Of a stretch of 64,000 nt of DNA, positions 1 to 64,000 are shown piece after piece. The stretch lies in contig CM060900.1 in NCBI GenBank assembly GCA_030762935.1, forward strand, positions 439,207,259 through 439,271,258. The letters are read 5' to 3'. The notes beneath the pieces were generated by a model that was given only the letters and a program-made list of their open reading frames with translations, was not told the DNA's origin and did no database searches. Origin of the DNA: Hymenopus coronatus. Taxonomy: Eukaryota; Arthropoda; Insecta; Mantodea; Hymenopodidae. The first letter of the stretch is position 1; each line of letters opens with the position of its first letter. The position numbers were made by a program, and so were the translations under genes.

Positions 1-1610
1 GAAATTTATCAATATTAGAATTATTGAAAACGGAAGTAAAAATCTGAAGTTTTTGCCTTGTGAATGTTACGTGGACTTTACTTACATGGAATTTCATGTT
101 TGTTCACACCTGAATCATGTGAGTAGTAAACTGTGAAGATATAAAATGCCGAAAGTTGTCAACATTTATGAACATCTTAAAGAGTTTGAAAATCAAAGAT
201 TTTATATATTCAATTGAAAGAATAAAATAATTATGCATAAATTTTGTAACATGCTAATACATTGGTGCCGAAAAGGTATGTATGTGAAACATGTGCAGTG
301 CAGCTTGAAGCACAAAGAGAACAAAAATAAAGCAGTGCTTGCCAATAAATGAGAGTTATCTATATCGGAAACAAATGCCAAAAAATTAAAGAGGATAAAA
401 ATGAGCTAATATGCAATACAGTATGAATACTAATATTCTGCTGGAGAAGTTGAATGATCCAAACTTTAAAGCATGGATGAACAAATACATTTTTGGTGTA
501 TTTTAAATTACATTGTTATGTTGGTTTTTGGTATTGTTTTCTGTGTAGAGGTGCCTCTCCCTGATGCTGATCTGCAAAACAAAGCTGTTAGTGTGACTCA
601 GTATTTATACAATCTTTGCATAAATTTTGATTTTGGCTGGTTTTTTGTGTACACATTTCATGGGAAGGCCTGTGCGCATACATCAGTGATTTGGGGTTTT
701 TAAACTTTTTCCAAATTCCTGTGCAGCAGGTCTTAAGCTTACACCATTCTTACAATTGATCTTGATTTTTCCTGTAGAGGGCATGTAATTTGCATGTGGA
801 ATCCCTCAAGACGAAATGCATCAATAACATGTGTTTAATGCAAATTGTAGAGAACCATCAGCCAATTAACCACTGTTTGGATTAACTTCATGTTACAGTA
901 TGTGCCTTTTAATTATTTACATTTTCTGTTCATTTTCATTTATTCTATCCTTAATGAACTTCACAACAATAAAATTTGAAATTTAGAAAATATGTTTATG
1001 TGATCTAGGCATATCTTCATGAGGGACTGCATGCCTGGAAGATTCAGTAAACTTACCATGTTTTGTTACAGCATAAGAATGGCTTAAGCGCATGGAATAT
1101 GGACTCTTTAACTTACCCACGAGTCTGAATATTTTACTAAGATTAAACTTTTGAGTATGGTTATCGATTTTAGTATGACCTCGTTTTCATACAAATTTAA
1201 ATATGTTTGGAAAAATATTTGTATATGGAAACAATGAAATTTTTGTGGAGTTTTCCACACATTTTCACTGTAGTTCCTGTTTTGTTTATAAGATGCTATT
1301 TTCATGCATATTTTAATGCGTTGTGAAAATTAATTGTATATGGAAACAATTTCTGAAAGCGGTTATGCTGGTTAAAATGCAATTTAAAGTTAATGTGTTG
1401 ATTCTACCATCCTGAAAACACAAGCTATAAAAGCTGTCTGCATTATTTTGTTATGAAAAATGAATTAAAACATTATTGAAATGTGCCTAGCCACTTTACA
1501 CCCTCATTGAAATTTAACCAAATTAATTGTGTGCTCTTGGTAAACTAGATGAAGTGAAACACTTCAATGTTGTGTCTCTTTAATATTGCCACTTAATTCA
1601 TTGTTTTAGG
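1..1610. other. AT-rich DNA, no gene recognised
   Basis: Reading both strands I see only short open frames without recognisable domains, scattered poly-A/T runs and no splice-like coding segments. It may be intergenic or intronic. Nothing here can be assigned a function. Confidence 0.5.
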
Positions 1611-1619
1611 AGCCGGAGA

Positions 1620-2620
1620 TGCTCCCTCTGCAGATACTTGCAGAAGTGTGTATGTTCCCTGTGTTGCATGAAAAAGGAAGGAGGAAGTCATTGTGTGTTT
1701 GTAATACTCTGAGGATGCTTTCCTGTTCTACAGAGCAGACTCAGCAAGATACAGTGTGTGCACAAATTTGTACTATTTTATGTCCTGCCATGATTTACGT
1801 TCAATGTTGGGCACGCAAGCTGAACCTAGTAGCCAGCTTATGGTCCTCTAAATAGTGTTGTTTCTAATGTCAAAATGATTTTCTTCAATCCTCGCTAGGG
1901 GAAACATGGGTTTCTTGCCTTTCTGAAAGAGCGCTATGAGGGAGATGAAGCCAAAACTACTACCTTTCCATCCCCAGTTCTAACCAGGTGGAACTCTTGG
2001 GTTAAGTCTGCCCTATATCTTGGCAAATATATTCAAGACTCGCTTGATTTTAGTAACACCAAGGATGAAGGTGGAGCTTCAGTGAGATTATTTACAAAGC
2101 TAGAAAAGGAAACTGATGGTAGTTAAAACAAGCTTGTTGACTGCATCACCAATTTAGAAGGATCAGCATACCCCTTATGCCAAGGCTTGAAAGTAAGATT
2201 ACTAACCTGATAAATGGGTTCAGGCTGGTCAGCAGAGGAGTGTTTGGACCATAAACAACTGCTACTCTCAACTGCATCAAATCAACAATAAAGAGGGCAG
2301 ATTGAAAACCTGAGGTGCCTCTGTGAAACAAAACTGACCAGACTATTGATGACTGACACAGCAAAAGTTTTTCTATCAGATATTGGAAAATTTTTTGAAG
2401 TTACAAGCATTATAACAAATGCAGAGACATCTGTCCTGGAAGCCACTGCAAAGATTCCACTTTTGAAGCTGCTAGTTCAGTGGCTGCTTCTTTCAGAATA
2501 TCTACAGTTGAAGAAGATAGTAAAGGAAATCATTAAAAAGAGAATGATGCCAAATGGCAGAGGTGATACTCAGTATCAAGGCAGACCACAGCAAGTTTGT
2601 TGAGTGTTCCGTGAAGGTAC
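1620..2620 (+). pseudogene. Decayed hAT-type transposase fragment
   Basis: In shifting plus-strand frames the segment encodes pieces typical of hAT-superfamily transposases. A stretch around 1795-1850 reads CWARKLNLV (the family's C-AH-LNLV motif), and around 1960-2030 the peptide has PVLTRWNSW followed by ALYLGKYI, the well-known TRW region. The last piece (2346-2603) is a lysine-rich tail. Stops and frameshifts separate the pieces, so no working transposase is possible. The BED zinc finger and the dimerisation domain are not seen here, although a dimerisation-domain fragment occurs at 5.2 kb, which could be the same or a different copy. Family assignment is from motif recognition only; the precise hAT clade is unknown. 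Confidence 0.7.
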
Positions 2621-2639
2621 TGTGGGTATATTGTACGAA

Positions 2640-3480
2640 TGTGGACAGCTAGCATACCATTTCTTCTAATGAGAACATTCTTACACACTTAAGAACAATT
2701 GCTTTTAATTCGTTAAAATATCTTTAAAAAATAACAGAGTACTTTATACTTTAACCAGCTTTTGTACAGTTAAACACTGGCTGGGATTTAAACCAATATT
2801 GGCTAACATACAGTAGTCAGGCCTGCTTTAAAAGGCTGACAGTGAATGGGTTAATATTTTACCAGATAGGTAAGATACATTCTAGGTTGCTGAATGGAAA
2901 ACAAAAATAATTTAATGAAAACATAAAAACATGTATTTAAGTGGAAAGGATGAAGGGGAGAGTACCCAGTTACTTTGGAAACCAAATAAGGTTAAGTGGC
3001 TCAATAATCTCAACTCCTATACTATTTTGAAAGCTTCAAATATCTAAATGATATCTAATTAAAAGGTGAAAAGAAAGAAAACAAAAACAGAATTGGGACA
3101 GCTATAATGTATTTTCTGCACAGTAATTTACAGCAGGAATGAACTATATGGTGACATACAATTAACAGCTCTTTCTCTTTCTTACATGCTCCGTGCCAAC
3201 ATTCAGGTTCTGTGTGGGTGTTTTGAAGCTCAATGCCGTTTTTACGTAACTACTCCTTTGATAACTTGATAAATGAAATTCCAATGCATTTTCTATTGAT
3301 TTTCTGGAAGTGCTTGCTTTCATCAGTGGTGCTGCAAGGAGATGATATAAAGCCTCCTTTAGGGCCAGAGAATAAAAGAGTAAAGATGATATAATGGCTG
3401 CATGAACTTCAAAAAACAACAAAAGCCTTATTCTTTTTTACTACTTGTGGCACTGCAGGCGATGACACTGGTGATATGTG
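2640..3480. other. No recognisable gene
   Basis: AT-rich. A minus-strand open frame of 86 codons at 3162-3422 has no domain that I recognise, so I do not call it a gene. Confidence 0.4.
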
Positions 3481-3656
3481 GAATGAAGATGGAGCACCAG
3501 TGGAATGCAATGGTGGGGGAAACCAGTGAACAGGAGAAAACCCACCACTTGCCGCTTTGTTCACCACAAATCTACTTGCGGTTGCTTGGGATTGAACCTG
3601 AGCCATCTAGGTGAGAAATTAGTGGTCCAACCACTCAGCCATGGTGCGGCCTGCAC
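3480..3656 (-). repeat. tRNA-derived SINE, family D (5' portion, diverged)
   Basis: Read on the minus strand, 3656 downwards gives a tRNA-like head (…CCATGGCTGAGTGGTTGG…) followed by a GGTTCAATCC-type B box and a body with GTGGGTTTTCTCC. The same order is seen in better copies at 45337, 54797 and 58430-58760. This copy lacks most of the tail and has many substitutions. Confidence 0.65.
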
Positions 3657-3659
3657 AAA

Positions 3660-4795
3660 AGCCTTAGGCATGAAACAGTTTGGCATGGAAGGATCCAAGT
3701 TGTTTCCTGCATTCCAAGTGATTCATATGTGGGAAAATTTCTGCCTTCATGGATGTCCATTATTTGGTTGAAGGGAATAACAGTGTTTAATGATTTTGTA
3801 TTCATTAAGGACTTTATGTGAAGTATAATTACATTTAGTGAAAAATGTGTTCTTTTGTTATGAAGTTAATCTTCTTATTTCATTTGGAGCAAAGATTTTC
3901 TGATTTAACTAAAGAAAATGCTTTACTTTAAACGTGTATGATATAGTCTTTGAACAATTTTTTTTTTCTATATTTATCTTTATTTTAAAATCCAAAATAT
4001 ATTTTCCCAATGAAAACTTTGAACACTCTTCTTACTTAACAGTAAGTTATTTATTCTCAATGTTAAGTATGCAGTACACCTCAGTGTTGAGGGCAAGCTG
4101 TTGTCAGGACTGAATGAAGTGAGAGCTAGCACAAACATTTGTGCTATGACCTTCACCTAGTGAGACATTAGCTATCATGCTTCCCCTCCAGCCTGGCTCA
4201 GAGGTTTGTTGTTGAGTATACATGAGTACTGCAACTCAGATGATTAGAGTTGGAGCAGCCTGATTTAAGAAATATAATGAGGACATTAGAGTCACCATTT
4301 ACAAGTAAGTGAAGAATTGGTAACCAGCAGGGGTGTCGCTTTAGGGGACGCTAGTATGCTGAGTGTTCCCCTTATTTTTGTGTGTTTAATTGTTTTAAAT
4401 TTATTTTGTTTTCTAACAGCTTTAAAGGAAGACAATTATACTATGCAATCACTTATTAGCGGTTTTTTTCGCAGATCATACTGTTGAGCAGCTGTAATAA
4501 GCCTAACTAGCAAATACAAGATTTACAAGTCAATCTGTTCCATTTGAAAACAGCAGCGTTCGCTGAGATGCATCAGCGTTGTGATATGGCTAGCAGGACC
4601 TCCCCTGCCTTCCCTCTCACTTCCACAAACCCCTCACATACCAATCGTGCATATGCTAGCGTTCAGCCGTGAACCCTGGCATGTTTCTCTCTCCGGACCA
4701 CTGCTGAGGTAATGTTAATTGTGTTTCGTTGTGAATAAAATTATAGTACGTGTTCTGCAGTCACTGTTAATATAAATGTTTGCCATAATGAAATA
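3660..4795. other. No recognisable gene
   Basis: No domain-bearing frame and no clear repeat structure. A T-run at 3959-3967 is the only low-complexity feature I noted. Confidence 0.4.
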
Positions 4796-4799
4796 CAAC

Positions 4800-5455
4800 T
4801 CACCATTGCAAATATACAAAACCTAAGAATGCGAGGCTTTCATTGAAGACTGTGTCCAAAATAGTATCCAGTTGAATAGAAGTGTAAGTTTCAGTAACTC
4901 TGAAAAGGCTAGATTGAAAGTGCTGACATATGAAATCATTGACTGCCAAGTTCTTTAAATGAAATCTAGATTTGAAGATTTTCAACAGCTCAAGTTTGTA
5001 GAATTACTAAATGGAAAAAAAAAAAAAAAAAAAAAAAAAAATCACGGAACATTAGAAAGAATCTCCTCAGACGAAAATTTCCAAACTAATAAAGCAGTAT
5101 CCTGGTTATTTTAATTCAGACCAGCATGAAAATGAGCTCTTCAATATTTGTGCAGGTGATCAAAAGCGTCTATCACCACAAAATGTACTGAAGTATTTGG
5201 TTATAAATGATTTAGACTCGGTGTATGAGGAGGTGACTAAGCTATTGCGTTTAGTTGTAACATATCCTGCTATAATAAGTAGTGAGAGATCAATGAGCAC
5301 ACTCACGAGAATGAAAACATACTTAAGAAACTCAATGACCAATCGCCATTTTTGCAACGTAGAGCATTTTAGCTGTAGAAAAAACGTTGTTAGGAGAACT
5401 ATTCTGATACCGCCTTTATTGACAAGGTAATTGACACGTTCGCAACAAAGAAGAA
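4800..5455 (+). pseudogene. Decayed hAT transposase C-terminal region
   Basis: Plus-strand frames encode a segment near 4960-5010 resembling the FxxLKFVELLN stretch that precedes the hAT dimerisation domain. After a poly-A expansion, a good dimerisation domain follows at 5200-5390, with the motif LRLVVTYPAI-SSERSMSTL-RMKTYLRNSM. In this family the domain mediates transposase multimerisation in the nucleus. The A-run at about 5014-5040 interrupts the coding sequence, and several frames are needed to read it, so this is a dead copy. It may belong to the same insertion as 1620-2620, but the 2-kb gap of unrelated DNA between them leaves that open. Confidence 0.75.
5014..5041. repeat. Poly-A tract
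   Basis: An uninterrupted run of about 28 adenines inside the hAT remnant. It is either a microsatellite expansion or the tail of a retroposed fragment. Confidence 0.9.
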
Positions 5456-6200
5456 CTGACGGATGGATTTGGTGTATAAGTTAGGTGAGTGTTATTGTTT
5501 TCAATATAACCATTATATTAACATTGGTATTTGGTGTTTTCATTGTCAGTCTCAAACCTATCTTATAGGCGCAATATTCGATCAAATGTGCAACTACATG
5601 CCTCCACCTTTTATTTCCAGCAGTAGGGCATTTAAACTATAGCGTTCCCATTTTTTATGTCATGCTATGCCACTGGTAACCAGTAGTACATAAACATTAC
5701 AGAGCCATTAAATGTTTAATTGACTCATACCACGAGAGGCCATTGTCACATTGATGTTACAGATCAAGCTGGGATGTATTTTTAATGAAAACAGATTGAA
5801 AATAAAAAGAACATGTCTTAGCTTTCTGTCCCGTAGACCTAAGTTTGAACAGAAGAAAGTTATTTACAAATAAGATGTTTCACTAATAACATTTAATTCT
5901 TTGCAGGTATCAGAGTTTTAAAAATATTAAATGAGAGAACTTACAAAAATGAGCAACTTTAATCTCTTTAATTTTTTTCTTAGAGCCACCCATCACTGGG
6001 AAAAAATTCTGCAGCTGATATTCTCTTCACTGAATCAACTCTTGATTGTTAATTATCTTTAGTGTGGGCTTGTGTACAGATACTTGTAGCCTCAGTGCAG
6101 ACAAAGTTCATTATCAGCACCTCACATAGTGCTAGGCAGCTAATTGTTGAGCAGAAAACAGACCTAAAGCCAGCCATAACAACTTAAGGGTTGTTTGAGA
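5456..6200. other. No recognisable gene
   Basis: AT-rich sequence between the hAT remnant and the LINE 3' end. No motif recognised. Confidence 0.4.
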
Positions 6201-6351
6201 AAGATGATTAGATTAGATTTATTGTCAACCGTAGGAATTACAAGAATTCATGGTATCGTCAAAACAAAAACAAACAATAAATGATCAAGATAAGAATAAC
6301 TATATACACTTAATTACAATATGTTAAATTACACACCCTAAAGTATCATAG

Positions 6352-6733
6352 TTATTTAAAAGTATTTGCAAATTCTTCAATTGAGTAAAAACAGTGCTGC
6401 AAAAACAATTCTTTTACTTTGCATTTAAATGCAGCTTCTGAGGTGGTAAGTTTTATATTATCTGGTAACTTGTTATATAATATAATCCCAGAATGTCTTA
6501 TGCTTTTGCCAAATAATGATGTTTTATGTGTAATTATGCTCAATTTATGACTATTTCTTGTGTGATAGCTATGCTTTTAACAGTTTGCCTGAAAGTATAT
6601 ACAGGCAAGGAAGTTTCAAAATGCAGAGTGTTTGAAATAAATTGTTGCAGGAATCCCTTTGTTTCTTCCCCATTATTATTCTAATTGCTCGTTTTTGAAT
6701 TTTGAAGAGTATGTTTTCTTTATCTTAATTACC
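6352..6733 (-). pseudogene. LINE ORF2 C-terminal region (frameshifted)
   Basis: The minus frames show QKRAIRIIMG and KQRDSCNNLFQTL, then SGIILYNKLP and FKCKVKELFLQHCFYS. These are typical of the post-reverse-transcriptase C-terminus of jockey/CR1-type ORF2 proteins. At least two frameshifts or stops lie between these blocks and the RT upstream. Confidence 0.75.
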
Positions 6734-7858
6734 TCAAAATATCACACCAAATTTTAATAAACTGTTGAAATGTGCAAAATATAGATTCCTCAAAGTTTTT
6801 AAGTTTGCAATATTTTTTATAGATCTAAACATAAAACAAAGCTGACTCAACTTAGATGCCAGTTTCTCAACGTGCAAGCTCCATTTCAAGTGCTCATCAA
6901 TACATACACCCAGAAATTTGGTAGTGGGTCTATAATGCACTAGTTCATTTTCTAGTTTTATTTGCGGCTTATGGACAGTGGTATTCTGAATGTGACTGAA
7001 TGAAATGGCTACAGATTTATTCTTATTTATTATCAACTTATTTTGAACAAACCATTCCTGCATTTTTTGTACTGAAATCGATATATCTGCTTCCACATCT
7101 TTAGTACTACCCATTATGTCTATGGATGTGTCATTAGCAAACAAAACAATGTTACTTGAATGTAGATAGTTTACTAAGTCATTGATGTATAATAAAAATA
7201 GAAAAGGCCCTAAAACTGAACCTTGGGGAACTCCACAAGTTACATATTTTTTATTAGGTCTATACACTTCAGATGTGTTATTATGGGAATTTGGTTGTAC
7301 TATTTCAACTAGTTGCTCACGTTGATTTAGATATGACTTAAACCAGTCGTTTGCTAGACCTCAACCCCAAAGAATTCCAATTTTTTTCAGCAAAATATTA
7401 TGATTAACTAGGTCAAAAGCCTTGGAAAGGTCTAGAAATATTCCGATATTGTTTTCTTTTTTATCTAGTGAACCGTATACTGCATCTAAGAAATTGAATA
7501 TGGCTGTCTCAATTGATTTACCTTTAATAAACCCATTTTGTGCTGCAGTTAACATATTATGTTTTTGTATGAAATTTTGACATCTATTATACATAGCCTT
7601 TTCTAGTACTTTTGAGATGGAAGATAATATTGCTACTGGTCTATAGTTTTCAGTTTTACTCTCGTCACCCTTTTTAAATATAGGTATTATTTTTGCAGTT
7701 TTCATACACTCAGGAAACACGCCTGTTGAGAAGGAAGCATTAATTAAATAGCAAAGAGGTGTAACAAAAAGCTGATAACAGTGTTTAAAAATACAATCAG
7801 GAATTTCATCTATTTCATGGGAGGTTTTATTTTTCATGCTCCTTAATATTTTACTCAC
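6734..7858 (-). pseudogene. LINE ORF2 reverse transcriptase domain (broken)
   Basis: The reverse transcriptase copies element RNA at the nicked target. The order of motifs is clear: PIFKKGDES and NYRPVAILSSISKVLE, then GFIKGKS, then FLDLSKAFDLVNH (first catalytic aspartate block), then GVPQGSVLGPFLFLLYINDL, then the catalytic box. The box reads FANDT instead of FADD (codon 7133-7135 is AAT), which removes one metal-binding aspartate. A TGA stop at 7361-7363 interrupts the frame between the FDLVNH block and the GVPQGS block, just where a CGA arginine codon would read through, so CpG decay is a simple explanation. Otherwise about 370 codons stay in one frame, so the copy is not very old. It cannot be active as it stands. 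Confidence 0.9.
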
Positions 7859-8370
7859 TTCACTAGCTGTGACCGGATAAAGGTATATTGAATTGTTATT
7901 TCTAGGGATTTGCTCACTTGTCCATGGTATTTTATGTTTATGTGCAAGATCATTATGTTTACAAAATAATCATTAAATGATCTTGCCACTTCCTTTGGGT
8001 CCGAGATAAGCTCGCCTTCTGTATTTCTAATGGTGGGCTTGTGTTTTAGTGAGCTAATTCCTAATTCTTTATTCACTATCTGCCACATAGTATTTATTTT
8101 CAGATCTTTGTATGGTCATTTCTGTATGGTATTGTTTTGCAGCTATTAGAACCTGTTTATATATCTTTCTGTACTTATTAAAATATAGCTTGAAACTCTC
8201 TGAATTTGTAGTTTTGTTAAGTTCACTAAAAAATTTTAACCTTCTAGATGATTTTACAATTCCTTTTGTTAGCCATGGCTTGGACTTTCCCCCTATTTTT
8301 ATTCGCTTTGCCTAGGTAATACTTTATTATATTAGCAAATGTTTTGAACCCTTCATTTATGTCTACTGCT

Positions 8371-8675
8371 TCATATACTTTTTCCCGTTTCATTTTTTAG
8401 CAAATCTTTGAATATATTTGTATTATTACTGCTATAAATATGTCCTATTCTATACCCATCACTCGAATCATATTTGCGAGCGTTCAAAACAATTTCAAAT
8501 GCCTGTGCTCTGTGATTGGAAAGCCCTGTTTCAACTACTCTAATGTTTTCTACCTTAAGGCAGCCTTGCTTTATTAGCGCTTGATCAACGATGGTTGCCG
8601 AGTGAGTTGTCACCCTAGTGGGTATATTTATAATGGGTATTAGGTTATAGAGTAACATAAATTCTTTCATTATTT
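8371..8675 (-). pseudogene. LINE ORF2 endonuclease, C-terminal half
   Basis: This is the end of an exonuclease/endonuclease/phosphatase (AP-like) domain that would nick target DNA. It contains THSATIVDQAL and GLSNHRAQ; the usual catalytic SDH is SNH here. The frame starts exactly at the insertion junction, and its first codons continue the sentence left at 21616 on the other side of the 12.9-kb element. Downstream (8100-8370) the linker to the RT is frameshifted more than once. Confidence 0.85.
8668..8675. repeat. Target-site duplication, left copy (CATTATTT)
   Basis: Identical to 21608-21615. In the LINE there would be only one copy, because joining 21616 upward to 8675 downward keeps the ORF2 frame. 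Confidence 0.9.
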
Positions 8676-9296
8676 GGTAGGACTTGGACTACTGGGTCTC
8701 GCACGATTTCTAAGTTCTTTTACATGCGCACGGCCGAGCCAGCCGTCTATGTTGTGGTTTGAGGAGTGGGGAGGAGGTAGAAGTGGGGGAAAAGGAATAG
8801 CCCCTACACGCGCAATGCACGGGATTTTAATCAAAGTCGGCCCAGCCGTTGTTAGAAAATGTAACATTTCTAAAAATTACGTACATTTTATTTGCCACAT
8901 AAACATATTTAATGCACAGGATTTTAATCAAAATCGGTCCAGCCGTTTTTAGAAAAAAGTATCAATGGGAAGAGTAGTATGAGGTGAGGATATTTCTAAA
9001 AATCGGCGTGTATCTTTGGAAATAAAATTAAGTTAAACTGAGCTTTATTAATGGACACTGTTTAATTGCTGTGGTTCTCAGCGTCCCATTCTATAGGAAC
9101 AATCAATGTGTTCTATTCACATGACTTTCTCTGTCTGTTGTGCAAACTATTCTTACAACATATTATTATTTTATCCACATCGTGTTAAACAAGATTAGCA
9201 TTAGCAGAAATGCTCATTCTTTGCAATTAGAAGGGAAGCGCTATATGAAACAATTGGCATTGTGTTCTATTTACATGACAAGGAGCAAAACAAAAG

Positions 9297-9545
9297 AGAT
9301 GAGGCCTGCATGGCTGGTGTGGTGGAAGCGTGTCTGCCTCACATCAACAGGTCGCGAGTTCGAATCTCGCTTAGGGTTAAGTTACCCGGATAAAGGTTTT
9401 TTTTTTTCCCTGGGTTTTCCCTTATCCCGAGAAGAAGATGAATGTCGAGTAATTTTAAGCTCCATAGACCCCAAGATCATTTGAGCTCATTTCACCAAGT
9501 TCATTCATCGTCCGGTATGACCCATCAGTTTAAAAGACGTGTTAA
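9297..9545 (+). repeat. tRNA-derived SINE, family A
   Basis: The head begins near GCCTGCATGGCTGGTGTGG, with a B box GAGTTCGAATCTC at about 9356-9368, a T-rich stretch, then GAGTAATTTTAAGCTCC. Further copies are at 11697, 18830-19075 (minus), 20745-20990 (minus) and, outside this element, 62580-62800 (minus). The tRNA-like head carries an internal pol III promoter in such SINEs. Confidence 0.75.
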
Positions 9546-10107
9546 TCCAATAAGAAAAAAAGAAAAGGAGATGAAATGAAAGACCTAGTTTTCATTCCAG
9601 GAAAGTTTTAAGAAGTTTAAAACTGAAACCAAAAAGAAGGAATATTTCGGAACGGCTAACTATACTAAAAACTGTATGACAAATTGTTTGCTGCTAGTAG
9701 AACTACCAGACCCAATTCCTCTCTGTGAGACGACCATCTCTTCCTGCAAGAAAATTTTAAAGTCCTGGCGCATGCGTACTTCCAGACCCGATTCCTCTCT
9801 GTGAGACGACCATCTCTTCTTGCAAGAAAATTTTAAAGTCCTGGCGCATGCGTACTACCAGACCCAATACGTTTATTTGGTCACATAATAATAAGTACAC
9901 CGTGTAATACCAACACGTATGTTTTTATTAAACGTTTATCTGTATTCTTAATAATTTTTGTGCTATGTGACAGTCAGAATTAGGATTGTATCATATGCTT
10001 TTCTGGACACTTAATTATAACACCGTGTAACATCCATGTGTACTTTTTAATATGCTTATCCTTGTGCTTAATAATTAATTAACCACAAAATAGTAATTTC
10101 AGCCACA

Positions 10108-10192
10108 AGTCTCTCGCTCTGGGTAACTCAGTTGGTTAGGCACTGGCCTTCTGATCTCGTAGGATGCGGGCTCAAACCCGGCTCATTTTTTA
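10108..10192 (+). repeat. tRNA-like SINE head (family B)
   Basis: This has an A-box-like TAACTCAGTTGGTTAGG and a B-box-like GGGCTCAAACCC about 40 bases apart, followed by a T-rich stretch. It occurs four times, once per arm unit (also 12424-12500, and minus 18255-18331 and 20097-20176). A cloverleaf is not convincingly complete, so I call it SINE-derived and not a tRNA gene. Confidence 0.6.
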
Positions 10193-10544
10193 CGTTATGT
10201 ACAATGTAGAGAAATATTGTATTGTATTCCACCCAAAAATTCCATGTCGAGATTTCACCAGAAATACATGTTTTGGGTCGACCTGAATCCAAAAAAGCAT
10301 TTTTTATAAAAGGTCCGTGTGCGCGCGCATGTGTGTGTGTCTGTGGACAACATAGCTCAGAAACGAAAAAGTCCGGTAAATACCAAACTTCATATTTAAG
10401 TTCAGTACTTGGACTAATGGGTCCCGCACGATTTCTAAGTTCTTTTACATGCGCACGGCCGAGCCAGCCGTCTATGTATAGTTTGAGGAGTGGAGAGGTG
10501 GTAGAAGTGGGGGGGGGGGGGGGGGGGGAAGGAAAAACCCCTAC

Positions 10545-10975
10545 ACGTGCATTACGTACATTTTATTTGCCACATAAACATATTTAATGCACGGGATTTT
10601 AATCAAAATCGGTCCAGCCGTTGATAGAAAATGTAACATTTCTAAAAGTTACGTACATTTTATTTGCCACATATGCAACATTTCTAAAAGTTACGTACAT
10701 ATTAAAAATAACGTACATTTTATTTGCCACATAAACATATTTAATGCACAGAATTTTAATCAAAATCGGTCCAGCCATTGATAGAAAATGTAACATTTCT
10801 AAAAGATACGTACATATTTGCCACATAAATATATTTAATGCACGGGATTTATTCAAAATCGGTCCAACCGTTGATAGAAAATGTAACATTTGTAAAAGTT
10901 ACGTACATGTTTGCCACATAAACATATTTAATGCACGGGATTTTAATCAAAATCGGTCCAGCTGTTTTTAGAAAA
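10545..10975 (+). repeat. ~97-bp tandem subrepeats in left arm
   Basis: About four to five imperfect copies of a unit containing TTAATGCACGGGATTTTAAT, CAAAATCGGTCCAGCCG and GTAACATTTCTAAAAG. The unit is clearly related to an internal part of repeat R1 (TTTAATATACGG…TTTTAATCAAAATCG…). The matching array in the right arm is at 19420-19745. A G-run of about 19 bases lies at 10510-10528. Confidence 0.8.
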
Positions 10976-11124
10976 TATAACGTTTCTAAAAAGTATCAAT
11001 GGGAAGGGTAGTACGAGGTGAGGATATTTCTAAAACTCGTCGTGTATCTTTGGAAATAAAATTAAATTAAACTGAGCTTTATTAATGGACATTTTAATTG
11101 CTGTGGTTCTCAGCATCCCATTCT

Positions 11125-11465
11125 ATAATCGGTCCAGCCGTTGATAGAAAATGTAACATTTCTAAAAGATACGTACATATTTGCCACATAAATATATTTA
11201 ATGCACGGGATTTATTCAAAATCGGTCCAACCGTTGATAGAAAATGTAATATTTCTAAAAGTTACGTACATATTTGCCACATAAACATATTTAATGCACG
11301 GGATTTTAATCAAAATCGGTCCAGCCGTTTTTAGAAAATATAACGTTTCTAAAAAGTATCAATGGGAAGGGTAGTACGAGGTGAGGATATTTCTAAAACT
11401 CGTCGTGTATCTTTGGAAATAAAATTAAATTAAACTGAGCTTTATTAATGGACATTTTAATTGCT
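11125..11465 (+). repeat. Left-arm-only segmental duplication
   Basis: Repeats the 10770-11100 segment, starting abruptly inside the CATTCTATA motif at about 11120. The right arm at 19270-19500 has the segment only once, so the duplication post-dates arm formation or was lost on the right. Confidence 0.7.
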
Positions 11466-11696
11466 GTGGTTCTCAGCGTCCCATTCTATAGGAACAATCA
11501 ATGTGATCTATTCACATGACTTTCTCTGTCTGTTGTGCAAACTATTCTTACAACATATTATTATTTTATCCACATCGTGTTAAACAAGATTAGCATTAGC
11601 AGAAATGCTCATTACTTGCAATTAGAAGGGAAGCGCTATATGAAACAATTGGCATTGTGTTCTATTTACATGACAAGGAGCAAAACAAAAGAGATG

Positions 11697-11950
11697 AGGC
11701 CCGCATGGCTGGTGTGGTGGAAGCGTGTCTGCCTCACATCAACAGGTCGCGAGTTCGAATCTCGCTTAGGGTTAAGTTACCCGTATAAGGGTTTTTTTTT
11801 TTTTTTTCTGGGTCTTCCCTTATCCTGAGAAGAAGACGAATGTCGAGCAATTTTAAGCTCCATGAACCCCAAGATCATTTGAGTTCATTGAGTTCATTTA
11901 TCGTCCGGTATGACCAATCAGTTTAAAAGACGTGTTAATCCAATAAGAAA
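11697..11950 (+). repeat. tRNA-derived SINE, family A (second copy in left arm)
   Basis: Same structure as the copy at 9297, with a longer T-run (about 15) after the head. The B box GAGTTCGAATCTC lies at about 11751-11763. Confidence 0.75.
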
Positions 11951-12510
11951 AAAAGAAAAGGAAATGAAACGAAAGACCTAGTTTTCATTCCAGGAAAGTT
12001 TTAAGAAGTTTAAAACTGAAACCAAAAAGAAGGAATATTTCGGAACGGCTAACTATACTAAAAACTATATGACAAATTGTTTGCTGCAAGTAGAACTACC
12101 AGACCCAATTCCTCTCTGTGAGACGAACATCTCTTCCTGCAAGAAAATTTTAAGTCCTGGCACATGTGTACTACCAGACCCAATACGTTTATTTGGTCAC
12201 GTAATAATAAGTACACTGTGTAATACCAACACGTACGTTTTTATTAAACATTTATCTGTATTCTTAATAATGTTTGTCCTATGTGACAGTCAGAATTAGG
12301 ATTCTATCATATGCTTTTCTGGACACTTAATTATAACACCGTGTAACATCCATGCGTACTTTTTAATATGCTTATCCTTGCGCATAATAATTAACCACGA
12401 AATAGTAATTTCAGCCACAAGTCTCTCGCTCTGGGTAACTCACTTGGTTAGGCACTGGCCTTCTGATCTCGTAGGATGCGGGCTCAAACCCGGCTCATTT
12501 TTTACGTTAT

Positions 12511-13356
12511 GTACAATGTAGAGAAATATTTTATTGTATTTCACCCAAAAGTTCCATGTCGAGATTTCACCGGAAATACTTGTTTTGGGTCGACCTGAAT
12601 CAAAAAAAAAAGAAAAAGGTCCGTGTGCATGCATGTGTGTATGTGTCTTTGGACAGCATAGCTCAGAAACGAAAAGGCCGGTAAATACCAAACTTCGTAT
12701 TTAAGTTCAGTATATTCCAAGATTGCAACACGAAGATTTTCGAGAAAATCCCCGACCCCCCAACTATCCTTTACATGGAACAATTTTGGCAAATTTTGAT
12801 TTTCTCCCAAATGGCTCTAACGATTTTGATTAAAATATCGTAAATTAAAGATATTTACCTGACAAATAAAATATATATCTTGAATTTCCTGAGAATAGCC
12901 TCTGAAGACTACTTTATTCTGGATGCATTTTACTGAATTTTGCATAACTGGCAAACCGTAAGAGATCGACAGAAACTTACTCCACAAAAAATGTAGATCA
13001 GGATAAAACACATAATTTATGTCATATGCATTTTTTTCGTAGAGTTGGTCGCTTTTGAGATATTCATTGTTTTTGGTTTCAGCTTTGAAAAACTTATACT
13101 TTTCTCATACAGTAATTTGTCAACTCCTGTCCATATAAACAAAGGAACTTCAGTCACATAACAACCAGCTTTTGACTGTCACTTTAACCTATGGTACTCC
13201 CTTATTTCGCCTCTACTTACAAGGAAGCAAGTAATAAGACTATTTCTGCTAATTTTTTCTCGATGAGAGTGAAGTAAATTGAAGCATAAGCTTTTTAACA
13301 ATGATTCGTTGCAGAGATGTAGAGAAAGTCATGTGAATGGAACACAAAAGAGAAGT
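12511..13356 (-). repeat. R1 repeat copy in the core (near complete)
   Basis: Reverse orientation of the R1 repeat. It runs from the TAGAGAAA/ACCCAAAA end at 12515 through the GTGTGTAT microsatellite, TTTCGTTTCTGAGC (reverse), the purine-rich block and the CCTCTGAAG/ACGGTTTGCC block, to the terminus TAGAGAAAGTCATGTGAATGG at about 13330. R1 encodes no recognisable protein. A degraded opposite-orientation R1 piece follows at about 13430-13730. Confidence 0.75.
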
Positions 13357-13834
13357 TGATACGGTACATTCATTTGGCTTTCTGTGTAAAATTATCGTTT
13401 ATTAGTGGCGATACCAACAAATCGTTTGAAGGTTTATTTTTCTATCTGCTTCATTTTAATCGAGACAAACCTCTGGACATATTATTATTAGCTCAAATGT
13501 TATTTCATATTTCCTCATAGTTGAAAAGGAAATGACGGAATACACTAGACCAAAGCGAAGATCGCAATATGATTGCTTTGAAATTCGCTTCTCTTTGCAT
13601 GGCCACATGTTAAAATGTTAGGATCTATCTTCTGTGTTATGTATTGTAAAACTGAAACTAACAAGGAATATCTTGAAAACTGTTAACTTCACACAATAAT
13701 ATATGCCTGACATTGTGTATTATCTTGCTCTATTTTTCTCTGTAATAATTTTGATTAACAAAATAACTTGGGGGGGATGCACAAAGATGTATATATGGGG
13801 TTGGAGAGGAACTCAATGATAAAATGTAATTTAT

Positions 13835-14520
13835 ATGTGTATAGTGGGGAGTTCATATGGGGATGGTGAGGGCAGTGTATAGTGGGGAGTTTATATGGGG
13901 ATGGTGAGGGCTGTGTATAGTATGGAGTTCATATGGGGATGGTGAGGGCTGTGTATAGTGGGGAGTTTATATGGGGATGGTGAGGGCTGTGTATAGTATG
14001 GAGTTCATATGGGGATGGTGAGGGCTGTGTATAGTGTGGAGTTCATATGGGGATGGTGAGTGCTGTGTATAGTGTGGAGTTTATATGGGGATGGTGAGGG
14101 CTGTGTATAGTGTGGAGTTTATATGGGGATGGTGAGGGCTGTGTATAGTATGGAGTTCATATGGGGATGGTGAGGGCTGTGTATAGTGGGGAGTTTATAT
14201 GGGAATGGTGAGGGCTGTGTATAGTGTGGAGTTTATATGGGGATGGTGAGGTCCTGTGTATGGTGTGGAGTTCATATGGGGATGATGAGGGATGTGTATA
14301 GTGTGGAGTTTATATGGGGATGGTGAGGGATGTGTATAGTGGGGAGTTTATATGGGGATGGTGAGGGATATGTATAGAGGGGAGTTTATATGGGGATGGT
14401 GAGGGATGTGTATAGTGGGCAGACTATATGGGGATGGTGAGGGATGTGTATAGTGGGGAGTTTATATGGGGATGGTGAGGGATATGATAGTGGGGAGTTT
14501 ATATGGGGATGCAGAGGAAA
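13835..14520 (+). repeat. 38-bp minisatellite, ~18 copies
   Basis: The tandem unit is GTGTATAGTGGGGAGTTTAT + ATGGGGATGGTGAGGGCT (38 bases). Copies vary mainly at TGGGG/TGTGG/TATGG, at TTTAT/TTCAT and at the unit end (GGGCT in the first two-thirds, GGGA in the last third). The array ends about 30 bases from the stop codon of the transposase gene at 14552. Confidence 0.95.
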
Positions 14521-14551
14521 TTATATGGGAATGAAGTTGTGAATATGTATT

Positions 14552-15709
14552 TTAATTCGGGAAACAGATGTGGCATAAACAATTGTCCAGGTCTGGTGAC
14601 ATTGCAATTTTGCCCACACCTGGATAGGCGGTGGCGATATCCTGGAGCAATGCCTCAAACCGCTGGGTATGGTTTTGTAGGTGATTAAGTTTGTTCTCTC
14701 TGTACATAAACACTCCAATGTAACTGGATGCATGCTCGATGCTTGTGCATGTTGCCAGGACACCTTTTAAAGATCTCCATGACCTTTCTTTGTTTTGGGT
14801 ATGATACCGCAAGGGTCTCATATTGGGGGCTGGCGCAGGCCATACCCATTGCCTATCCAGACATTCAGGATTAAAGTCCTCTTCTGGTACCCAGAAAGGA
14901 TCCATATTTCTCGGTGGGTTTACAAACTGACGTTTGTGGTTGACGGTGCCATGGCCTGTGAAAACAGCATTGCAGGCTCTGTATGCCCTCCATTCGTCTG
15001 TGATTACAAAACTTTCGTAGGCAATGTACTTCTGCATAATGGGCAGCAGAGCATCCGTTGAGCGATTTGGCACAAGGAGTGCAAAACGTAATTTCGTTGT
15101 GCGACTTATCCCACCGACTAACCAATAATGCCGCCACATTACCTGTCGTCCAACATTGTATTTTCTTTTGAACAGATGAGTTTCATCCACTTCCACGATG
15201 TCGTTGGGACCACCTAGTTGTTGGAAATCGTGCCAGGCGATTTTGGTGGCCACATCCCGGAAGTATCTGCTCCATGCTACAGCGTTATCTTGTGCCACTC
15301 CCAATTCTTCCTGGATGTAGGACAAAGTACACTGCCGCATCCATAAAAATGCGAACTGAATAATTATGTCGCTGCGCAATTCGGCATTAAAACGCACACG
15401 TTGCAAAAAGGTGTTATTTGTCGCCTCTAAACGGTGGCCGTTGGAGCATTTAAATCTCCAGCCGAGACCACGATTAGCCGATGCAACTGTGTGCATCTGC
15501 AAATTACACCGAGGACACCTGCGACCTCGGTTGGCACGACGGTTTTGCATTTCTGCATCCCTGTCCGGAACAGTTCCATAAAGCAGAAAAAACTCCAAAC
15601 CTTTTCGGTTTGCTTCCCTTTTCTCTTCATCTGTAATGCAGTACCCAAAATGGGCACTTAGCAATCTGTAAGTTAACCTGCCAGTTTGCATGAGTTCGCG
15701 GGCGTTCAT
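14552..15709 (-). CDS. IS1595/ISXO2-family (Merlin-like) DDE transposase
   Basis: Predicted to cut and join the ends of the transposon. The frame opens further upstream, but the first ATG is at 15709, giving 385 residues. A polypyrimidine stretch and CAG just before the ATG could be a 3' splice site for a 5' UTR intron. An N-terminal zinc ribbon is visible (C65-P-R-C68 … C88-x3-H92). The catalytic core follows: IVEVDETHLF (D175), VITDEWRAY (D238) and HTQNKERSWRSLK (E308), in line with the DDE core of this family. The usual FV-x-P segment (QFVNPPR) is followed by about 35 extra residues rich in W and P before HTQN, so D238 to E308 is 69 residues instead of the usual mid-thirties. The C-terminus ends with a CxxC pair. 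There are no stops or frameshifts. GC appears near 50 per cent against about a third in the flanks. I am confident of the family; activity and the Merlin label are inference. Confidence 0.85.
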   Translation of the reverse strand: MNARELMQTGRLTYRLLSAHFGYCITDEEKREANRKGLEFFLLYGTVPDRDAEMQNRRANRGRRCPRCNLQMHTVASANRGLGWRFKCSNGHRLEATNNTFLQRVRFNAELRSDIIIQFAFLWMRQCTLSYIQEELGVAQDNAVAWSRYFRDVATKIAWHDFQQLGGPNDIVEVDETHLFKRKYNVGRQVMWRHYWLVGGISRTTKLRFALLVPNRSTDALLPIMQKYIAYESFVITDEWRAYRACNAVFTGHGTVNHKRQFVNPPRNMDPFWVPEEDFNPECLDRQWVWPAPAPNMRPLRYHTQNKERSWRSLKGVLATCTSIEHASSYIGVFMYRENKLNHLQNHTQRFEALLQDIATAYPGVGKIAMSPDLDNCLCHICFPN

Positions 15710-16130
15710 CCTGAATGCAAGTTGTAGGCAGAATGAATTGCAGTGCAATCCCCAATGCTAAATGCGCCGAAAATACAAGTTTTCCCGCTAATGGCAAATC
15801 GTCAGATATCATTGTTAAGCAACTCCTCGAGGTAGCGGTGTGGGGAAGGGAGAGGTGTAGTGTTAAGCAGAGGAGACCAAAATTACCTACCTGGATTTAG
15901 TTATGCAAGCTAAGAGGGAAAATCCAAAAACTGCTCTACATTTTCACATAATATGTGTATGTAAATGCATAAATAAAAGTAACATGATCAATAAAAAGAG
16001 TAAACCTACATCATTCTTGAGAAACAAATCAATTGTTATGTTTCTGTTTGTTGAAAGCGTGAATTCATTCATAATCACATAAATGTAATATTAAGCCCGC
16101 GATTCGTCCCATAAAAATGGGGGGTCCCCC
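15710..16130. other. 5' flank of transposase gene
   Basis: The first ~150 bases keep the higher GC of the gene (probable 5' UTR). The rest is AT-rich and shows nothing recognisable. No TATA box is convincing. Confidence 0.4.
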
Positions 16131-16135
16131 TTTTT

Positions 16136-16635
16136 ACTTTCTCTATACGCACTATGTACACACAGTGTATAGAGAAGGTATTGCACTCCACTCAGAAATT
16201 CGATACCGAGATTTCACTGGAAATATACGTTTTAGGGTCCCCTGTATAAAAAAAAATATATATTCACAAAAAGTCCGTGTGTGTGTCCGAGTGCCCATGT
16301 GTCTATGACCACAGTAACTCAAAAACGAAAAGTCGGTAAAATACCAAACTTGGTATTTAAGTTTAGTATCTTCCAGGGATGCGACACAGATTTTGAGAAA
16401 AATCCCCCCACCCGCAACTACCCTTTACATGGAACTTTTTTCGAAAATTTTGATTTTCTCAAAAATGGCTCTAACAATTTTGATTAAAATAGCGTAAATT
16501 AAAGATATTTATATACCAAATAAAATGTATGTCTTGAATTTTCTGGGAATAACCTCTAAAGACTACTTTATTCTGGATGAATTTCACGAACTTTTGCATA
16601 ACTCCTAAACCGTATCTAGTCACAATGTATTATTT
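16136..16635 (-). repeat. R1 repeat copy, truncated, with terminal hairpin
   Basis: Reverse-oriented R1 from TTTACTTTCTCTATAC to the CCTAAACCGTA block, where it stops. The terminus contains a short perfect hairpin: CTATACGCACTATG … CACAGTGTATAG at about 16142-16170. Confidence 0.7.
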
Positions 16636-16794
16636 CTCTAATTTCGTCCAATCAAATTTAACTCGTACGTAATTAATGGTTGCAAACTAAATATGTCAAG
16701 CATGTGATAATTCTTATCTGCAGCTTTCGTCGATATGTACATAATTCCAAGATGTGCAGCCTTAACAGAATTCTAATTTCATTATTAGCAAGCA

Positions 16795-16850
16795 TGCTAA
16801 TATGGTTTTTTAATGTTTCATTTGTATAGCCCCTTTAACTTCAAAGGATA
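16795..16850 (-). repeat. SINE-E tail fragment
   Basis: Contains GTTTCATTTGTATAGCCCCTTTAACTTC, matching the 3' tail of the SINE at 42850 (TTTCATTTATATAGCCCCC) and the sequence hit by the mariner at 29875. Only about 40 bases are preserved. Confidence 0.5.
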
Positions 16851-16865
16851 ATTATTACGCTAGGG

Positions 16866-17985
16866 TTGACAGTACTATTTATACTTTACAAACATCATTG
16901 CTCTGTCACTCGCTTATATCAAAGCATAGGATCACTAAAATCACTTGCAAGACAAATTTTTAAGATTGACATGGCCAGTGAGCAGGTAATTGTAGGGGGA
17001 GACCTAAATCTTCCGCGAGTTAACTGGACGGGTGACGTGAGGGGTGGGGAATTGCAGGCTATTTGCTAATGACCTTGTTTTGGAAGGTGGCCTTGTTCAA
17101 ACTGTAAAAACTCCAACCAGAGAAGGGGCGGTTTTGGACATATTTCCTGTAAAGCCAGAAGAATCTGTACTAGAATGCGAGGTTTTTCCAGATATAAGCG
17201 ACCATAACTGCGTATTACTTAAAATAGAAGGAATACGTGCCAAGTTTCACACGGATGAAATGAGACACTTTTACCAATATTACAAAGGAGACATTCCGAG
17301 GCTGCAAATAATCTTAAACGAAAAATATTCGCTGTGGTCCCAATCTGGAAGCTCGTTAGAAGAAATATAGCAACATCTTAAAACAATTGTTATGGAAGCA
17401 ACATATAAACTTATACCCCGTAAAAGTGTAATGGTTACCATGCTGACTTCATATACCCAAGGTCGCGGGTTCAAACCCGGCGGAGGACGATGGATTTTTT
17501 CGGGCGTAAAAATCCATAGCATGGCTTCCTTCGGAAGGGAAGTAAAGCCGTGGGTCCCGTGTCGTAGATTTACGGCACATAAAAGAACCTCAAGCCTGAT
17601 AAGAGAGGCCTCTGAGCAAAATTAAGCGATCTTTCACGGCCAATATAGAATGGGACGCTGAGAACCAACGCAGTTAAAGAGCGTCCATAAATAACACGCC
17701 ATTTCCATTTTACCCCGTAAAATGCTAAATGAAAGCCCTGACCCGGAATACTACAATAAAATAGTAAAACGGCTAAAGAAACAAGTCAGAAGAGCATATA
17801 GTTCACGAAAAATTAATAATTATCACGCAAATAAATTCCGAGTTTTGTCAAACTTCTACTGGAAAAGATTATGTATTGTACAATTGTACATTGTATTATT
17901 ACATTGATAGCGCTGCCACCGGGCCACGCCCTAAGTGAAATAAAGTATCTAACTATCTATCTATCCATCTATATCTATATTATAA
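16866..17985 (+). pseudogene. LINE fragment: endonuclease part and 3' end
   Basis: A second, different non-LTR element on the plus strand. GGDLNLPRVNWTGD (about 17000-17035) and FPDISDHNCVLL (about 17185-17220) are the GDxN and SDH motifs of the AP-like endonuclease. After a SINE insertion the frame resumes at 17723 (MLNESPDPEYYN, KKQVRRAYSS). It then drops, with loss of the whole RT, to a short 3' end reading GCCTAAG-like CGCCCTAAGTGAAATAAAGT and a (CTAT)n tail to about 17965. It is thus internally deleted as well as 5' truncated. Confidence 0.75.
17426..17710 (+). repeat. tRNA-derived SINE, family C, with 12-bp target duplication
   Basis: The head carries a B box GGTTCAAACCC at about 17468-17478. 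The body has GGAAGGGAAGTAAAGCCGTG and the tail ATAGAATGGGACGCTGAGAA. It is flanked by TACCCCGTAAAA at 17414-17425 and 17711-17722. Removing it restores the LINE frame across the joint. A diverged copy is at 31375-31660, and reversed tail fragments are built into the foldback arms. Confidence 0.85.
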
Positions 17986-18235
17986 AACATAATAAGAGAA
18001 ACTGGCTGCTGGTATTTCTTTCCAGTTTGGATGGGCATTGATAATGTTATATTTTCTCAAAATTACGGCGGCATTCTGTATTAAAGAGCCCATGATTGCG
18101 TGCACTGAATAGGAAAACCAATGAAAGAATAGCAGACGGAAGTACTTTTACTTTCTCTAACACGTATGTAGGAATGATGAACAATGTAGGAAGAGAAAGT
18201 ATTGGATTCCACTCAAAACTTCGATAGTACCGAGA
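17986..18235. repeat. Core edge with short R1 fragment
   Basis: 18140-18235 is an R1 terminus in reverse (TTTACTTTCTCTAACACG … GAGAAAGTATTGGATTCCAC), cut off where the right arm starts. No gene is seen in the rest. Confidence 0.55.
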
Positions 18236-18829
18236 ATTTACATAACGTAAAAAATGAGCCGGGTTTGAGCCCGCGTCCTACGAGATCAGAAGGCCAGTGC
18301 CTAACCAAGTGAGTTACCCAGAGCGAGAGACTTGTGGCTGAAATTACTATTTCGTGGTTAATTAATTATTATGCGCAAGGATAAGCATATTAAAAAGTAC
18401 GCATGGATGTTACACGGTGTTATAATTAAGTGTCCAGAAAAGCATATGATAGAATCCTAATTCTGACTGTCACATAGGACAAACATTATTAAGAATACAG
18501 ATAAACGTTTAATAAAAACGTACGTGTTGGTATTACACAGTGTACTTATTATTACGTGACCAAATAAACGTATTGGGTCTGGTAGTACACATGCGCCAGG
18601 ACTTAAAATTTTCTTGCAGGAAGAGATGTTCGTCTCACAGAGAGGAATTGGGTCTGGTAGTTCTACTTGCAGCAAACAATTTGTCATATAGTTTTTAGTA
18701 TAGTTAGCCGTTCCGAAATATTCCTTCTTTTTGGTTTCAGTTTTAAACTTCTTAAAACTTTCCTGGAATGAAAACTAGGTCTTTCGTTTCATTTCCTTTT
18801 CTTTTTTTCTTATTGGATTAACACGTCTT

Positions 18830-19075
18830 TTAAACTGATTGGTCATACCGGACGATAAATGAACTCAATGAACTCAAATGATCTTGGGGTTCATGGAGCT
18901 TAAAATTGCTCGACATTCGTCTTCTTCTCAGGATAAGGGAAGACCCAGAAAAAAGAAAAAAAAACCCTTATACGGGTAACTTAACCCTAAGCGAGATTCG
19001 AACTCGCGACCTGTTGATGTGAGGCAGACACGCTTCCACCACACCAGCCATGCGGGCCTCATCTCTTTTGTTTTG
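18830..19075 (-). repeat. tRNA-derived SINE, family A (right arm, inner)
   Basis: Mirror of the copy at 11697-11950, with the same B box in reverse (GAGATTCGAACTC near 18993). The T-run is interrupted by a G here, unlike in the left-arm copy. Confidence 0.75.
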
Positions 19076-20744
19076 CTCCTTGTCATGTAAATAGAACACA
19101 ATGCCAATTGTTTCATATAGCGCTTCCCTTCTAATTGCAAGTAATGAGCATTTCTGCTAATGCCAATCTTGTTTAACACGATGTGGATAAAATAATATGT
19201 TGTAAGAATAGTTTGCACAACAGACAGAGAAAGTCATGTGAATAGAACACATTGATTGTTCCTATAGAATGGGACGCTGAGAACCACAGCAATTAAAATG
19301 TCCATTAATAAAGCTCAGTTTAATTTAATTTTATTTCCAAAGATACACGACGAGTTTTAGAAATATCCTCACCTCGTACTACCCTTCCCATTGATACTTT
19401 TTAGAAACGTTATATTTTCTAAAAACGGCTGGACCGATTTTGATTAAAATCCTGTGCATTAAATATGTTTATGTGTCAAATATGTACGTAACTTTTAGAA
19501 ATGTTACATTTTCTATCAACGGCTGGACCGATTTTTATTAAAATTCCGTGCATTAAATATGTTTATGTGGCAAATAAAATGTACGTTATTTTTAATATGT
19601 ACATAACTTTTAGAAATGTTGCATATGTGGCAAATAAAATGTACGTAACTTTTAGAAATGTTACATTTTCTATCAATGGCTGCACCGATTTTGATTAAAA
19701 TCCCGTGCATTAAATATGTTTATGTGGCAAATAAAATGTACGTAATGCATGTGTAGGGGTTATTCCTCCCCCCCCACTTCTACCACCTCTCCACTCCTCA
19801 AACTATACATAGACGGCTGGCTCGGCCGTGCGCATGTAAAAGAACTTAGAAATCGTGCGGAAACCAGTAGTCCAAGTACTGAACTTAAATATGAAGCTTG
19901 GTATTTACCGGACTTTTTCGTTTCTGAGCTATGTTGTCCACAGACACACACATATGCGTGCGCACACTGACCTTTTATCAAAAATGCTTTTTTGGATTCA
20001 GGTCGACCCAAAACATGTATTTCTGGTGAAATCTCGACGTGGAATTTTTGGGTGGAATACAATACAATATTCCTCTACATTGTACATAACGTAAAAAATG
20101 AGCCGGGTTTGAGCCCGCATCCTACGAGATCAGAAGGCCAGTGCCTAACCAACTGAGTTACCCAGAGCGAGAGACTTGTGGCTGAAATTACTATTTTGTG
20201 GTTAATTAATTATTAAGCACAAGGATAAGCATATTAAAAAGTACACATGGATGTTACACGGTGTTATAATTAAGTGTCCAGAAAAGCATATGATACAATC
20301 CTTATTCTGACTGTCACATAGCACAAAAATTATTAAGAATACAGATAAACGTTTAATAAAAACATACGTGTTGGTATTACACAGTGTACTTATTATTATG
20401 TGACCAAATAAACGTATTGGGTCTGGTAGTACGCATGCGCCAGGACTTTAAAATTTTCTTGCAAGAAGAGATGGTCGTCTCACAGAGAGGAATCGGGTCT
20501 GGTAGTACGCATGCGCCAGGACTTTAAAATTTTCTTGCAGGAAGAGATGGTCGTCTCACAGAGAGGAATTGGGTTTGGTAGTTCTACTAGCAGCAAACAA
20601 TTTGTCATACAGTTTTTAGTATAGTTAGCCGTTCCGAAATATTCCTTCTTTTTGGTTTCAGTTTTAAACTTCTTAAAACTTTCCTGGAATGAAAACTAGG
20701 TCTTTCATTTCATCTCCTTTTCTTTTTTTCTTATTGGATTAACA

Positions 20745-20990
20745 CGTCTTTTAAACTGATGGGTCATACCGGACGATGAATGAACTTGGTGAAATGAGCT
20801 CAAATGATCTTGGGGTCTATGGAGCTTAAAATTACTCGACATTCATCTTCTTCTCGGGATAAGGGAAAACCCAGGGAAAAAAAAAAACCTTTATCCGGGT
20901 AACTTAACCCTAAGCGAGATTCGAACTCGCGACCTGTTGATGTGAGGCAGACACGCTTCCACCACACCAGCCATGCGGGCCTCATCTCTT
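20745..20990 (-). repeat. tRNA-derived SINE, family A (right arm, outer)
   Basis: Mirror of the copy at 9297-9545, with the same head, B box and short T-run in reverse. Confidence 0.75.
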
Positions 20991-21607
20991 TTGTTTTGCT
21001 CCTTGTCATGTAAATAGAACACAATGCCAATTGTTTCATATAGCGCTTCCCTTCTAATTGCAAGTAATGAGAATTTCTGCTAATGCTAATCTTGTTTAAC
21101 ACGATGTGGATAAAATAATAATATGTTGTAAGAAAAGTTTGCACAACAGACAGAGAAAGTCATGTGAATAGAACACATTGATTGTTCCTATAGAATGGGA
21201 CGCTGAGAACCACAGCAATTAAACAGTGTCCATTAATAAAGCTCAGTTTAACTTAAGTTTATTTCCAAAGATACACGACGATTTTTAGAAATATCCTCAC
21301 CTCATACTACTCTTCCCATTGATACTTTTTTCTAAAAACGGCTGGACCGATTTTGATCAAAATCCTGTGCATTAAATATGTTTATGTGGCAAATAAAATG
21401 TGCGTAATTTTTAGAAATGTTACATTTTCTAACAACGGCTGGGCTGACTTTGATTAAAATCCTGTGCATTGCGCGTGTAGGGGTTATTCCTTTTCCCCAC
21501 TTCTACCTCCTCCCCACTCCTCAAACCACAACATAGACGGCTGGCTCGGCCGTGCGCATGTAAAAGAACTTAGAAATCATGCGGGACCCAGTAGTCCAAG
21601 TCCTACC

Positions 21608-21615
21608 CATTATTT
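21608..21615. repeat. Target-site duplication, right copy (CATTATTT)
   Basis: Identical to 8668-8675. It starts at the first base after the inverted terminus CCTACC. Confidence 0.9.
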
Positions 21616-22150
21616 TACATAATTTACCAGGGGAGAAGTCAATGTTCCAGTCTCCTATTATTACAATATCTTTAGCAGGTTGCAAATTATCTAGAATGGC
21701 ACCTAGACTTGTTATTAATATGTTAATGTCACTTTCTGGTGCCCTATAAATACAAATAATAACTATGTTATGTTTGGTTACTTCTATTACACTGGCCTCA
21801 AAGTGTGATTCTATGCTTTCAGCTCTTATTTTTGGTATCTCCCTAGCTTCTAAATTTACTTTAGTTGTTATGCACGAACCACCATGTTTTTTTCTAGATC
21901 TACAGTAATGTGAAGCAAGTTTATAATTATCAAAACTTAGGGATTGTATTTCATTACTATCCAGCCAGTGTTCCGTAAGGCAAATTATATCAGGATCAAT
22001 TTCACCTGAATCAAGCAAGACTTCAAACAATAGTTTCTTATTTCTAAAGCTCTGTACATTTTGATGGAAAATCCTGATTGTATTTTCCACTGTCATAAGC
22101 TTGGCTTTTTTACTTTTCACACTTTGAAGAATCTGTCTGCTACTTACCAC
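21616..22150 (-). pseudogene. LINE ORF2 endonuclease, N-terminal half
   Basis: The first M of this frame is at 22150. It shows HQNVQSFRNKK (the QN motif), then ICLTEHWL (catalytic glutamate), then HGGSCI, IICIYRAP and VIIGDWNIDF (GDxN motif). This is the usual order of the AP-like endonuclease of LINE ORF2. The true protein sequence stops at 21616, where the 12.9-kb element entered; anything further left in the same frame is transposon sequence. Taken with 8371-8675, all endonuclease blocks are present, with SNH in place of SDH at the last. Confidence 0.9.
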
Positions 22151-22200
22151 CTCAGAACTATTGTGTAGTGATCTGGCTATATCACCATCTGAACTATCAG

Positions 22201-23270
22201 TTAGTTTCCCTGTTGATGTTTACAAATTTCAACTAGTCTACTTACGGCTTGGCTAAGCAAAAATGAACCCTTGAAATTCAGATGTAGCCCATCTCTTCCT
22301 AGGCATTTGTAGTCTATAAACCTGTTAACGTCACAGTAAATTGCATTCAAACTCTGACAAGCCCAGCGCAAGCTGCTGTTAATTTTGTTTATGTATTTTT
22401 CATGAACATCCCTACGTTTAATCACAAAGTTCACCATAACACGTGCATTAGGAAACTTCTTCTTCACTTCTCTGATGGTACCGTATATTTCTCCCATCAC
22501 CTCATCCGGATTGTTGGAGTTCTGGATATCGTTGGTGCCAACATGCAACAAAACTGTTTTTGGTTGCTGCCTTCCACTGTGCATATTTTCGATCTTCTTC
22601 TGCAACTGGCCAGCCTTTATGCCGCGAAACACTTGGATGCCCACTTCCTTCACCTTCACATGTTTTATCATGGAGTCACCCATTAACAACATCTCACTTT
22701 GTATCCCTTTATCTTTGTTTCGATTCACCGCCATCTTAGATTTTGCACTGGGATTTATCCACATGTATTTGCTTTTCACGACTTCGTGCACTTTAGGGGT
22801 GTTGATAACTTGTTCCATAGTTTTGACCGGTTCTTTTAGCACTTCGTTTTTGTTTGATATTTGAAGACCGCAAGGAACATTCTTCTCACTATTAGCACTT
22901 CTGCCACGTTTTTTCGCAATTGTGGAGTATAGGGTATTTCCCGCGCTTCAGCCTTTAGTTTGTCGTTTTCAGTTCTTATTTCCCGAGCTTCCTCCTTTAG
23001 CTTGTTGTTTTCACTTCTTAAGCTATTTAGTTCGTCTTGTGCTTTTTTAAAATCCTTGTTTAAGATATTTATCACTAGTTGCAGTGAAGCTATAACTTCG
23101 GCGTCACGTGCTCCTCGCTGCCCTCGTTCTTCAGCCGCTTCCCATTCTTCTACTGCTCCGATTCTTGTATCTTCATTTATACTATTTCCTATGGCTTTGA
23201 AATTATCATTGATAGACCCCTTTGTTACTATTTCGCCATTTTTACTGTTTATTTCACGTAATTTGTTCAC
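22201..23270 (-). pseudogene. LINE ORF1: coiled coil plus SGNH esterase (one frameshift)
   Basis: ORF1 proteins of CR1-group elements bind element RNA, and some carry an SGNH-hydrolase (esterase) domain. Here the N-terminal part (23270 to about 22940) has a strong coiled coil with repeats of KLKEEAREI and KLKAEAREI. After a single frameshift near 22940-22930 the second frame carries LLMGDSMIKH (nucleophile serine), LLHVGTNDI (GxND block) and GRDGLHLNF (DxxH block), so the three catalytic blocks of the esterase are kept. The frame closes at 22201, and ORF2 begins about 50 bases further on. One indel is the only break that I see in ORF1, which suggests a fairly young copy. Confidence 0.85.
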
Positions 23271-23335
23271 TTAACTCAGGATCATCACTGTACATGCCGC
23301 CATCTTAAGGTAACAGGTGTGTCTCAAATGTGACA

Positions 23336-23515
23336 AAGCGCTAGCACATTCACTCATAACCTTTCAGTTAGCAATGGATCCCGCTAATTATTATCAAGAG
23401 TGAAGGTGTCTGTACTGAAATAGGGAATAATTATTTACCACTATCACAGAAGATGTTAGAAATGCTTTCCTCATCCTTGTAGGCAGAGTTCAACTCTTTT
23501 TCTCTCGTTTTGGAC
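23336..23515. other. Short unassigned stretch
   Basis: Nothing recognised between the LINE 5' region and the next transposase remnant. Confidence 0.3.
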
Positions 23516-23519
23516 ACTG

Positions 23520-23935
23520 TTTGGGTTCGTGTGTACATAATTTGTGATTTCTTCCTTTAGTTCGTTTTGTTTTCTGGGAACTTTACATTTTTAGGGATGT
23601 AATTTCATTTCCTTACTAACAGTTCTATGCACTATCTGCACAGAAACAGTCGTTTCCTGTGCTGATTTCTGTATTCATTTAGTTGGGCTTTTTAACATTA
23701 TATCTGAAATTTCACCCAGTTTAGCCTCTGTTAAAAGTTTAGACCTACTGCTTTTCGGAGCATCATGTACAGACCCGGTTTCGCGGAATTTAGTAATTAA
23801 ATTTGTCACATACTACGATGGGGACATCATGGACGTGTAAACCATTCAAGAAATTTACGTTTTACATTTTCTGAACTCTTTGTCACCATCAAAGAATAGG
23901 TCAACTGAAAATGTTCTCTCTTCAATGGTTAACAT
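23520..23935 (-). pseudogene. Tc1/mariner-type transposase N-terminus (decayed)
   Basis: On the minus strand, from 23935, an ATG is followed by a peptide of the type LTIEER. After a frameshift, blocks related to KFRETGSVHDAPKSSR, LTEAKLGEI and TVSVQIVHRTVSKEMKLHP follow. These are the helix-turn-helix and linker of an IS630-Tc1-mariner subgroup that is common in insects. The DDE core of this copy is missing. Fragments with the matching C-terminal half occur at 28.6-29.4 and 34.9-35.9 kb. Confidence 0.7.
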
Positions 23936-24218
23936 TTTGACTTCGTTTCATAAGCACAACCACATAGTATTGACTTCAAGTACACAGTTCTCACAGTATT
24001 CTTCAAGTAGGATATGGGAGGGCAAACCTGCTCAAAGTAATGCTTCACTCCATAGTTCTGTTACCAATGTAACCACAATTACAACCATCCAAGTTCACTG
24101 AAGAGACTCTTTTGAGACACCCAATATTTTTGTTTTTGATGTATTTTCACTGTAAGTTCCATCTGCAACATCAATGTGACAAAGGCCCCTTGTTAGTTAA
24201 GTAATAATATACATTCAC

Positions 24219-24321
24219 CTTTGTGAGAGGTACAAAAGGAGCATCAGTATGAGCTGTGGAAGATGACTGCTTTCCATCAGTAAGCTTTACTTTAGAGCAT
24301 GACAGACTCTCCAAAAGCTGG
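24219..24321 (-). CDS. Candidate downstream exon, possibly of the RRM gene
   Basis: A 103-base segment bounded on the minus strand by TTGTTACAG| and |GTGAATG, open only in the frame that begins with one leading base. It encodes about 34 serine-rich residues including SLSCSKVKLTDGK and APFVPLTK. The incoming phase (one base to finish a codon) matches exon 3 of the RRM gene at 39742, which ends with two bases of a codon. The length, splice signals and phase fit a real exon. The link across 15 kb is unproven, and the peptide has no recognisable domain. It could also be chance. Confidence 0.35.
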
Positions 24322-24329
24322 CTGTAACA

Positions 24330-25445
24330 ACGAATAGATCATAGCATATGAACAAAATTTAGAATGGTATATATTTCATACATCAACTCTATGGAAAATA
24401 AAAATAACTAAAGTATCTCCATTTTATTATGTGAAAGAGACCTAAAGCTATACAAAGTCCATACTACAAAATATAAAATACACCTATTAACAATGCAGCA
24501 CCTTGAAGTTATAATGAAATTACAATCATGCATTACAATGCAACCCTTTTGGTATAGGAAAGCCTAGAAAAATGAAGTAGGCCAGAGTAACTGTTGGAAA
24601 AAATAAAAGGATTCTTAGATTAGATGAAATAGTTTCAAAGAAGTAATTTTCATTTTGATTCAGTTTAAAGAATTATAGATCTTGCAAATCATTTGTTTGG
24701 TCATTCTTCAATGTTTTTTCCACCAAATAGGAAGGAAAATATTTATATTAAGGAGGATGAGGAGGAGGGGCGGGGGAGGGGGGGGAGGAGCCACAAAACA
24801 TGCCAGGCTCCTATAGTGTGATGATTAGTTACTTAAAGAAGTAAATAGGTATTTTTGATTCATTATTGATGCCAAAAAAGGTATTTAATTTAGCATACCT
24901 ACTGCTACAAGTAGGAAGAATAGCTTAAGTCACTTTGATATGTACTCTTAACTTATGCCTACATTTCCTTCCTTATACCTCAATAACTACCTTAGGGCTA
25001 TTGGGAATAAGTTAATTAGTTCAAACTAAATTTGCACACAATAATAGCCAGATCTTAGATTTTAAGGTAAATGCCTGATGGCATTTATAAAATCACTCAT
25101 AAAAATATTCTGTCAATATTCTTCAGCTCAAACTAATACTTTTACTTTCCTAAACATAGCATTAAACATTAAAGTAAAAATACATACTAATAAAATACAT
25201 ACCTTTTACAATATAACAAAAAGAGTAATTCTTATCAACTACAGCAGCTGTTGTCAAAAATTACTGTATTTATCCAAACACAGGAAGACCTCAATTGAAA
25301 AACAACCTCCTCTTCTCATGACTTAAATTTGTAATTTATATAAAAAGAAAACATGAACTTAATTGTTAAATGAAATTTAAAGTGTTACACATATATTTTG
25401 AACAAACTAATGGACACTTAACTTTTGTTGTTTTTATTTTTTAAC
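24330..25445. other. AT-rich, no gene recognised
   Basis: Possible intron. A G-rich run lies at 24756-24790. Otherwise I saw nothing. Confidence 0.4.
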
Positions 25446-25446
25446 T

Positions 25447-25920
25447 AATTCGAATTTGTAGGAAATTTACCTATTGGGCAGGAGAGAGAAAGAGTGGGGG
25501 GGGGATGGAGATATGTGGGAGGTGACCGTGGTAATGGCAGCAGAGCTTCAACAATGGTGATAATAGACAAGATTTTCTATTTAAACATCATACCTAACAT
25601 AACACATTGTTGTAAAATGTTTTACCTAATTCAAATTTACACAGGAGTTCTTGTTTAGACATCATAGAGGGAGAGGGCTGAAAGAAATGTACTGTTATCT
25701 GTGCAATGAGAGATGATGGCAGCATTCTAAAATGACATTTATGGATACAATTTTCTGTTTACACAACATACCTAATATAACACATTGTTGCAAAAGTTTA
25801 ATGTTATTCAAATTTGAATAGAAATTCATGTAATGGGCAGAAGTGAGAGGTAGGCCAGAAATGTATTCAGTATGTGTGCCATGGGAAGGAGGAAACGCAC
25901 AGCCACAGACCTTTTTTTTT
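25447..25920. repeat. Degenerate ~180-bp tandem repeat, ~2.7 copies
   Basis: Three successive blocks share an ATTCAAATTT-like start and a purine-rich GAGAGA section, and the first two also share ACCTAA(C/T)ATAACACATTGTTG. Starts lie near 25447, 25628 and 25807. The third block is cut short by a T-run at 25911. Confidence 0.7.
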
Positions 25921-26435
25921 GTTTGACTATTGCCCCCAATAACATTCAGTGGAACCACTGATGTAAAAGGAAATCCTCTGTTTTTATTTGTCTCAGGGAG
26001 AAATATTTTTTCCAATGAGAATGCTTACAGTCCTTGGTTTATTAACAGCTATTATATGGCAAATATACAGTGCCAAATAAAATGCACAAAATCTGCCATA
26101 CGCATCACAACCTTGGCACGGACAATCCATTTCCCCCATGTCACACCATTGCCATACTCACGAAGTTTGAAACTTATTTTTTCCTGCATGCTATTCGGAA
26201 AACATATTACATATGCAAGATGACCCCTAGTTCTCAACATTAATTTTTTGAAAAAAAAAAAAAATATATATATATATTGTTTTGTATTTGTGTAAATACA
26301 ATATTTTAGTGTACCTGCTGGAATTTGTCACCTAACTATTTCGTCAACAAAATGTGTGTATATTCCTCTGACACTAGTTAATTTAATATTTTGTAGGGTA
26401 TCCTTTATGTCTGATTGCTTCTAGTATTGTGATTT
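25921..26435. other. No gene recognised; A-run and (TA)n
   Basis: An A-run then (TA)n occupies about 26252-26278. Weak open frames on both strands have no domain. Confidence 0.45.
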
Positions 26436-26439
26436 AATA

Positions 26440-26600
26440 TTCAAAATTAGTTTTCTCATATAGGCAGGTTCAACTTTTAACCCAAGTCATTTCTTAAGAC
26501 AGTCTTTAGAAGAGAAGGGAGAATTTCTGATTTTTTTATTTGTTTATTCCATAAATTCTCTATCAAATTAAGCTCTGGACTAGAGCCGGTTAAGTCAGCT
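26440..26600 (-). pseudogene. Tc1-type transposase C-terminal fragment
   Basis: Minus-strand peptide SSPELNLIENLWNKQIKK, matching the SPDLNPIENLW motif around the last catalytic residue of Tc1 transposases. The catalytic D/E cannot be assigned from such a short piece. Confidence 0.65.
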
Positions 26601-28555
26601 TTCAGTCTCGCTTGTTTCTCACTGCCTTTTAGCGCACCTCTCGCAGCCAGCAGATGGAGGTGAATGCATAGCTGGCAAGAGAGAGGTTGACCAACGAGCA
26701 TACAGGAGTCTCGATTCTCGCAACACTCATAAGTCTCGTTAATAGCAAGACTGCGTTGTAATACACGGAAACTCACATAATCAGTTCTATACATTATATT
26801 GTTTCATCTGTTTAAATGATTTAAGATTTAAATAGCCTACCAGATTAAAGATGATATTTAAATAACCGCACTAGGGAAAGGGTTAAAAACGAAATGTGGT
26901 ATGACAGAATCTGCAGTTGTGTGTACATGGTTTCCACTTTTATTAAAATAAGTGCGAATATATTTTATTACTCCTATGATGTTTGCAAGAAGTAATTCTA
27001 TTTTCGGCTGTAATCTGAACATGTTTATACAAAGTAACACAAAGTATAGGTATGTCAGTAACGATTAATATCGCTGATTCAAACTGTTTAATGTGGACAC
27101 ATTTGGGATATATTAAGTACTGTTAAACGATGAGTCATTGGTGTTATTACTAGGGCCCGGATTTTTAGCTTTTTATAAATGGAGTTTTAGCCTTTTATTA
27201 ACCTCTTTAGGTTTTTCAACAATTTTCCTAGCTTTCTAACAATGCCTCTTTTGGGGGGGGGGGGTTAAACAATTTTCCTGCCTATTTATTGAAGTTGATG
27301 ACAAACGCCCTTTATAACATAATATAGATAAATTATGAAAACTATTTTACTTAACGGAAGCATGCTATTAAATTGTACTGTATTTAAGGTAATTTATTAC
27401 ACAGTATACTCATGCTCAAATATTTTAACTAAAAATTTAGCCTGTATTTTTAATATATAGCACTCATTTAAAACAAACTTCACATTTCAGTAGTTTTACT
27501 GTGCACAACTAGCCACATTTGCAAATTTTCTATTCTTTTTTTCATATATTCCTGTAGGCAGATCTTTCAACATTGCAAGATGTTGCAAGATATTTCATAC
27601 ACGCAATTTCTATACCAAGATAGAAACAGTGATAATTCTTTCCCTGGCTAACCTCACATGTACATTCCAAACAAAACTAAACAAACTGTTAAACAAACCT
27701 TGTAATTAAAATGAACTGAAGAAAAAATTGATACGTTTTCTACCGAGGTTAATAAATAAATAAAATTTAAGTTTAGCTAGTTTTAAGTCTTAATGTCCCT
27801 TTTTTTTTTATTTAAGGTACATAAAATTACTTTGAAACTTTCTAACTTACTTATAAGAGGAAAAAAAATAAGTTAAAACCTAACAATCCAGGCCCTAGTT
27901 ATTACGTAACCAGTTTATACTACGAATCATACGTGAACCTACTTCATCTGTAGTTACGAGAATACTCGAGTTCTCGATACATGAGATTGCCACACTCTTG
28001 AGAGTGGCGTGGCTTATGAGTAACAAGCGATAGCAGCACAGGTATTGACCGCCTCTACTCGGGACACTGTGGAGGAAAATGTATGACTTTTGGACATTAT
28101 GTAACCTATATTCCCTAATGTCTGATGCTTTGCATCATTATGTAGATAGAATCAAACATACCGAGTGAGTTAAAAACCTCCGAACCGGCCGCATAGTGCT
28201 TTTCCACTGGGCGTGTGGCCACACGATTCTGCACTGCTGCTTCAAACAGAATCACGCTTCCGACGCAATTTTGATTTGCTCTGGAAGTACAGTACTGAGT
28301 TGACAGTGATATGGTGTAATTCAGTTATTACAAGTGATACTCTATTTTGTCTTGTACTTAGTAACAAAGTGCATTATGGCTCCATATATGTTTTCTACCG
28401 CACGTGTTTATTTATGATTTGTTATTGTTAACTCAGTCAGCTCGCCAAGTGAAAGTACAATTTGTAGAAGATTTCCAGGTGTAAAAATTTCAGGCTGTAA
28501 AACAATGCATTAATTTACAAAAATTTTCAGGCCATAGGAAGTATTCAGGCTAAGA
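26600..28555. other. AT-rich, no gene recognised
   Basis: Contains a G-run near 27254-27265, A/T runs and short unconvincing frames. No repeat family that I can name. Confidence 0.4.
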
Positions 28556-28559
28556 AATC

Positions 28560-29430
28560 GAAAAGACGGTGTACAATTCTTACCAAAGAAACATTAGACA
28601 CATCAGTCATCATTTGAGGAATTCCCATCCCCCACCCACAAAATTGCAACATCTGTCACAGCAGGAAGGCATTTCTTATGGCTTTGTGCAAAGCGGTACT
28701 AAATAGCTGAATTTAAAAACAATATAAAATAACTGTGGCACATGCTTTCCAATCAGGTAATCCTGCAATTTGGCACACATTTTGTGAGTGTACTCTCAAT
28801 AGTGTATACAATGGCAAAATAGACCCACATTTAATATTTTTCACAACAAGGCTTGGTTCCATTTTCATGGATATGTGTGTACACAAAATAACTGCTATTG
28901 GAGCTCTGAGAAACCTAATATTGTTCATGAAGTACCTCTTCATGATGAAAAAATTGATGTATGGTGCACCATTAGCAGAAAAAAAGTTGTAGGTCCAATT
29001 TTTTTCAAGTCAACGGTTGCACCCATACATACATGAATACAATTTTTCCCCCTTTTTTACAGAACTAACAGATAGGGATCATGGTTTTGCCTCTTTTCAA
29101 CAAGACTCTGCAACAGCTCATACGACCAATCTTTTGATGAGAATAATTGAAAGTGTTCCAGGACAGATTAGTAGGAATTTGTGGCCCCCTCGGTCTCCCA
29201 ACCTAACCCCCTGCAATTTCTCTCTCTGAAGTAACTTAAAAAATAGTGTAAAAGACAAACCCACAAACCCTGGAAGAAATAAAACAAAATGTCTGCCAGA
29301 AAATTGCCAGCATTTCTCAAGGTGAACTACAGCAAGTGATTGATAGCTTCCTAAAGAGGTGCCAAAAGTGTAGAGACAACATGGTGTCCAGTTTCAGCAT
29401 CTCCTTTCATAAAGTTGGTAAGTAAAGCCT
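28560..29430 (+). pseudogene. Tc1/mariner-type transposase, DDE core (decayed)
   Basis: In several plus frames I read YKITVAHAFQSGN, a stretch with LHDEKIDVWC-like sequence, then FQQDSATAHTTNLL (second catalytic aspartate) and LWPPRSPNLTPCNFSL. In this last block the usual third acidic residue of PxDFFLW has become N. A C-terminal stretch with KIASISQGELQQ follows. At least four frameshifts or stops make it inactive. It belongs to the same subgroup as 34860-35905. Confidence 0.75.
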
Positions 29431-29679
29431 TTAAAAGTATTTTTAAAAATGTTGTATAGCTTCATCTATGCCTTTCTACTATAGCGGCAGATGGCAAGCT
29501 CCGAGGATGTGGACAGGCAAAACACTGGGCAGCCGGTTCGTAATTTTTGACTCACTCATTATTTCTTATCCCTAATTTCACTGCACATGTATGAAGATTT
29601 TTTATGAGAATTGAGGTACTGATGTACTGTTTTAATGATTGATGTTTGGAGGAATTTAGTGACAGTGACAGTCAACTTA

Positions 29680-29837
29680 TATGTTTTATTAATTTGTTGA
29701 GTTGGTTTTTTGACAGCAATAGCAGTTGGACCCGTGAGGTTGAAAATGAAAGCATAGGCTTTCGAAACTAGTCCCTCATAATAACAATGTAAGTGACGTA
29801 GTGTTAAAAAACCAACTCGACAAATTAATAAAACATA
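29680..29837. repeat. 158-bp hairpin (MITE-like)
   Basis: 29680-29713 (TATGTTTTATTAATTTGTTG…) is the inverse of 29804-29837 with one mismatch, giving 34-base arms and a loop of about 90 bases that itself contains the small palindrome GAAAGCATAGGCTTTC. No coding potential. Confidence 0.8.
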
Positions 29838-29874
29838 CTGTTTTAATGTTCATTTCTATAGCTCCTTTTAACTA

Positions 29875-31165
29875 CGAGGGGCATACTGAAAGTCATGAGC
29901 AACACTGTTTTACAATCTTAATATTTATTTTTAAGCCAAACCAAATACATCATCATAATCTACAGACTTTCTTTCAATTTTCGACATAGTCTTCATTGTT
30001 TTGCACACATTTTTCCCATCGTTCTACTAGTTTGAAAATGCCCTTGTGATAGAACTCTGTTCCAGCTGCCCGCAGACCCTGACGCACTGCTTTCTGAATA
30101 TCCTCCAGCATCTGCTCCTTCACAGAACCGAAAAGATGGTAGTCGGAGGGTGCCAAGTCGGGACTGTAGGAAGCATGTGGAAGAGTTTCCCACTCTAATG
30201 CCCTGATCTTCTCCATAGTGGCAAGGGCAGTATGTGGACGCTCATTATCCTGTTGAAGGATGATCCTCTTTCCAGGGCGTTTATCATGCAAAGCCTGACG
30301 GAGCTTCAGAAGTATCTTGATGTAGCGGGCAGAATTTATGGTTTGTCCAGGTTCAAGAAAGTCAACCAGAATGCAACCTTGTGCATCCCAAAAGACACTT
30401 CCCATAACTTTTCCTACAGACTGCACTGTCTTCGCTTTCTTCTTCGATGGTGAGTTCAAGTGGTGCCATTCCATACTCTGACGTTTCGTTTCTGGCTCAT
30501 AGTGATGGAACCAGCTCTCATCTCCAGTCACAATACACGTCAAAAATTCATCACCTTCGTTATGAAATCTCTGAAGAAGGTTTTGTGCAATGGTTCTTCT
30601 CTGAAGTTTGTGGTCTTCAGTCAATAAACGGGGCACCCAACGGGCACAGACCTTTCGATAACCCAAGCTGTGGATCACTTCTTGCACTGCACTATGTCCT
30701 ATTCCAAGTTGCGCAGCAATTTCATTCACAGTGAAACGACTATCTCCTGTAATGAGCTCATCAACTCTTTCCTTGTTGCGTTCTGTAGAGGCAGTTCGAG
30801 GACGCCCGCTACGAGGCGCATTTTGCAGACTCGTGTTTCCATCTTTGAAATGTTTCACCCATCTTCTAACACTGCTGGCACCCATGCAGACACCTCCATA
30901 TGCACGTTGAAGTCTGAGATGAATTTCAGGAGCAGATTTTCCTTCTTTCACAAGGAATTCAATGACAGCACGCTGTCGAAACTAAACATCAATGTCAGCC
31001 ATTTTTCAAACACCGTCTGTGGTCACGTGATAGAAGCTAATGACGTCACAATATGTCAACATGTGGCTTAAAGTCTGTAGATTACGATCCTGCAATTCGT
31101 TTCGTTACATTGTTGAAATTTAAATTTTTACAATGGGTTGCTCGTGACTTTCAGTATGCCCCTCG
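29875..31165 (-). mobile_element. Mariner element, nearly intact (1,291 bp)
   Basis: The terminal inverted repeats are 29 bases long with one mismatch (CGAGGGGCATACTGAAAGTC…), at 29875-29903 and 31137-31165. Both ends are flanked by TA, the duplicated target of this superfamily. The single gene inside fills most of the length. The flanking DNA is a broken SINE tail. Confidence 0.95.
29974..31002 (-). pseudogene. Mariner transposase (one in-frame stop)
   Basis: It cuts and pastes the element at TA sites as a dimer bound to the terminal repeats. The natural start is the ATG at 31002 (MADIDV), giving 342 codons, the normal mariner length. A TAG at codon 7 (30984-30982) is the only break. The next ATG in frame is at 30951 and would drop 17 residues before the first helix-turn-helix. 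The paired HTH region, the linker WVPRLL (usual form WVPHEL), TGDESWF (D about 161), LQQDNERPHTA (D about 252) and YSPDLAPSDYHLF (D about 287) are all present. The last two aspartates are separated by exactly 34 residues (DD34D). The catalytic core thus looks complete. Whether initiation at 30951 gives an active protein is unknown. Confidence 0.95.
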
Positions 31166-31374
31166 TACTATGGTCATATCAGGGGATTTTGGGCTGAAAG
31201 ATAGGTATAATTTTAATTACTGGAAGTGGTACACTGTGAAGCTAGCATTAAATTAAAACTGAAAGACTGGTGTTTTCACTCTTTGAACTTAAGGTAGTGT
31301 ATTGTAAGTTTTTCACATCAATGCTTATTCTCATGTCCACACCTTTAGAGTCAATGGAGTGAGTTGTCCTCTAT

Positions 31375-31660
31375 GATCTAGGGGTAACATGCTAGCCTAT
31401 GGTTTCCAAGGTTGCAGTTTCAAAGCTGGCAGAGGGCAATTGATTTTTTCAGACATGAAATTCCTTAGTATGAAAGCGAAGTAAAGCCGTTGGTCTTATG
31501 TCATAGATTTATGACATGTAAAAGAACCTTAAGCCTGATAAAGAGATATATGAGCAAAATAAAATGGTCTTTAATGCCCAATATAGAATGGGATGCTAAG
31601 AACTGTAGCAGCTAAAGGGCCCATAAATAAAACTCAATTTAATTTCTATGGAGGGTAGGG
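31375..31660 (+). repeat. tRNA-derived SINE, family C (diverged)
   Basis: Parallels 17426-17710 throughout: GGTAACATGC head, AGTTTCAAAGC in place of the B box, AAGCGAAGTAAAGCCGTTGG, AAAAGAACCTTAAGCCTGATAA, and ATAGAATGGGATGCTAAGAA. It is older than the copy in the 12.9-kb element. Confidence 0.75.
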
Positions 31661-32160
31661 CATACTGATGTTTCTCCAAGACTTTTACAATGAAAACCAA
31701 ATTTCCAACTCCGTCTAGTGACGATCATCCCCATACCACAACATTGCCACTTCCTTTTTTTACTGTTAAAGTTAAATTGCTTATGTCCGACTGTGTATGG
31801 AGCTTACACTAAATGCAAAACCTTCTTTCTGTGTCAAATATATCAAAGGGGTATTCATCTACAAAAATTACATCATTCCACCATTCTTGATCTCTTTTAT
31901 AGTATTCTTTATAAAACTGCAACTTCTTTGCTCTATTAGTTTTATTTATATAAAACTTTTTTTCTGACAGGCTTACATTGTAGCCTTCCTTTCTAATAAC
32001 TCTCTTAACTGTTTCTGGGTGCACATATTTACCAGTTGTCACTAGTTGGGTCACCAGTTTTGGGGATCTTATTATAGGATTAATGATACCTTTTCCATAA
32101 GCAATCTCTTCTCTCACTGTGGATATCTTTTTTGTGGCAACGATTCTATTCTGTCTTCTT
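31655..32160 (-). pseudogene. Tc1-type transposase fragment
   Basis: From 32160 downwards on the minus strand: STVREEIAYG, VHPETVKRVIRKEGYNV (HTH), NRAKKLQFYKEYY, WWNDVIFVDEYPFDIF (first catalytic aspartate block) and, after an in-frame stop, GSGNVVVWG. These blocks are in normal Tc1 order. The remainder is lost to the SINE at its 3' side. Inactive. Confidence 0.75.
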
Positions 32161-32199
32161 TTTTTATGTTGTCAGATGATGTTTCCAACAGTTTCTAGA

Positions 32200-33485
32200 A
32201 GTTCAGAAAAGCTACAAAAAGATTTAAACTACTGAAAAGATTAGCAGGCTGTAAATGGGGCACTTCCTGGGAAGCGTTAAATACAACTTACAATACTTAC
32301 ATCAAACCGGTAATAGAATAATGCAGAGAAGTATTATAGTGTCATCAAATAATAAAGGAAAACTAGAATGCACACAAAATTAAGCACTTGGATTAATAAC
32401 TGGGGCAATTAAAACAACCCGAATAGAAGTGCTGCAGGCTGCTACTTCTAACAAACCACTAAATTTAGAACTTGAAGTTCAAGCTATTTTACAGTATGAA
32501 GAAATGATAAGATCTCTCAATTTCAATAAATGGAATAATAATTCAAATGTATATAATTTAAAAAACAATCTGGATTCATATAAGAAGTCAATAAATTAGA
32601 AAAAAGTTAGAAATACCAACTAAAAGAGAAAAACTCATCTCTTGCATCAGCCCGACTGAGACTATTACAATTGAACACCAGTTAAATCTAAAATATTAAC
32701 TCAACAAAAGAGAAACGTTAGTCCTGCTATAGCTAAAGCCCTTACACTAAAAACCTTAAATCTTAAGTATCCAACTCACGAATGGTCACATGTGTACATA
32801 GATGGTTTCCTCTCTGACACCAATGATGGGGCTGGAGCAGGTGGTATATGCCAATTCTTTTCCTCTTATAGAAATGTTGGAAAAAATACCACAAATTTTG
32901 ATGGAGAAGTAGAAGCCGTTTATATAACACTGCAAAAATTATTTCCCTGGCTACATCAATGCAAAAATATAGTTATTCTTTCAGACTCACAGGCTGCTAT
33001 ACAAGCAATAGTAAGACTTCCTAAAATGGAAAAAATTAAAGAAAGCCAAAACATGATTCATCAAATTAATAAACTGGGGAAAAGAGTTGTATTACAATGA
33101 ATTCCATCGAAATTGTGAAGTGGATGGTAATGAAAAACCAGATTTTTTTGGCAAAGAAAGGCACCCAAAAAACTAGGATAAAATTTCCTTATGAATCAAT
33201 CAAACTCATTGTAAAAAGAAAAATAGATACAAATTATATAAATGAAATAACATAAGAAAATAAAAATTCAAAGAGGCCACAAAATTGTACAAAATCCTAT
33301 TTTAACTCCAAAATTACCAAGAAAATCAGCTGTTGCCAACTTTCGTCTCATAACTGGACATGGTTTTCTGCATAACCATCTCTATAGGAGACTTTCAACT
33401 TCACCAAGCTGCCCACTATGTACCAAAGAAGAAATTATGAATACGGAATGACTAGAATCATGCCAAGCTATGAAGATGGATCCTA
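32200..33485 (+). pseudogene. LINE 3' fragment with RNase H domain
   Basis: The plus-strand frame has CKWGTSWEAL and EVLQAATSNKPL (end of an ORF2 RT region), then an RNase H domain at 32792-33100 with YIDGFLSD (first D), FDGEVEAVYITL (E) and VILSDSQAAIQAI (second D). Beyond a stop come LQWIPS-like and FRLITGHGFLHNHL … CPLCTKEE, a CCHC-type tail region. In LINEs of the I and related groups the RNase H removes RNA from the cDNA hybrid. 5' truncated, with several stops. Confidence 0.75.
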
Positions 33486-33537
33486 AAATTGTCGCCAAAT
33501 ACTGGGAAGCTACAAGGATAATGACTTCATTGGCTTT

Positions 33538-33680
33538 TCTCTCTACCCCTCCCTCTACCCCTCCCTCCCTCTCCCACTCCCCTTCCCACTCTTCCCTTCC
33601 TCCCACTCCTTCCCCCTTCACCACTCCCTCCCCTTCCTCCCACTCCCTCCCCTTCCTCCCACTCCCTCTCTCCACACAGA
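33538..33680. repeat. CT-rich low-complexity tract
   Basis: Repeating CCCTCCCTCTACCC / CCCACTCC. The opposite strand is purine-only, which explains the spurious glycine/glutamate-rich frame there. Confidence 0.9.
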
Positions 33681-33689
33681 TATATTCAT

Positions 33690-34855
33690 ATTGGCAGCAA
33701 TTTCTGTACACTTAAGACCCTTAGCATGGTATAGGATCACAAGTTGGTTGTTGTCGCTGTTCAAAAGCTATGGTGGCTCCTCTGTATCCCCTTTAATTTT
33801 TTGGCCCACCATGACAGCATAGAAATAAAGGTTTGTCAGTGATGCTAATGGGTGTGCAACCCTCCCGTTTTTATACTCACCTAAATGGATGAATACAAGT
33901 ATAACTAAAAGTGACCAAATATTTAAATGGTGCATCTGAATCTTGTTTTGGAATCAAAAGTGCCTAAAAATTACTATCCTTGTTACAAAAATCTTAAATG
34001 TTCAAATTTATTTAATATTTTGTTTATGCTTTTACCTTACATTTGACATAAACTTTGTTTAATAGCAATTCATAGCTTCAAATATGAAGCTATTATTCTA
34101 TATGAAAGTCTTGTGTGACCAAATGTTAATCTGAGTACCTGTGTTTATTTCTTTTAGGGTAAGATGGCAAATCTTTCGCATCTAATATGCTAATTGAAAT
34201 CCAGGTTTATTATTTTAATGGAAAGTGGGACATTGTTTTTGTGATTAATATTATTAATAATTTTTTCTTTAAATAATTGTAAAGAAAACAACTCCTATTT
34301 ACCAATCAGCTTTCAGAATGTTATTTTAGATGTTTATTTCAGATCTATGTTATTTAGTTAACAAATTGCACCACATGCAAGTACATTGGATTGCTCATTC
34401 AATTTTTCACTCTAAATTGTTTTAATGTAATAGTGCCAGTGAACAATGTGAAACCTAATATTTTGACACATTCCATAGCAATACTATTTTCAGAATAATG
34501 TGTTTTGTGAACTGTTTGACTTTTTTTTAGCTGAACTCTCTTCCTTCCACACTTGAAATACAACATATATTTATCATTTTGAAGAAAGTAAGTTTATGAT
34601 ACTAACATATAAAAGTTTATTTTTATCTTTCTTTTTCCTACTAGTATTCTGTGTGTGAGATATATATATAGGGACATTATATTATTATATTATGTGGTAA
34701 CTCATTCGTAGCCTTTCTCTCCTTCACTACTTCTGCGCCATCTGCTCGGACTTCGGACTGCCAATTCCTGCTCGAAAATGCATTGTCGTCATTTCTTTAT
34801 TGCTGAGTCAGGTGCACATACAGTCAGTCATTGTCAGTTAGGTGCTCCTATTGCT
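33690..34855. other. AT-rich, no gene recognised
   Basis: Only short frames and a (TA)n stretch near 34661-34670. Confidence 0.4.
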
Positions 34856-34859
34856 GCAG

Positions 34860-35905
34860 TAAACATGGTGTGCCACTTAACTGTGGAACAATGCATGTTT
34901 ATTAAGTTTACTTTAAGCATAAATCTGCTCGCCATGTGTACAGGGAGCTTGCTGAAAATTTACAAACTCTGTACCACCTACAAGAAAAACTATACAGGCA
35001 GTCATCAATAAATTGGAAGCTTCAGGCTCAGTGTTGGACAAGAAACATTCTAGGTGGTCAGTGTTAACAGAAAATAAACTGGATGAAATCGATGCCACTT
35101 TAGAATGTTCACCTCAAAAATTGCTGAACAAATTAGTACAGCAAACAGGTGTACCTCCATCTTCTGCTAGAAATGCTACACATCTGTTGAAACTAAAACC
35201 TTATCACTACACATGAGCGCAAGCATTAAAAGCAAATGGCCCTGGTAAATGCATGAATTATTGCAATCGGTTTTCCAATCTGTAGAAAGAGGTTTCACTG
35301 ACCCATAGCTTTTGTCTTTTTTTGACGAACTTTGGTTTCACTTAAACGGGCATTTGAGTACTCACAAAAGTTGATAGTGGGCTTCAGAAAAACTGGTGCT
35401 ATTGGATGAAATGCCTCACTATGATCAGAAAATTGTAGCTTGGTGTGCAACAAGTGCTAGAAGAATAATAGGCCCCATTTTCTTTGATGAAACAATAAAT
35501 GCAAAGTGATATCAGTGGCTAATTCTCTAATCATTTTCAATTGCTTGACAGAAGAAGAGAAATCATATGGTTAGTTCCAGCAAGATTCTGCAACAGCAAC
35601 ATGGCTGTGTAATTATTAAATACAGTAAGACAGGTGTTTGATGACAAAATTATTGGTGTTGATTTGTAGCCCCTTTGTTCTCCTGATCTAATGAGTTGTG
35701 ATTTCTATTTATGGGTTTCTTTAAAAGACAAAATGTGTCGTGCCATTCCTTGCATGCTAGAGGAACTTGAGATAATATTGCGCAAGAAATCACAACAATA
35801 CATGCTGCTGAGCTCCAGCGAGTGAGTGGCAACATTTTTTAAGAGATATGATGCTTGTTTGGGAGCAGAAGGTCAACATATCCAGCATCTTTCGTAAGGT
35901 AAGGA
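34860..35905 (+). pseudogene. Tc1/mariner-type transposase, full length but decayed
   Basis: Starts at an ATG at 34866 followed by VCHLTVEQC (the N-terminal LT-EE helix). Frames then shift through RELAENLQTLY, LIVGFRKTGAI, a WCATSARRIIGPIFF-like block and FQQDSATAT (second catalytic aspartate), and on to SPDLMSCDFYLW-like sequence near 35680 and a C-terminal block with ISSIFRK. The whole length of about 1 kb is there, with numerous stops. Same subgroup as the copies at 23.5 and 28.6 kb. Confidence 0.7.
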
Positions 35906-35989
35906 TTTTAGTCCATCTTTACCTGCCTAGCTTTCTGGCAACTCCCAGCTCTCTCATGCATTGTTAGAGAGTGTGTGAGTGGGTTACCA

Positions 35990-36785
35990 TATAAAATAAT
36001 GTACAAAAAGGAAAATCACCAGGAAGAAGACATCAAAAGATTCTGATAGTTCTATGTTCAGAGTCCTCAGAAGTATGTTCCACACAGTTCCACCTCAGTT
36101 CTTCTGAAGTATACAGTCATGTGGAATAAATTGAAATTCCATTGCCCTAAAATTCAACTCTTACTGCAATAAAACCACAGGAAAAATTGCTTAGGAATGA
36201 ATTTGCTGCTGCCATGCTGCAAAGAATTGATGATGAGTCACAATTTCTTGAGAATATGATCTTCTAATACAGGCCCTGTTCCATGTAGTGTTAATCAGCA
36301 CAATTGCTGAATTTGGGAAGTGCAAAAAACCATGTGTGATACAAAAACACATTCAAGAGTCTCCTAAAGTGAACGCCTGAGGCAGCCTTAACGCACAAAT
36401 ATATTTTGGTCCATTCTTTTTTGGTGATAAAACTTTTAACTCCATTGCATATATGGACATGGAATTTCAAATTGATCAAATAGAAATGGGGTTGCAAATA
36501 ATCTTTCAACAAGATGGAGCACTGTGCCATTTTACAAACCATGTCCAAGAAGAGTTAAATAATCAATTTCCAGACCGATGGATTGGCAAAAATGGACCAA
36601 TCTTATGGTCAGCTAGAAGTTTGGATCTTAGTCCATTAGACTTCTACATTTGTGTCAGTATCAAGAATGGGGTATACAGTGAAAGAATTGAGAATATTGA
36701 CCATCTAAAACAAACAATCAGACAAACTATTGCAAGCATTATGCCAGATGTTCTTGTCAGAGTGTGAGCTGAAGTTGAATTTTAC
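35990..36785 (+). pseudogene. Tc1/mariner-type transposase, second decayed copy
   Basis: RNEFAAAMLQRIDDE (about 36190-36240) leads to the core at 36453-36767: IIFQQDGALCHFTNHVQEEL (second catalytic aspartate), DRWIGKNGPILWSARSLDLSPLDFYI (third acidic residue) and a C-terminal KQTIRQTIASIMPDV. The last 104 codons are open, but the first catalytic block is not recovered. A related but distinct subgroup from 34860-35905. Confidence 0.75.
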
Positions 36786-36789
36786 TTGC

Positions 36790-37195
36790 AGTGAATGGTA
36801 CTAATATTGAAACTCACAATTTTTTTTTGGAGAGGGGGGGCGGGTGAGTACTTTTAATAAATTACATAATACTTAGTTCACAGTCAATTCATTAAACCCC
36901 ACTATTCATTTCCCAGAAATCTTTTATTTTGAATTCCAACTGAAAAAGTTCCTTTATCAAACACTTTTATGATCTTGAAGGATTATGAGATTTTATGTTG
37001 TGTTTTCTGTGATGATCAAAGTTGCTGCAGTACTCAAAATATTGATTATGGTGCCACATAAATGCAATGTTATTTTTTCTTGGATATTTTGATTTTGGTA
37101 TTGACAAAGCTAAAATTATGTACAGAATCTCTAGCAAATTAATTGAATTCAATTGCTTCTCTCCTCAGTTTTGATACAGCTCTAATATACATGAA
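36790..37195. other. No gene recognised
   Basis: A short G-run near 36833-36843; otherwise AT-rich. Confidence 0.4.
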
Positions 37196-37197
37196 CA

Positions 37198-37206
37198 TCA
37201 TCATTG

Positions 37207-37238
<32 letters not shown>

Positions 37239-37600
37239 TTTATTAAGGTTTAGGCCAATCAACCTGTTCCATCTTCAAACAGAATTAAAATTGGTCCTGC
37301 TATCTTTTCCTAGGTCTTCTTATTGACCTTGTTCCTTGTGGATTATAATGATATATAGTGTTTTTTATAATTTTTGAATCTTGCATACATCATACATGTT
37401 CTCTCCATCTATTTTGAAAGTCTTCTTACTATCTCTAAAATATTTTGTACTTTTAATTCCAATATAATAGCTTAATTTCTTTTCTTATCTCACTGCAAAT
37501 CTTAAAAATCTCATTTTAGCTGCTACAATCTTCTTTCATCTTCCTTTCTTAGTGTTCAATTCTTGTCGCCATATAGTAGTGCTGGTAATGCCTAGGGTTG
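37198..37600 (-). pseudogene. LINE 3' terminal fragment with (ATG)n tail
   Basis: On the minus strand, broken frames give LLYGDKN-TLRKEDERRL, a KWRENMYDV block and TRNKVNKKT (compare G-R-VGRPRKRW). They end with NRLA-TLIKM followed directly by the ATG/CAT microsatellite at 37198-37242. This arrangement is typical of the 3' end of RTE/jockey-like LINEs with simple-repeat tails. Confidence 0.6.
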
Positions 37601-39735
37601 CCATACATCCTGGAAAATTAGGATTGTTGCAGTTTTGGGAGTTGGAAAAGGTGTCCCAACCAGTTTGATAGAAATCCCAGATTTGTGGTATATAAACAAT
37701 TTACAAAATTATGCCATTTCCATGATTTCACCATGAAATGCATTTGAAATTCCCACCTCAACTGCCATTGTTACATTGATTAGAAATTTGGCTACAGTCA
37801 ATTTGGTTTCAATCTATCAATTAGTATTGGGCAAGCTATTGAATGAGATATTCACATATGACATGCTGGTTGACTCTGAAAAATGAGGAAGGGAGTAAAT
37901 TGCCACTCTGGTTTCATAGCAACCAGATAAAGCACCAATTGGAATTAACCTATAAAATCTTCTAAACTGTATGCAAATTCCTTAAAATGTTGCAAATCAA
38001 GATACACAAGTATTCCCAGGAATGCGAATTGTACAACATGCTCTCAATTTCTCAAGTAGTCTCCAAAATGCATTGAATTGGAATTGCAAGCTCATTGGTA
38101 AAGTACAATTCATAATAACTTAAGCTTCTAACTGTGCTGGTTTTATGGAAAATACTTATGGCACCCTAGTAATGCCTTATAAAATTTCACATAATATCTG
38201 TTTAACCTCAAATCAGTTAAAAATACAGTATGTACTCTAATCAAGATCAAGTGCAAGCAGAGGTGGCTGTGGTGGTGGTGATATTCTAATCTTTTATTTT
38301 GTGTCCCATTAGAAACCCCTCCTCCCCATAGGTAAGACATTTAAGTTGCACCCAAGGTATGTTACATAGCAAGTTTTATAGCAATCAGTTTGGCTCTTCT
38401 TACATGAAAAGATAAACAAACAAAACAAAAAGTATGTGTGCGCACTCACCTTCACATCACACACAAGGAATTTTAAAATAGTGACTTTTGGCTTTCAGGC
38501 AGACCATCATACAGATTATTATCAACTAGTCCTCCAAAATAAATAATTATCAGAAAGTGTAGTTACTGTTTTATTATGTTTTATAAATAGATGTTAAATC
38601 TGCAGCAATTTTCATAACTATCATGTATGTCTGAATACATCTAGTCGGATTAGGATTATGAGACAGGCCCCTCAGAACACTGGGGCAAAGCATTGTACAT
38701 AGACCCTTGTGGCCCTTTGCCTCTTACATGACTTCAGGAAGGAAGATATTTAAAGACAACCAGCTTCAGATGACAATGGGTGCAAGTATGGGTGGGATCT
38801 CTAACAGTAACAGATGGAATGCCTCAGTTGCTGCCCATTCCTGTCTTCAAACCCCGAGTCATCAGTGGTCCCCCAAAGGGAGCACCACAGCTCAAAAGTG
38901 GGTTCTGATTTAGCAGCTCTGACATTGAATGCTAGGATAAACCTATACAGAGTGCAAACCACCTTCCAGCCGCAACCATGAACACCTTTGGTCTTTCAAC
39001 CCTAAAAGAGATGACTAGAAAATGAGGGAACGGGAAAGGGTAGACTGAAAAAGTTGGGGAAGTGAGGAACCTACTGTATTTGCCTAGTGACCCAGGGAAC
39101 CCTCCCCCACCCCACCAAAAAAAAATCTAGGTAGGCCAACCACAGGGATCTAAGTGACAACCTCCCAAATGTAGGACACAGAGAAAACCGCCTGAGCCAT
39201 CCCACTTAGCAAACAGTCCAGTAGCAACATTTATGCACAATTATTAAAATCCCTTTTCTATGTATAGAGGAGAACAGTATTATGGAACAGAAAGTTTACT
39301 ATTATGAAAAAAAAGAACTTAAACCCACCATTTTTGTGAATAGTTAACTTAAATTTTCATTCTGAATGCATGCTATGTGATAAAAAGACATAATTTACAG
39401 CAACTATTCCTTCTACTAGGAAAATATTTGGATGAAAAAAATCTGTTACTATTTACAGAAACTTTATTCAAAAGTTTCACTTTGGCTAAAGACACTTTCA
39501 TGTTCATGAAAATATTATAGTTTGTCATATGATTAAGCATTCTTAAAATCTACTAACTCTAAAAATGTCTCAGAAAGGAGTATTATTGATTTTAGACGAA
39601 GACCAAATACCAAAAAGGTTATATGCAGAGAAGAAAATGCTAATCATTCAAGAATACACAAGTACAGTATCTCTACAAAGCAGAGAGTGGTTTTTATATT
39701 TGCTTTTAGAAGCTGTTTATATTTCCAAAACATTT
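37600..39735. other. Probable intron of the RRM gene; a repeat-like patch
   Basis: 38630-39225 is richer in GC than its surroundings and may be an unnamed repeat (GAAAACCGCCTGAGCCATCCCACTTAGC at its right end resembles a reversed SINE head), but I could not match it to another copy. No convincing exon. Confidence 0.35.
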
Positions 39736-39741
39736 TCTTAC

Positions 39742-39856
39742 CTCTTATCAAGAGATGGTAAAATTACTTCAGGTGCTCTCTTTTTTGGGTATCTCATAAT
39801 TTTGTCTACTGGTTTAGCCCAGCTAGTCTCCACGATTGCCCCATCCATATTTTTAC
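39742..39856 (-). CDS. RBM46/47/A1CF-like gene, exon 3 (end of RRM3)
   Basis: Acceptor TTTATGTAG| at 39857-39858 and donor |GTAAGA at 39741. The exon begins with GT, which completes the glycine split after exon 2, and encodes KNMDGAIVETSWAKPVDK, the last strand of the third RRM. In this family the block reads similarly, ending in AKPVDK. A basic linker (MRYPKKRAPEV) and ILPSLDK follow. It ends with two bases of a codon, so a further exon must lie to the left; the dsRNA-binding domain found in vertebrate members was not located. Confidence 0.9.
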
Positions 39857-40073
39857 CTACATAAACATTCAAAATAATAAATAACTGGCCTACAACTGTG
39901 TATAGCAATATATAACACAAGAGCTAAATATACATAGAATGTCAGAATTAGTCGATACATTAAGTTTAATTAAATTTATCACTCTTAAGCATTTTCTATT
40001 ACATGTAATATCCTTTCCCTCTTCTATTATAAGCACTTTTGATTTTTAATTCATAGATAAAATAGTGACATAC

Positions 40074-40154
40074 CTAAGAATGGATGCCACCACTGGATGC
40101 AAGAGGATTCTTTTAACCCCTCAAATTCTGACATTGTGTACCCATCACAGCATG
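40074..40154 (-). CDS. Candidate 81-bp cassette exon inside RRM3
   Basis: Acceptor TTTTGTAAAG| and donor |GTATGT flank 81 open bases, a multiple of three, in phase 1 at both ends. That is exactly the phase between exons 2 and 3. It would insert ACCDGYTMSEFEGL … CIQWWHPFL into the third RRM and disrupt it. This may be a regulated or cryptic exon, or chance. No family precedent is known to me. Confidence 0.25.
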
Positions 40155-40564
40155 CTTTACAAAACAGAGATGTATAGTAATTAACCAAAATTAGCCCCTT
40201 CCCAATTTGTATTAATATTGCTATTTTCTTCAATTTCAAAGTCTATGTATGACAGATATTAGTACAGATTACTTTGAATTATTGAAAAAGTTTAATTATA
40301 ATTTAAGTAAAGAATTAAATTAATAGAATGATATAGAAGCTACTATAGCAAGTTCCTTTAGTTATAAGACTTTTAATTCACTAAAGCCATTCCGTATGTT
40401 GCAATGCAATGAAAATGCTTATGGAAAATAATACAGAACAAGTGCACAAAAAATGCAGGACAAACAAAGACCAAAAAGCAACGCAGCTCCCACCTGTCTC
40501 AGAAATTGCTTGAGGCATGATTAAATGGTGTGATGCCAGGTCTTTATGAGAAAGATTCTCTCAC

Positions 40565-40659
40565 CACTGCCTTTCTTTCTGTCCATACTAGCAAGTTCAC
40601 AGTTTGTATAATCTTCCACTGGTGTTCGTGGCATATTAACAGGAGGGGTAGGTATGTAG
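40565..40659 (-). CDS. Candidate exon of unclear connection
   Basis: Open segment after CTCTAG| and before |GTGAGA. One frame encodes YIPTPPVNMPRTPVEDY and ASMDRKKGS. The outgoing phase fits exon 3, but the incoming phase does not fit exon 2, so it cannot simply be spliced between them. It could be an alternative first exon, part of an unrecognised repeat, or chance. Confidence 0.2.
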
Positions 40660-41669
40660 CTAGAGAATCTATTTTTAAAGAATTTGTATAAAATCAACTA
40701 ATAGATAGGAATTAATCTTGAGTTAAAATATTTTAAATACCTGACCAATTTTATATTCATAGATTAAGGTGCAGCAATTGGAATCAGGGTTAGATTTTGC
40801 TATAAGTATGATATAGTTATATTCTTAGAATACTAATGAATATATTTATTTGAAAGCATTTTGAAAATAGATTTTCTAGTTTTAGTGACTTAAATGCGCA
40901 TTTTGTGTAAAAAATTAATTTGTTAAAAAACTCTATTTTAATTAGTAGGTTATATAACTGTGCACAAATGAAGGAACCACCGCTTTATACCACTAGTTAC
41001 TAACATTTTCACAAGGCTGATTCTAACTGCTGAAACAGTCTACTGATTGAACTTAAGGTTTCTGGCATGGTTGTAGAGATGTATGTCACATCTTCATGCA
41101 GTTACCTAGTCCCAATGTTATGCCTGAAGAAATTGAAATCTCTCATATAGTAGTATTGATTTCTCAATGACATTGACAATTTATTTGTTCAATAATAGTA
41201 AAGCAATAATGCTTTATCATTAAATGCTAAGACTCCAAAGCACTCAGGTATGCCGTGATTCAGGAGACTAATCACATAATTTTGATAATTTACATGGTGC
41301 AGTCAAATGATTAGTAATCAAAAGCTATTAGAAATATACTAAATTGAAAAGTAACACAGCAGTAGATTTACAGAGATTCAATGATCTACAGAGAAACCTT
41401 GATCCACCATACAATGGCTGGACATATTTATTAGTGGAGGCACCCAGCCTTGTCCATTACCTCAGAGAGTAAGATAGTAATGAGAAAGGCAATGGAACAA
41501 GACAACCTACAACTTCTACTGTGGACTCTGAACCATGTGGGGCCTCCCAACAACCAGTCAGAGGTGAAAGTTTGGATAGTATGGAGTTAATATTGTCACC
41601 CAAGAGCCAGGAATCAAACCTTCAACATTAAAAATATGCAATATTTGTTTGATAGAAATTAAAACTCAC

Positions 41670-41850
41670 CATTCCAAAATTCAAGTGCTCGTTGGGCATC
41701 CTCCCTTGTTACAAAGTGGATGAATGCAAAATCCTTTATTTTTTTCACCTTTAAAACACAGTCTCTTCCACCAGCGCCGTTGATAATGTGTTGCTTTATT
41801 ACACTTTCATTGGTATGAAGGAACAAGTTTCTCATAAATACCACTGTTAC
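41670..41850 (-). CDS. RBM46/47/A1CF-like gene, exon 2 (start of RRM3)
   Basis: Acceptor TTACTTACAG| at 41851-41852 and donor |GTGAGT at 41669. The 181-base exon starts in phase 0, directly continuing exon 1. It encodes VTVVFMRNLFL (RNP2 of RRM3), then KVKKIKDFAFIHF (RNP1) and QRALEFWN. This spans the first three-quarters of the third RNA-recognition motif. The splice phases with exons 1 and 3 agree with the protein family, where MAK-VKVL and N-G-K are continuous. No frame damage is seen. Confidence 0.92.
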
Positions 41851-42089
41851 CTGTAAGTAAAATTGTCAGTACTAGAAACATGGAAACATTATGTTGCTTT
41901 TATATCTGCAAAATACAGAATATTTAACAATGCAATTTTATTTTAAATGATGAGGATTTTGGGACAGTGATGTGTACCATAAGTATTGATTTGATTCGAT
42001 TGTAAAAAAAACCATAAAAATGTCCTTAACCTTTCCAAACAAAATTTCAATGAATCAGAAATGGATTTATTGAACAAAGGCTTAAAGAT

Positions 42090-44115
42090 GTGTATTGGTT
42101 TCTCAAACAAGGTCAAGGACTATATAACCAACACCCAAATGCAACAAAAGGTTTGAATGAAAAATAAAAAATAATAGTAAAAACAAATGTAGCAAAGTAA
42201 TCCAACAGATCAAGAACCACAAACACCACAAACATAAAACATAAAGTTGCTAAGAGAAAAACTGGTAAATACATAAAATCTGATAAAAATTGCAGTTGTG
42301 GAAAAAACTGAGTATATAGATAAGATAGAAAATCTCTTAAAAAATACACCAAGATAGAAAAGAGCCTCATATAATTGTGCATAACAGCAGTAAATAAATC
42401 AATTAAACACAACTCAATCATCAATATAAAAGAGGCAAACAGGATAAAAGTAGGTAACCCATTACTACCCAGAATCTATGGCCTACCAAAAATGAATAAA
42501 CTGAAAAAATCCATGAGACCTATCACAAATAATATAGATGCACCAACCTTCAAGCTTGCAAACTGGTTGACAAGTGAATCCACTTCCTTAAGAAATTTGA
42601 TAACCTGAACCTGAAAAAATACCCTGGATCTGGTAAGGAAGAAAAAACATATTGGACTTGCACAATCAGACATCTTGGTTTCTTTTGATATTAAATCACT
42701 TCCCGACCATCCCAACCAACAATCTTAGTAGCTTAATCAGGAAATGGCTGTGTTCTATTACAAAAAAAGGTCCAAACAAAAGCAAAATTAGATCACATCT
42801 TATAATGGAAGCGTACCAAAAAATCTGGTTTGGCCATGGGAGCACACCATTTTTGTTATCGTTTCATTTATATAGCCCCCTTTAACATCTAAGGTCATAT
42901 CGGGGGCTTTGAATTAGAAACAACTCGTTGACTTTAGGTTGTTTACATTGGGTTTAAATCATTTTATTCCCTCAAATACGCACGCATTCACTCTCACATA
43001 CATACTTCCAGACACTGTGGGGGATAGGGAATAATTCTGGTTAAAGAAAAATTCCCCACCCCAGCCGGGAATTGAATCCGGGGCCTCCAGGTGAGAAGTC
43101 AGCTCACTGACCACTCGGCCATGGAGGCAGTCAGGATCCCACTATTGCTTTTACTTGCAGACTTATTTATGAGCGAGATAGAGATGAGGTTCTTAGAAGC
43201 ATTCCCATGGATGTTCAAAGTGTGGTGCAGGTATGTTGATAAGATTCAAGAAGACTCAATAAAACTTATGAATATACAGGAACAGACAATAAGCTTCACA
43301 ATGGAGAAAGAAACAAATGGACAATTGGATTTCCTAGACTTGAAGATAGTAAAATTAAATTTGGCATTCAAACCTACTCACTCCAACAACTACATCAAAT
43401 GCAACATCTGCAACCCTATGTCCCATCAACATGCAATACTTAACAGCCCTTAGCACAGATTAATCAACATACCAATTGGCATGGATGAGCATAACAGTGA
43501 TTTAAAAAGCAATACTAAACAGCAGAAGCAAACAGATTTAACAAATAACTTGTTCACCAAAAAAATAAACAAAGCAACTCAAAAAACTCATCCAAGACAC
43601 CAATACACTGATTACAAACAAGGACGAAAAAATCACATTTAGGAAATTCACATACCACCCTTTGGCATACAAGTTTAAGAAAATCTTCAGAAATCAAAAT
43701 ATTATACTAGCACCCGCAAATAACTCTTGAATTAAAAATCTCTTAAATTCAAAAGTTAAAGATGGAATTCCAACAGAAAATAGAACAGGAGTGTAACAGC
43801 TAAACTGCTCAGACTGAAACAAACAAAAAGAAATTTGGCAGGTAGGAACAAGGAACATTTGTGGAATATAAAATTAAAACAGGGAGATAAATCAGCAGTG
43901 ACTTGGCATTTTTGGAGAGAACATCAAATGAAGACCCCAATTTTATTAAACAGAAGAAGAAACAGCTGGGTGTTGAAAACTTGGAGAATATCCACATCTG
44001 GAATAACAAGGAACAATAACTGATGAATTTTGAAATCCCACCTAGAGACATCCTTGTCCAGGAATTCCTAAATCCACCACCAAAGGCATATTAAAACACC
44101 GGACAATCACAGCAT
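42090..44115 (+). pseudogene. Penelope-like element: RT and GIY-YIG (decayed, antisense in intron 1)
   Basis: Penelope-like elements encode a distinct reverse transcriptase joined to a GIY-YIG nuclease. Plus-strand blocks in order: PRIYGLPKMNKLKKSMRPI and APTFKLANWL (42460-42570), DILVSFDIKSL (about 42670), then GLAMGS-like sequence broken by a SINE, LLLADLFMSEIEM (about 43150), VWCRYVDK (catalytic YVDD degraded to YVDK, about 43220), QLDFLDLKI (about 43320) and a GIY-YIG part with RNKEHLWNIK and KSAVTWHF (43840-43910). Several frameshifts and stops are present. It lies in the first intron of the RRM gene in opposite orientation. Confidence 0.8.
42845..43135 (-). repeat. tRNA-derived SINE, family E, inside the Penelope element
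   Basis: Minus orientation: the head at the right end (GCCATGGCCGAGTGG-like in reverse, B box GAATTGAATCC near 43068) and the tail at the left (TTTCATTTATATAGCCCCC). The flanks look like an imperfect duplication (CACCATTTTTG / CCACTATTGC). The copies at 16795, 29845 and 47280 are partial. Confidence 0.75.
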
Positions 44116-44744
44116 TGGCAGTCGAAAGGTTGATAATGGAAGTAACTATATTTCCAAAACATATCCTTAATAATAAAAGAATGTAAGTGATGGGAATGTG
44201 TTACTATTGACTCAAATCAATACTTAACTGCAATTTTAGAAAAAAAAAAATTGATAAAAATGTAACTCTTAATTAGCTTTTTTTTTGCACTAGGCACGAT
44301 TTACTTAGCTATATCCAACAAAAGTTAATGTTCATCGCATCAATATTTAACACATCTTTTACTATCATAACACCAGCCTACTCATCCCTCAATTTTGCAC
44401 TTTCTCTTTGCTCTTTCACTTTAGAAATACTGTTGCTAATCCATTTATTTTCTTCACCACTTGGTTCAGCATTGCAATATTTGAATATATGTGAATTTTT
44501 AGAAAATGTAAAATCATTCTCAGAACATCCATTTTCTGTGACATAAACTATAACCACCATCTTAAGTGGGATACTGAGTGGAGTTGTGCATACAAAAGCT
44601 TTCAGCATTTCCAATAATTTGTAATAAAAATGAAAAAATCAACAGTGATATTAGAACATATACTACATGATAATGGTCATAAACTCAATTATAAGATTAT
44701 TTATATAATAAGAATAAGAATAAAAATAGGAATAGTAAATCTGA

Positions 44745-45206
44745 TATGTTCCATTCACATGACTTTCTCTACCTGTTCTACAAACATAATATTCATACAA
44801 AAATTATTTTTTTATCTACATCATGCTAATTGAGATATAGATTAGCAGAAATTGTCATATTACTTGCTTTCTTCTAAGCAGAAGATAAATATGAGAGTAT
44901 ACAAGGCTAAAGTGATTACAATTTTTGTTATAAGCTTTTGTTCTGTAAATACTTGTGCCACAATCAGTCAGATTAAAGAATAGTTATATAAGTAACTATT
45001 TTCTGCACTACTGTGTACATAGTACAGAGAAGATATTGTATTCCAATAAAAATGTTTTCAGGACCCCTGAATACAAAAGAAAAACATTTGTTAGAAAACG
45101 GCCCATGTGTGTGTGTGTGTTTAGACAGCATAGCTCAAATATGAAAATGCCATTAAATATCAAATTTGGCATTTAAGTTCAGTATCTTCCATGTATGCGA
45201 CACGAA

Positions 45207-45237
<31 letters not shown>

Positions 45238-46140
45238 TCCCCCATCCCAATCTATTCTTACAGCGAAAAATTGTTGAAAATTATGTTTTTCTCAAAAATG
45301 ACCCAAACGATTTTGATACCGTATATTAAAGATATTCGGGCGGCGCCATGGCCGAGTGGCTAGACCGCTCGCCTACCACCTAGATGGCCCGGGTTCGATG
45401 TGAGATTTGTGGTGGACGAAACGGCGCCTGGGCGGGTTTTCTCCGAGTGCTCCGGTATCCCCCACCACTCATTCGTTTCATATCATCCATTTCCTTATGC
45501 TCTTGCCTGGTCGGCCATATGTTCCAGATTCTCCATTCTGTGGTTACGTGCCGTTGGCTTTCCGACAGGCTTCTGACCCCTAGGCACCCGCTTATAAGTC
45601 TTGGGGGGATTTCAGTCCTCCATACGGAGAGTGTAAGCCGACTACGGAATATTAAAGATATTTACATGAAAGATAAAATGTATATTTTGTGTATTCTGGG
45701 AATAGCCATCTATGTCCTCTTCATTCTGGATGAATTTTGCATAACTGGTAAACCGCAAGAGATAGACAAAAATGTACCACAGAGAATGTGTATCTCGCTA
45801 AAGCAATGTATGTCATATGCTTTTTTTGTGAGTATTTCCATGACATTCCTTGTTATTGGTTTCAATTTTTCTGAAGCGGGAGGTCATCTTTCGTTTCATC
45901 TCTCTTGTTTTACTACTGACCGTGCAAAGCGAACCTAATTTCAAATGTTTCACATTGCGACCGGCTTTATAAAACATTTGACTATCACTTTAGCCCAGTA
46001 TATTACCTTATTTTCCTTCTACTTAGAAGGAATTAATTTTTGCTAATGTTTACCTCGATCCCTACGATGCAGATATAGGAATAATATTGTGTGACACTAA
46101 TTAATAGAGAAAGTCACGTGAATGAAACACATTAGACATT
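44745..46140 (-). repeat. R1 repeat copies (head-to-head), with SINE inserted
   Basis: 44745-44900 is an R1 start in plus orientation (GTTCCATTCACATGACTTTCTCTA). 45000-46135 is a longer reverse copy, from the ACAGAGAAGATATTGTATTCC end to TAGAGAAAGTCACGTGAATG. The A-run at 45211-45237 replaces the purine-rich block. The SINE at 45337 splits it. Confidence 0.75.
45337..45648 (+). repeat. tRNA-derived SINE, family D, with 14-bp target duplication
   Basis: Starts CGGGCGGCGCCATGGCCGAG, a Leu/Ser-tRNA-like head with B box GGGTTCGAT. The body has CGGGTTTTCTCCG and the end reads GTAAGCCGACTACGG. It is flanked by ATATTAAAGATATT at 45323-45336 and 45649-45662. It is the best-preserved member here, and the insertion site lies inside R1. 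Confidence 0.9.
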
Positions 46141-46299
46141 TTTTCATAGGTGTACTCTGAGTATGTCATAAAATGTAACACGTATTTTGCAACTGGTCGA
46201 TTCACTTATTTGCACCCCTATATTTTTGACGGGCACCCTCATAATATGTAAACTGGCTTTGGGCTAGGTTGAAGTGCAATATTTGGTAAGTTTGCACAA

Positions 46300-46580
46300 C
46301 AGATCTATTAATTCTACCCTCTGATAAACGGAGATTACGTCGGTGTATCTATAGTAGGAATGAAAGTGAAATGTGCGGATTGTGGTCAAAACAGTGAAAG
46401 TAATTTAAAATCGGTTAATAAATAGGTTTGTGATTCAAATTCAGCAACGACTGTGAATTCAATTCCGGCCAAATTAAACATATCAGCTCGAGCATTCTGC
46501 CGTCTGCCTAAACGGAAACTACGTCGGGGTGTCTATAGAAGGAAATAAAAGTGAAATGTGTAGATTTGGCTTAATAAGTT
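46300..46580. repeat. Pair of ~85-bp direct repeats
   Basis: 46312-46395 and 46495-46575 share CTGATAAACGGAGATTACGT / GCCTAAACGGAAACTACGTC, then GTCTATAG…GGAA…AAAGTGAAATGTG. The spacing is about 185 bases. Family unknown. Confidence 0.6.
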
Positions 46581-46674
46581 ATTGTTATCATCAAAACTTT
46601 ACTATCAGGGAAACATGTATTTCCGGTAAAATCCCAATATCAAATTTTAGTGTGGAATGAAATATTTCCATCAA

Positions 46675-46760
46675 TATGAGTATGAGTAGAGTATGAGTAT
46701 TGGTATTGCTATTGCAATTGTGATGATTATTATTATCATTATCATTATTATTATTACGAG
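46675..46760. repeat. Microsatellites in intron 1
   Basis: (GAGTAT)n-like then (ATT)n/(ATC)n at about 46715-46757. A pure A-run follows at 46977-47002. Confidence 0.85.
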
Positions 46761-46970
46761 AACAAATTATATGTGGTGATACCTTACAGAGCATATTTTT
46801 AGCCTTGTATTTGAAAACGCACGATACGTTTTACTTAGAATGTAAGCTTGAAAATAATAAACGGAGAATTCCTTATGCTAATTTGTAAACTCTTAATTAG
46901 TGATGAAATGAGTAAGATTCCAAGAACTAACTGACCTAAAATTATGAACTTTGGAATACTCCCTGAATGT

Positions 46971-47004
<34 letters not shown>

Positions 47005-47079
47005 TCAAAATTACGTATATATTTTGGCAAACAGAAGAGTGAGGCAATACCTTAAAAGTATTGGGAGTAACTGCCATAC

Positions 47080-47720
47080 CTGTCGCCTTTTATGCGCGCA
47101 CATAAAAGCATAGTGCAATGATGGTCCTAAGCCGCAATGTGTAGTCGAGAGCTGCTTTTAAGAGAGGGATAACGACAAGGCGTAGCCATGGGGTATGCCC
47201 ATCTAAACCCCATCAACCGCGCGATAACTAAAGCAGAATCTCAGAATTTAATTTAATTACGCATATTCAGTCTCACGTGCTGATAGTTAATCTGGAGTTT
47301 TAATAAAATTCACACATTCACTCACATGCATACTTCCAGACCGGTGGGGAAATGGAGTAATTGTGGTTAAAGAAAAATTACCCACTACAATCAAACCAGC
47401 GACCTCCGTGCGAAATACAGTTAATTAAAGTGAAATAAATCTAAGTTTCTTGTGCTAGTAGCGGCAGGCACCCAGCGGATACAGCTGACACAGTATTCCG
47501 ATGTTGGTTTTCCGCCTAGTAGACGGAATAATATTTGGAGCCGAAGCGCAGAATTACTTGAGCGTAGCCCAATGCTAAATGTCCTAAGCCGCAAGGTGCA
47601 ACCGAAGAATGCTTTTAGGAGTGGACATTTACGGCCTTAGGCCGCAAATGTGGATTGATGACAAAGCATAGCCGAGAGATTGACCCCTCTAAAGCCCCAA
47701 TCATTCGGGCAGAAACTACA
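47080..47720. repeat. Unnamed GC-richer direct repeats around a SINE-E remnant
   Basis: 47118-47238 and 47565-47715 share GTCCTAAGCCGCAA, GCTTTTA-GAG, ACAA-GC(G/A)TAGCC, CCATCTAAACCCCA / CCCTCTAAAGCCCC and CAGAA. Between them, 47285-47415 matches the SINE-E body (CACACATTCACTCACATGCATACTTCCAGA). I read this as a duplicated repeat unit of unknown family. Confidence 0.6.
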
Positions 47721-47785
47721 AGTTAACTTTGCCAAGGCGTGCAGTACTTCACATGCAAATTTTATTTTTTAAATTAAAACCATAC

Positions 47786-48526
47786 CTTAGACATGACTAC
47801 CTCATCCACGTATGGTTCCATGTCTGCCCACTCCAGAACCACCTGTGATCCAAAACGTAATTTCAACTCTGATGGCAACAACCTTTTAGCAATGGCTCCA
47901 GATCGGTGAGAGTCAAATTCTAGGAACACATATCCTCTTCCAAGATTTTTGTTTTCCACACTGGGATACATGATTACATCTTGTACACCCTCCACCAACT
48001 GCTTTAAGGTCTGAAGAATTTCATCCTTCTGCATGTGCTTGGGCAATCCTCCCAAGAAAAGTCGCCGATTGTCCAAGGACGGCACTACACCTATACGACG
48101 ACCCGGTCTCATCTCATACTGGTTTAGTCCCGAGCAGGCGAGCGAAGCTTCCCATGGGTTGCTCATCGTTACAAATCCAAAACCCTTGTTTTCACCTGAA
48201 AACTCCATCATTAGCCTCATTTCGTAAATTGTTCCATAATTTCTAAAAAGAGGAACCAACTCATACTCAAAAGCGTCACGTGGAATTCCGCCAATGAACA
48301 ACTCACTGCCTTTAGCGGGCCTAGGCCCTTTCCAATTAGGCGGCGGCCCATACCTTCTCTGCCCGTTTATTTGCGCCAATTCATATCCTGTGTCTTTACA
48401 CAATTCTAACAGCCTTACTTGCCTTTCCGTTATATTTAACGGAGTATGTTCATAATTTGGTACGTTTTGTTTGACATGAGCACCTCTTATTTGTCTTCCC
48501 ATCTCTTGACTGTAGATTCCACTCAT
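47786..48526 (-). CDS. RBM46/RBM47/A1CF-like RNA-binding protein, exon 1 (RRM1-RRM2)
   Basis: First coding exon of a nuclear/cytoplasmic RNA-binding protein of the RBM46-RBM47-A1CF-SYNCRIP group. Vertebrate members bind AU-rich mRNA and act in mRNA stability, C-to-U editing or germ-cell mRNA control. The ATG at 48526 is the first after an in-frame TAG (48550-48548), so the start is well supported. 247 codons end in phase 0 at the donor AAG|GTATGG. The N-terminal ERQVRLLELCKDTGYELAQINGQRRYGPPPNWKGP block is written here in two parts because it is the family signature: ELAQINGQRRYGPPP leading to W-KGP. RRM1 (about residues 74-150) has LFIGGI and KGFGFVTM; RRM2 (about 155-235) has LFLGGL and RGYVFLEF. 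RRM3 is on exons 2-3. Frame intact, with codons typical of a conserved gene. RBM46 versus RBM47/A1CF orthology is not decided. Confidence 0.95.
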
Positions 48527-49000
48527 CAAAGGAACGCGCAGTCTACACTAACACATTAACACTTCTTCAGGTCACCAGTTTCCATAGCATCTGTACCGGT
48601 GGAGAGGGGGGATAGAAAGAGTTGCATACACATTAAGTCGTGGCGCGCTTTCTTGCAATATTACACCCAACTGTCAGCAGTGGTGGACGTGGGATAAAGG
48701 CTACATTGGAAAATAAGCACCACATGAGTACTGTTGGTCGCAAGTGTAGTTAAGCGGGAAAAAAAACATTTGTAATTAGCACCAAGTCATATCGCACGTA
48801 ATATTTTAACAGCGAGAAAGCAACGAAGTAAACAAACTTCAATGTAGGTTGCCAGATTGGGCGAATAGTATCGGATTGGTCAAATAAAAGATCGATTTTG
48901 CGACGGATTTTTAATTGAAGCGATTTGCGAATTTGTGGCTACTTCTGAAATTACGAAAATAATTTAAATTTATTTCTTGAAAAGTATATTTTATATTGTT
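48527..49000. other. Upstream region of the RRM gene
   Basis: 5' UTR and promoter should lie here unless there is an upstream non-coding exon. The 48540-48700 stretch is less AT-rich. No TATA box or initiator stands out, so I make no promoter call. Confidence 0.35.
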
Positions 49001-49639
49001 TCTTTTGGTAATTATACAGAAAACGAGCCGCTTGAAAAATCGAATGAAACTAAGAGCGATCGATGAATCTTTTATTTTCGATGACGATCTCAAAGGATTT
49101 ATTTGGCCAAGCTTTTTGTTTATTATAGAAAATTTCGTGCGCATGCTTGAACGGTTGGTATTTTGCGTATATGACTGATATTTACCAAATAATTATAAGG
49201 TACTTGATGCTAATATGACCAATGCAGTTAATATGGTAAATTTTCTCCCCAGCTGGTAATTGTTAAGTTTCCCAAGAGATGGCATCAGCATGTCAAATCA
49301 CGAAGTATGTAGTCTGCTTAGACAGCGCCGCTTGCGGGATAATTTGAAAATCCTGCCGATGGAACACAGACATTTGAGTTTTGTTGACAAACCGTGGAGC
49401 AGTTATAATCCTGTGTTGGAAGGATTTTTTTATTTTTATCCTTTCATGTACTTAGTGATTATTGTTCATGCACCGCATATTATAGTTTATTCTATGGTCT
49501 TTCCTGACATCCAATGCTTTTTTGAAATGTGCTCTAATTAACTGATAAATGAAATATTTTTTTGAGAGGTACTGCAGTCAGACAATATGGCCACTGTTGG
49601 CCATATTAACTGCAACTGGTTATATTACCTGCACATACT

Positions 49640-50420
49640 CATTTATTGTTAATATTTGTTTATTTATTTGCTACTCCAGGTAATGAATTCCTAATGCCGG
49701 GACAAATTAGAGGTAAATGGAGTCAGGAGAGCATAACCCAGTGTAAGGAATGCTGGACTGATGCCAAATGCTGCGTCTATCAATATAATGTTCCTCAACG
49801 AACTCTTCGCTGTTATTTATTAGAAAATAAAAATGAGAAATATAAATTGGGCTGGAAGGCTGACTTAAATGAAGAGCAAGAGAAGGATCTATGTGCAAGA
49901 ATATTTCGACTTGCTGATGTCGATTTCCCCCTGACATCAAAAGTAATCAGACTTTGTGTGTTTTTCGATTCTGTAAGGTGAACAATATATCAAATAGTTT
50001 TTCAAGTAGAAAAAAACATTGCTATAAGGTATTGGCTTAAAGGGTTTTTAGGTAGAAATCCGGCGGCCGTAGTTAAATCGAAAAGTCAAAGAATGAATCC
50101 AGCCAGAGCAATCAATGAAATTAAATACTTTTGTCGTAAATGGCTATTTTGCTACACTTCGTAAGATGTTCCTAGAAAAGAATCTAATGACGTTCCCAGA
50201 AAAAATTATAATATGAACGAAAAGGGATGCCGACTTCATTTGCACAAAATCCTCTCGTTTATGGCAAGAAGGGTTCGAAAAGGGAATATTTTGTGTCTAA
50301 AGAACATGGAGAAAGTGTCAATGTCGTCGGTTGTGGGGAATGCAATTGGTACTGCTGTCCCACCTATGATTTTTTTCAAGGGACAACGTATGAATACGGA
50401 GTGAAAAGATAATCTGCCTC
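49640..50420 (+). pseudogene. Pogo/Tigger/jerky-type transposase fragment
   Basis: Blocks in order: IRGKWSQESITQCKE and YNVPQRTLRCYL (first helix-turn-helix of a CENP-B-like DNA-binding region), EQEKDLCARIFRLADVDFPLT (second), YWLKGFLGRNPA, then NMNEKGCRLHLHK with KNPLVYGKKGSKR and, in a neighbouring frame, VVGNAIGTAVPPMIFFKGQRM. These belong to the first part of the DDE domain of this family; the normal first aspartate is in the DE-G block (here NEKG). It needs three frames, so it is dead. Confidence 0.75.
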
Positions 50421-51383
50421 CTGGAGGAGCCTGTAGTATTAATCCAATAATAATTATATGTAAGATAATGCTACTACACTTAATTTCAGATCAGAATAAA
50501 ATAAATATGTATTTTCCCTGTATAACTTCATGGCACGACAGCTCACGGGGAACCTTAGCCTTCCGCCCGGCCGCTGCGTCCCCCATCTCGGTCCACTACA
50601 GACGTCATGTATTTCCCCTATAATAGTATATTTTTATTCAAGTTGGCCATATTACCTTCACATGGGCATATTACATGCAGAATGCAACGTTCTTAAAAAT
50701 TGAAATTAAAAATAGTAGGGTTTAAAGTAAGTCATTAGACATTTTTCTATGAATAGTCAATTAGCTATAGCATATGCTTAACTACATACTTTTCTTTTAG
50801 TATGTACCATGACCACGAAAATAAAAATTCAAATTAAGGTGGCCATATTTGCATCACCTACCTTATATAAACGAGTATTACATAAATAATAAATTGTTTT
50901 ATAATGTTCAGAAACATATTTATCCGCCAACTACTTTCACAATCGAAAATTAGAAACATAGATTTATATACACACACTAACCTTAACCGGTTCGAACCTA
51001 ACCTCGCTCTAAATTTGAAAACCACAGGATCCAGTGGTTTCGCCTACAGAAACAGATAAAAAATAAAAATTCAAGGAAAACATACTCTGCCAACTACTAT
51101 AGTCACACTAACCGGTGAATTATTCGTACGGGTTCTCACGACGCGGTAATCCTGCCAAGAGCGACATTTGACGTTCTTGCATACCAATAGTTAGTCTTTC
51201 GCTAGCAACGAAACCAAGCTTTTTCATTATAAATTCAGTTTTTATGCGACCATTTCAGCATATACACATTATAAAACCATTTATTATTCATATAATACTC
51301 GTTTATGTATCATTATTTGGTAAATATCCGTCATATACGCAAAATACCAACCGTTCCAACAAGCATACGAATGATTCTATAAT

Positions 51384-51410
51384 TAAAAAAAAAAAAAAAA
51401 AAAAAAAAAA
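51384..51410. repeat. Poly-A tract
   Basis: About 27 adenines within the right inverted repeat of the pogo-like element. Confidence 0.9.
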
Positions 51411-51514
51411 GCTTGATGGCCAAATATAATCTTTGAAATCGTCATCACAAATACAAGATCAATCAATCGTACTTAGTTTCATTCGATTTTTCGAGCGGCC
51501 CAAGTTCTGCATAG

Positions 51515-51993
51515 TAACAGGTTTTGATATCAAATAGTATATTATTGGGTGTAGAGCTAGTATATTCGTTTGGTCACTGCTATGAAAATAGCGTAAAATA
51601 CCAGAGTTCACAGAAGAGGATTTAGCTGCTATATTGTATTTCTTGTTTCTCTTTCTTGGTTACGTTGCTATTAGCGCTGTTGCACCGATTCCAAGAGAAC
51701 TGTTTGAGTCAAATGCACCAGTGTAGTGTAAAAATATCTTAATAGTTTAGTTAGTGTTAGCATAATAATTGTTACTGTATTTGCAGCTTAAATACAGTGC
51801 ATTCACATTAATTGGAGTAGACATAATATTAATACTGGGTAAGTGTGGAAAAATATAAAAGCTTTAACAAGAGCCTTCCTGCTCTGTAAAGTGTCCCGAG
51901 TTCATTGTCCGGCTGGGTATGAGAATTTTTCTCTAGCCAGAAGTATTTCCTATCCTCCCCAGAGTCTAGAAGTATGGATGTGAGTGTGAGTGT

Positions 51994-52028
<35 letters not shown>

Positions 52029-52170
52029 CTAATGAATAAAATCCAAAGAGGAACAGAATCCCAATGTCAACAGTACACGAGTTAACATCATTGCCTATAT
52101 GCAATATGTTCCAAAGGAAAATGGCGCCGATATGACCGTGCAGTTAAAGGCGGGGTATAAATGGAACACT
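51515..52170. other. No gene recognised; (GT)n microsatellite
   Basis: (TG)n at 51978-52024 is the only distinct feature. Confidence 0.5.
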
Positions 52171-52174
52171 AATA

Positions 52175-52990
52175 AAAAAAAGTCCAATGTGTTCCATTCA
52201 CATGACTTTCTCTATCTGTTCAGCCAAAAAAAAAATCCTTGTAATAGATTATTCTTCTTTCTTCTTCATGCTAAGTAGATAAACATTAGCAGAATTGTCT
52301 TATTACCAGCGTTAGGATTCTTAGGTGCACACTTTCTTTCTTAGGACAAATTAAAGCTGTTCGGAAAGAGAACGAGGACTTACCGTATGAAAAAGTTTAA
52401 GTGTTTTAAAATGGAAACCTATAACAGAGCATGTCTCTGAAATGACCAGCTCTATAAAAAGTGTATAGGGCATGACGAGATCTACACTTTTTGTGTAGTA
52501 GGTATTTGTCTATCTCTAACGGTTTATCAATTATGCAAAAGTTATTCAGAATGAAGAGTACTTCAGGGGCTATTTCCAAGTAACTCAGGCTATACATTTT
52601 ATTTGCCTTGCAAACCTCCTTAACATAGGGAATTTTAGTCAAAGTCGTTAAAACCATTTTTCAAAAAATCGAAAATTTTGAAAAATGTTCAATGTAAAGG
52701 GTTGTTTGTGGTGGGGAGATTTTCCTGAAAATCTTCGGGTCGCAATCCTTGGAAGATCCAAAGTTTAAGTACCGAATTTGGTGTTTAACCCTTTCTTGAG
52801 TTATGCTATCTACACACACACGGATCTTTTTCTAAATAGCCTTTTACTGAACTCAGGGGTTCTAAAAACATGTATTTTCGGTGAAATATCTCTATCGATT
52901 TTTGGTGGAATACAATACCTTCTCAACCTACTATGTCATTGTATATACGTGCTGGAGAAGGTAAAAAAGGAACAAGGGAAGATACAAAAC
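52175..52990 (+). repeat. R1 repeat copy
   Basis: Plus orientation from GTTCCATTCACATGACTTTCTCTA to GCTGGAGAAGGTAA. It contains the CATAATTGAT/ACGGTTTA block, the GGAAATTTT..AGTCAAAG block, the GGGGAGATTTTCCTGAAAATCTTCG block and the ACACACACGG block, all in the consensus order. Confidence 0.75.
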
Positions 52991-53029
52991 CTGTGCTCAA
53001 ATCAAGAATGGTGTAAAATTACGACATGA

Positions 53030-53508
53030 AAAAAATTGACACAAAATGGCTATTTTTATGAGCTCCACATTTCTTTTGTAATCAATGTTCGTCTACCACT
53101 TATGGTTTTCTAGTTTTACTAATTTATATAACATTAAAATATATAAATGGGACGTCACAAACTATTCCCAGAAAATTTAATGCATCCATTTATTTGTTAT
53201 ATAAATATATTAAATATATGGTATTTTAGTTAAAATTGTTGGAGTAATTTTTGAGAAACTCAAATATTTTGAAAAACTTTACAGTATAGCTTGGGGAGGG
53301 GAGTTTCTTCAAAATCTTCGACTCTCACTGAAATTCGCTTGTTTTCTTAGCCAGGAGTAAAACAAAATAAACACGGACGACTTCATGCTTGAGAAAAGTA
53401 TACATAAACATTTTAAAATTTAACCGAATGACAAGGAATATCTCGGAAAGGGTTAACTGTAAAATAAAAACCATAAACTAAATTATAATTATATCAACAA
53501 CAATGATG

Positions 53509-53543
<35 letters not shown>

Positions 53544-53710
53544 TCATATTATAAAAGCCGTGTGTTTTAATGAGCTGCAATTTTTTGTGTAGTACGTTTT
53601 TATCTCTTATGGTTTACCAGTTCAACAAAAGTACTCCAAGAATAAGGAGTTTGGTAATTTCTTCAAAAACGGATCTTCAGTCTCCCCAAGAGGATGATTT
53701 TATATGCTTT
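53030..53710 (+). repeat. Rearranged R1 pieces and (AAT)n
   Basis: Two or three partial R1 segments in plus orientation but out of order (GTCTACCACTTATGGTTTTC…, then TTTTAGTTAAAATTG…, then ACAAGGAATATCTCGG…, then GTTTACCAGTTCAAC…). They are separated by an (AAT)n run at 53507-53536. Likely nested or unequal exchange products. Confidence 0.6.
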
Positions 53711-54249
53711 CAGGAACTTAATAAACCTGAGTATGATCTGAAATAATCAATTTAGATTTGGTTTAATTATCAGTGTTTGAAGCGATTTCCTTTAAGAGAG
53801 AGAAGGAGAGGTATTAACAACTCAAATTTGAAATGTGCATTCATCTACCTTGCTACTGAATGCAATGGGACGTCAGTGAATCGTTCCCTGCTCTCGGTTG
53901 TGAACTAAGGGAAAAGAATGGGACAAGGGAAAGACAAGCGGGATAAGAGGAACGTATGGTGTATTTTATACCTACTTGGTTGTAAAACACAAGACCTGCC
54001 ATTCCATTATCTTCGAATCCCTTGCCAACGAAATCCGGAAATGGTTTTATTTCACACGTCTGTAATATGTCTCGTATATTGACTGACCTAACTACCTAAC
54101 TAGAGGGTGCTCCCCCTGGTGGGACAGAAATTTACAGGGACCCACAGATTCTCACTTATGATAAAACCAAAATAAATTTGAACAATAATAATGATGATAA
54201 TAACAATAATAATAACAACAATAATAATCATAATAGTAATATAACAATT

Positions 54250-54300
<51 letters not shown>

Positions 54301-54790
54301 CAGGGTCAACATGGTCTCAAACAGCTTTGATTTCCGATATTTTACATTAATGATTTAAATATAAAACAGGTTCATTAGTGTGACCTTACTGCATCTGAGT
54401 ACTGGCTCTTTTACACAGTAAAACTGGATTGTTATGATCTTATCATTAATTCCCCTATTTTAATGAAAGCGTGACGTAAGAATTATATAAGATAACAAAA
54501 TAAAATATGTTAAAAAAACAACAAGAAAACACATATTTATCCTGTCACACAAAGCACGTCATAGGGGGTTAAAAAGTTTTACAATTCATCAGCCATAACG
54601 ATCGAAGCGATAAGAGCGTTATCAGTTAGTTTCAAGAAAATGTATTTCACATGAATTTCTAGTTTTTAAAAGTCAGTTATTTGTTGATCATGCTTTTATG
54701 CGTTTTTATATGCTTATACTTCTAAATGCAAAAATCAACTTGCCACCATTGTGTGAAATAGGATGTATGTTTACATCAATAATCCGTATA
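53710..54790. other. No gene; (TAA)n microsatellite
   Basis: 54184-54299 is an (AAT)n/(AAC)n array on the plus strand. It explains the run of tyrosines in a spurious frame. Nothing else recognised. Confidence 0.7.
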
Positions 54791-54796
54791 TTCATA

Positions 54797-55160
54797 AGGA
54801 GTTAGACCGCTCGCCTTCCACCTAGGCGATCCAGGTTCGATCCCAATCGTGGCATGTGAGATTTGTGGTAGACGTAACGGTGGCTGAATGGTTTTCTTCG
54901 GATCCTCTGGTTTTCCCCACCAGTCATTTCACAAATTGCTCCAACCTCACCGTTCCTATCATCCATTTCGCTTTCATTTCATATCATCCATTTATTCACG
55001 CTCATGCCTGGCTACGGAGAGACCTCTCGTTCCAGGTTCTTCATTCTGCGGTTGCGTGCCGTTAGCTCCCCGACAGACTTCTGACCCCTAGACATCCACT
55101 TACAAGTCCTAGGGGGGTATCAGTTCTGAATACGGGGAGGGTAAGCCGACTACTTAAAAA
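54797..55160 (+). repeat. tRNA-derived SINE, family D
   Basis: Head truncated at AGTTAGACCGCTCGCC. B box GGTTCGATCCC at about 54834. The body has TTTTCCCCACCAGTCATTTC and the end GGGAGGGTAAGCCGACTAC. It is somewhat longer in the middle than 45337-45648 because of a repeated CATCCATTTCGC segment. Confidence 0.8.
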
Positions 55161-55164
55161 ATAT

Positions 55165-56690
55165 TCACAAGGAATAATGGTATGGCTATTTACAAATACA
55201 GTAATTATTTCATAATTGTTTTCATTTTAAAATAGAAACATGCGAGTGTTTATAGTAGCTAGTCATTAATTCTGTGTACAATTTACAATATGCAGTTTGC
55301 TAAAAATCAATATATTACCTATATACCGGCGACAGTTGTATACAATTGTATGCAATCTACAATTATACACGGGCCCTTTACGTACATAATGTTTTTTACA
55401 ACTTAAACAGATACGCCACTGGAGCATCTTAGTTGTTTACAAAGTCATGACGTTAGGTGTTCGACTGGTGCCTTTTTGTTAGCAAGTATAGCGCCATTTT
55501 ATTCCCTGGCATGTATACGGTTTCACCTTGCATAGTTTCCATGAAATTGCTTCAGACCATTACAGTTGAGTCAGAAGGGGAACAGCACACAGAGACGAAT
55601 TACACATATAGAGGAAGACAGCGATGTATTTTTTTATTAACTGAGCCCCAGATTAAATGGGAATAAACTGAATTACGTTAATTCCTGGTATAATTTGAAC
55701 ATAAAAAGGGGATATAACAATTTTTGGGGGAACAAGTAAGATATAACATAGGTACATTAATATACCTTCTACTGTGATAAAGAAAAATTGTAGAGTCCGA
55801 CACAAACCACTCCACCATTTTAACCATTCCTCCACCCCTAAAAAGATTATGTAATTCTTGCTATACCTTATAAAATGGGAGATTTAGCAACCATCAATAT
55901 ATTTCCCAGCTTATTTTCAATCTGGATTAACTAATTAAAATTTAATCCGCTATTATATGTAAATATTTCAGGAGGCATGAAAAAATGTTAATTTCATTTC
56001 AAAAATTAAAATAAAATATCACCCGATTTTCCTCTCATTTTGATCAACACTGTCAGAATTTAAGCGCTTTATTAAAACACCAAATAGCTTACTGAGTGTC
56101 TTTTTAAACCTCAGCTGAAAATTAAATTAATTTCATTGTCTTACTCCGCAACATCCTTTATGACATTATTGTAGAATGATTCCCTTTATAGTTGCTATCT
56201 TGCTCAGTCCTGCGATATTTCTAATAAGTCATAAATGATGGGTAATCACCTAATATTTACAGAAATGGAGAGTCTACCAAGTTCTGTAAAATGTGTAGCT
56301 TCTAATTATCTTTTGGACATTGGAATGGTGGAATAATTTTTAGATGTACATACAATATAGTGAATGAATTTTTAAGGGGGTAGTCAACTGAAAATCCTAA
56401 GCTGTTAACCACGTTTGTGATTTCTTGTTTTATTCCTAAAACATTCTTTGTTTCTTTCTCTTATAAAAAGTGCTGTAGTCTTTCACTCCTCTGCGGTATT
56501 TTTAAACCTCTAAATGGGCATTTAAGTTCGAGAGTACACGGTATTTCTAGGAGTGAGCACATCGCTTTAAATTGATTTTTCTTTGTATCTCTTAACTAAA
56601 TTAATCTTCGCATAAAAATTTCTTTACCGTCCAATTGTGACCAGATATCAAATCTATAAATTTTGTTTTTCGTGGGTTTGAGCAGTAAAT
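55165..56690. other. No gene recognised
   Basis: A 69-codon plus frame at 55457 and a 60-codon minus frame at 55653 have no domain. AT-rich. Confidence 0.4.
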
Positions 56691-56694
56691 ATTA

Positions 56695-57560
56695 ATATAT
56701 AGATGTGTGTGTTCCGTTTATATTCCTTTTTCTACCTATATTTTGCCAAAAACTTTTTTTTTTACAAAAGTTTATTTTACTTTCCGTTTCGTGCTAATCG
56801 AGATAAACATTAATAGAAAATATAGTTTTATTACTTAGCTCATTGAAAGTAGAAGGGAAGTAAAGAATTAGGCTAATGCGAATGTAAAATCTATTAAAAG
56901 CTGGCCACTAAGCTATGCAATTTAAATTCTCAATGACCAAAATGAAAATCCGCATTTCAGAAAATCAAAGTATTGGAAACTTTCAAACTAATAAAAGGAA
57001 GTATTTCGGAAATGATTAACCCTACAAACATGTGCATATGGCATAAACTGTGTATTTTTACAAGCTCTACATTTTATGTGGAATTTTTTTCTCTATCTCT
57101 TGCGGTTTACCAGTTATGCCAGAGATATTCAGAATGACAAGGACTTCAGAGGCTATTTCTAAACTTTCAATATATACATTTTATTTTTATGAAATATATA
57201 TTTAATATACGTTACTTTAATCAAAGTCGTTCGAGCCATTTTTAAGAAGATCGAAAATTTCGAAAAATCTTTCGTCTAAAGGGTATTTGGGTATTTCTAA
57301 AGGGTATTTCTTAAAAGCAAATGTCGTATCCTTGGAAGATACTAAACTTAAATATCAGGTTTAGTATTAACGGACCTTTCGTTTTTGAGTTATGCTATCC
57401 AAAGGCACACAGACACATATAGACACACAACGGACCTTTTTCTAAAATGATTTTTTTATTCCAGGGATTCTCAAAACGTAGATTTCCAGTGAAATCACGG
57501 TATAGAATTTTTGGAAGGAATACAATACCTTCTCTACCTACTATTTGCTTATACAGTATT
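56695..57560 (+). repeat. R1 repeat copy
   Basis: From GTTCCGTTTATATTCC to TTAGAGAAAGTAAATA, in the consensus order, with diverged first terminus. Confidence 0.75.
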
Positions 57561-57884
57561 TGTTAGAGAAAGTAAATATACCATAAAATCAAATATTGTA
57601 TATACCAAACATTCCTGAAGCTTTTGCTTTTATAATGAAGCAAAATCTGTACCAGAGTTTATTTTATGCACATTAAAGACATGTATTTCAAATATTATAC
57701 ATGAAATATGAAAAGTGTTACGCAAGGAGCATTTTATACCCAGTAATTAAATTCTTAACTAAAAAATCATAGTAAAACGGAAGCAAATTGGAGTAAATGA
57801 TTGAACATTTTCAGAAAGACTACTACAAGTAAGTGAAATAAGTACACAATATTTTAAAGATCTACCGTTACCAAAATTTATTAT

Positions 57885-59180
57885 ATGTTCCATTCATATG
57901 ACTTTTTCTACCTGTAAGAATTATTGTTACAAAACATTATTTTCTCCACATCATGCTAATTGAGACAAACATTATCAGAGATGATCGTATTACTTGCCTC
58001 CTTGTAAGTTCAACAATAATGAGTGAATACACTAAGCTAAAGCGATATTCTGATCCTATTAAAGCTGGTCACTATATGAAACAATTGGAATTCGGTTCTC
58101 TTTGCATGTGTAGGAGTAAAACAAAAGAGATGTGAAACGAATGGCAACTTTCCATTTGAGAAAAGTATAAGTATTACAAAATTGAAATCAATTACAAGGA
58201 ATATCTCGGAATAGGTTAATTTTATTTACAAAAATTAAATAATGTAAACGTGATCTACATTTTGTGTGTAGTAAGTTTTTGTCACCTACTGTTTTCTCTC
58301 TTGTTTTTGTTTCTTACGGTTTACCAATTATGCAAAGGTTATTCAGAATGAAGAGCATATCAGAGGCTATTCCCAGAAAGCTCACGATATATAATTTTGT
58401 CATGTAAATATTTTTAATATTTTTTCTAATCGGCTTACCTTCCCATTATGTAGGATGCCTAGGGGCAGAAGCCTGTCGGGTAGCCAACGGCACGAAACCC
58501 CAGAATGGAGAACCCGGAACGAGTGGTCGGCCTGTAGCCAGGCATAGCGTGAGGAAGTGAATGATATGAAATGCAAGCGAAATGGATGATAGAAAAGGTG
58601 ATGATGAATGCAATTGGTGGAATGGGTGGCGGGGGAAGCCGGAGAAAACCCTCCGCGACGCCGCTTCGCCCACCACAAATCCCACATGCAGGCTCTTGGG
58701 ATCGAACCCGGACCGCCAGATGAGACGCGAGCGGTCTAACCACTCGGCCTCGGCGCCGCCATAATATCGTCAATATACGGTATTTTAATAAAAATCGTTG
58801 GAGATATGTTTGAGAAAATCGTACATTTAGAAAGAATATTCCATGTAACGAATAGTTTGAGGGGGGGGGATTTTCCTGAAAATCTTCGTGTCGTATATTT
58901 GGAAGATACTAAACTTAAATCCAAGTTTAGTATTCAACTTTTTTTTTTTTTTTTTTTGAGAGCTTTGCCATCCAAAGTCGCAGATACACTCACACAGACA
59001 GACATACAAACACAGATAGAAAGGCACACACAGACACAAACGTACCGTTTTCTAAAAATGAGTTTTTGGATACAGGAGTCCTCAAAACACGTATTTCCGG
59101 TGAAATCTCGGCGTAGAATTTTGGGTGAAACACATCTTCTCTATCAATTACTACTTATACATTGTTCTTATGGCCTAGAG
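57885..59180 (+). repeat. R1 repeat copy with SINE insertion
   Basis: From GTTCCATTCATATGACTTTT to CCTAGAGAAAGTAAAA. The SINE at about 58430-58760 separates ATATTTTTAATATT from AATATACGGTATTTTAAT. Removing it leaves a near-consensus R1. The T-run at 58939-58957 is internal. Confidence 0.75.
58430..58765 (-). repeat. tRNA-derived SINE, family D (inside R1)
   Basis: Reverse orientation: tail CGGCTTACCTTCCC at 58430, B box GATCGAACCCGG near 58701, head GGCGGCGCCGAGGCCGAGTGG at 58760. The internal CGGAGAAAACCCTCCG hairpin-like motif matches the other copies. Confidence 0.85.
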
Positions 59181-59184
59181 AAAG

Positions 59185-59715
59185 TAAAAATTCGGATGTA
59201 TTCCGTTCACATCACACTCTATCTGTTCTACAAACAAGCTATGCTTACTAAGGATTATTCAATCATGCTAATCAAGATAAACATTACCAGAAATGCTCTT
59301 ACTACTTAGTTCCTTATAAGTAGAGGGGTCGTAAAGGAATAAACTGTACTAAAGCGACAGTCATATCTTTTAAAGATAGCGCTATACTATTAACATTGAA
59401 ATTAGGTTCTCTTTCCATTGCCAGGATTTAAACAAAAGAGAGAAAAATGAATTAGAGCTTTCCGTGTGAACAAAATTTTAAGTATTTTAAAATTGAAACC
59501 AATAACAGGGAATACCTCTGAAATGTTTAGCTCTACAAAAAAATGTTATATGGCATAAATTGTGTGTTTTAACGAGATCCACATTTTTTATACAGTAAGT
59601 TTTTGTCAATCTCTTACCGTTTACAAGTTATGCAAAATTTCGGTTTCCAATTGTTGGGTGGAATATTAAACCTTCTATGCATATTGCATTTGCGTGCTAG
59701 AGAAAGTAATATGGA
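59185..59715 (+). repeat. R1 repeat copy, internally deleted
   Basis: Starts GTTCCGTTCACATCACACTC almost at the end of the previous copy and ends GCTAGAGAAAGTAATATGG. It lacks the ~330 bases between GTTATGCAAAATTTCG and GGGTGGAATATTA. This is the copy in which the two ends are most clearly inverted. Confidence 0.75.
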
Positions 59716-59719
59716 CTTT

Positions 59720-60115
59720 AGGATGCTCACTTGCTGTCACCTTAAACGTTTGCTTTTTGTTTTGGTCCATAGACATTTAAAACGCCGTAAATGCTACAGA
59801 CTTGCATAATTCAGAAACCCAAAGGTCAAGACACAGCAAAAATGTGCCAAAACTGGCAAATATTAGGATTCTCCAGTTTCAGACACCAAGCTAAACATTT
59901 TGCAAAATATCATGCAGTGCCCAACTATAGGCTCCGACTTGGAGGGGCGCAAGACACTTTTCTGTCCCCACCAACTTAAAAAGTTAGGGGCATCCCTCAT
60001 TAATACTTTTATTGAAGGGCTTGTCCTCTCTATATTCCACGCTAGATCTCTCTTTAAACAAACAAACGCGTTGCAACAATGATCTTTATTTAAAATGCAC
60101 AATTCAACTTTAAAC
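59720..60115. other. No gene recognised
   Basis: Short overlapping frames on both strands with no domain. Confidence 0.4.
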
Positions 60116-60117
60116 AC

Positions 60118-60600
60118 CGAGAAGGATGGTTCAGACGATAACGCGCGTGGGTCGCATTCGGAAGGTCAGAGTTCGATCCCCGGCAACCACCCGCTTTGAT
60201 TCATGGGTTTTTCGTGGCTTCCCGGGTCAGGCAAATGGAGAATTGGTTTACGTTTTACCACGATTTCCCTGCTCCTCATTGCTTCTACCCATCAGTTCCT
60301 TGTCATTTGTTTCAGGGTTTAAGGAGCAGGTGACGATGTTCGGCGGGTTGCGGTTGGGAGGTAGCTATACGCTCTGTAAAGATTTCTTCCCTGGCGTCAT
60401 TCCGGGACCGCTCTCCATCCATTTTCGAGTACTTTCAAGTGGGCACCATTTCGGGGACTCCCGTAGACCCGGAGCTTGAGGGTAGGGCCTGAGCGGCGTA
60501 GGATGCATTCGATCTGGAATTGTTAGGGAGACCGTCCATGGTTGCTCCTGTTGTTCATCCGGACCTGATAGCCCTTTAGATTCCCCCTATCTCTCCTCCC
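60118..60600 (+). repeat. tRNA-derived SINE-like element, family F
   Basis: Head GAGAAGGATGGTTCAGACGATAACGCGCGTGG with B box GAGTTCGATCCCC at about 60169, followed by a GC-rich ~430-base body ending CCTATCTCTCCTCCCCC. GC is well above the local level. There is only one copy in this window, so family limits are estimated. Confidence 0.6.
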
Positions 60601-60965
60601 CCTATCCTCACACATAAATGCAACCTGCTTTTAAAATTGCTACGTCATTCGCGTGACCACAGATTGAAATTAATTGTATTCGCCTAAAAGCCATTGCCGT
60701 CATTCATTGTCAAAGTGAAGAATCTTCATTCAATTGCAGAGAGCTTATAAGCAGAAATGAATTTTTAGTAGTGCTTAACGCCTGCTCTTACTGTATACGT
60801 CACGACAGATGGTGGACACTGGCGATAAATGAAATGGCATGATAATTTGGAAGTGAAATTTTGGAAGGAAACCTAGGAGATTTAATCATGGGTACCTCCC
60901 GGCATTTGCGAGTTATGAAGACTGAGGAAAACCGATAAAATAAAAAAGCAAGTCAGGGAGTAATA
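60600..60965. other. No gene recognised
   Basis: Ordinary AT-rich sequence. Confidence 0.4.
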
Positions 60966-60968
60966 CAG

Positions 60969-62998
60969 TACCTTATCTTTCACAAAAGTAAATACCCTTC
61001 TGTTTAAGCGCGAGGGGTCAGCTAATTCTCAGGCATTCCTGCATAGGTTGTATGAGAATTAAATTTGTCATGCGTTTCCCTTCCCTTCGTGTTTAAGAGG
61101 AAATTATGGTCATTCGCCCACCTCGCAGTTTTGGAAACCAATATTTCAGCAATCATTGTAAACTAACGGGAACATGTTGCAAATTAAACTTCAATAAACC
61201 TGTAGAAAATGTGTTATTATTGTGCTTCGGCTAAGTAGTGGACCTGAAGTAAAACGCTGCTAGTGTTGGGTGCTTTGCTTACAAAGTAAGTTTCATCACA
61301 GCAGCGAAACCTACTGCGATTGCAATAGCTGAAGTGGTCAAAGCATGTTGCTGCCGAATACCAGAGAAGTCGGAAGGTGGATCGGATTCTGTATAACACC
61401 TGTTTTGGTTTTTTTAATCTTTATTTACCTGAGATGTAGAAATATAAATTAATGGGACCTCTTTCTGATAAAACTCCTCCCAGTGAGCAGCAAATTACAT
61501 GGTTAATTTTATTTCGAATCGCGTTTTAATTATTTGCCGGCATCTTACAAACGCTGCAAAGCGATTGATATTTTACAACTGAAATATTTATTGAAAATAC
61601 TGAAAATAATACAGGGAAGTACCCCTATCTCAGTTGGAGAACATTTTTCCCAAAATTAATATTTTCTTTACACACTCACACTTCACTATAATTCTCCAAT
61701 TAGGAATTAGGTTAAAGGAGCTATTTATTTGGGCCATTCATGTTTCATGTTTATATTAGCTTACGATGAATATAAGGAAGCATTTTTATTTCCTTTATGT
61801 TGGAAAATTCGCTAGCTAAGGACATTAAAATGTTACAGACACAAAACGAAAATAATTTCCTTAGAAATATTCAGTGAACTTGGCATGAATAAATTCCTTT
61901 ATGGTTAATTATGTAGTAATTCGACACAAATATAATGCTACGTGAGAATAATACTCAAAAGTATCAAAACAAATTAATTTATACATTATATACAATAGGA
62001 AAGTATTTAATAGTATAAAATTGTGTTAATGGTCACAAAATGCATTACAAAAAGTAGTGGATGCCACCGAATAAATAAATTAATGGTATATCTATTAAAC
62101 AGAGCACAATACGGCTGTGCATTGCTTGAACGTGAAGTAACCTTTACACCTAGTAGCATTGCAATTTTGTTTATTTCCGGCACTATACAATGTTGCCATG
62201 CCCCCAATTAACTTGCTGTCTAGAGGTGTGCCTTTTTTCCTGATTCCCCATTTCTGATGACAATGGATAATCTCGAGAAATTAAGGACATTTAATAAAAT
62301 AAAAAAAAAAGATAAATAAAAAAAAACAGGTGTTAAACGGGACGCGATCTAGCTTGTGACTTTTCTGGTACTCCGCAGAAATACTTATTAATTATTTCAG
62401 CTATTGTAATCGCAACATTTTACGCTGTTGCTGGTTAAACTTACCTTTGTAAGCAAAGCAACCAACACTAGGAGCGCTGTACTTCTTGTCCACTACTTAT
62501 CGAAACTCAATAGCAACACATTTTCTGCAGGTGTATTCAGGTTGTATTTGTAATATATAAGCGTTTTTAACTTGGTAGGTCATATGGAACATGAATGCAA
62601 TTGGTGAAATGATGCTCAAATGATCTCGGAGTCCATGGAGCTTAAAATTACTTGACATTCGTCTTCTCGGGATAAGGGAAAACCCCGGAAAAGAAAAAAA
62701 CTTATCCAGGTAACTTACCCTAAGCGAGATTCAAACTCGCGACCTGTTAAATGTGAGACAGACACGCTACCACCACTATACCCAGGCGGGCTGCAATATC
62801 TTCCCCTTAGTTTGCAATTACTGATATTGGTTTCTAAAAGTGCTAGGCGAGCGGATGGCTGCCATGCCTTCTTGAACACGAAGGGAAGCATATGGAAAAT
62901 TTCATTCTCATATCACCTGTGCAGGAACGCCTGAGAATTAGGTGATCCATCGCGCGGCTAAACAGAAGGTGCGTATTTACTTTTGTGAAAGATAGTAC
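60969..62998. mobile_element. 2-kb inverted-repeat (foldback) element of unknown family
   Basis: Left arm 60969-61433 and right arm 62303-62998 are imperfect reverse complements throughout. Examples are TATCTTTCACAAAAGTAAAT versus its inverse at 62977, TCCCTTCCCTTCGTGTT versus AACACGAAGGGAAGC, and GAAAATGTGTT versus AACACATTTTC. The right arm is longer only because of a SINE (62580-62800). The loop (61434-62302) has no recognisable gene. No target duplication could be fixed. Confidence 0.75.
62580..62800 (-). repeat. tRNA-derived SINE, family A (outside the 12.9-kb element)
   Basis: Same order as the arm copies in reverse: GAGCTTAAAATTACT, AAGGGAAAACCC, TTATCCAGGTAACTTA, then B box GAGATTCAAACTC near 62730 and head CGGGCTGC. 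It shows that family A is dispersed in this genome and not private to the big element. Confidence 0.8.
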
Positions 62999-63004
62999 CA
63001 GGAA

Positions 63005-63615
63005 CTTCCCGTTCACGAGGCCACCCGGTTGGTAGGAATGAGCCAACACTAACAGTAAGGTGAAAACCAGCATACCTAACATTATTTTTCTTCAAACTTT
63101 CAATTAATGAACTCTTAGGTACTTGAAAGCACCTGTACTATACTAAGATTACATACATTTTATGCTAGTAATAGTCCCGAGTACTTTATTAATACCCGAC
63201 TTTATTTCATAATCCTACCTCCATCCCCAAAGTACAAGCCGGAGCCTATGTTCCCAAACCATTAACAATGCAATATTCTCGGTTGCTATTTATAAATAGC
63301 CATTCAATAATATTTCTGATGTTACGCTTGCCATAAATGTGTTCAGATTATTTAGCGCAGGCTGCCATTGAAATCGATTATATCCCTCAGAAGAAATACA
63401 ACTAAACTTTCTTACATTAAGGTTATAAAACGATTCTGGAATAAGTGTCGCATATACATAACTTGCCGTAAAAAGTAGGTAATATGATACAATCATGGAA
63501 TAGTATAAATCGCGGAGTGTATTCGGCACATCAACCTAATAAATCTTCTGTATCCACTGTCGGTCCACCAACTCATTAGCATTGCCAGGATTTCAAGAAG
63601 CCACCAGTTTAGTAA
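63005..63615. other. No gene recognised
   Basis: Short frames without domains. Confidence 0.4.
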
Positions 63616-63621
63616 AAAAAT

Positions 63622-64000
63622 CTGATGTGTTCCATTCACATGACTTTCTCTAGCTGTTACACAAACAACCTTCATTACTAAAGATTATTTTATCTACGAC
63701 AAAATCTACGATGCTAATCAAGGTAAACAGCAGAAACTACTCGTACTTTTAAGTAGAAGGGACATAAGGGAATACACTAGGCAAAATCGATAGTCAAATA
63801 TTTTAAAATCTGGGCCTATGTGAAACATATGAAGTTCGGCTCGCTTTTCATGGCCTGTATTGAAACAAGAGAGATGAAACGAAACGTCACTTCCCGTTTG
63901 AGAAAAGTTTAGGTAGTTTAAAACTGAAATCAATAACATGGAATATCTCAGACACGGTCAGCTCTACATAAAAGCGTATAAGACATAAATTATATGCTTT
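63622..64000 (+). repeat. R1 repeat copy, cut by window end
   Basis: From TGTGTTCCATTCACATGACT, in consensus order, through the GAAATCAATAACATGGAATATCTC block to the last base. Confidence 0.8.

Follow-up and report, generated by a model that had tools for sequence, protein, structure and literature searches.

A probable Merlin-like foldback transposon family in Hymenopus coronatus and its enlarged 12.9-kb copy inside a LINE

Merlin transposons, the eukaryotic relatives of IS1016/IS1595, are described as having 5'-GG termini, target-site duplications of 8 or 9 bp, and TIRs reported at 24-462 bp (PMC8101967). Much longer arms are described for Galileo, a Drosophila element of the P superfamily whose longest D. 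willistoni copy is given as 9,021 bp with arms of 4.2-4.7 kb (PMC4168063, PMC3573991). In the cited Galileo accounts, functional copies are reported to be absent from D. willistoni, and reconstructed enzymes to bring about no transposition. Foldback-like composite TIRs together with a putative transposase are also described for Tm1, a Mutator/Foldback element of root-knot nematodes, in which the transposase is Mutator Phantom-like and the duplications are 9 bp (PMC3169594).

Here we describe a 12.9-kb foldback transposon that interrupts a LINE at positions 8676-21607 of a 64,000-nucleotide stretch of the H. coronatus genome (the window). Re-reading of the ends and flanks reproduced, to the base, the element bounds, inverted ends and 8-bp duplication inside the LINE that an earlier note had claimed. 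The terminal sequence GGTAGGACTTGGACTACTGG is found exactly at 8676-8695 (+ strand) and 21588-21607 (- strand), and a search of the window allowing up to 3 mismatches returned two matches, both element ends, compared with 0 in 100 shuffles. The element is flanked by the 8-bp target-site duplication CATTATTT at 8668-8675 on the left and 21608-21615 on the right. The 5' part of the interrupted LINE (21616-22947, - strand) contains a GDSL-lipase-like ORF (22204-22947) and the start of the endonuclease, and the 3' part (6734-8667, - strand) contains the remaining endonuclease and frames that, from their motifs, we take to be reverse-transcriptase-like. Deletion of the element and one CATTATTT leaves the endonuclease frame open across the junction (...GKLCKIM-KEFMLLYN...), also as claimed. 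A 300-mer of the window's joined flanks was searched against the genome and gave 38 matches, 34 of which are unbroken LINE copies with single alignments crossing the junction (the best at 98% over 1-299); two come from the window itself, one for each half (query 1-150 and 143-300, with an 8-bp overlap), and two stop short of the junction. Empty LINE sites are present as paralogous copies in the same genome. Scanning the window for Rfam families and tRNAs found nothing. Among named insects, the best hit for an RBM46/ACF-like exon was Blattella germanica at 50%. From the sequence evidence set out below we consider it most probable (roughly 0.85) that the element is an IS1595/Merlin-type transposon of class II (cut-and-paste type) whose inverted arms have become very long and internally repetitive in the course of evolution.

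The left arm (8676-12517, + strand; ~3.85 kb) is built of two copies of one arm module, one outer and one inner, and contains tandem repeats of 76 bp and 93/363 bp; the right arm (18236-21607, - strand; ~3.37 kb) is 98.3% identical to it over aligned columns (3,338 of 3,397), with a single 456-bp length difference. Together they enclose a 5.7-kb core (12518-18235), in agreement with the arms of 3.4-3.8 kb and core of 5.7 kb proposed beforehand. At the internal duplication junction of the left arm (10398-10416, + strand) the end of the outer module is fused to a terminus without its outer ~6 bp, and a copy of this junction is present in the right arm (19868-19886, - strand). Arm units are 98.7% (left1-right1) and 98.9% (left2-right2) identical between the arms, and 95.8% and 95.7% identical between the units of one arm. 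Across the family, in the manner of foldback elements, the inverted ends vary from ~0.27 to 3.9 kb and contain tandem repeats of 76, 93 and 363 bp. Within the core, a 38-bp tandem repeat of 17.8 copies (13836-14511) adjoins the 3' end of the transposase gene and is also matched in 8 other stretches compared. A 1,292-bp core segment containing a LINE endonuclease fragment (16454-17745) is complete in copies L013 and L028, present until the stretch's cut in L017 and L018, represented by 286 bp at 89% in L016, and missing in all five copies of 7.4-7.9 kb that were tested (L009-L012, L024).

Many copies of the family, with the same ends, are found elsewhere in the 3.13-Gb genome. Twenty stretches were fetched for the duplication count, and 12 were kept after removal of those with one end or none (L015, L016, L023, L025, L026, L027) and of duplicates of the L017 site (L018, L028), so that with the window both ends were found at 13 independent sites. 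The duplication is 8 bp long wherever it was found (9 of 13 sites), being perfect at 8 sites and carrying one mismatch at 1; its absence at the other 4 (L009, L012, L019, L024/L032) counts against the favoured reading. Both ends and the transposase occur together at 8 of the 13 sites (window, L009-L013, L024/L032, L017/L038), five of which have the 8-bp duplication: CATTATTT in the window, CATTTGAC at L010, GTCCAGCA at L011, GAGAATAA at L013 and AGAAGGGA at L017/L038. Recognised family termini carry terminal GG, with the exception of L016 (TGTAGG) and the right end of L024/L032 (TGTATC); in L026 no terminus was seen. The usual transposase-bearing form measures 7.4-8.9 kb with arms of 1.5-1.8 kb, and four copies of 7.4-7.9 kb are at least 99.2% alike over the terminal 1 kb. 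Five copies of 2.8-3.1 kb without the transposase are internal deletion derivatives that keep one short end, and four of these show the duplication, which in one of them has a mismatch. Of the refuting conditions named beforehand, a lack of other copies with these ends and a different duplication length elsewhere are contradicted by these results. The proposal of a giant foldback relative of Merlin is supported for the family, its ends and its 8-bp rule; judged by sequence comparison, the window element is an enlarged form of a family with a smaller usual copy.

A second enlarged element is found at the AGAAGGGA site, where a one-sided form of 11.7-12.0 kb has a single doubled arm. Its left end is a 98% match to the outer module of the window, and its right end, which has its own terminus, matches the inner module at 94-97.5% versus 92.6% for the outer. 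The arm-doubling junction is common to these two insertion sites, in both arms in the window and in one arm at the other, and among copies with both ends read it is the window alone in which both arms are doubled. The window element looks like a one-sided form with the doubling copied onto the other arm and, since the two-sided form is seen only here, may have turned two-sided after insertion. A fuller version of this idea, which would modify the favoured reading, is that a smaller or one-sided element entered the LINE, its arms were later symmetrised in place, and the giant form never moved. The confinement of the two-sided state to the window and the smaller size of the commoner form speak for such an origin, whereas two sites that differ in their 8-bp duplications carry the doubled arm and its junction, which argues that the one-sided 12-kb form at least was mobile, unless conversion spread the junction; we regard it as possible but rather unlikely. 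L017 and L028, the two duplicated copies at the AGAAGGGA site, agree at 308 of 311 bp in the left flank and over the first 188 bp in the right flank and have the 8-bp duplication in common; their cores are nevertheless oppositely oriented, for which misassembly across kilobase-long inverted repeats is a possible cause.

The transposase gene (14552-15709, - strand) was identified by an open frame and a profile match to the DDE_Tnp_IS1595 domain (PF12762, E 4.5e-11, beyond the curated cutoff), in line with the open IS1595/ISXO2-type gene of the earlier note. The open frame spans 14552-15757 (- strand; 401 codons), with codon 17 the likely start by comparison with relatives. The candidate catalytic triad D191-D254-E324 was aligned with the triad positions of the IS1595-type protein P0018; 69 residues separate D254 from E324 (DD69E), compared with 34 between the second D and E of P0018, a difference of ~35. 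Identity is 41-53% to ten aligned relatives and 24% to P0018. The group has conserved N-terminal CxxC/CxxxH and C-terminal CxCHxC-like motifs. Unlike the window protein, for which it is not reported at E<=1, P0018 contains Zn_ribbon_IS1595 (PF12760, E 5.9e-11); this domain is not among the ten families matching any of the 11 aligned members at E<=1, but CxxC...C...H is conserved in most members. Merlin transposases are characterised as lacking an N-terminal Zn_Tnp_IS1595 / Zn_ribbon_IS1595 domain. These alignments place the transposase in a divergent DD69E branch of the IS1595 type; the modest identities and the longer D-E spacing weigh against the favoured reading and make any placement beside canonical Merlin tentative. 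A structure model (pLDDT 79.5) matched retroviral integrases in the PDB (11 at E<=0.001, TM 0.17-0.46), which fits an RNase H-like DDE core, though weakly. Protein searches returned no match bearing the name Merlin, phage records and IMG/VR contained no relative, and five weak relatives, at 22-30%, turned up in GTDB genomes. Transposase matches are present in at least 126 stretches of the mantis genome (103 of 877 candidates scored). Five of six copies compared are stop-free over the aligned part, with one stop in L024, and dN/dS is 0.11-0.41 over 15 pairs, values with few substitutions behind them; the broken frames of L017 and L018 count against the favoured reading. The ~50% identical paralog L035 (C3:47395257) had no convincing ends in 6 kb, and 2.9 kb examined for the distant paralogs L036 and L037 (27-31%) contained no convincing ends of the family. 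A short Merlin nested in the core was considered and dropped, as pairs of 20-bp inverted ends with 8/9-bp duplications were at shuffle level (8 hits versus 1-11 in 10 base shuffles).

The element could instead be a foldback transposon of another superfamily (P/Galileo-like, hAT or Mutator-like) in which the IS1595-type gene is a passenger or part of a nested Merlin. Foldback arms are indeed described in Galileo and Tm1, and P elements are likewise given as compatible with an 8-bp duplication. An 8-bp duplication also fits hAT elements. However, 8 independent sites have this transposase enclosed by the family's ends, no nested TIR and duplication surround it, the terminal GG fits Merlin, and a Pfam scan of 13 in-element frames found PF12762 as the sole transposase domain and no P-type (THAP) transposase, which together make this explanation improbable. 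A palindromic segmental duplication or assembly artefact with no transposon is highly improbable, for although segmentally amplified copies exist in the genome (C21 420-434 Mb, C27, C32), the ends are precise, the 8-bp duplications differ in sequence and paralogous sites are empty.

Under the favoured IS1595/Merlin-type reading, we strongly infer that the transposase mobilises the element. The DDE transposase would recognise at most the outer few hundred bp, cut at the 5'-GG ends and insert with an 8-bp stagger. The arms would have grown when one of them doubled and was then copied onto the other by conversion or hairpin repair, and recombination between them would flip the core; they may also provide arrays of secondary binding sites, a role suggested for Galileo. 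We give even odds to a bolder reading, in which a distinct insect DD69E IS1595-derived branch independently evolved giant arms, the 12-13-kb elements (3.4-3.9-kb arms, own transposase) are mobile as units, and arms template the rewriting of one another and flip the core by recombination.

The family is best read as Merlin-like, a likeness drawn from shared features: it has in common with the described superfamily the DDE_Tnp_IS1595 domain, the D-D-E positions, 5'-GG and 8-bp duplications (PMC8101967). IS1595 insertion sequences have the domain too, and 8-bp duplications are given for them (PMC8101967). Its transposase-bearing copies differ from Merlin in having TIRs of 1.5-3.9 kb, far larger, as had been claimed, than the 24-462 bp given as a reported range and not as a criterion (PMC8101967), as well as in an element size of up to 12.9 kb, the 69-residue D-E gap and the cysteine-histidine motifs. 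The long, internally repetitive arms with tandem repeats and recruited sequence resemble those described for Galileo, as do copies without matching duplications, which in Galileo are chimeric; the transposase superfamily and the mostly 7-bp duplications of Galileo are different (PMC4168063, PMC3573991). In the account of D. mojavensis, the longest-armed Galileo copies are never nearly complete; in the present family, by contrast, the transposase frame is open in the copy with the longest arms.

Foldback arms, which the cited work links to transposases of P type (Galileo) and Mutator type (Tm1), would now extend to the IS1595/Merlin lineage, and with this added lineage long repetitive arms look like something that arises repeatedly and not the property of one enzyme. 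Between them, the one-sided and two-sided forms provide a natural series in which the growth of foldback arms can be studied, and the open transposase frames and four near-identical copies make the role of long arms directly testable.

The element spans window positions 8676-21607 (12,932 bp), and the inverted ends, 8-bp duplication and interrupted LINE described in the earlier note were all located where it had placed them. Alignment of the left arm (8676-12517, +) to the right arm (18236-21607, -) gave 3,338 identities in 3,397 columns, with the left arm exceeding the right by one 456-bp tandem-repeat block. Removal of the element together with one copy of CATTATTT (8668-8675 and 21608-21615) restored a single open LINE endonuclease frame, as had been claimed. 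A search with a 300-mer of the joined flanks gave 38 genome matches, of which 34 were single alignments that cross the junction, the best with 98% identity over 299 bases. Two others were the window's own halves, overlapping by exactly 8 bp, and the remaining two stopped short of the junction. The 34 unbroken matches represent empty LINE sites, present as paralogous copies in the same genome. Scattered repeats at 44.7-45.9, 52.2-53.6, 57.0-59.6 and 62.3-64.0 kb of the window resemble parts of the arms and core at approximately 64-86% similarity, and may be remnants of this element or of related ones. The window also contains a 335-codon open frame (29974-30981, -) with sequence features of a mariner-like transposase and, at 47774-48547 (-), a large frame resembling an exon, from a gene for an RBM46/ACF-like RNA-binding protein.

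The 3.13 Gb genome (384 contigs) was searched with a 401-base arm query (window 8684-9084). Scoring 40 of 1,131 candidates gave at least 56 matches, and further copies with the same ends were thereby found. From 20 stretches and their completing pieces, both ends were readable at 13 independent sites, including the window; six stretches with one end or none, and L018 and L028, which duplicate the L017 site, were excluded from this count. The flanking 8 bp were identical at eight of the 13 sites: the window (CATTATTT), L010 (CATTTGAC), L011 (GTCCAGCA), L013 (GAGAATAA), L014 (AAAAAATT), L021 (TTCGCCAC), L022/L033 (GCTACACT) and L017/L038 (AGAAGGGA). L020 carries a duplication agreeing at 7 of 8 positions (GGCGTCTC/GGCGCCTC), and the duplication length is 8 bp wherever one was found (9/13 sites, one mismatched). 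No matching flanking 8 bp were seen at the remaining two-ended sites (L009, L012, L019 and L024/L032; 4/13); copies without duplications, some of them chimeric, are also described for Galileo in PMC4168063 and PMC3573991.

The copies fall into three size classes. Transposase-bearing copies of 7.4-8.9 kb (L009-L013 and L024/L032, the latter 7,452 bp) form the first; in L009-L013 the inverted repeat has a first block of 1,164-1,632 bp and continues to 1,495-1,757 bp past differences in tandem-repeat number. Copies of 2.8-3.1 kb without the transposase (L014, L019-L022) are internal deletion derivatives in which one arm is long and the other end short. L014 and L019-L021 have an inverted end of 273-275 bp, and in L022 the short end consists of a 237-bp block and a 153-bp repeat of part of that block. 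Because four of these five copies carry the 8-bp duplication (one mismatched), one short end seems enough for mobility, presumably using transposase supplied in trans. The third class, of approximately 12-13 kb, comprises the window element and the AGAAGGGA site (L017/L038; 11,988 bp) with its duplicates L028/L040 (11,696 bp) and L018/L039 (12,225 bp).

The core (12518-18235) encodes the IS1595/ISXO2-type transposase (14552-15757, -; 401 codons; PF12762), which has at least 126 matching stretches in its own genome (103 of 877 candidates scored); five of these cover residues 1-401 stop-free at 96-100% identity. Among six copies compared, five were stop-free over the aligned part (L012 to residue 389 only) and L024 had one stop. 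The dN/dS of 0.11-0.41 (15 pairs) is suggestive only, due to there being at most 18 differences per pair. Protein searches returned 13 and 18 relatives, those with names being from Holotrichia oblita, Aquatica leii, Macrosiphum euphorbiae and Aphis gossypii, and identity to ten aligned relatives was 41-53%. When the IS1595-type protein P0018 is aligned, its D-D-E triad lies opposite D191, D254 and E324; the last two positions are separated by 34 residues in P0018 and 69 in the window transposase. An AlphaFold2 model (pLDDT 79.5) matched retroviral integrases, among the PDB entries listed, at low TM-scores, weakly consistent with an RNase H-like core. No second transposase domain was detected by Pfam in the 13 in-element frames scanned. 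Elsewhere, many transposase fragments spaced approximately 3.17 kb apart at G000:C18:162459321-162513032 appear to make up a satellite-like tandem array that originated from this gene. A paralog of approximately 50% identity with a 397-codon open frame (L035; G000:C3:47392500-47398500) has no recognisable ends within 6 kb, and may belong to another family or be a domesticated gene.

By coordinates, there are 15 copies of the type found at the AGAAGGGA site, spread over megabases (G000:C21 420-434 Mb, C27, C32 and C21:486 Mb), apparently one amplified element-in-LINE insertion. L017/L038 and L028/L040 share the duplication, 308 of 311 left-flank bases and the first 188 right-flank bases, and their cores are in opposite orientation; 14 of the 15 copies are oriented as L017, and only L028 (C21:486 Mb) is reversed. 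Inversions via recombination between inverted ends are reported for bacterial insertion sequences in PMC3004938; alternatively, the opposite orientation may stem from misassembly of the long repeats. The AGAAGGGA-side LINE flank was present in six of the seven copies in which it was read. The seventh, L018/L039 (G000:C21:434042362-434054586), has the AGAAGGGA LINE flank on one side, but a different sequence, GATCGTAC, adjoins its other terminus precisely, making the end of the transposon a breakpoint of rearrangement.

In each window arm, one module is present twice, as an outer copy and an inner one. Identity is higher between arms (left1-right1 98.7%, left2-right2 98.9%) than within them (left1-left2 95.8%, right1-right2 95.7%), and the doubling therefore took place before the two arms last shared a common state. 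The doubling junction, a module fused to a terminus lacking its outer ~6 bp, recurs in L005, L008, L017, L018 and L028 as well as in the two window arms; L001 corresponds to the window. A one-sided form occupies the AGAAGGGA site, and a two-sided form the window: at the AGAAGGGA site, the left end matches the window's outer module (98%), whereas the right end is closer to the inner module (94-97.5%) than to the outer (92.6%) and has its own intact terminus. In the simplest order, one arm would have doubled, an element carrying it would have moved from one LINE site to another, and its doubled arm would then have been copied onto the opposite arm, giving the two-sided form. The events may also have run in the opposite order, or conversion may have spread the junction, and the two-sided giant form may either have moved as such or have become two-sided after insertion.

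The transposase domain, 5′-GG and 8-bp duplication are those of Merlin, whose TIRs are given as 24-462 bp in PMC8101967, in contrast to arms of 1.5-3.9 kb in the measured transposase-bearing copies. Foldback arms are known from P-type Galileo (PMC4168063, PMC3573991) and Mutator-type Tm1 (PMC3169594). The titles and abstracts of the open papers found by literature search contained no Merlin foldback, long-TIR Merlin or insect IS1595-type element; a prior Repbase entry for this family may exist. From the sequences of its copies, we infer that the family is mobile by its predicted transposase.
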